NCBI GenBank assembly: GCA_016869375.1
Contig: VGEH01000041.1
Location: 1 to 33,206 of the forward strand
Length of the DNA: 33,206 bases
Direction of reading: 5' to 3'
DNA from: Alphaproteobacteria bacterium
GTDB lineage: Bacteria > Pseudomonadota > Alphaproteobacteria > SHVZ01
Shown here in pieces: positions 1 through 33,206 of this stretch (positions within the stretch are counted from its first letter, which is position 1; each line of letters starts with the position of its first letter). A model generated the notes under the pieces. The model saw nothing but the letters and a program-made list of their open reading frames with translations. It was not told where the DNA came from and ran no database searches. The position numbers were made by a program, and so were the translations under genes.

Positions 1-1
1 T

Positions 2-112
2 GCAGAACGAACTCGTGACGCGCTATGGATCCGCATCGGCCACATCCTCGATCAATTCCATCCCAGCGAATGCCAGAACTACTTCCGACACACCGGATAT
101 CTATCATCTTGA
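2..112 (+). mobile_element. 3' end of an IS630-family transposase (cut by window edge)
   Basis: The frame beginning at base 2 is open from the window edge and ends at TGA 110-112. It encodes about 36 residues that finish in ...HPSECQNYFRHTGYLSS. This resembles the C-terminus of IS630-type transposases, where a Pro-x-Glu-Cys-x-Asn-Tyr-Phe stretch followed by a final Gly-Tyr precedes the stop. The DDE catalytic core would lie upstream, outside the window. The right end of the element should lie a few tens of bases after the stop. The run at 113-130 (GATCGCAAAATGCTCTA) is a plausible terminal-repeat end followed by a TA target, but the left end is not available to confirm it. IS630 elements insert at TA and move by cut-and-paste. 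The assignment rests on a short C-terminal segment only. Confidence 0.7.
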
Positions 113-168
113 TCGCAAAATGCTCTAACAGGGTAAGACACCGCCGGGGATGGGCCGGGGGCGTCTTT

Positions 169-1521
169 TTGAATCCGCTCAACTGGGTGACGCGCTATCG
201 GGTCCAGCGGCCCTTCAGCCGAAGGCTGCGGATCGCATCCGCGCCGATCGCCACCGGCGCCGCCTCGCCCGCGCTCGCCCGCTTCGCCGCCGATCCGGGC
301 TTCGATCCGCTTTCCGGCGCCATCGACTTCCTGCTCGCCACCTATGCCGGCGACGCCCCTCGCGCCAGATCGGCGATGACGCGGCTCGACGGGACGATAT
401 CCCCGCTCTTCGCCGGGAACGACTTTCGCAAGCTCGTCGTCGGCTGCTTCCGCCATGCGCTCGAGACCGGCCGTCTCGACCGAGACAAGGCGACGCTCCT
501 GCTCGACTTCGCCGAGCGCTTCGATCCAACGTTCGCTGCGCTCGGACGCCGCTGTCCGCGTCGAGACGCGACGCCGAAAATTCTCTCCTTCGACTACGCG
601 AAGCGCCTTTCTTCCAGGCTCCGCATCGTTCTGCTCTTCGGTCCGTCCGCGCGCGTCTACGACCTGGGCGAGCGGCTGAGATCCGCTTTCGCCACGGCGG
701 AGGTGGAATGCCGCGTGCTTCCGGGCGAGACCGATTCGGGCGAGATCGGCGCGAACGACCTTGTCCTTGTCGATGAGAACACAATTTTCCGGAAGGAGCC
801 GGAGAAGCAGCAGGCCCATCTCGACCGCTTGCGGAAGGTCGCAAAGCGGCTCGGCCGCCTCGTCCCTGATCCCTGGGGGAAGGGCTTCGACGAGCAGCTC
901 GCGCGCGGCGCCGATCGCTACGACTTCTTCTGGGCGATGGCGCCGACGCTCCACGAGACGGCGCCGATACCGCCCGGGAAGATCTGCCTGATCCCGTTCC
1001 CGATGGGCTTCGGCCCCCTTTTCGACGAGGTCGCGGCCGGGCCTCCGCCCGAGGCCGGGCTCGGCTTCTGCGGCGCGATCGAGGACTACAACCATCATCG
1101 CTACTTCTGGCTCCTGTCCGAGCTCGCGCGCGGCTCCGACCTTGCGATCCGGCTGACCAGCCAACAGCCGGACGGACTCGGCATCGCGGAGAGCTACCGG
1201 CGCTATCTCCAGGCTCTTCTCGGCACCGCCGCCTGCCTAAGCCTGACCATGCGTTCGACCGGGGACCGCATCCAGGTCGGGCGGACCTTCGATGTGCTGC
1301 GCGGCGAGCGCCTCCTGGTTCAGGAATACACGCCCGATGCGCTCTTCTATCTCGCGCCGGGCGAAGATTTCATCGAGGTCGACGGCGCCGCCGACCTTCC
1401 CGAGGTGCATGAGCGCATCCGCTCCGGGGCCTTGGAGCCGGTGCGCCGCCATGGCGCCGAGACCTTCCGCCGCGCCTATTCCGACGAGGCCGTCATCCGC
1501 CATCTCGCGACCTGGACCTGA
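169..1521 (+). CDS. CgeB-like glycosyltransferase (GT-B fold, family 1-type C-terminus)
   Basis: The protein is about 450 aa if it starts at TTG 169; GTG 187 is an alternative. The frame is open back to base 25, but that part overlaps the IS630 transposase end in another frame and is not counted. Residues about 1-150 are helical and unrecognised. A Rossmann-like start follows (RLRIVLLFGPSARVYDLGERL). The C-terminal third has the layout of CgeB/Glyco_trans_1_2 proteins: GRTFDVLRGERLLVQEYTPD, then a Phe-Tyr-Leu-Ala-Pro-Gly-Glu-Asp stretch, then a helix ending in an RHGAETFRRAYSDEA-like segment that corresponds to the usual final helix. Such enzymes transfer sugars from nucleotide-sugar donors to surface or protein acceptors; the acceptor here is unknown. 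The insertion sequence immediately upstream may have removed the original promoter or start. Same strand as glnD, 37 bp upstream of it. Confidence 0.6.
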   Translation: MNPLNWVTRYRVQRPFSRRLRIASAPIATGAASPALARFAADPGFDPLSGAIDFLLATYAGDAPRARSAMTRLDGTISPLFAGNDFRKLVVGCFRHALETGRLDRDKATLLLDFAERFDPTFAALGRRCPRRDATPKILSFDYAKRLSSRLRIVLLFGPSARVYDLGERLRSAFATAEVECRVLPGETDSGEIGANDLVLVDENTIFRKEPEKQQAHLDRLRKVAKRLGRLVPDPWGKGFDEQLARGADRYDFFWAMAPTLHETAPIPPGKICLIPFPMGFGPLFDEVAAGPPPEAGLGFCGAIEDYNHHRYFWLLSELARGSDLAIRLTSQQPDGLGIAESYRRYLQALLGTAACLSLTMRSTGDRIQVGRTFDVLRGERLLVQEYTPDALFYLAPGEDFIEVDGAADLPEVHERIRSGALEPVRRHGAETFRRAYSDEAVIRHLATWT

Positions 1522-1523
1522 CC

Positions 1524-1552
1524 TTTCGCAGGCGCAACAATTCGCTTATCTA
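1524..1552 (+). promoter_or_regulatory. Possible promoter for a leaderless glnD transcript
   Basis: TTTCGC at 1524-1529 and TATCTA at 1547-1552 are separated by exactly 17 bp. The A of the glnD ATG (1559) lies 7 bases after the -10-like hexamer. No Shine-Dalgarno sequence precedes the ATG (bases 1553-1558 are tagggt-like and G-poor). Both hexamers match consensus at only about three of six positions, so the call rests mainly on spacing. Confidence 0.3.
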
Positions 1553-1558
1553 TAGGTT

Positions 1559-4378
1559 ATGGCGTTTCCCGCCCTCGCCGAGACCTCGGAATCGCTCCCG
1601 CGCGCGGGCCTGCGCGGCCGCGAGGGCCTTGTCGAGCCGCGCCGCATCGTCAACCGCCGCAAGCTCTCGGCCGAGCTCGACGCACTCGCCGAGGAGGGCA
1701 AGCTCGACCGGCCGCGCATGGTCGAGATCCTGAAGCGGACCCTGGCGGAGGGGCGCGCCGAGATCGCCCGCCGCCTGGACGAAGACAAGAGCGGCCCTGC
1801 CTGTGCCGCCGCCACGACCTACCTGGTCGATCAGGTGGTGCGTGTCCTCTTCGATCTGGCCGAGACCACGATGTTTCCCGTCGCCAATCCGACCGAGGGC
1901 GAACGCCTGGCGCTGGTCGCGATCGGCGGCTATGGCCGCGGCGAGTTGGCTCCCTTCTCCGACATCGATCTCCTCTTTCTGCTGCCCTACAAGCGCACGC
2001 CCAGGGCCGAGCAGATCGTCGAGTCGATCCTCTACGTGCTCTGGGATCTCGGCCTGAAGGTCGGGCATGCCGTCCGCTCGGTCGAGGAATGCATCCGCCT
2101 TTCCAAGGCGGACATGACGATCCGCACCTCGCTGATGGAGGCGCGCTATATCTGGGGCGAGCAGAAGCTGCACCAGGACCTCAAGCGCCGCTTCGCCAAG
2201 GAGATCGTCGCCGACACCGCGCAGGAGTTCGTCGAGGCCAAGCTCACCGAGATGCAGAAACGGCATCTGAAGCTCGGCGACTCGCGCTACGTGGTCGAGC
2301 CCAACATCAAGGACGGCAAGGGCGGCCTGCGCGACCTGCACACCCTCTTCTGGATCGCCAAATACGTCTATCGCGTCGAGGGCGTCGAGGATCTGGTGTT
2401 GAAGGGCGTGGTGACCGAGGCCGAGGCACGTACCTTCGCCAAGGCGCATCACTTCCTGTGGACGCTGCGCTTCCATCTGCATCTCGTCGCTGGCCGGCCC
2501 GAGGAGCGGCTGACCTTCGACGTGCAGCGCGAGATCGGCGGGCGCATGGGCTATCGCGACCATGCCGGCACGCGCGGCGTCGAACGCTTCATGAAGCACT
2601 ACTACCTGGTCGCCAAGGATGTCGGCGACCTGACGCGCATCCTCTGTGCGGCGATCGAAAGCCAGAACCAGCGCCGCCCGCGCTTCCAGCTGCCGCGTTT
2701 CTCGCTCAAGCGCCGCGACCTCGGCGGATTCGTCCTCGAAGGCGAGCGCGTCGCGGTTCCTTCGGACGATAACTTCGTCAAGGATCCGGTCGCGCTGATC
2801 CGCCTTTTCCACGTCGCGCAGACCCACGACCTCGACATCCATCCGCGCACGCTGCAGCTGGCGACCCGGCATCTCGATCGCGTCGACGGCAAGCTGCGCG
2901 CGAATGCCGAGGCGAACCGTCTCTTCCTCGAGGTGCTGGCGGCGCCGCGCGATTCCGAACGGATCCTGCGTCGCATGAACGAGGTCGGCGTCTTCGGCCG
3001 CTTCGTCCCCGATTTCGGCCGTGTCGTCGCGCAGATGCAGTTCGACATGTATCACGTGTACACGGTCGACGAGCACACGCTGTTCGCGCTCGGCATCCTG
3101 CATCGCATCGAGGACGGCAAGCTCAGCCAGGATCATCCGCTCTCGGCCGAGGTGATCCACAAGGTACAATCGCGCCGCGCACTCTATGTGGCGCTCCTCC
3201 TGCACGACATTGCCAAGGGACGCGGCGGGGACCACTCCGAGCTTGGCGCCGAGATCGCGCGCAAGTTCGGCCCGCGCATCGGGCTCACCGCCGAGGAGAC
3301 GGAGAGCGTCGCCTGGCTCGTGCTGCATCACCTCGCGATGAGCAACACTGCCTTCAAGCGCGACATCAACGATCCGAAGACGATCTCCGACTTCGCCCAG
3401 CTCGTGCAGTCGCCGGAGCGGCTTCGCCTGCTGCTCTGCCTTACCGTTGCCGACATCCGTGCCGTCGGTCCGAACATCTGGAACAACTGGAAGGCGGCGC
3501 TGCTGCGCGAGCTTTACTGGCGGACGGAGGAGGTGCTGCTCGGCACCTCGGCCGAGGCCGGCAAGGCCGAGCGCGTGCGCAGCGCGCAGGCGGCGCTGCG
3601 CGATCGTCTTCCCGACTGGACCGACGCAGCCTTCTCCGAGCATCTCGACAAGGGTTATGCCGACTATTGGCTCGGCCTCGATGCCGACACCCACGCACGG
3701 CATGCGCGCCTGGTCGCGCGCGCCGAAGCCGAGAAGGCTCCCTTGGCCGTCGACACCCAGGTCGATCCGAAGCGCTCGGTGACCGAGATCACCATCTACA
3801 CCGCCGACCATCCCGGCCTCTTCTCGCGCATCGCCGGCGCTATCGCGGTTTCCGGCGCCAACATCGTCGACGCCCGCATCTACACGCTCGCCAACGGCAT
3901 GGCGCTCGACACCTTCGGCATCCAGGATGGCGAGGGGAAGGCGGTCGATCGCCCGAACCAGCTGGCCAAGCTATCGGTGCTGATCGAGCAGTCGCTGAAC
4001 GGAAAGCTCAAGACGCTCGAGGAGCTGGCGCGCCGCGCCAGGCAGGTGCCGCGTACTCGTGCGCTGGTGCTGCCGCCGCGCGTGCTGATCGACAACAAGG
4101 CGAGCGCGACGCACACGCTGATCGAGGTCAATGGCCGGGATCGGCCCGGCCTCTTGTTCCAGGTCACGCGCACACTGACCCAGCTCAACCTGCAGATCTC
4201 GACCGCGAAGATCTCGACTTACGGCGAGCGCGTCGTCGACGTCTTCTATGTGAAAGACGTCTTCGGCCTCAAGGTCGAGCACGAGAAGCGCCTGGCCGAC
4301 ATCCGCGCCCGTCTTCTCGAGGTCCTGGCCGAGGTGCCGGCCGACGCCAAGCGCAAGCCCGCGCCGGCCAAGGGCTAG
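1559..4378 (+). CDS. glnD: Bifunctional [protein-PII] uridylyltransferase/uridylyl-removing enzyme GlnD
   Basis: This is the nitrogen sensor that uridylylates PII proteins when glutamine is low and removes UMP when glutamine is high. At 939 aa it has the full length expected in alphaproteobacteria. The nucleotidyltransferase motif GGYGRGEL with the metal-binding DID lies at about residues 121-138. The HD hydrolase motif (LLHDIAKGRGGDHSELG) is near residues 547-563. Two ACT domains that sense glutamine begin near residues 740 (TEITIYTADHPGLFSRIAGA) and 852 (TLIEVNGRDRPGLLFQVTRT). All catalytic signatures are intact, so both activities are expected. The protein is cytoplasmic. The start is the first ATG after the upstream gene, without a visible ribosome binding site. 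A large palindromic repeat separates it from murJ. Confidence 0.97.
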   Translation: MAFPALAETSESLPRAGLRGREGLVEPRRIVNRRKLSAELDALAEEGKLDRPRMVEILKRTLAEGRAEIARRLDEDKSGPACAAATTYLVDQVVRVLFDLAETTMFPVANPTEGERLALVAIGGYGRGELAPFSDIDLLFLLPYKRTPRAEQIVESILYVLWDLGLKVGHAVRSVEECIRLSKADMTIRTSLMEARYIWGEQKLHQDLKRRFAKEIVADTAQEFVEAKLTEMQKRHLKLGDSRYVVEPNIKDGKGGLRDLHTLFWIAKYVYRVEGVEDLVLKGVVTEAEARTFAKAHHFLWTLRFHLHLVAGRPEERLTFDVQREIGGRMGYRDHAGTRGVERFMKHYYLVAKDVGDLTRILCAAIESQNQRRPRFQLPRFSLKRRDLGGFVLEGERVAVPSDDNFVKDPVALIRLFHVAQTHDLDIHPRTLQLATRHLDRVDGKLRANAEANRLFLEVLAAPRDSERILRRMNEVGVFGRFVPDFGRVVAQMQFDMYHVYTVDEHTLFALGILHRIEDGKLSQDHPLSAEVIHKVQSRRALYVALLLHDIAKGRGGDHSELGAEIARKFGPRIGLTAEETESVAWLVLHHLAMSNTAFKRDINDPKTISDFAQLVQSPERLRLLLCLTVADIRAVGPNIWNNWKAALLRELYWRTEEVLLGTSAEAGKAERVRSAQAALRDRLPDWTDAAFSEHLDKGYADYWLGLDADTHARHARLVARAEAEKAPLAVDTQVDPKRSVTEITIYTADHPGLFSRIAGAIAVSGANIVDARIYTLANGMALDTFGIQDGEGKAVDRPNQLAKLSVLIEQSLNGKLKTLEELARRARQVPRTRALVLPPRVLIDNKASATHTLIEVNGRDRPGLLFQVTRTLTQLNLQISTAKISTYGERVVDVFYVKDVFGLKVEHEKRLADIRARLLEVLAEVPADAKRKPAPAKG

Positions 4379-4419
4379 GCGGCGTAGTGACGATTCTGAT
4401 CTCGCAACGAGCGTTGCCC

Positions 4420-4516
4420 TCCACCCCAACCCTCCCCCACGCTCCGCGGGGGGAGGGGGCATGAGCGCCTCGTGTCCCCTCCCCCCGCGGAGCGTGGGGG
4501 AGGGTTAGGGTGGGGG
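4420..4516. repeat. Long nested palindromic repeat (REP/BIME-like) between glnD and murJ
   Basis: The left arm (about 4421-4459) and right arm (about 4476-4516) are inverted copies of each other over roughly 37 bases with one clear mismatch (ACCCCAACC against ACCCTAACC). About 16 bases lie between them. Each arm is itself a smaller palindrome built from CCCTCCCCC, a core CGCTCCGCGG and GGGGGAGGG. This two-tier symmetry is typical of dispersed REP-type elements in GC-rich alphaproteobacteria. Transcribed, it would fold into a very stable cruciform hairpin that could stop or stabilise the glnD transcript. It has no U-tract, so a classical terminator is unlikely. Confidence 0.8.
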
Positions 4517-4534
4517 CGAGACTCCTTCTCGCCG

Positions 4535-6043
4535 ATGCTCCTCCGCTCCATCGCCACCGTCGGCGGCTACACGCTGCTCAGCCGCGTCGTCGGTTTCCTG
4601 CGCGACCTGCTATTCGCCGCATTGCTCGGCGCCGGGCCGGTGGCGGACGCGTTCGTCGTTGCCTTCCGGTTGCCCAATCTCTTCCGCGCGCTGTCGGCCG
4701 AGGGAGCGTTTTCCGCCGCCTTCGTTCCGATCTATGCGCGGCTCCTGGTCGAGAGCCGCATCGCGGCTCAGCGCTTCGCCGAGGACACGCTGGCTGTGAT
4801 GGTCGCGGTGCTGACGGTCATCGTCATCATCGGCGAGGCGGGGATGCCCTGGATCATGCGGGCGCTCGCAACTGGCTTCGCCGACCAGCCGCAGCAGATG
4901 GCGCTGGTGGTCGAGCTCGGCCGCATCACCTTTCCGTATCTGCTGCTGATCTCGCTGACGGCCTTCCAGGGCGCGGTGCTGAACGCGCATAGCCGCTTCG
5001 CCGCGATGGCGGCGGCACCGATCCTCCTGAACCTGGCGCTGCTCGCGGTGCCGCCGCTGCTGCTCAGCCGCGGCATCGACACCGGCCATGCTTTCGCCTG
5101 GGCGGTCATCGCCGGCGGCATCCTGCAGTTCCTGTTCCTGGCCGTCATCTGCCAGCGCGAAGGCATTCGCCTCGTGCTGCCGAAGCCGAGCCTGTCGCCG
5201 GAGGTCCGACGGTTGTTCCGGCGTATGGGACCTGGCGTCGTCGGCGCCGGCGTCACCCAGCTCAACCTCGTCGTCGGCACCATCCTGGCGACGCTGATCG
5301 CCGAGGGTGCGGTCTCCTATCTCTATTACGCCGACCGGCTCTCGCAGCTCCCGCTGGGCGTGGTCGGCACCGCGGTTGGCACCGCGCTGCTACCGCTGCT
5401 CTCGTCGGAACTCAAGACCGACCCGGCGAAAGCGCTCGCCAGCCATAACCGCGCGATCGAGGCGGCGCTGCTGCTGGCGCTGCCGGCGGCGACCGGTCTC
5501 GTCGCGCTCGCCGAGCCGATCGTCATCGTGCTGTTCGAGCGCGGCGCCTTCGGCCGGCCTGAGTCGATCGCCACCGCGCAGGCGGTGGCCGCCTATGCGC
5601 TCGGCCTGCCTGCCTTCGTCCTGGTCAAGGCGCTGTCGCCGGGCTTCCTCGCGCGCGAGGACACGGCGACACCGGTCAAGCTCGGCATGGTCGCGATCGC
5701 GGTCAATCTCGCGCTCAACCTGGCCCTCATGAAACCGCTCGGCCATATCGGCATCGCGCTCGGCACCTCGGCCGCCGCCTGGGTGAACGTAGCGCTGTTG
5801 TGGTCGACGCTGGCGCGCCGTGGCCATTTCTCGCTCGATACGCGCTCGCGCCGGACCTTGCCGCGGCTCGTCCTGGTGACGCTGGCGATGGGCATCGTTG
5901 TCTGGGCGGCGAAGCCGTACCTGCCGGTCGGCACGCTCGGCCTCGGCCTCCTCATCGCCCTCGGCGGCGCCGTCTTCGGATCGCTCGTGCTGCTCTCCGG
6001 TGCCGCCAGCCTCGCCGATCTCCGCCGCGCGCTCAGGCGCTAG
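4535..6043 (+). CDS. murJ: Lipid II flippase MurJ (MviN family)
   Basis: Inner-membrane flippase that moves lipid II across the membrane for peptidoglycan synthesis. The 502-aa product has the family's usual length, a continuous series of hydrophobic segments (about 14), and the conserved N-terminus LLRSIATVGGYTLLSRVVGFLRD followed by GPVADAFVVAFRLPN and the FSAAFVPIY segment characteristic of MurJ. I chose ATG 4535 because the protein then begins at the conserved motif; an in-frame ATG at 4472 lies inside the palindromic repeat and would add unrelated residues. A small hairpin (GGCGAG 4515-4520 with CTCGCC 4528-4533) ends one base before the start codon and could affect initiation. The glnD-murJ order recurs in alphaproteobacteria. 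The 3' end overlaps the convergent dipeptidase gene by 11 bp. Confidence 0.95.
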   Translation: MLLRSIATVGGYTLLSRVVGFLRDLLFAALLGAGPVADAFVVAFRLPNLFRALSAEGAFSAAFVPIYARLLVESRIAAQRFAEDTLAVMVAVLTVIVIIGEAGMPWIMRALATGFADQPQQMALVVELGRITFPYLLLISLTAFQGAVLNAHSRFAAMAAAPILLNLALLAVPPLLLSRGIDTGHAFAWAVIAGGILQFLFLAVICQREGIRLVLPKPSLSPEVRRLFRRMGPGVVGAGVTQLNLVVGTILATLIAEGAVSYLYYADRLSQLPLGVVGTAVGTALLPLLSSELKTDPAKALASHNRAIEAALLLALPAATGLVALAEPIVIVLFERGAFGRPESIATAQAVAAYALGLPAFVLVKALSPGFLAREDTATPVKLGMVAIAVNLALNLALMKPLGHIGIALGTSAAAWVNVALLWSTLARRGHFSLDTRSRRTLPRLVLVTLAMGIVVWAAKPYLPVGTLGLGLLIALGGAVFGSLVLLSGAASLADLRRALRR

Positions 6044-7058
6044 GCGGCTTCCAGACTTTCTCCGCGATGCGGAGGAGGTTCCCGCCGAGGATGCCGCGGA
6101 TGGCCGCGTCGTCGTAGCCGCGATCGACGAGGGCCTGCGTCACCTTCGGGAAGTCGTCCGGCGGGATGTAGCCGATCGCCGCACCCTTGGCGTACTGATG
6201 CTCCGGCCAGTAGTCGCGGTGCTTCTCGAGGAAGTCGCCGAAATCGTCCTTCTTGAACACCGTGTCCATGCCGATGCCGACATGCTCCGGCCCGATCATC
6301 TCGACCATGTAGTCGATGTGCTCGACCAGGTGCTGCACCGTGGCGCCGTTCGGCCCGAGGAAGCGGCCGACGCCGGTGACGTTGACGACGCCGCCGGTCG
6401 CCGCGCAGGCCTTGATCTGGTCGTCCCAGATGTTGCGCTCGTGATCCCAGAGCTTTCGCGCGTTGGAATGCGAGAAGACGACGGGCTCGGTCGAAACCTC
6501 CATCGCCTCCATCGTCGTGCGGTGCGCGGTGTGCGAGCAGTCGACGACCATGCCGACGCGGTTCATCTCTCTTACGACGTCGCGACCGAAGGCGGTGAGC
6601 CCGGCATTGCCTTCGTGGCAGCCGCCGCCGGCCAGGTTGTTGCGGTTATAGGCGAAGAGCATGTGACGGATGCCGAGCCGGTAGTAGAGGTCGACCATGC
6701 CGACATCGCCGTTGAGCGCGTTCATGCCCTCGATGTCGTAGGTGACGGCGAGCTTGCCCTCGCGCTTGGCGCGGTGGATATCGGCGACGGTCTCGACCTG
6801 GAGCAGGAGCTCCGGGTGCTCGCGGACCCATTGGCGGTAGTAGGAGAGCGCGGCGATGCCGAGCTCCCAGGGCGTCACGTCGAAGCTGACATTGATCGAG
6901 AGATAGTCGACGCCGGCGTTCCTCCAGCGATCGAGCCCGTCGACCGAGCCGGGGCCGGTGAAGGCGAAGCCGCCATGATCGTCCCAGACCAGCGCGTCCC
7001 GATGCAGCCTGGCCGCCTTGGCCGAGATTCCCCAGGTATTGGTGTCGCTGTCGGGCAT
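6033..7058 (-). CDS. Membrane dipeptidase-like amidohydrolase (peptidase family M19)
   Basis: The 341-aa protein resembles renal-dipeptidase-type metallohydrolases, TIM-barrel enzymes that cleave dipeptides and related amides using two zinc ions. Expected ligand and active-site segments are visible: the bridging Glu in VTYDIEGMNAL, one His in MVVDCSHT, one in VVFSHSNAR, Arg in the ERNIWDD segment and Asp in HVGIGMDTVF. The N-terminal HxD zinc motif reads His28-Gly-Gly, so the Asp is missing. No signal peptide is seen, so it is probably cytoplasmic despite the family name. ATG 7058 is the preferred start: AGGAG lies 7 bases upstream, whereas ATG 7064 is too close and the longer frame to 7229 would run into trpS. 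Substrate unknown. Confidence 0.88.
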   Translation of the reverse strand: MPDSDTNTWGISAKAARLHRDALVWDDHGGFAFTGPGSVDGLDRWRNAGVDYLSINVSFDVTPWELGIAALSYYRQWVREHPELLLQVETVADIHRAKREGKLAVTYDIEGMNALNGDVGMVDLYYRLGIRHMLFAYNRNNLAGGGCHEGNAGLTAFGRDVVREMNRVGMVVDCSHTAHRTTMEAMEVSTEPVVFSHSNARKLWDHERNIWDDQIKACAATGGVVNVTGVGRFLGPNGATVQHLVEHIDYMVEMIGPEHVGIGMDTVFKKDDFGDFLEKHRDYWPEHQYAKGAAIGYIPPDDFPKVTQALVDRGYDDAAIRGILGGNLLRIAEKVWKPPSA

Positions 7059-7170
7059 GATCATTCTCCTGTGAGGCCGATCAGAGCGGTTCCGGCGAAG
7101 CCGCGCAACCATTGACCCGATTGCCCGATACGGGGATAAACGGCCTCCGCCCAGCCTGGAGCATCGCGCC

Positions 7171-8175
<1,005 letters not shown>

Positions 8176-8177
8176 GG

Positions 8178-8393
8178 ATGAGCCGGGAGCTGCTCCTCGC
8201 CGTCGCTGTCCTCTTTCCCCCGCTGGCGCTGCTTCTCGCGCGCCAGTGGGTCCATCTGGCGCTGAACGTCGCGCTCTGCGCAGGCACGATTTTCGCGAGC
8301 GAGATCACGCTGCTCGCCATTGCGCTGTCCGTGGTCGTGATCGCGCATGCCGTCTGGGCTGTTCTGCGGCGGCCGATGCCTCAGGCGACGTAG
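8178..8393 (+). CDS. Small two-helix membrane protein (possibly YqaE/Pmp3-like)
   Basis: The 71-aa product is almost entirely two hydrophobic helices (about residues 4-21 and 28-62), with a Phe-Pro-Pro-Leu-Ala-Leu-Leu-Leu turn early on and His-Ala-Val-Trp-Ala-Val-Leu near the end. PP(L/F)A followed by a late IxHAxW resembles the UPF0057/YqaE-Pmp3 proteolipid family, but the middle is longer and less typical. The ATG is three bases after the trpS stop, with GAGG just upstream inside the trpS end, so translational coupling is likely. Its last 13 bases overlap the convergent Nramp-like gene. Confidence 0.55.
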   Translation: MSRELLLAVAVLFPPLALLLARQWVHLALNVALCAGTIFASEITLLAIALSVVVIAHAVWAVLRRPMPQAT

Positions 8394-9643
8394 GACCAGA
8401 TCGAGGCGAGGAGCGCCAGCGCCATCGCGGCGGAGGCGAGCCAGCCGAGGCAGCGGAGCCAGGCGGGAAGCGCGAGGCGATCGCCGTTCTGCGGGGCGGA
8501 GACGACCAGCATCATCGCCAGCATGATCGGCACGGCGACGACGCCGTTGATGACCGCGGCCCAGAACAGCATGGTCATCGCATCGAGGCCGGTCGCGGCG
8601 AGCGCGGCGCCGGCCAGCGTGGCGATGCCGACCACGGCGTAGAAGCCGCGGGCGCGGCGGAGCGGCAGCTCGAGGCTGCCGCGCAGCGCGAAGATCTCGG
8701 CGACGGCATAGGCGGCGGATCCGGCGAGCACCGGCACGGCGAGCAGGCCGGTGCCGATGATGCCGAGCGCGAAAAGCAGGAAGGTGAGGTCGCCGGCGAT
8801 CGGGCGCAGTGCCTCGGCCGCCTCGGCGGCGCTGTTGATCTCGGTGACGCCGTTGGCATGCAGCGTCGCCGCCGTGGTCACGATGATGAAGAAGGCGACG
8901 AGGCTGGAAGCTGCCATGCCGATCCAGGTGTCGATCGAGATGTGCGAGAGATCCTCCGCTTCCGGCTGTGTCGCCTCCTCGTGCCGATGGCTGAGCCGGG
9001 ACTCTTCCGCCTCCTGGGACGCCTGCCAGAAGAACAGGTAGGGGCTGATGGTCGTGCCGAGCAGGGCCACGATCATCAGCATGGCGTCGGGGTCGAGCGT
9101 CGGCGTCGGCAGCAGAGTAGCCACCAGAACTTTGCTCCACGGGACATCGACGCTGAAGGCGACCGCGACATAGACGAGGAGCGTCACCGTCAGGAACTTC
9201 AGGAAGCCGGCATAGCGGTGATAGGGAATGAAGATTTCTGCAGCGAGGCAGATGACGCCGAAGAGCAGTGCATAGGCGACCGACGGCCCTTTCATCACCA
9301 GCGTCAGCGCCTGGCCCATGGCGGCGAGGTCGGCGGCGATGTTGGTCGTGTTGGCGACGACGAGAAGGGCGACCAGCGCGACCACGACCGGTCGCGGCAT
9401 GTGCCTGGCGATGCTGCGCGTAAGGCCATGGCCAGTCTGCCAGCCGATGCGCGCCGAAATGATCTGGATCGCCGCCATCAGCGGCAGGGTCAGGAGCACG
9501 GTCCAAGTAAGCCCGTAACCGAACTGCGCGCCGGCCTGGGAGTATGTGGCGATGCCGCTCGGGTCGTCGTCGGCCGCACCGGTGATCAGGCCGGGACCGA
9601 GTGCCTTCCAGAACCGCCGCGATACCTTCTTGTTCTCGGCCAC
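8381..9643 (-). CDS. Nramp/SLC11-like divalent metal transporter with altered metal site
   Basis: Inner-membrane transporter of 420 aa with about 11 hydrophobic segments. The N-terminal half carries the Nramp hallmark region (GPGLITGAADDDPSGIATYS, then AGAQFGY). In classical Mn/Fe transporters the first unwound helix reads Asp-Pro-Gly-Asn and helix 6 contains Met-Pro-His. Here these positions are Asp27-Pro-Ser-Gly30 and Ser200-Pro-Tyr202, so the metal-binding Asn and Met and the nearby His are all replaced. The substrate may therefore not be Mn2+ or Fe2+. The start is GTG 9643 with GAGG five bases upstream. It is 17 bp downstream of the glycosyltransferase gene and probably shares the mutS transcript. 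Confidence 0.85.
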   Translation of the reverse strand: MAENKKVSRRFWKALGPGLITGAADDDPSGIATYSQAGAQFGYGLTWTVLLTLPLMAAIQIISARIGWQTGHGLTRSIARHMPRPVVVALVALLVVANTTNIAADLAAMGQALTLVMKGPSVAYALLFGVICLAAEIFIPYHRYAGFLKFLTVTLLVYVAVAFSVDVPWSKVLVATLLPTPTLDPDAMLMIVALLGTTISPYLFFWQASQEAEESRLSHRHEEATQPEAEDLSHISIDTWIGMAASSLVAFFIIVTTAATLHANGVTEINSAAEAAEALRPIAGDLTFLLFALGIIGTGLLAVPVLAGSAAYAVAEIFALRGSLELPLRRARGFYAVVGIATLAGAALAATGLDAMTMLFWAAVINGVVAVPIMLAMMLVVSAPQNGDRLALPAWLRCLGWLASAAMALALLASIWSYVA

Positions 9644-9660
9644 CTAAGCCTCGCGGCGCG

Positions 9661-10464
9661 TCAGGGGATCTGCAGCAACCGCGTATCCTCGGCCAAAGTT
9701 CCCTCGGACAGCGCGGCAGCGATCTCGGCGCCGGAGGGTACCACCTCGGCGTAGAGCGCATCGAGCCGGCCGGCCTCGATCTCGGTGTGCCAGCGCCGCC
9801 AATGTGCGCCCAGGCGCGGATCGAGGGTGCTCCGCGCATAGGCGGCACCGCCGGCGGTCGCCTTGCGGATGAAATGCGCGCGCCCGCGGACGGCGAAGTG
9901 GCGGATCAGGATCTCGCGCGCCGGAGCCGGATGCGCATCGCGCATCTCGGCATTGTGGCAGCCCTGGGTCAGGCGGATCAGGTTGTCGGCACGTACCAGC
10001 ACCTTGGGCGGGATCGGTCGCAGCAGCTCGGCGCGCGCTTCAGCCTTCGGCGCGATGGCGAGATGGCGCGCGGCGGCGAAGGACCATTCCTCCTCGCGCG
10101 CGGCGATGCGGTTGGCGCGGCGGCAGAAGAGGAGATTGCCCGGTGTCGCCGCGACGGTCTCGCGCAAGGGGCCGACCCAGAATTCGTCGGCATCGTTGGA
10201 CAGCACCCAGTCGGCGCCGAAGCGCTCGCCTGCGAGAAGCGCCATCCCCGTCGTGATCCGCGCCTGATCGAACGTGTCGTCGGCGTCGTGACGGAGCGTG
10301 AGGGAGCCGTCTCGCGCAAAGCTTTCCAGGATCTCGATCGTGCCGTCGGTCGAGCCGTTGTCGGTCGCGAGGATGTGGTCGACGCCGCTCGCCAGATGAT
10401 GGCGGATATTCGCCGCGACGATATCCGCCTCGTCGCGGACGAGGAGGGTCATGACGAGCTTCAT
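9661..10464 (-). CDS. Family 2 glycosyltransferase-like protein
   Basis: The 267-aa soluble protein has a GT-A fold signature. The N-terminus [20 protein letters not shown] is the usual nucleotide-sugar binding strand-helix, followed by the DNGSTDGT motif at residues 35-42 and the metal-binding acidic motif DADEFW at 91-96. It resembles the 'Glyco_tranf_2_4' type seen in many proteobacteria, often of unknown acceptor. The start codon overlaps the mutS stop by 4 bp (ATGA), indicating translational coupling with a DNA-repair gene, an odd functional pairing. No membrane segment is visible. Confidence 0.8.
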
Positions 10465-13121
10465 CGCGTCGGTGGAAGCAGGCCCTTCAGCCGATACAGC
10501 ACTTCCAGCGCTTCCTTCGGCGACAGCTCGTCCGGGTTGACCGTGGTCAGCTCGGTCTCGACCGCCGACTCCTCCTTGCGGAGCTTGCCGGATTGCGGGC
10601 GCGCAGCGGCGAAGAGGGGGAGGTCGTCGGCGAGCTTGGCAGCCGAGCCGGCGCGCTCGCCGGTTTCGAGCGCGCGCAGCACCTCCTCGGCACGGTCGAG
10701 GACACCCGACGGCAAGCCGGCGAGCCGTGCGACATGCAGACCGTAGGAACGGTCGGCGGCACCGACCGCGACCTCGTGCAGGAAGACGACGTCACCCTGC
10801 CACTCCTTGACCCGCATGGTGCGGCAGGCGAGCGCGGCAAGCCGCGAGGCGAGCGCGGTCAGCTCGTGGTAGTGCGTGGCGAAGAGCGCGCGGCAGCGAT
10901 TGACCTCGTGCAGATGCTCGAGCGTCGCCCAGGCGATCGAAAGCCCGTCGAAGGTGGCGGTGCCGCGACCGATCTCGTCCAGGATCACAAGCGAGCGGGC
11001 CGTCGCCTGGTTCAGGATCGCCGCGGTCTCCACCATCTCGACCATGAAGGTCGAACGGCCACGGGCGAGGTCATCGGCGGCGCCGACGCGGCTGAAGAGA
11101 CGGTCGACCGTGCCGAGATGCGCCGATTCCGCCGGCACGAAGGCGCCGATCTGGGCCAGCAGCACGATCAGCGCATTCTGCCTGAGGAAGGTCGACTTGC
11201 CCGCCATGTTCGGGCCGGTCAGCAGCCAGAGGCGCTGGCTGTCGGCGAGATCGCAATCATTGGGAACGAAGGGATCGCCGCTCGAGGCGAGCGCCGCCTC
11301 GACGACGGGATGCCGCCCGGCCTTGATCGCGAACTGGTTCGATCCGTCGACGACGGGCCGCACGTGCCGGCGTTCGGCCGCAAGCTCGGCCAGGGCCGAT
11401 GACACGTCGAGCCGTGCCAGCGCATCGGCGGCGAGCGCGATTGCCTCGGCGCGGGCGCCGACCTCGCCGACCAGATCCTCGAACAGGCGAAGCTCGACGG
11501 CGAGCGCCTTGTCGGCGGCGGAGGAGAGCTTGGATTCCAGCTCGCCGAGCTCGACTGTGGTGAAGCGCGCCGCATTCGCCATGGTCTGGCGATGGATGAA
11601 GCCCGGCTTGCCGAGGATCTTCTCGGTATGGGTCGCCGTCGCCTCGATGTAGTAGCCGAGCACGTTGTTGTGCCGGATCTTGAGCGAGGCGATGCCGGTC
11701 TCGGCCTGGTACCTTGTCTGCAGCCCGGCGATCAGCTTCCGGCTCTCGTCGCGCAGAGACCGCAGCTCGTCGAGATCCGGCGCATAGCCTTGCGCAACGA
11801 AGCCGCCGTCGCGGGCGAAGAGCGGCAGTTCCGGCGCCAGCGCGCGGTCGAAGCGCTCGATCAGCACCTGGTGATGCCCGAGATCGCGCGATGCCAGGCG
11901 GATGTCCTCGGCGAGGTCGGAAGCGCGCCCGAGCCGTGTCGTCACCTCGGCCGCTGCGGCGAGGCCGTCGCGGATGGCGGCGAGGTCGCGCGGGCCGCCG
12001 CGGCCGAGCGTGATCCGGGAAAGCGCGCGGGCGAGGTCGGGGCTGCGCTTGAGCAGCCCGCGGAGATCACTTCGCAGCGCTTCGTCGGCGACGAAGCTGG
12101 CAACGGCGTCCAGCCTCCGGTCGATCTGGGCCGCATCCGTCAGCGGCGCGGCGAGACGCTCGGCCAGGAGACGGGCGCCGGCGCCGGTGACGGTGCGGTC
12201 GATGACGTCGAGCAGGCTTCCCTGGCGCTCGCCCGAGAGCGTGCGGGTGAGCTCCAGGTTGCGGCGCGTCGCCGGGTCGATCTCCAGCACGCCGCCGTCG
12301 CTCTGCCGTCGCGGCGGGGTCAGGCGCGGCAGCTTTCCCTTCTGGGTCAGCTCGACATAGTCGACGACGGCGCCGAGCGCGGCGAGCTCTGCCCGCTCGA
12401 AGCTGCCGAAGGCATCCAGCGTGCCGACGCCATAGAGGGCCTCCAGCCGCTTCCGGCCATTGGTCGAATCGAAGCGGGCATCGGGCAGCGGCACCAGCAC
12501 CTGCTTCCAGTCGCGCAGCAGCTCGAACAGCTCCGGCTGCTGGACCAGCCGGTCCGGCAACAGCAGTTCGGACGGGTCGAGGCGGGCCAGCGCCGAGGCG
12601 AGACTCCTCGCATCGACCGGCCGCGCGCCGACCTCTCCGGTCGAGACCTCGACCCAGGCGAGCGCGAGGCTCCCTTGCGCGTCGGCGAGGGCAGCCAGGA
12701 AATTCGACCGCCGCGCATCCAGCAGCGTGTCTTCGGTCAGGGTGCCCGGAGTGATGATCCGGACGACCTCGCGGCGGACCACGGATTTGGAGCCGCGCTT
12801 CTTCGCCTCGGCAGGGTCTTCCATCTGCTCGCAGATGGCGACGCGGAAGCCCTTCCGGATCAGCCGCGGCAGGTAGACCTCGGCAGCATGGACCGGCACG
12901 CCGCACATCGGGATGTCCTGGCCCTCGTGCCGGCCGCGCTTGGTCAGCGCGATGTCGAGCGCGGCCGAGGCCTTGACCGCGTCCTCGAAGAACAGCTCGT
13001 AAAAGTCGCCCATCCGGTAGAACAGCACGGCGTCCGGATGAGACGCCTTGATCTCCAGATACTGGGCCATGCCCGGCGACAAATCGGCCGGCGGCGCGGG
13101 CGGGCTCTGGTCCATGGGCAT
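10461..13121 (-). CDS. mutS: DNA mismatch repair protein MutS
   Basis: ATPase that recognises base mismatches and starts methyl-independent or MutL-dependent repair. The 886-aa length fits the MutS1 family. The mismatch-binding Phe-x-Glu is at F40-Y-E42 within [14 protein letters not shown]. The Walker A motif [13 protein letters not shown] is at about residue 635, followed by the signature [12 protein letters not shown] and Walker [16 protein letters not shown]. The C-terminal helix-turn-helix and dimerisation tail are present. The start at ATG 13121 precedes a proline-rich leader; ATG 13115 is an alternative. It heads a three-gene minus-strand run with the glycosyltransferase and the Nramp-like gene. 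Confidence 0.97.
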
Positions 13122-13171
13122 GGGCCGAGGTTTAGCGGAAACGCGCGAAGAGTCACAGCGCTCGAAAGGGC

Positions 13172-13212
13172 CCCTCCCTAGACCTCCCCCTGCTCCGCAG
13201 GGTGAAGGGTCT
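13172..13212. repeat. Single related arm of the GC-rich palindromic repeat
   Basis: The stretch CCTCCCCCTGCTCCGCAGGG with flanking CCCCTCCCTAGA and TGAAGGGTCTC resembles one arm of the palindrome at 4420-4516: the same CCTCCCCC, then xGCTCCGC, then G-rich order. It is degenerate on its 3' side and lies in the 185-bp gap between the divergent genes mutS and the antiporter. No second inverted arm is found next to it. Confidence 0.5.
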
Positions 13213-13306
13213 CGGAATCGTGAGGTGAGCGCCCGCTCAGCTCAATAATCCGCCTGCGACGGATCGCGAGTTTGCGGAAGGGCGAACCCGTGTCATAGCT
13301 GCATCG

Positions 13307-15088
13307 ATGGCTAGTCTCGGGCTTCTCAACTTCGTGCTGCTGTTCGGCTCGGTGCTGGTTCTCGCCGGCATCCTGTCGAGCCTTGTCGCCAAGCGCTTCG
13401 GCGCCCCTTTGCTGCTCGTCTTCATCGTCATCGGCATGCTGGCCGGCGAGGACGGGCCGGGCGGGATCAAGTTCGACGACTACGCCACCACCTATCTCGT
13501 CGGGTCGCTGGCGCTCGCGATCATCCTGTTCGACGGCGGGCTGCGCACCAAACTGGTCACCGTCCGCGGTGCGTTGACGCCCTCGGTGGTGCTGGCGACG
13601 GCGGGCGTCGTCGTCACGGCGACCTTGACCGGCGCCTTCGCGCTGCTGGTCCTCGACCTGACGCTCGTCGAGAGCCTTCTGCTGGGGTCGATCGTCGCCT
13701 CCACCGATGCAGCGGCGGTCTTTTTCCTGCTGCGCTCCGGCGGGCTCGAGCTTCGCCAGCGCGTGACCTCCACGATCGAGGTCGAATCGAGCACCAACGA
13801 TCCGGTCGCCGTCTTCCTTACGTTCCTCCTTGTCGAGATCCTGACGATCGGCAAGGGCGAGGCCGATATCCGCGTCTTCGCCGAGCTCGCGCGCGCCTTC
13901 CTGATCGGCGGCTTGGTCGGCTATCTCGGCGGCCGCGCCATTGTCTGGATGACCAACCGCGCTGATCTGCCGCACGGCCTTCATCCGATCTTCGTCGTGG
14001 TGAGCGCGGTCGCGATCTTCTCCGTCACCTCGGTGATCCACGGCTCCGGCTTCCTTGCCGTCTACCTCGCGGGACTCGTCGTCGGCAACCGGCCGGTGCG
14101 CGCCTTCGCCAGCGTGCTGTCCTTCCACGACGGAGCGACGTGGCTCTGCCAGATCATGATGTTCATGGTGCTGGGCCTGCTGGTGACGCCACACCAGTTG
14201 ATTAACTACGCCGTGCCCGGCATCGCCATCGCCGCCTTCCTGATGCTGGTCGGCCGTCCGGTAGCAGCCGCGGTCTGCCTTAGCCCTTTCGGCTATTCGA
14301 AGCGCGAGATTCTCTTCGTCGGGTGGGTCGGGCTTCGCGGCGCCGTCAGCATCTTCCTTGCCTCGATCCCGGTTCTGGCCGGGGTGTCGAACGCTGGCCT
14401 CTTCTTCAATGTCGGCTTCTTCGTCGTCCTCATCTCGTTGGTCGTCCAGGGCTGGACGATCAAGCCGGCGGCGCTCTGGCTTCGCCTGGCGCTGCCGCGC
14501 ACGACGCCGGAATCCAAGCGCATCGAGATCGACCTGCCCGGCCAGTTGAAGCAGGAGCTGGTCGGATATCCGGTGCAGGCGGACTCCGCGGTCCTGGCCC
14601 AGGGCCGCGTGCCGGACTGGGCGAAGCCGGTGCTGGTGATCCGCGAGGGCCAGATCCTGGAACCGGCCGAGGCCGGACGCCTGGTCGAGGAGGACTACGC
14701 CTACTTCCTCGTGCCGCTCCGGAAGGTGCAGCGCCTCGACCAGCTGTTCACGCCTTCGACCGAGGCCGAGCGCGACCGCGAGGCGGGCGAGTTCCTGCTC
14801 GAGGGCGCGGCTCAGCTCGGCCAAGTCTGCGCCCTTTACGGCATCCCGTTGCCAGAGGGCGAGCGGGCGGACGAGACCATCGCCGAATACTTCTCCAACC
14901 GCTTCGAGGATCACCCGCAGATCGGCGATCATCTGCCCTTCGGCCCCGCAAGCCTGGTCGCGCGGCGCACCGAGAACGGCAAGGTGACGCTGGCGGGCTT
15001 CCTCGTCGACGAGGACGAAGAGCCGCAGCGGCCGTCGCTCTTCCGGCTTTGGTCGACGCTGGTTCGGCGTAAGCTCCGCTCCAAATAG
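13307..15088 (+). CDS. K+/H+ antiporter (CvrA/NhaP2 type, CPA1 family)
   Basis: Inner-membrane cation/proton antiporter for potassium extrusion and cytoplasmic pH or osmotic control. The 593-aa length matches NhaP2/CvrA. The first about 390 residues form 12 or so hydrophobic helices with the CPA hallmarks SIVASTDAAAVFFLLRSGG and EVESSTNDPVAVFL; the Asn-Asp pair is the expected ion-binding site. The C-terminal cytosolic part carries a TrkA-C-like segment (PVLVIREGQILEPAEAG...YFLVPL) and a final transporter-associated (CorC_HlyC-like) domain, the arrangement seen in NhaP2. ATG 13307 follows the repeat-bearing gap, without a strong ribosome binding site. The GFA gene begins 11 bp after its stop and is probably cotranscribed. 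Confidence 0.93.
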   Translation: MASLGLLNFVLLFGSVLVLAGILSSLVAKRFGAPLLLVFIVIGMLAGEDGPGGIKFDDYATTYLVGSLALAIILFDGGLRTKLVTVRGALTPSVVLATAGVVVTATLTGAFALLVLDLTLVESLLLGSIVASTDAAAVFFLLRSGGLELRQRVTSTIEVESSTNDPVAVFLTFLLVEILTIGKGEADIRVFAELARAFLIGGLVGYLGGRAIVWMTNRADLPHGLHPIFVVVSAVAIFSVTSVIHGSGFLAVYLAGLVVGNRPVRAFASVLSFHDGATWLCQIMMFMVLGLLVTPHQLINYAVPGIAIAAFLMLVGRPVAAAVCLSPFGYSKREILFVGWVGLRGAVSIFLASIPVLAGVSNAGLFFNVGFFVVLISLVVQGWTIKPAALWLRLALPRTTPESKRIEIDLPGQLKQELVGYPVQADSAVLAQGRVPDWAKPVLVIREGQILEPAEAGRLVEEDYAYFLVPLRKVQRLDQLFTPSTEAERDREAGEFLLEGAAQLGQVCALYGIPLPEGERADETIAEYFSNRFEDHPQIGDHLPFGPASLVARRTENGKVTLAGFLVDEDEEPQRPSLFRLWSTLVRRKLRSK

Positions 15089-15099
15089 ACGGAGGCTTC

Positions 15100-15507
15100 A
15101 TGGCGACGAAGCGCGAAGGCGGGTGCCAGTGCGGCGCCGTCCGCTACGAGATCGAGGGCGAGGCGTTGTTCACCGCGCTCTGCCATTGCTCGATGTGCCG
15201 TCGGGCGCACGCCGCGCCCGCCGTGGCCTGGGCGATGTACCCGGAGGACATGGTCGTCTTCTCGAAGGACGGCCGCGCCTTTCACGCTTCCTCGCCGGAG
15301 GCGCGCCGCGGTTTCTGCCAAGCCTGCGGCACCCAGATCAGCTTCACTGCGAGCTTCATCCCCGGGCTGATCGACATCGCCATCGGCAGCCTCGACCGGC
15401 CGGAGGACCTTCCGCCCTCCCTTCGCTATTGGGAGAGCCGGCACCTCCCCTGGCTCAAGATCGAGGACGGGCTGCCCCGGTATCCCGAATTCCCGCCCCA
15501 GGGCTGA
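15100..15507 (+). CDS. GFA (CENP-V/GFA domain) zinc-binding protein
   Basis: The 135-aa protein has the complete cysteine set of the GFA family: Cys9-x-Cys11 (GGCQCG), Cys28-x-Cys30-x2-Cys33 (CHCSMC) and Cys73-x2-Cys76 (FCQACG). These bind structural and catalytic-site zinc in the founding member, glutathione-dependent formaldehyde-activating enzyme. Most family members have no demonstrated formaldehyde activity, so the substrate is not inferred. Cytoplasmic, full length. GGAGG lies nine bases before the ATG. It directly follows the antiporter gene. Confidence 0.9.
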   Translation: MATKREGGCQCGAVRYEIEGEALFTALCHCSMCRRAHAAPAVAWAMYPEDMVVFSKDGRAFHASSPEARRGFCQACGTQISFTASFIPGLIDIAIGSLDRPEDLPPSLRYWESRHLPWLKIEDGLPRYPEFPPQG

Positions 15508-15520
15508 CGTCTGAACCCTT

Positions 15521-15540
15521 GGCGAAACAGCCGTTTCGCT
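15521..15540 (+). terminator. Hairpin after the GFA gene (possible terminator or operator)
   Basis: GCGAAAC (15522-15528) and GTTTCGC (15533-15539) form a perfect 7-bp stem with an AGCC loop, 14 bases after the GFA stop. No T-run follows on the plus strand, so it is a weak terminator candidate. It could also be an operator for maeB, whose start is 87 bp downstream. Confidence 0.35.
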
Positions 15541-15626
15541 CAGGGGCGGCGATTTGCGCTCAAGGGCTTAGTTGCCTCAGAATACGTGCCCCAAAACGAA
15601 AAAAGACCCCCCGGGAGAATACGCTC

Positions 15627-17885
15627 ATGAGTTCCGAAGGCCGCGTCACCGAGGCGGAGGCGTTGGAGCTCCATGCGAGCGGCCGCCGCGGCAAGATCGA
15701 GATCACGCCGACCAAGCCGCTGACCACCCAGCGCGACCTGTCGCTGGCCTATTCCCCGGGCGTCGCCCACCCCTGCCTCCATATCGCCAAGGACCCGGAC
15801 AAGGCCTACGACTACACGGCCAAGGGGAATTTGGTGGCGGTGATCTCGAACGGCACCGCGGTGCTAGGCCTCGGCGATCTCGGGCCCCTCGGCGCCAAGC
15901 CGGTGATGGAAGGCAAAGCTGTCCTCTTCAAGCGCTTTGCCGATATCGACGGCATCGACCTCGAGGTCGACACCAAGGACGTCGACCAGTTCGTCAATGC
16001 CGTGCGCTATCTCGGCAAGACCTGGGGCGGCATCAACCTCGAGGACATCAAGGCGCCGGAATGCTTCGTCATCGAGCAGCGGCTGCGCGAGCTCCTCGAC
16101 ATCCCGGTCTTCCACGACGACCAGCACGGCACCGCGATCGTCGCCGCCGCCGGGCTGCTGAACGCACTCGACGTCACCGGCCGCACCATCAAGGACACGA
16201 AGATGGTGGTCAACGGCGCCGGTGCCTCGTCGATCGCCTGTATCGAGCTGCTCAAGGCGATGGGCATGCCGCATGAGCACGTCATCATCTGCGACACCAA
16301 GGGCGTCGTCTATCAGGGCCGAACCGACGGCATGAACCAGTGGAAGTCGGCGCATGCGGTGCCGACCAAGGCGCGCTCGCTCGCCGATGCGATGAAGGGC
16401 GCCGATGTCGTGTTCGGCCTCTCGGCCAAGGGCGCGATCAGCCAGGACATGGTCAAGTCCATGGCGAAGAACCCGATCGTCTTCGCCATGGCCAATCCCG
16501 ATCCCGAGATCACGCCCGAGGATGCGCGCGCTGTCCGCCCGGATGCGATCGTCGCCACGGGCCGCTCCGACTACCCCAACCAAATCAACAACGTGCTGGG
16601 CTTCCCTTACATCTTCCGGGGTGCCCTCGACGTCCGCGCCAGCTCGATCAACGACGCGATGAAGATCGCCGCCGCCAAGGCGCTGGCCGAACTGGCGCGT
16701 GAGGACGTGCCGGACGAGGTCGCGCGCTCCTATTCCGGCCGCAAGCTCAAATACGGGCCGGGCTACCTGATCCCGACGCCTTTCGATCCGCGGCTGATCT
16801 CGCATGTCTCCGCGGCGGTGGCGCAGGCGGCCATGGATTCGGGCGTGGCGCGAAAGCCGATCGCGGACATGCAGGCCTATCGCCGGACGCTCTCGGCACG
16901 CCTCGATCCGACCGCGGCGAGCCTGCAGGGCATCTTCGAGAAGGTGCACGCCAATCCGCAGCGCGTCGTCTTTGCCGAGGGCGAAGAGGAGCGCGTCATC
17001 CGCGCCGCGATCACCTTCCGCAACGCAGGTTTTGGCACACCGATCCTGGTCGGGCGCGAGGAGCGGATCCAACAGACGATCCAGCAGGCCGGGCTCGACG
17101 GCCACGACCTCGAGATCCACAACGCCAGGCTCTCGAAGCACAACAAGGAATACACCGAGTTCCTCTACGCGCGCCTGCAGCGGAAGGGCTATCTCTATCG
17201 CGACTGCCAGCGGCGCGTGAACCAGGACCGCAACGTCTTCGCCTCCTGCATGGTGGCGCTCGGCCATGCGGATGCGATGGTGACCGGCACCACGCGCAAT
17301 TTCTGGACCTGCTATCAGGACATCACGCGCGTCGTCGATCCCAAGGAAGGCGAGCGCGCCTTCGCGCTCTCCATCGTGGTCACGCGCGGGCGCACCGTGT
17401 TCATGTCGGACACCTACGTGCACGAGCTGCCGACGCCGGAGGAGCTCGCCGACATCGCCATCCAGACTGCGGCCAAGGCGCGCCAGATGGGGCATGAGCC
17501 GCGCGTGGCGCTGCTTTCCTTCTCGAATTTCGGCAACCCGAACCGCGAGAAATCCTACCGCATCCGCGACGCGGTCGAGATCCTGGACTCGCGCAAGGTA
17601 GATTTCGAATACGACGGCGAGATGTCGGCCGATGTCGCGCTCGACGACGATCTGCGCAAGCTCTACCCGTTCTGCCGGCTCAAGGGCCCGGCGAACGTGC
17701 TGGTCATGCCAGCGCTGCACTCGGCCAACATCGCCTACAAGCTGATGCAGAAGCTCGGCGGCGCCACCATCGTCGGCCCGCTGATCATCGGCCTGTCGAA
17801 GCCGGTGCAGATCGTCCAGATGGGCGCCACGGTCTCGGACATCGTCAACACCGCCGCGATCGCCGCCTACGACGCGATCGCGTAG
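15627..17885 (+). CDS. maeB: NADP-dependent malic enzyme MaeB (malic enzyme-phosphotransacetylase-like fusion)
   Basis: Oxidatively decarboxylates malate to pyruvate, yielding NADPH and CO2. The 752-aa product is the large bacterial form. The N-terminal malic domain has [18 protein letters not shown] and the catalytic Lys region ([26 protein letters not shown]), metal-site acidic residues around [11 protein letters not shown] and FHDDQHGTA, and an NAD(P)-binding fold starting [17 protein letters not shown]. From about residue 430 a phosphotransacetylase-like domain follows ([16 protein letters not shown] ... [27 protein letters not shown]), which in this family is thought to be regulatory, sensing acetyl-CoA. 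ATG 15627 is preceded by GGGAG at a good distance; the frame is open farther upstream but that part overlaps the GFA gene. Confidence 0.96.
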
Positions 17886-17893
17886 GTTCGCAT

Positions 17894-18451
17894 CTAAGCC
17901 GCGCCCTTTTCCGGGAGCGCCTTGGAGACGATGCGCTTGAGGCCGTCGATCAGCGCGCGCTCGGTCGGGCCGCCCTTGCCCTTGACGTCCTTGGCCATCA
18001 GGAGGCGAAGCGCCTCGACGTGGAGCTGGACTGCGGGCAGCGCCGTCTTGGGATCGTCGGCGAGCTTGCGATTAAACTTCTTCAGGTCGTCGAGGAAGTC
18101 GGTGAGCGAGGTCGCGACCTCGGTCAGCAACGGGTAGCCCATGGTACCGGCCTGGCCCTTGAGGTTGAGGCCGACGCGCATCAGCTCGGGGCGGAAGTGG
18201 TCGGCCTGGCCCGGCGCCTTGCGCATGGCGCTGGCGATGCCGTCGATCTCGTTGACGTCCGCCATCGCGACTTCGGCGTAGTTCTTGGCGGCGCCGGCGA
18301 CGACGTTCATGCCGGCCTCGACCATCTCGTCCATGGTCTTGCCGCCGGGCGCGGAGGCGCGGACCTTCAAGAGGTTCGGGGGCGTGAAGACGTCCGCCTT
18401 CGCCACCTCGCCTACGACCTTTTTTTCCTCGCCTGTCACCTTAAGCTCCAA
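17894..18451 (-). CDS. Degenerate Hpt-like protein lacking the phospho-accepting His
   Basis: The 185-aa soluble, mostly helical protein contains the core of a histidine phosphotransfer helix bundle: LMRVGLNLKGQAGTMGYPLL followed by a helix TEVATSLTDFLDDL. In Hpt domains of this type the motif reads His-x-Leu-Lys-Gly-x3-Gly-x-Gly-Tyr-Pro. Here the His position is Leu95 while Lys98, Gly99 and the downstream Gly-Tyr-Pro are kept. It should not be able to carry phosphate on the usual residue. Its start is two bases downstream of the response regulator stop, so the pair is surely cotranscribed, and a phosphorylation-independent binding role for that receiver is a reasonable inference. Confidence 0.65.
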   Translation of the reverse strand: MELKVTGEEKKVVGEVAKADVFTPPNLLKVRASAPGGKTMDEMVEAGMNVVAGAAKNYAEVAMADVNEIDGIASAMRKAPGQADHFRPELMRVGLNLKGQAGTMGYPLLTEVATSLTDFLDDLKKFNRKLADDPKTALPAVQLHVEALRLLMAKDVKGKGGPTERALIDGLKRIVSKALPEKGAA

Positions 18452-18452
18452 T

Positions 18453-19067
18453 CTACGCCGCGTTCTTGCCTTCGCCGTCCTTGAGCAGGGTTTTTACCTC
18501 TTGCTGGCTCAGATTGCCTCCTGGCGGCAGCCCTTCCGGATGCGGGGGTGTCTCGCCTGCAGGCGCCGCAGGCTGCGGCACGCCGCGCCGCTCCTTGCCC
18601 TGAAAAGCCTGGTCGACGTGCCGGCGACGATCCGGGCCGACGAACTTGGCCGAGCGCACGAACGCGCGCTGATTGTCGATCACCGAGCAGAAGCGCACGA
18701 GCAGGGTCTTGGCCGAGATCGGCTTCGCCAGGAACTCGGTCACGCCGGCATCCCGGGCCCGCTTGACCTGGCCGAGCTCGGTATGGGCGGAGACCATGAT
18801 CACCGGCAGGAAGGGGTTCGGCGTCTCCGGCGAATTCCGGATCTGTTTGGTGAGTTCGTAGCCGTCCAGAGGCGCCATCGGCCCATCGGTCACGATGATG
18901 TCGACGTGGCGCTCGCGCATGTGGTTCAGGGCCGACTCGCCGTCGGTGGCTTCGTAGATGGTGCGGAAGCCATAGCTCCGCGCCAGCCCGACGAGGAGGC
19001 TCCGCATGTACTTGCTCGGATCGGCGATCAGAAGACTGATTCGCTCGAAATTGTAGGTGCCACTCAC
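18453..19067 (-). CDS. Single-domain response regulator (CheY-like receiver with disordered tail)
   Basis: The 204-aa protein has one receiver domain (about residues 9-130) with the acidic Asp16, phospho-accepting Asp61 in DIIVTDGPMAPLDG, the switch Ser/Thr region VIMVSAH and Lys115 in FLAKPIS. No DNA-binding domain follows; instead there is a FVGPDRRRH motif and a Pro/Gly-rich tail, common in alphaproteobacterial stand-alone receivers. The start is GTG 19067. It likely works by protein contacts, with the adjacent Hpt-like protein as an obvious partner. The sensor kinase is not in the window. Confidence 0.85.
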   Translation of the reverse strand: MSGTYNFERISLLIADPSKYMRSLLVGLARSYGFRTIYEATDGESALNHMRERHVDIIVTDGPMAPLDGYELTKQIRNSPETPNPFLPVIMVSAHTELGQVKRARDAGVTEFLAKPISAKTLLVRFCSVIDNQRAFVRSAKFVGPDRRRHVDQAFQGKERRGVPQPAAPAGETPPHPEGLPPGGNLSQQEVKTLLKDGEGKNAA

Positions 19068-19231
19068 CGGTCCGACCCGAAAGCCCCCTTTTTAGGAGCA
19101 ACGTCACAGAATACCGCGACGCTGCTAAGTCCACATCTAACGTTGAAATCTAAGCGCCTGTCGAGCCTTTTGGAAAATTGCTCCAAGATTTTAGGGTATT
19201 ATTCGTAAATTAAGCGTAAACCTGAGCGTCA

Positions 19232-19462
19232 ATGGCGACTGCTCACCAGATCCTGCTTGCCGCGATCGAGGCTGTATTGGGCCCTGGAAGCGACGCCGGT
19301 CGCTATTTGGCGCGCGCGATGGAGTCCGACGACGCGCTCGACCTGCTATTGGCCGAGGCGGCATTCCAGGATCTGGACGACGGACAGAAGAAGGCGATCG
19401 CCGCGCGGGTCGACCGCGACGCCGAGCAGGAGATCGAACGCCGCCGGCACCGTCGGCGGTAG
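19232..19462 (+). CDS. Small hypothetical protein, Asp/Ala-rich with Arg-rich tail
   Basis: The frame encodes 76 aa: a helical, acidic body (LLLAEAAFQDLDDGQKKAIAAR) and a strongly basic end (IERRRHRRR). I do not recognise the family. It starts at ATG 19232 after an unusually A/T-rich 164-bp gap (19068-19231) shared with the divergent response regulator; that gap contains TTGGA...TCCAA dyads and TATTAT but no confident promoter. Its codon use looks like that of its neighbours, which favours a real gene. Confidence 0.5.
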   Translation: MATAHQILLAAIEAVLGPGSDAGRYLARAMESDDALDLLLAEAAFQDLDDGQKKAIAARVDRDAEQEIERRRHRRR

Positions 19463-19490
19463 TCCGGTAGCGCGCCTAGGCCGCCTAGGC
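19441..19490. terminator. Convergent stem-loops between the small ORF and ptsN
   Basis: Two inverted repeats lie at the meeting point of the convergent genes: CCGCCG/CGGCGG at about 19441-19459, and GCCTAGG (19474-19480) with CCTAGGC (19484-19490) around a CCG loop. The second includes the ptsN stop codon. Neither has a clear U-tract, so bidirectional termination is possible but unproven. Confidence 0.35.
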
Positions 19491-19937
19491 CTGGGTTTCG
19501 GTCAGCAGCGCGTAGATGGCATCCGCGCTGTCGCAGCCGCGCAGCTTGGCGCACATCGACTTGTCGCGCAGCAGCCGGGAGACGCGGGCGAGCGCCTTGA
19601 GATGGTCGGCGCCGGCAGCCTCCGGGGCCAGAAGCAGGAAGATCAGGTCGACCGGCTGCTCGTCGACCGAATCGAAGGCGATCGGCTTGTCGAGGCGGGC
19701 GAAGAGCCCGACCAGCCCGGTCAGCTTGGCGAAGCGTCCATGCGGGATGGCGATGCCCATGCCGACGCCGGTGGTGCCGAGGCGCTCGCGCTCGATCAGC
19801 GCGTCGAAGATCTCGCGCTCGTCGAGGCCGGAAAGCTCCGCCGCCTTCTTCGCGAGTTCCTGCAGAGCCTGCTTCTTACTGGTCGCCTTCAGGCTCGGCA
19901 CGATGCCGGGCGGGGTGACGAGATCAGCGATCTCCAT
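19485..19937 (-). CDS. ptsN: PTS IIA-like nitrogen-regulatory protein PtsN (EIIA-Ntr)
   Basis: Cytoplasmic phosphocarrier of the nitrogen phosphotransferase system, receiving phosphate from NPr and regulating potassium transport and stress or nitrogen responses. The 150-aa length is typical. The N-terminus EIADLVTPPGIVPSLKATSKKQALQELA is characteristic, and the phosphorylated His is His66 in GIAIPHGRF. ATG 19937 aligns with family starts; TTG 19952 would add five residues. In many proteobacteria ptsN follows rpoN and hpf; here rpoN lies 8.1 kb upstream on the same strand and hpf is not visible. The gap upstream (19938-20159) contains a CAACT-G-AGTTG dyad and an A/T-rich patch but no gene. Confidence 0.93.
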   Translation of the reverse strand: MEIADLVTPPGIVPSLKATSKKQALQELAKKAAELSGLDEREIFDALIERERLGTTGVGMGIAIPHGRFAKLTGLVGLFARLDKPIAFDSVDEQPVDLIFLLLAPEAAGADHLKALARVSRLLRDKSMCAKLRGCDSADAIYALLTETQA

Positions 19938-20159
19938 GACGCGCAGTCCCAAACCTCTTAGATCCCAACAACTGAGTTGACCCGGCCGCGGCCCGGCTGA
20001 TGCCAGTCGGCTCTAGGTTAAACTATTGTTATCTCAGGACGTTTATCTGTTCGCGTGGCGCTCTTCGCAACCGTCTGCCGCCCGCCCCGATAGAGGGGGT
20101 CGTCGGCGGCGGCGGACCATAGTGAGGGGTACCCCTCAAGTCAAGCGCGTCCGGCGAGC

Positions 20160-20996
20160 CTATCCGGACTGCGAGGACCAGTCGGAGCGGAACTCGCCGA
20201 AGAGGGTCAGGCCGCCGCAGGCATAGATCGTCTGGCCGGTGATGTAGGACGCCTCGTCGGATGCGAGGAAGGCGAAGACCGCGGCGATCTCCTCGGGCGC
20301 GCCGGCGCGCCCCATCGGGATGTGGCTCTCGACCGCGCGGCGCTTCCCCGGATCGCCGGTCCATCCCTTGTTGATCGGCGTCTCGATCGCTCCCGGCCCG
20401 ACTGCGTTCACGCGGATGCGGCGGTCGGCATACTCGAGCGCGAGCGTGCGCGTCAGGTTGGCGAGCCCGGCCTTGCTCAGGGAGTAGGGGAGGTAGCCCG
20501 GCTTCGGCACGATCTGGTGCACGCTCGAGTTCGACAGGATCACGCCTGGCTTTTGGGCGGCGAGGAAGTGACGTATCGCCGCCTGCGCGCAGTTCCAGGC
20601 GCCGATCAGGTTGACGTCGAGAATGCGGCGGAGCTCGGCCTCGTCGAGATCCTCGCTCGGCGAGAAGGACTGGATGCCGGCGTTATTGACCAGGATGTCG
20701 AGTCCGCTCCAGGAGGCGATCGCCTTTGCCACCATCGCGTCCACCTGCTCCTTGTCCGCGACATCGGCGGCGAGCGCCAGGTGTCGCGCGGCGGTGAAGC
20801 CTGCCTTCCGCGATGCGGTCTCCGCCTCGGTCAGCGCCGCGGCGGGACTGTCGCCGCCGTCGCGATGATTGATCGCGACCTCGGCGCCTTCCTCGGCGAA
20901 GCGCACGGCGATCGCCCGCCCGATGCCGGTGGCGGCGCCGGTCACCAGCGCGCGCCGGCCTCTCAGGCGATAGCGGCGGTCGAAGCCTGTTTCCAT
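20160..20996 (-). CDS. Short-chain dehydrogenase/reductase (glucose 1-dehydrogenase-like)
   Basis: The 278-aa classical SDR has the NAD(P)-binding motif TGAATGIG at about residues 19-26, NNAG in DILVNNAGIQ, and the catalytic triad Ser (ILSNSSVHQ) and Tyr-x3-Lys (YLPYSLSKAG). A conserved VNAVGPGAIETPIN segment follows, and the C-terminus YACGGLTLFGEFRSDW resembles glucose-1-dehydrogenase-type members. The specific substrate cannot be set from sequence; sugar or polyol oxidation is possible. AGGAGG is present upstream of ATG 20996, at a rather long spacing. It diverges from the LuxR gene across a region holding a perfect Crp-type palindrome. Confidence 0.88.
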   Translation of the reverse strand: METGFDRRYRLRGRRALVTGAATGIGRAIAVRFAEEGAEVAINHRDGGDSPAAALTEAETASRKAGFTAARHLALAADVADKEQVDAMVAKAIASWSGLDILVNNAGIQSFSPSEDLDEAELRRILDVNLIGAWNCAQAAIRHFLAAQKPGVILSNSSVHQIVPKPGYLPYSLSKAGLANLTRTLALEYADRRIRVNAVGPGAIETPINKGWTGDPGKRRAVESHIPMGRAGAPEEIAAVFAFLASDEASYITGQTIYACGGLTLFGEFRSDWSSQSG

Positions 20997-21070
20997 GCGA
21001 GCAAGACCCTCCTGAGCCCCGTGCCGTTACAGGGGCAAGGATTTCACGCCGCGAGAAGAATATCTCGTTG

Positions 21071-21090
21071 CCTGTGAAGCGCTTCACAGG
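21071..21090. promoter_or_regulatory. Perfect Crp-type operator (TGTGA-N6-TCACA) in divergent promoter region
   Basis: Bases 21071-21090 are a perfect 20-bp palindrome containing TGTGA, six bases, TCACA, the consensus recognised by cAMP receptor proteins. It is centred at 21080.5 between the divergent SDR and LuxR-type genes. A TATCTC hexamer at 21110-21115 would place a rightward transcription start near 21122, with the palindrome centred about 41.5 bp upstream, as at class II activated promoters. A leftward TATTCT at 21057-21062 would place the same site over the -35 area of the SDR gene, as for repression. Confidence 0.65.
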
Positions 21091-21169
21091 GTGCATCCCC
21101 CGGTCGGGGTATCTCCATCGTCGGGGAGGCGACCCGATGGCGGGCCGCCCGGGGACGAGGGAGAGAGGG

Positions 21170-21835
21170 ATGGATGCCAAGGTCAGCAATCACCCGGCGA
21201 CGACGTCCGTCTGGCGCGGTCTGCGTGACGCCCAGCCGATGCCGAGCCTGGACGACCTTCTGAAGCATGCGATCGACCGGCTCGCCCAGGCGGTGCTGGT
21301 GGTCGACACCGACAGCGAGATCATCACCCGCAACGCGATGGCCGAGCGCATCCTTGCCTCCGGTGACGGGCTCTGCGTCCGCGGCCACGCGCTCTCGGCC
21401 GTCCGCGCCGCCGACGCCCGCGCTCTCAAATCTGCGATCGCCGAGGCGATCGCCGGCCCGGCCCGTGGCGACCGCTCGCCCCACGAGGTGGTGACGATCG
21501 GGAGACCCTCCGCCGGTACGCCGTTGATCCTGCTGATCGCCGCTCTCGAGACGGGTCCGGGCCGAAAGGTGGCGCTGGTGCTGGTTGGCGATCTCGAGCG
21601 GCCGACGCCCAGCTATGGCTGCCAGCTGCGGGTCGGCTTCGGTCTCACTGATTCAGAAATCGGCGTCGCCCTGGCTCTGATGGACGGCCAGCGGCCGAAG
21701 GAAATCGCCGACCGGCGCGGCGTGCGTCTTTCCACGGTATCGACGCAGATGAAGGCGATCTTCGCCAAGACCGGCGCCGCCCGCCAGTCCGACCTGGTGA
21801 AGCTGATCGCGGGACTGCCGAGCCTTTGCCACTGA
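21170..21835 (+). CDS. LuxR-family transcriptional regulator with N-terminal PAS-like domain
   Basis: The 221-aa protein has an N-terminal sensory region (LLKHAIDRLAQAVLVVDTDSEIITRNAMAERIL, residues about 27-60) that looks PAS-like. The C-terminal LuxR/GerE helix-turn-helix is seen as FGLTDSEIGVALALMDGQRPKEIADRRGVRLSTVSTQMKAIFAKTG. No autoinducer-binding domain is recognised. ATG 21170 follows GAGGGAGAGAGGG; ATG 21137 is an alternative. The stop overlaps a possible start of the Crp gene (TGATG), suggesting coupling. A perfect Crp-type site lies upstream, so autoregulation of the pair is likely. Confidence 0.8.
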   Translation: MDAKVSNHPATTSVWRGLRDAQPMPSLDDLLKHAIDRLAQAVLVVDTDSEIITRNAMAERILASGDGLCVRGHALSAVRAADARALKSAIAEAIAGPARGDRSPHEVVTIGRPSAGTPLILLIAALETGPGRKVALVLVGDLERPTPSYGCQLRVGFGLTDSEIGVALALMDGQRPKEIADRRGVRLSTVSTQMKAIFAKTGAARQSDLVKLIAGLPSLCH

Positions 21836-21939
21836 TGGGCGCGTCAATGCAGATCGTCCGCGACGCCGGGCTGCCTGCTCCGCTAGCCTCGCGCCGGGGA
21901 GCGGGGTGGCATCCTCCGCTCGAGAGGTGGATCGGGCAG

Positions 21940-22635
21940 ATGGCTGTAGGGTCTGGCGAAGGCGAGCGGCGGATTCTCGAAAGCCATGGTCTCTTCGGCC
22001 AGCTTTCGCGCGACGAGCTCGACCGCATCCTCGCCTTCGCTCGCATCGAGAGCTATCGCGCCCGCCAGGTGATCTTCCGCAAGGGCTCGCCCGGTCGCGG
22101 GATGATGGCGGTGTTGGCGGGTCAGGTGCAGATCCGCGCGGGCGCCGCCGACGGCCGCGACGCGATCCTCAACCTGATCGAGCCCGGGGAGGTGTTCGGC
22201 GAGATGGCGCTGCTCGACGGCCGCGATCGCTCGGCCGATGCGGTCGCGGCCGTCGATTGCCGCCTCCTGGTCATCGACCGCCGCGACTTTCTCCCCTTCC
22301 TCGAGCGCAATCCTTCGGTCGCGATCCGGCTGATGGCGATCCTCTCCGAGAAGATTCGGCGAACGACCGAGCAGATCGAGGATCTGCTGTTCCTCGATCT
22401 CGCCTCACGCCTCGCCAAGCGCCTGCTCCGCGTCGCCAAGCCCGATGGCGCCGGAGGCCGCATGTGCACACCGGTGCTCTCGCAGCGCGAGCTCGCCAAC
22501 CAGCTCGGCTTCACCCGCGAAAGCGTCAACAAGCAGCTGGGCGAGTGGCAGAAGGAGAAGCTGATCGAGCTCGTCGACCGCCGGGTCACGATCTTGGACG
22601 AGGATGCGCTGGCGGAGATCGCTGGGGGAGGATGA
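21940..22635 (+). CDS. Crp/Fnr-family transcriptional regulator with cAMP-type binding pocket
   Basis: The 231-aa protein has a cyclic-nucleotide-binding beta barrel at about residues 17-125, with the phosphate-binding cassette EPGEVFGEMALLDGRDRSA: Glu88, Arg97 and Ser98 are the residues that bind cAMP in this family. The C-terminal winged helix begins near residue 180 (LSQRELANQLGFTRESVNKQL). The recognition helix keeps Arg193 and Glu194, with Lys198 in place of the third Crp contact Arg, in line with TGTGA recognition. No Fnr-type cysteine cluster is seen. ATG 21940 aligns best with family starts and follows AGAGGTGG; ATG 21835, overlapping the LuxR stop, would add 35 residues. Convergent with the cyclase gene, 22 bp apart. 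Confidence 0.88.
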   Translation: MAVGSGEGERRILESHGLFGQLSRDELDRILAFARIESYRARQVIFRKGSPGRGMMAVLAGQVQIRAGAADGRDAILNLIEPGEVFGEMALLDGRDRSADAVAAVDCRLLVIDRRDFLPFLERNPSVAIRLMAILSEKIRRTTEQIEDLLFLDLASRLAKRLLRVAKPDGAGGRMCTPVLSQRELANQLGFTRESVNKQLGEWQKEKLIELVDRRVTILDEDALAEIAGGG

Positions 22636-22657
22636 GAGAGCCGATACGGCCGTCGTC

Positions 22658-24319
22658 CTATTTGAGGCCGGCCAGCCGCAGATTCTCTCTGGTCTCGTTC
22701 ACCCAGGCGGTGTCGGCATTCGGAAGCCTGGCCGCCCACTCGTCGACGGAGAACAGCGGATCGAGACGCATGACTTCCGCCGCGGTCGCGCGAGCGGCCT
22801 CGAGATTGCCGAGAAGGCATTGGACGCTCGCGAGACCGACGAGCGAACGCACGAAGCCGGCGTTGCGCTTGAGAACCTCGCCGAACGCGTTCTGCGCTTC
22901 CTCGAGGCGGCGAGACTGCCAGTATGCCCAGGCGAGATTGTGCCGCAGCCAAAGAGGCGCGTAGGGATTCATGCGGACCGCGCGCTCGTAGCAGAGCGTC
23001 GCCTCGTCCAATCGGTCGGCATAGGCATAGACTTGCCCGAGCATCGCCATCAGCTCGGAATCGCCGCGCGACAGCGCGATGGCCTGCTTCATCGCGGCGA
23101 TCGCCTCGTCGTATCGGCGATCGAGGACGAGGATATAGGCGCCGAGACCGTGCGTGTCGGGGTAGGTCGGTCCGAGCAGAAGAGCGCGGCGGTGAAGAGC
23201 CTGCAGGATCGGCATGGTCCGTGCCGGATCGGTGTTCCAGCCGTGACGGATGTCGTCCATCAGGCAATAGCCGAGCGTCACGGTTGCCGCGAGATAGCTG
23301 GGATCGTAGGCGAGCGCCGTGCGATACAGGCGCTCGGCCTCGCGATGGCCGGTGCGCGTGATCTCGCGCGCCTTCTCGCGGCCTCGCTGGTATTGCTGCC
23401 ACGCGCGCGTGTCGCTCGTGCCGCTGTTCCAAAGGCGCGCCCTTTCGCCTTCGGTCAGGCTGACCTGCAGCGCCGTTGTGACTTCGCGCGCGATGACGTC
23501 GGGCATGCGCGATACGAGGTCGAGATCGGTATCGCTGCGATCGCTCCAGACGATGCGACCGGTCGCGCTTTCGACTAGCTGAATGCTGAGCCGCAGGCGG
23601 CCGTCTCCGGTCACGCCCGAGCCGGTCAGCCGATAGTGGTGCGGACTCGAAGACCGAACCTGGTCGCCGTTCCTGTCGGCGAGATCTCCCCGTATCAGGA
23701 GGATGCCCGAGATCGAGGAGAGCATCGAGGTCAGCTCCTCGGCGACGAGATCGCAGGCCTTGCGTGCGGTCCTGCCGCCACTGATCACGCGGAATCTCTG
23801 GATCTCGACCGATGGACGCTCATAGTTCTGGAGCGCCTCGGCGGCGGGTGCAGCCTGGCCCGAAGGTGGCCTCTTGGGCTCTAGGCTGTAAGCGCGTATC
23901 CGGCCGGTGATGTTCTTCAGGCGATGCTCGCCGGCGAAGACGAAGTCGGCATCGACCCGGTCGCGAACCAGATCGTGCACGGCACCCGACACGAGGATCT
24001 TCCCTGGCTCGGCCAGGGCCTGCAGGCGAGCCGCGATGTTCACGCCGTCGCCGTGGATGTCTCCGTCGACGTCGTAAACGTCGCCGAGATTGACCGCGAT
24101 GCGATAGGTGAGCCTCGTCGATGCCGGCTCGCCGGCGGAGGCCTGGACGGCCTGGATTCTCAGGGCGGCGGTCACGGCATGCGTGCTGCTCGGAAGCTCG
24201 GCGAGGAAAGAGTCCCCCTGGGTGCCGACGACGCGCCCGCCGAGCTCGGCGATGATGCTCGTCATCTTGCTGCGGCTCTCGATCAGGGCCGCGATCGTCT
24301 CGCGCTCACGCCCGCTCAC
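22658..24319 (-). CDS. Class III adenylate cyclase-TPR protein, main fragment after a frameshift
   Basis: The fragment opens at GTG 24319 and gives 553 aa. It has most of a class III cyclase domain (GGRVVGTQGDSFLAEL with the second metal Asp; YRIAVNLGDV; GDIHGDGVNIAARLQALAEPG with the transition-state Asn and Arg). A central TolB/FlgO-like domain (RKACDLVAEELTSMLSS ... RLSIQLVESATGRIVWSDR) follows, then at least four TPR repeats to the C-terminus. The usual N-terminus with the first metal-binding Asp lies in another frame just upstream (24306-24398), separated by a 10-bp tandem duplication. Removing one repeat unit gives one 576-aa protein that aligns with the family without gaps. As it stands, the translated part lacks an essential Asp and should not make cAMP. 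Confidence 0.85.
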   Translation of the reverse strand: MSGRERETIAALIESRSKMTSIIAELGGRVVGTQGDSFLAELPSSTHAVTAALRIQAVQASAGEPASTRLTYRIAVNLGDVYDVDGDIHGDGVNIAARLQALAEPGKILVSGAVHDLVRDRVDADFVFAGEHRLKNITGRIRAYSLEPKRPPSGQAAPAAEALQNYERPSVEIQRFRVISGGRTARKACDLVAEELTSMLSSISGILLIRGDLADRNGDQVRSSSPHHYRLTGSGVTGDGRLRLSIQLVESATGRIVWSDRSDTDLDLVSRMPDVIAREVTTALQVSLTEGERARLWNSGTSDTRAWQQYQRGREKAREITRTGHREAERLYRTALAYDPSYLAATVTLGYCLMDDIRHGWNTDPARTMPILQALHRRALLLGPTYPDTHGLGAYILVLDRRYDEAIAAMKQAIALSRGDSELMAMLGQVYAYADRLDEATLCYERAVRMNPYAPLWLRHNLAWAYWQSRRLEEAQNAFGEVLKRNAGFVRSLVGLASVQCLLGNLEAARATAAEVMRLDPLFSVDEWAARLPNADTAWVNETRENLRLAGLK

Positions 24320-24398
24320 GCCCGCTCATGCCCCTGCTGTAGCCGACGGCATCGGCCATCAGAATGGCGGTCAATCGGCCATGGCCGGCAGCCGTCAC
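24306..24398 (-). pseudogene. Detached N-terminus of the adenylate cyclase (out of frame)
   Basis: From GTG 24398, preceded by a G-rich ribosome binding site (GGGGGG, about five bases away), the frame reads ...RLTAILMADAVGYSRGMSGRERA and stops at TGA 24306-24308. LTAILMADAVGYSR is the classic opening of class III cyclases; Asp16 would be the first metal ligand. The stop is created by the duplicated 10-bp unit at 24309-24328. Confidence 0.75.
24309..24328 (-). repeat. 10-bp tandem duplication causing a frameshift
   Basis: On the minus strand TGAGCGGGCG occurs twice in perfect tandem (24328-24319 and 24318-24309), and a third partial copy TGAGCG follows. Ten bases is not a multiple of three, so the extra unit shifts the cyclase reading frame. 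Tandem units of this kind can be gained or lost by replication slippage. Confidence 0.85.
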
Positions 24399-24409
24399 AA
24401 TGCCCCCCA

Positions 24410-24445
24410 CCGGACGGAACGGTCCCCCCGAACGATCCCGTCCGG
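24410..24445. other. Hairpin-forming inverted repeat upstream of the cyclase start
   Basis: CCGGACGG (24410-24417) and CCGTCCGG (24438-24445) are perfect 8-bp inverted arms 20 bases apart. They lie in the 175-bp gap between the precursor-like gene and the cyclase start. With no T-run it is not a clear terminator; an operator or attenuating hairpin is possible. Nothing else is recognised in this gap. Confidence 0.3.
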
Positions 24446-24573
24446 GAGGCTATCCGTATCACAGTCCGGTGGTCGAGCCTATGAGGCTGCAGTTCTAGCG
24501 GGTGCCCGGAGCGCCCATATCGCCTTGCGAGAAGCGTTCCGGCAGCCTTCCGTCGCTGACGCGAGCCGGCGAT

Positions 24574-24945
24574 TCAGCAGGACGCGCAGGAGCGGATCAG
24601 ATGGTGCGCGAGCATTAACAGATCCTTCTCGCGCAGCTCCTCCGGTGGAGGAATGATGAGGTAGAACTTCCCTTCAGGCTGGACGAAGACTTCCACCTCG
24701 ATTTCGGCTCCCTCATCGAGAAGCTTGGCGTCGATGAAGCCTTGGGTCGGGTTCTTCTTGAACCTCTCGAGTTCTTCGGGGCTTGCCCAAAGCCTCACCA
24801 GCAGATCTCGCATCTTGTAGGCATAGTCCGGCGGACCCTGATCCGTCCTGGTGACCCAGCGATGGAAGTATCGCTTCTTTTTCCCTGATCCCGCCTTCTT
24901 GCCGGTACGCCTTGCCGGCGCATTCTTCCCCCGCGCATTAACCAT
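24574..24945 (-). CDS. Candidate RiPP precursor with nitrile-hydratase-leader-like (NHLP) domain
   Basis: The 123-aa protein has three parts. Residues 1-30 are very rich in Lys and Arg. Residues about 42-112 resemble an NHLP leader: YKMRDLLVRLWASPEELERF, then KKNPTQGF, then an acidic beta segment (EIEVEVFVQ) and KFYLIIPPPEELREKDLLML. The last ten residues are HHLIRSCASC, a short tail with two Cys and two Ser. No Gly-Gly cleavage site is visible. ATG 24945 is chosen because AGGGGAG lies seven bases upstream; TTG 24984 would extend the protein by 13 residues but is at the predicted transcription start. The gene diverges from the YcaO gene, which fits a precursor role. An alternative is a nitrile-hydratase-alpha-like relic or a stand-alone small protein. 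Confidence 0.65.
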   Translation of the reverse strand: MVNARGKNAPARRTGKKAGSGKKKRYFHRWVTRTDQGPPDYAYKMRDLLVRLWASPEELERFKKNPTQGFIDAKLLDEGAEIEVEVFVQPEGKFYLIIPPPEELREKDLLMLAHHLIRSCASC

Positions 24946-24992
24946 TTCGGCGCTCCCCTTTTTGGTAGATGGAATTTCGGACAACGTTAGCG

Positions 24993-25020
24993 AGAATAGC
25001 AGGGACGGGTGCCTGGTCTA
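24993..25020 (-). promoter_or_regulatory. Possible promoter of the precursor-like gene
   Basis: On the minus strand TAGACC (25020-25015) and TATTCT (24998-24993) are 16 bp apart, each matching the sigma-70 consensus at four of six positions. Transcription would begin near 24986, about 41 bases before ATG 24945. Adjacent dyads (ATCCCC/GGGGAT at 25020-25037 and ACCTGT/ACAGGT at 25052-25083) lie between this promoter and the YcaO start and may be operators. Confidence 0.35.
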
Positions 25021-25097
25021 TCCCCAGGTTGGGGGATGGCGATCATAAGAGACCTGTCTAAGTGTGTGCGGTTGGCAACAGGTAGGTACGGCGCGAG

Positions 25098-26495
25098 ATG
25101 CTGGAACGGGCGAGCCATGGGTCGGTGGCGGCGCTGATCGACGCCCAAAGAAGCAGACAAGCGATCCTCAGTATGTTCGGTGACGGAGAGGAGCGAGCAG
25201 CCGCCGCCGCGATCTTGACCGACCTTGAGCAGATCGGCTTCGTTGAAACTCGTAGGGGGAAGATCAGATGGGTCGGTGTCGAGCCTTTCGAAGTGCTGCG
25301 CCGACTGATCGCGCTTCGCGACGGCCCAGGCAGGTCGCTGATCAGCCTACCGAAGGACGATGACTGCCCGATCACCGTCTATGCCGTCCCCGACAGTGCC
25401 GAAGGTCTGCCGCCACATCTGAAGGCCTGGGGCGGTGCGGCCGGGACCGGCTTCGGGCGCCGGGCGGCGGCGGCCTCGTGTCTTTTCGAGGTGGCGGAGC
25501 GCTGCTCTCAGATGAGAGCAGATGATGAGCCAGTCGCCAGCGCGTCGTTCTCCCAGCTCGGCGAGAGCGCAATTCATCCGGAGAGGCTTCTCCTGGAAGG
25601 AGCCAATCACTCGGGGTTGGATCCGAAAGCGGCAATTTCGTGGATTGCAGCGCGGCAAGTTTGCACGGGCGAGAAGCGTTGGCTCCCGGCCGACTATTGC
25701 TTCCGGGCAGCCAGGCGAGAGCCGTCGGCCTGGACCTGCTCGGCGAACAGCAACGGCTGCGCCAGCGGGTTGTCGCAGGACGATGTTATCGTTCGTGGCT
25801 TCTTTGAGTTGGTTGAGCGCGATGCCGTGGCGATCTGGTGGTTCAATCGCCTGCGGCGGCCGAGCTGCTCGCCGGAGATTGTCGAAAGCGATGCCATCCG
25901 CACCGTCACGGCTTGGCAACATCGTCGTGGCCGTCGCTGTCATCTCCTCGACCTGACCGCAGACCTGGGTGTTCCGGTGGTCGCCGCGGTCTCGTGCAAC
26001 GTCGATGGCCGCGGCATCGCGGTCGGCTTTGGCGCCCATCTTGACGGCCATGCGGCGGCGGTCAGGGCCAGCATGGAAATGATGCAGTTCCAGGCCATGA
26101 TCGAGCTCAGTCTCCGCTTCCGTGGCCTCGTGCAGGGTCAACCTTCAGCATCTACCGCGGCGGCCCTCGACTGGTTCGAGAACGTGTCGATCAACGACGA
26201 CGGGTACCTCCTTCCTGACGCTGAGGCCCAGACAGTGCCGACGCGAGCGCATTCGACACCGGCCACGCCCGAGCATTGCCTGGCGCTGGCCGCCGATCAT
26301 GACCTCGATGTGCTCTATCTCGACCTGTCGAGGGACTGGATAGGGATTCCAGCGGGCCGCGTCGTGGTTCCGGGTTTGCGCTCGCTCGAGCCACACTTCG
26401 GTGAGGGACGTCTCTTCGACGTGCCGGTGGCGCTTGGGTGGGCGCGGGTACCGAGAAGCGTTGCGGAGATGAACCCAAGGCGCATCGTCTTCTGA
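25098..26495 (+). CDS. YcaO-domain protein, TOMM-type cyclodehydratase with fused winged-helix-like N-terminus
   Basis: YcaO enzymes use ATP to activate backbone amides, turning Cys/Ser/Thr in a precursor peptide into azolines. The 465-aa protein has a YcaO core from about residue 112: GAAGTGFGRRAAAASCLFEV, the nucleotide-binding SNGCASG at 218-224 with ELVERDA (Glu237, Glu240, Arg241), and Glu327/Gln330 in ASMEMMQFQ. These are the sites expected in peptide-modifying YcaOs. Residues about 1-58 look like a small winged helix (GSVAALIDAQRS ... ILTDLEQIGFVETRRG), possibly a leader-binding element. No ThiF-like domain is present, and the usual Pro-rich C-terminus is reduced to MNPRRIVF. The peroxidase gene follows after 25 bp. 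Codon use is less G/C-biased than in the core genes. Confidence 0.85.
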   Translation: MLERASHGSVAALIDAQRSRQAILSMFGDGEERAAAAAILTDLEQIGFVETRRGKIRWVGVEPFEVLRRLIALRDGPGRSLISLPKDDDCPITVYAVPDSAEGLPPHLKAWGGAAGTGFGRRAAAASCLFEVAERCSQMRADDEPVASASFSQLGESAIHPERLLLEGANHSGLDPKAAISWIAARQVCTGEKRWLPADYCFRAARREPSAWTCSANSNGCASGLSQDDVIVRGFFELVERDAVAIWWFNRLRRPSCSPEIVESDAIRTVTAWQHRRGRRCHLLDLTADLGVPVVAAVSCNVDGRGIAVGFGAHLDGHAAAVRASMEMMQFQAMIELSLRFRGLVQGQPSASTAAALDWFENVSINDDGYLLPDAEAQTVPTRAHSTPATPEHCLALAADHDLDVLYLDLSRDWIGIPAGRVVVPGLRSLEPHFGEGRLFDVPVALGWARVPRSVAEMNPRRIVF

Positions 26496-26520
26496 TAGAG
26501 CTACCAGGGGGAGGGGAGAA

Positions 26521-28077
26521 ATGGCCAGTGAGGGAGCATCCGGCAGGACCGAGCTGAAGACTGGTGAGCAGCAGACGCTTATGCGTGTGATGTCCGCGAG
26601 CCTGGGCGAACGGCCTGATGGACCTGAGTTCATCCAAGCGGGCGATGAGAAGACGATTCCGGCCGGATACACTTATCTCGGTCAGTTCATCACGCACGAC
26701 ATCTTGCCTAGTACAAGGCCTCCACCTGGCGGCGGGCCGGCGGCGACGCGCGCCTTCGATCTCGACTCGGTCTATGGGCGCGAGAAGCCGAGAGATCTGC
26801 CTTCGCTCTACGGACTCGGAAAAGATCCGGCGAAGCCCTGGCGCCTGAGACTGTCCCGTGCCATTGGCGGCAGCGATGCGAGCGTGCGCGACCTCATTCG
26901 CGGGGAGGATGAAGTTGCGTCGATTGCCGAGCCCAGAAACGACGAGAACATCATCGTTGCTCAGCTCCACTCAGCCTTCTGCGCGTTTCACAACAAGATC
27001 CTGGACGACATTGAAAAGACGCACGGCTCTCAGGCGACCGAGGAAGCCTTGGTCGAGGCGCAACGCCTCGTTCGCTGGCACTATCAGTGGATTGTCCTTT
27101 GGGACTATCTGCCGAGAATATGCGGTGGAACGGCGGATCTGATCGCGCTCGTAGGCAAGCCGGGCGAGGGGCCACCGTCGAATCCACCATTCAAGTATGT
27201 TGGGACCAGTGGACTGCCGAGCTCCTTGATTCTCGACATTTTCTCCAAGGCGGTTTTTCGTTTCGGCCACGCCATGTCGCGCGCGACATATTTCCTCAAC
27301 GATACTCTAAAGGGGCCGGAAGGCACCCTTAAGGATGCAGCTAGGCCTCCTCTCTGCCACATTCCAATTCCGATCTTCGAGCGCGACAAGCAGCCGAGGG
27401 CCCAAGTGGATCTCCGAGGTCGCCGGGGTATCACCGGAGATTGGGCAATCAAGTGGGCTTACTTTTTCGCCTTTGCCGATGCACCGCTCAAACCATGGGG
27501 GGCCGGCGCGGAGGAATGCGACGGCGCTCCTGCCGTCCCGTTCAACGGCCCTCAGGCAAGCATGCCTTTGACATCCCGACTGCTCTATGCGTTCCGGGGG
27601 CTCCCGGAGCAACGCGACGGCGGCGCGGACTCGCTGATATGGCGCGACGTTATCGCCGGCCAAGGATTGCCGACGGCGCAAGCGCTAGCTAGGGGCGCGA
27701 TAGAGGCCGGAGCGGAGATGTCCATCCTCGAACCCGGTGAGCTTCAGAGTACGAGTGATGTGCAGTTACCTGCCCACCTTCTGAACAACACCCCCCTCCT
27801 GTACTACATCCTGAGAGAGGCGGAGCTGAAAGCAGGCACCAAGCATCTCGGGCCTCTCGGTCGCATGATCGTGGCCGAGACCATGATTTCGTTGCTCTTA
27901 GATGACTCAGAATCCTACCTCAGGAAGGAGCCGATCTGGACTCCGCGCGACGGAATTGCCGGTGCGCGGGTCGGTGAGCCCTACACCATGGCCCACCTCC
28001 TGAAGTACGCCTACTACGAGGGGAAGAAGCCGAGACCTGCGGAACCTTGGCCCGCCGGTGCGCCGAAGATTCGCTAG
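26521..28077 (+). CDS. Animal-type haem peroxidase (cytosolic)
   Basis: The 518-aa protein belongs to the animal haem peroxidase (peroxidase-cyclooxygenase) superfamily. The distal His is His59 in YLGQFITHD, with Asp60 at the usual calcium site. DLDSVYG (80-86) follows, Arg139 in EPRNDENIIVAQLHSAF is the catalytic Arg of the R-x-x-E-N motif, and His250 in FRFGHAMSRA is the proximal haem ligand. All key residues are kept, so it should be active. No signal peptide or membrane segment is seen, whereas many homologues are exported. A strong ribosome binding site (GGGGGAGGGGAG) precedes ATG 26521. It is cotranscribed with the YcaO gene, which suggests an oxidative tailoring role. Its stop overlaps the convergent rpoN stop. 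Confidence 0.88.
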   Translation: MASEGASGRTELKTGEQQTLMRVMSASLGERPDGPEFIQAGDEKTIPAGYTYLGQFITHDILPSTRPPPGGGPAATRAFDLDSVYGREKPRDLPSLYGLGKDPAKPWRLRLSRAIGGSDASVRDLIRGEDEVASIAEPRNDENIIVAQLHSAFCAFHNKILDDIEKTHGSQATEEALVEAQRLVRWHYQWIVLWDYLPRICGGTADLIALVGKPGEGPPSNPPFKYVGTSGLPSSLILDIFSKAVFRFGHAMSRATYFLNDTLKGPEGTLKDAARPPLCHIPIPIFERDKQPRAQVDLRGRRGITGDWAIKWAYFFAFADAPLKPWGAGAEECDGAPAVPFNGPQASMPLTSRLLYAFRGLPEQRDGGADSLIWRDVIAGQGLPTAQALARGAIEAGAEMSILEPGELQSTSDVQLPAHLLNNTPLLYYILREAELKAGTKHLGPLGRMIVAETMISLLLDDSESYLRKEPIWTPRDGIAGARVGEPYTMAHLLKYAYYEGKKPRPAEPWPAGAPKIR

Positions 28078-29573
28078 ATCTGCATCGCCTTCTCCCGCCG
28101 CCGCTGCACGGAGGAGGGGATCTTCATCGCCTCGCGGTACTTGGCGACGGTGCGGCGGGCGATGTCGACGCCGTCGGCCTTGAGCATCTCGACCAGCTTG
28201 TCGTCGGAGAGCACGTCCTCGAGCTTCTCGGCGTCGATCAGCGTCTTGATGCGCGAGCGCACGGCTTCGGCCGAATGCGCCTCGCCGCCGCTCGATGAGG
28301 CGATCGCCGCGGTGAAGAAGTATTTGAGCTCGTAGAGGCCGCGCGGCGTCGCCATGTGCTTGTTGGTGGTGACGCGGCTGACCGTCGATTCATGCATCGA
28401 GATCGCATCCGCGATGTCGCGCAGGATCAGCGGCTTCAAGTGCTGGATGCCGCGCCGGAAGAAGGCATCCTGCTGGCGCACGATCTCGGTCGCCACCTTG
28501 AGGATCGTCGTGGCGCGCTGGTGCAGCGACTTGACCAGCCAGTTCGCCGCCTGGAAGCGCTCGGAGAGATAGTCCTTCTCGTCCTTCTTCTTCGCGTCCT
28601 TGCTGATGCGCGAGTAATAGCGCGTGTTGACCAGGACGCGCGGGAGCGTCTCGGTGTTGAGCTCGATGATCCAGTCGCCGCCCGGCTGCGGGCGCATGAT
28701 GACGTCGGGAACCACCGGCTGCACCATCGACTGGTCGAAGACCGAGCCGGGCTTGGGGTTCAGCGTCTTGATCTCAGCGATCATCTCCTTGAGATCTTCG
28801 GCATCGACGCCGCAGAGCTTCATCAGCTGAGCGAGGTCGCGCTTGGCCAGGAGGTCCAGGCGCTCGACCATCACCTGCATCGCCGGGTCGAAGCGCCCGC
28901 GCTCGGCGAGCTGGAGGCCGAGACATTCGCCGAGCGAGCGGGCGAAGACACCGACCGGGTCGAGACGCTGCAGCAGCTTGAGGGTCGCGGCGACGCGCTC
29001 GAGCGGGCATCCCAGCTGCTCGGCGACCTCGGCCAGGTCGCCGACGAGGTATCCGGACTCGTCGAGCAGGTCGATCAGGTGCGAGCCGATCATGCGATCG
29101 ACCGGGTCCTCGATGTCGACGCTCAGCTGGTCGAACAGGTGCTCGCGCAACGTAGGCGCCCTGGCGGCGGTCGACTCCTCCAGGCTGCGGCCGTCATCGT
29201 CGAAATCGCCGCCGCCGCTGTTCGTGCGCCAGGACGAGTAGTCCTCCGCCGACTCGTAGAGATTGCCGTCATCGGCATCGACGGGCGAGTCGGCGGCCTC
29301 CGGCAGGCTGGAGCCCAGCGCGATCTCCGAAGAGACGTCGGGCGATGCCGCTGGCGGGGCCTCGCCGTCGGCGAAGGTATCGATGGTGCGCTCGGAGACG
29401 TCGGGCTCGGGCCCGTCGTCTCGCTCGAGCAGCGGGTTCTGCTCGATCTCGCGCTCGACATACTCCGAGAGCTCCTGGTTGGAGAGCTGCAGCAGCTTGA
29501 TCGCCTGCTGCAGCTGCGGCGTCATCACCAGCGTCTGGGCCTGACGCAGGTCGAGGCGCTGATTGATCGTCAT
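28074..29573 (-). CDS. rpoN: RNA polymerase sigma-54 factor RpoN
   Basis: Alternative sigma factor for nitrogen and other enhancer-dependent promoters (-24/-12). The 499-aa protein has the glutamine/leucine-rich activator-interacting region I (LRQAQTLVMTPQLQQAIKLLQLSNQEL), an acidic region II, the core-binding region, and a helix-turn-helix (MHESTVSRVTTNKHM). The RpoN box ARRTVAKYRE is at about 472-481, 18 residues from the end. It is complete. It starts 10 bp after the lptB stop, at the end of the kdsD-lptC-lptA-lptB run. The usual downstream hpf-ptsN is absent; the convergent peroxidase gene ends on top of its stop codon (CTAG). Confidence 0.96.
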   Translation of the reverse strand: MTINQRLDLRQAQTLVMTPQLQQAIKLLQLSNQELSEYVEREIEQNPLLERDDGPEPDVSERTIDTFADGEAPPAASPDVSSEIALGSSLPEAADSPVDADDGNLYESAEDYSSWRTNSGGGDFDDDGRSLEESTAARAPTLREHLFDQLSVDIEDPVDRMIGSHLIDLLDESGYLVGDLAEVAEQLGCPLERVAATLKLLQRLDPVGVFARSLGECLGLQLAERGRFDPAMQVMVERLDLLAKRDLAQLMKLCGVDAEDLKEMIAEIKTLNPKPGSVFDQSMVQPVVPDVIMRPQPGGDWIIELNTETLPRVLVNTRYYSRISKDAKKKDEKDYLSERFQAANWLVKSLHQRATTILKVATEIVRQQDAFFRRGIQHLKPLILRDIADAISMHESTVSRVTTNKHMATPRGLYELKYFFTAAIASSSGGEAHSAEAVRSRIKTLIDAEKLEDVLSDDKLVEMLKADGVDIARRTVAKYREAMKIPSSVQRRREKAMQI

Positions 29574-29583
29574 CGCGAGGAAC

Positions 29584-30362
<779 letters not shown>

Positions 30363-30366
<4 letters not shown>

Positions 30367-31166
30367 CCGCCGGTCCCCTTCTTCGGCTCCTGCGGCTCTT
30401 TGTTCGGAACCACGAGAGCGCGCGCACCTTTCAGCAGCCGCGACACGCCGGTGTTGAGATTCACCTCGGCGACCTCGCCATTCAGCTGGTTCTGGCCGCG
30501 CGTGATGCGCACGCCGCCGATCAGCGTCGCCATCCCCTGGTCGACCATGTAGACGCCCTTCTCGCCCTTGGCGACTTCCTGGTCGGTGCGGACGTCGACA
30601 TTGCCGAAGGCATCGACGCGGCGAAGCTTCAGCTCCTTGTTGGCGCCCTCGCTGAGCTGCGCCGAGAGCACATCGGCGCGCACCCGCCTTTTGTCGCGGG
30701 TCGCGACCGCGTCGCCGCGGGCGACGGCAAGCTGACGCTTCTCCCAATATTCGAGGCTGTCGCGTGCGGTGATCACGTCCGTGCGCGTGGTGAGCTTCAG
30801 GTTCTTGCCGGTCATCACCAGCACGGACTGGTCGGCGTCATAGACGGCGCGCTCGGCAAGGATGGTCTCGTTCGCCGAGACGATGCGGACATTGCCTTCG
30901 GCCTCGAGCTGATAGATCTCGCTGCCGCCGTCGCCGCCCTTCGCGCGATATCGCGCGGTCAGCGTGTCGCCATGCACGGTGACGCCGCCGCGGCTCGCCT
31001 TGGCATTGCCGCGTGCGACATAGACGTTCTGGTCGCGGCGCCACTCGATGCCCTGGTCGGCATCGACCTGGATCGGCTGGTCGGAATTGCCGCCGAGGCC
31101 GAGCGTGGCCTGCGCTGCGGCGGGACCGGCGAAGAACAGCGCGAGAAGGATGAGAAGGTGTCTCAT
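30363..31166 (-). CDS. lptA: LPS transport periplasmic protein LptA (OstA-like)
   Basis: Periplasmic bridge protein that carries lipopolysaccharide between LptC and LptD. The 267-aa precursor starts with a clear signal peptide ([20 protein letters not shown]). An OstA/LptA beta-jellyroll follows: [57 protein letters not shown] and [30 protein letters not shown]. It is longer than E. coli LptA (185 aa), as is usual in this class. ATG 31166 overlaps the lptC stop by 4 bp. Confidence 0.92.
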
Positions 31167-31873
31167 CGCTTCGCCTCGGGCTTCTTCATCGCCTGCGGGC
31201 GCAGCTCGAGGCGGGCCTTGCCGGTGAAGAGGATGCGCCCGCCCTTGTCGAGGATTTCGAAGCCTTCGGCGGTCAGATGCCCGAACGGCCCCTGGCCCTC
31301 GACGCGCTGATTGCCCACCGCAGTGCCCGCCGCCATGTCGACATCGGCGGCCTCGGTGTGGAACTCGTAGCCGGCATCGTGGAAGACCTGGACCTGGCCG
31401 CGCAGCCCGAGCGTCTGGCGGACACGGTCGTAGAGACCTTCCTTTGCATTCACCGCGACCCAGCTTCCGTCCTTCATCGTGACATCGGCCTTGGGCGAGG
31501 CGAGCTGGATGCGGTCGGCCGAGCCGGCATGCGTCGCCGTCTCGGCGACGACGGTGAAGGGCTGGTTGCTCTCGTCCATGCCGACATAGCGCGGCTTGAG
31601 CATGCGCGAGGAGTCGGCATCGACGACGGCGGTGACGTTGCCGGCGCCGAGCCGGAACTCGCGCGGATCGGGGTTGAGCCGCGGCCAGGCCAGCACGAGG
31701 CCGAGCAGCACTAGCGCGATCAGCGGCAGCGTCACCTTGAGGAAGGTGACGCCGCGCGAGCCGAACCGGAACCGGCGGCGCATGGCCGACGGCAGGCGCG
31801 GGCTCACCGTGACCAGGCCGCGCCGCGGCGGCTTCGCCGGTTGCGTCGCCGGCTGTGCGGGCATGGCGCTCAC
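31163..31873 (-). CDS. lptC: LPS export protein LptC
   Basis: Bitopic inner-membrane protein that passes lipopolysaccharide from LptBFG to LptA. The 236-aa product has a basic cytosolic tail of about 43 residues, one membrane helix at about 44-64 (VTLPLIALVLLGLVLAWP) and a periplasmic LptC/OstA-like fold (KPRYVGMDESNQPFTVVAETA ... GLYDRVRQTLGLRGQVQVFHDAGYEFHTEAADVDMAAGTAVGN). Translation probably begins at GTG 31873, overlapping the kdsD stop (GTGA); ATG 31864 is three codons in. It sits in the conserved kdsD-lptC-lptA-lptB order. Confidence 0.9.
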   Translation of the reverse strand: MSAMPAQPATQPAKPPRRGLVTVSPRLPSAMRRRFRFGSRGVTFLKVTLPLIALVLLGLVLAWPRLNPDPREFRLGAGNVTAVVDADSSRMLKPRYVGMDESNQPFTVVAETATHAGSADRIQLASPKADVTMKDGSWVAVNAKEGLYDRVRQTLGLRGQVQVFHDAGYEFHTEAADVDMAAGTAVGNQRVEGQGPFGHLTAEGFEILDKGGRILFTGKARLELRPQAMKKPEAKR

Positions 31874-32844
31874 GCGACCCCGGCCCGGAGAAGGTCGAGG
31901 ATGTGCACGATGCCGACCGGCCGCCCGTCCTCGACCACGAAGGCGCGGTAGAGCTTGCGGTCGTTCATCTCCTTCAGCATCTCGGCGGCGAGCAATCTCG
32001 GCCCGATCGTCCAGGGCCCGCGCGTCATCACCTGATGGACCTTCTGTTCCAGGAGGTCCGGCGCCATGTGGCGGCGAAGGTCGCCGTCGGTGACGAGGCC
32101 GACCAGCCTGCCGTTGGCGGTCGGCGGCTCGACCACGCCGACGCAGCCGAAGCGCTTCTCGGTCATGACCAGGACCGCGTCCGCCATGCGCGCGTCGGCG
32201 CCGATCAGCGGCATCTCCGGCCCCTTGTGCATCAGGTCCTCGACCTTGAGCAGGCGGGCGCCGAGCTTTCCGCCCGGATGCAGCACGCGATAATCGTCGG
32301 CGGAGAAGCCGCGGCGCTCGAGCAGCGCCACGGCCAGCGCATCGCCGAGCGCCATCATCAGCGTCGTCGAGGTGGTCGGCGCGAGGCCGAGCGGACAGGC
32401 CTCGGCGACGCGCGGTAGCACCAGCGCGACATCGGCGGCCTCGGCCAGTGCCGAGGGCGCGCGGCCGACCATCGCGATCAACGGAATGTCGAAGCGCCGG
32501 CTGTAGGCGACGAGGTCGCCGAGCTCGGGTGTCTCACCGGAGTTGGAGAGAGCAAGCACCGCGTCCGATCTGGCGATCATGCCGAGATCGCCATGACTGG
32601 CCTCGGCCGGGTGAACGAACTGCGCCGGCGTGCCGGTCGAGGCCAGGGTCGCCGCGATCTTGCGCGCGACATGGCCCGACTTGCCCATGCCCGAGACGAT
32701 GACGCGCCCCGTGGCGCCGGCCATCAGGTCGACGGCGCGGGCGAAGGCGGATGCGCCGGCTTCCTCGGCCAGCATGTCGGCGAGCGACCTGAGGGCGTCC
32801 GCCTCGAGGGAGAGGACGCGCCGGCCTGGCTCAGCTTCGGACAC
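31870..32844 (-). CDS. kdsD: D-arabinose 5-phosphate isomerase KdsD/KpsF (SIS plus two CBS domains)
   Basis: Converts ribulose 5-phosphate to arabinose 5-phosphate, the first committed step toward Kdo for lipopolysaccharide. From GTG 32844 the protein is 324 aa, close to E. coli KdsD (328). The SIS sugar-isomerase domain spans about residues 35-190, with GRVIVSGMGKSGHVARKIAATLASTGTPAQFVHPAEASHGDLGM, SNSGETPEL and the catalytic His region before GLAPTTSTTLMMALGDALA. Two CBS domains fill the C-terminal third. A longer frame from TTG 32952 adds 36 residues not typical of the family and lacks a ribosome binding site. It is first of the operon kdsD-lptC-lptA-lptB-rpoN; the 247 bp upstream (32845-33091) holds no recognisable gene. 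Confidence 0.92.
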   Translation of the reverse strand: MSEAEPGRRVLSLEADALRSLADMLAEEAGASAFARAVDLMAGATGRVIVSGMGKSGHVARKIAATLASTGTPAQFVHPAEASHGDLGMIARSDAVLALSNSGETPELGDLVAYSRRFDIPLIAMVGRAPSALAEAADVALVLPRVAEACPLGLAPTTSTTLMMALGDALAVALLERRGFSADDYRVLHPGGKLGARLLKVEDLMHKGPEMPLIGADARMADAVLVMTEKRFGCVGVVEPPTANGRLVGLVTDGDLRRHMAPDLLEQKVHQVMTRGPWTIGPRLLAAEMLKEMNDRKLYRAFVVEDGRPVGIVHILDLLRAGVA

Positions 32845-33091
32845 TCGCGATGTCTTCGGGTTCGGCCGCAATGGCAGTTTCCTGGGCTCTTCCTGTTTGC
32901 CTGCAAGAAAGTTGCGCGAAACACTGGTGGTTTCGGCATGTTTCTTGCTCAAGCATAGAGTATGCCGTCGATTCGCGGCTTCCGCCAGCCTCGTATTGGG
33001 TATGCCTTCTCGCGTGGTCGCCGATCAAACCGCAACGAACGTCAGTATCTTGGTCGTGGACGATGGACCGGATAGTCGCGATGGCTGAGGC

Positions 33092-33206
33092 CTACAGCCC
33101 CCGCTCGGCGAGCCAGGACGCGATCGCCTCGGCCAGCGGCCCGGTGTTGTTGGCAAAGATATGTCCCTCGACGCTCGGCGGGCGGGGGTTGGGCAGCAGC
33201 ACGTAG
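33092..33206 (-). CDS. C-terminal end of an unidentified protein (cut by window edge)
   Basis: On the minus strand a frame enters from the window end and stops at TAG 33092-33094. It encodes about 37 residues ending in GHIFANNTGPLAEAIASWLAERGL. The pattern looks coding and helical at the end; a Gly-His close to a C-terminal helix occurs in alpha/beta hydrolases, but that is only suggestive. It lies upstream of kdsD on the same strand. Not identified. Confidence 0.45.
   Translation of the reverse strand, partial: YVLLPNPRPPSVEGHIFANNTGPLAEAIASWLAERGL

Follow-up and report, generated by a model that had tools for sequence, protein, structure and literature searches.

A block of four genes, encoding a cyclase-TPR protein, a small protein, a YcaO protein and a haem peroxidase of the Pfam family PF03098, was found to belong together as a system in the window, that is, in the whole 33,206-nucleotide stretch of alphaproteobacterial DNA that was analysed (contig VGEH01000041.1). 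Judged from sequence, the gene set is probably an undescribed route to a modified peptide. The reading that we favour, with a probability of about 0.55, is a compact peptide-modification system in which an NHLP-like carrier would be modified by the YcaO enzyme at a Cys of its C-terminus, the product then being oxidised by a peroxidase with a retuned haem site.

Organization and genomic site of the four-gene block

The cyclase-TPR gene (22658..24319) and the gene of the 123-aa small protein (24574..24945), the proposed precursor or carrier, lie on the minus strand, and are followed on the plus strand by the YcaO gene (25098..26495, 465 aa) and the peroxidase gene (26521..28077, 518 aa), the latter starting 25 bp past the YcaO stop codon. 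The trio pointed out in a preliminary description of this DNA, namely a small protein ending in SCASC, a YcaO and a PF03098 peroxidase 25 bp behind it, was indeed present as located. The G+C content is 60–64% across the block versus 65–69% in its surroundings, and a promoter/terminator scan gave no signal above chance. No second YcaO or PF03098 peroxidase was found in the source genome, which is about 90% complete. Neither a transporter nor a protease was found within the four genes; the conserved block also holds no SagB-type flavin dehydrogenase, an enzyme that many but not all TOMM clusters carry, the PF03098 peroxidase standing in its place, and no E1-like TOMM C protein, either separate or fused, as no ThiF domain was detected in YcaO or in the other block genes.

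Among six relatives, YcaO and the small protein were found in two of the same genus (G006 and G005), and in both of them cyclase, small protein, YcaO and peroxidase occur in identical order and orientation next to rpoN. Identities to the window in these two relatives are 75 and 70% for the cyclase (same position in loci L006 and L007), 40 and 28% for the small protein, 66 and 52% for YcaO, 46 and 42% for the peroxidase, and 85 and 86% for rpoN. The four-gene block is absent from the rpoN-ptsN region of G002 and G003 of the same genus and of G001 of the same family, while between rpoN and the contig end in G004 lie only an SDR gene and part of a different cyclase. Present in two relatives and missing from the rpoN site in three others, the block is therefore an accessory island whose insertion site is constant. 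A profile search of genome contigs with the window YcaO family retrieved, apart from a distant YcaO of Chitinophaga, just the relatives G006 and G005. The conserved linkage proposed earlier as a check was thus observed for the trio, in fixed order, in two genus relatives, and a related sister form was found elsewhere (see below).

The small protein and the YcaO enzyme

The small protein reads on the minus strand from an ATG at 24945 to a stop codon at 24574–24576 and has the C-terminus HLIRSCASC, whose last five residues (SCASC, 24577..24591, minus strand) form the proposed modification site and contain the sole cysteines of the protein, at positions −4 and −1. In all three genomes the tail reads HLIR-x-C-x-x-C, with the remainder of the protein just 28–40% identical; a GG cleavage motif and a hypervariable core are both absent. 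The protein had been described as NHLP-like, and this designation held in part. With hmmscan no match was obtained in Pfam or NCBIfam, the TIGR03793 (NHLP) model included, for which the protein does not exceed the cut-off and a canonical NHLP representative scores 6.7e-20 in the same library; the sister-form small proteins likewise gave no Pfam or NCBIfam match above chance. In profile-profile comparison (hhalign), the window family was aligned with a set of NHLPs from TOMM clusters, one of them from Chitinophaga and the rest from other Alphaproteobacteria, over 77 columns with Prob 93.5, E 2e-7 and score 44, the terminal Cys of the window being placed on the NHLP CCC core. Since this score is far above the best of 200 column shuffles (22), a relationship of the small protein to the NHLP leader region is supported at the level of sequence profiles. 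Fold comparison points weakly in the same direction: the best PDB match of the AlphaFold2 model (mean pLDDT 56, core 70–80) was 8tb1, a proteusin (RiPP) precursor solved by NMR (prob 0.92, E 0.12), and nitrile hydratase alpha ranked 30th.

The YcaO protein (PF02624, E 4.4e-65) resembles the SagD/LynD type of D protein, without a ThiF domain, and its nucleotide-binding residues are intact, as noted in the preliminary description, with the ATP-site motifs ExxER, ExxERD and ExxQ all recognizable. When the family profile was compared with solved structures, the top matches were LynD, TruD and MusD. Against the TOMM model TIGR03604 the protein scores 164 bits, below the cut-off of 219, and against TIGR03266 (McrA thioamidation) 107.8 bits, far below the cut-off of 365. 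Its N-terminal region of about 70 residues aligned weakly to the leader-binding domain found in fused TOMM enzymes, over the helical half of that domain (hhalign score 28.5, best of 200 shuffles 22.8), and shows a helix-helix-helix-strand-strand arrangement in a low-confidence model (mean pLDDT 42 for the whole YcaO, which was left out of fold searches). A possible RRE-like, leader-binding winged-helix remnant was accordingly assigned to 25113..25271 (plus strand), and the YcaO may therefore be a shortened C-D fusion.

The haem peroxidase and the sister form in other Alphaproteobacteria

The window peroxidase, of the peroxidase-cyclooxygenase superfamily, matches PF03098 with 39.6 bits (gathering cut-off 25), and the aligned family has lactoperoxidase as its best solved relative. 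By alignment it retains the distal His59, the distal Arg139 (26935..26937) and the proximal His250 (27268..27270), while both residues expected at two further positions are absent: Thr58 (26692..26697 together with His59) stands in the place of the haem-ester Asp, and Asp376 (27646..27648) in that of the Asn partner of the proximal His, all on the plus strand. Position 376 aligns to the Asn of the LNIQRG motif in lactoperoxidase 8s6c, which by our count corresponds to Asn421, the residue that partners the proximal His in myeloperoxidase. Neither the ester-forming Asp of the xGQxxDHDx pattern (PMC4420034) nor an Asn partnering the proximal His is a feature of families 4 and 7 of the superfamily.

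To describe this signature, an alignment of 71 bacterial peroxidases was used, in which 28 YcaO-system members were compared with 42 controls unlinked to YcaO; the count excludes the peroxidase of L195, whose gene is divided between two frames, and two placements were made by hand before it, L140 (with a decayed YcaO) going to the system group and the second L125 peroxidase, outside the block, to the controls. The first haem-ester Asp of the xGQxxDHDx pattern was present in 39 of the 42 controls and in none of the 28 system peroxidases (Fisher 1.6e-16, a value too strong given shared ancestry). Two more differences, found by a column search after the first had been noticed and hence a discovery within one alignment, concern position 376, with Asp in 26/28 system peroxidases (Ser in L147, Thr in L150) versus Asn in all 42 controls, and position 427, with Trp in 42/42 controls and not seen among the system rows. 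The catalytic His and Arg and the proximal His are kept in the YcaO-linked peroxidases. In haem peroxidases, loss of haem esters and a proximal Asp would be expected to lower the potential and to make oxidation of halides less likely. In the best peroxidase tree the sister peroxidases form one clade with the window form apart; since a single clade for all YcaO-linked peroxidases was not rejected (AU p 0.25), the signature may have arisen once. On the YcaO tree too, a single and a multiple origin of the YcaO-peroxidase pair were not separated by the data (AU p 0.52).

The sister form, retrieved by searching the class and the phylum with a peroxidase profile and scanning the neighbourhoods, is widespread in Alphaproteobacteria. 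A YcaO gene was found in 7 of 49 peroxidase-anchored neighbourhoods, with about 0.2 expected by chance according to our estimate. The usual layout is peroxidase, small protein, a convergent BTAD-TPR regulator and YcaO; L147 is intermediate, with a regulator joining cyclase, BTAD and TPR and with the YcaO nearest to the window form outside the genus. The sister small-protein profile matched in 25/397 genomes in the order of G578. In further loci retrieved solely through a match to the small protein (n = 21), a YcaO was present within 10 kb in 21/21, the regulator in 20/21 and an adjacent peroxidase in 17/21; the profile had been built from system loci, linkage in the new loci was not a selection criterion, and the sister loci are partly related, hence not all independent observations. 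Cys is the second residue from the end in all sister small proteins, except in L150, where it is the third, within tails of the type R-x-x-(D/E)-Y with Cys, in which an Asp/Glu-Tyr pair, mostly DY, is conserved beside the Cys.

The peroxidase is lacking in four sister loci of a single genus (L182, L184, L186 and L187, genus g534), in which the other three genes are retained; where inspected, an antiporter gene flanks the small-protein gene, with no peroxidase gene between the two. The peroxidase is therefore at times dispensable there, or encoded elsewhere. No sister-form small protein was found on plasmids.

Single loci depart from the usual layout in other ways. The Bradyrhizobium-like L140 (family f171, 12640–13418) keeps peroxidase, small protein and regulator, with YcaO just a remnant. 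In L183 (8923–9842) two small-protein genes lie in tandem, an arrangement frequent for precursor genes in RiPP clusters, and in L198 (11663–12988) a Rieske-type oxygenase-like gene, possibly for an extra tailoring step, is found between peroxidase and YcaO. Two copies of the sister system (L188 and L199) occur at separate places in genome G942.

Proposed mechanism, alternatives and known systems

From the gene content we infer the reactions, their order, the role of the regulator and the product. The substrate would be the 123-aa NHLP-like protein, with a folded leader or carrier part and the short SCASC tail. YcaO, with ATP, would act on a C-terminal Cys, the likeliest product being a thiazoline. 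In YcaO pathways known so far, flavin dehydrogenases are held responsible for oxidising azolines; here the haem peroxidase would instead oxidise the YcaO product or a neighbouring thiol. The peroxidase-cyclooxygenase superfamily is known chiefly for halide and aromatic oxidation, and the retuned haem site, with the first ester Asp lost and an Asp at the position of the proximal-His partner, would suggest specific oxidation of a peptide rather than of halides. The cyclase-TPR protein, or the BTAD-TPR regulator in the sister form, would control the gene set. As the tail is conserved and the block carries no exporter or protease, a conserved internal molecule or modified protein appears more likely as the product than a diversifying antibiotic. 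We put forward only tentatively the more specific proposal that, in a pathway conserved among Alphaproteobacteria, YcaO and the unusual peroxidase turn the C-terminal Cys into a cofactor, a signal or a redox group that is itself conserved; this might be the first case of a haem peroxidase acting in a YcaO/RiPP pathway. Several observations count against the favoured reading, namely the four sister loci devoid of a peroxidase, the missing TOMM C protein, the weak RRE sign, the lack of a GG motif, exporter or protease in the block, and the small protein without an HMM match.

The peroxidase might have a different target, YcaO still modifying the C-terminal Cys, and act on Tyr or another residue, act on a released product, or protect from peroxide. 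The Asp/Glu-Tyr conserved beside Cys in the sister tails and the loci without a peroxidase would fit such a role, as would the oxidation of aromatics and halides for which the superfamily is known (PMC4420034). However, the window tail has no Tyr, Cys therefore being the residue common to both forms, and both changes at the haem site, the missing ester Asp and the replacement of Asn by Asp, follow linkage to YcaO, so that we regard this possibility as unlikely, although worth keeping in view. Slightly less credit is given to the small protein being a partner, scaffold or sensor, with YcaO acting on another target: a C-terminus that is conserved and not hypervariable, together with the absence of cleavage and export genes, speaks for it, while the NHLP profile match that puts Cys on the NHLP core, the tandem copies in L183 and the Cys tail conserved in every locus speak for a precursor.

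With respect to the chemistry, thioamide-forming members exist in the YcaO superfamily and the McrA thioamidation model does match, far below its cut-off, so that a thioamide or another amide activation might be formed instead of an azoline. This seems improbable, as the TOMM model scores higher, although also below its cut-off, the best solved relatives LynD, TruD and MusD form azolines, and the TfuA partner is absent from the block. Adjacency by chance, for which it may be said that only three window-type loci are known, has a negligible probability: it was rejected on the linkage counts, both those of YcaO and peroxidase in the loci found through the small protein and that of YcaO in the peroxidase-anchored neighbourhoods. 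A role in anti-phage defence was also rejected, PADLOC matches being limited to weak TPR ones in the sister regulator.

The set is best placed as a variant within the TOMM/NHLP RiPP systems, new by the open-access literature. It shares with NHLP-type TOMM clusters (TIGR03793 precursors, fused C-D cyclodehydratase; PMC2887384, PMC4603692) an NHLP-like precursor with C-terminal Cys and a YcaO of SagD/LynD type, but differs from them in the lack of a C protein and a flavin dehydrogenase, in the haem peroxidase found instead, in a tail that is conserved and has no GG motif, and in having no dedicated exporter. A YcaO also acts without a C protein in TOMMs with a stand-alone D protein, such as bottromycin and trifolitoxin, but with another precursor type and no haem peroxidase described (PMC4603692). 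Bacterial PF03098 members share the above-cut-off Pfam match, the distal His and Arg and the proximal His, whereas the window peroxidase lacks the haem-ester Asp, has Asp for the proximal-partner Asn and is linked to YcaO (PMC4420034). Two traits set the block apart from the usual RiPP antibiotic loci: its C-terminal "core" shows conservation and not hypervariability, and transporter, protease and TOMM C protein are missing. In agreement with the preliminary description, which knew of no pathway with this exact set, no combination of YcaO, haem peroxidase and RiPP was found in the open-access literature, a search that leaves subscription journals mostly outside, so that an earlier description is possible; peroxidases go unmentioned in a survey of TOMMs from 2015. 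As YcaO and peroxidase recur together and the active-site signature is shared, a new RiPP oxidation can be tested directly; many bacteria may make a conserved product, as the conservation of the cysteine tail suggests, and Cys tails and peroxidase signature offer simple handles to find further systems.

The cyclase-TPR protein, with Pfam Guanylate_cyc and TPR domains, is a probable sensor or regulator. It resembles the peptide-modification cyclases TIGR04510 and TIGR03903 (NCBIfam), whose cyclase domain is tied to putative modified-peptide systems, with weak matches of 37.8 and 22.9 bits (cut-offs 400 and 706). Its N-terminal part lies just upstream in another frame, owing to a 10-bp direct repeat at 24290–24420 (minus strand) in which the unit GAGCGGGCGT is present twice; in L006 and L007 the frame is open throughout, and the break may reflect an error of assembly, a gene that is no longer functional or a switch of phase variation. 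On a plasmid of Rhizobium sp. CB3171 (L064, 1376–7272), a heme peroxidase gene lies beside a large adenylate/guanylate cyclase gene, with no YcaO.
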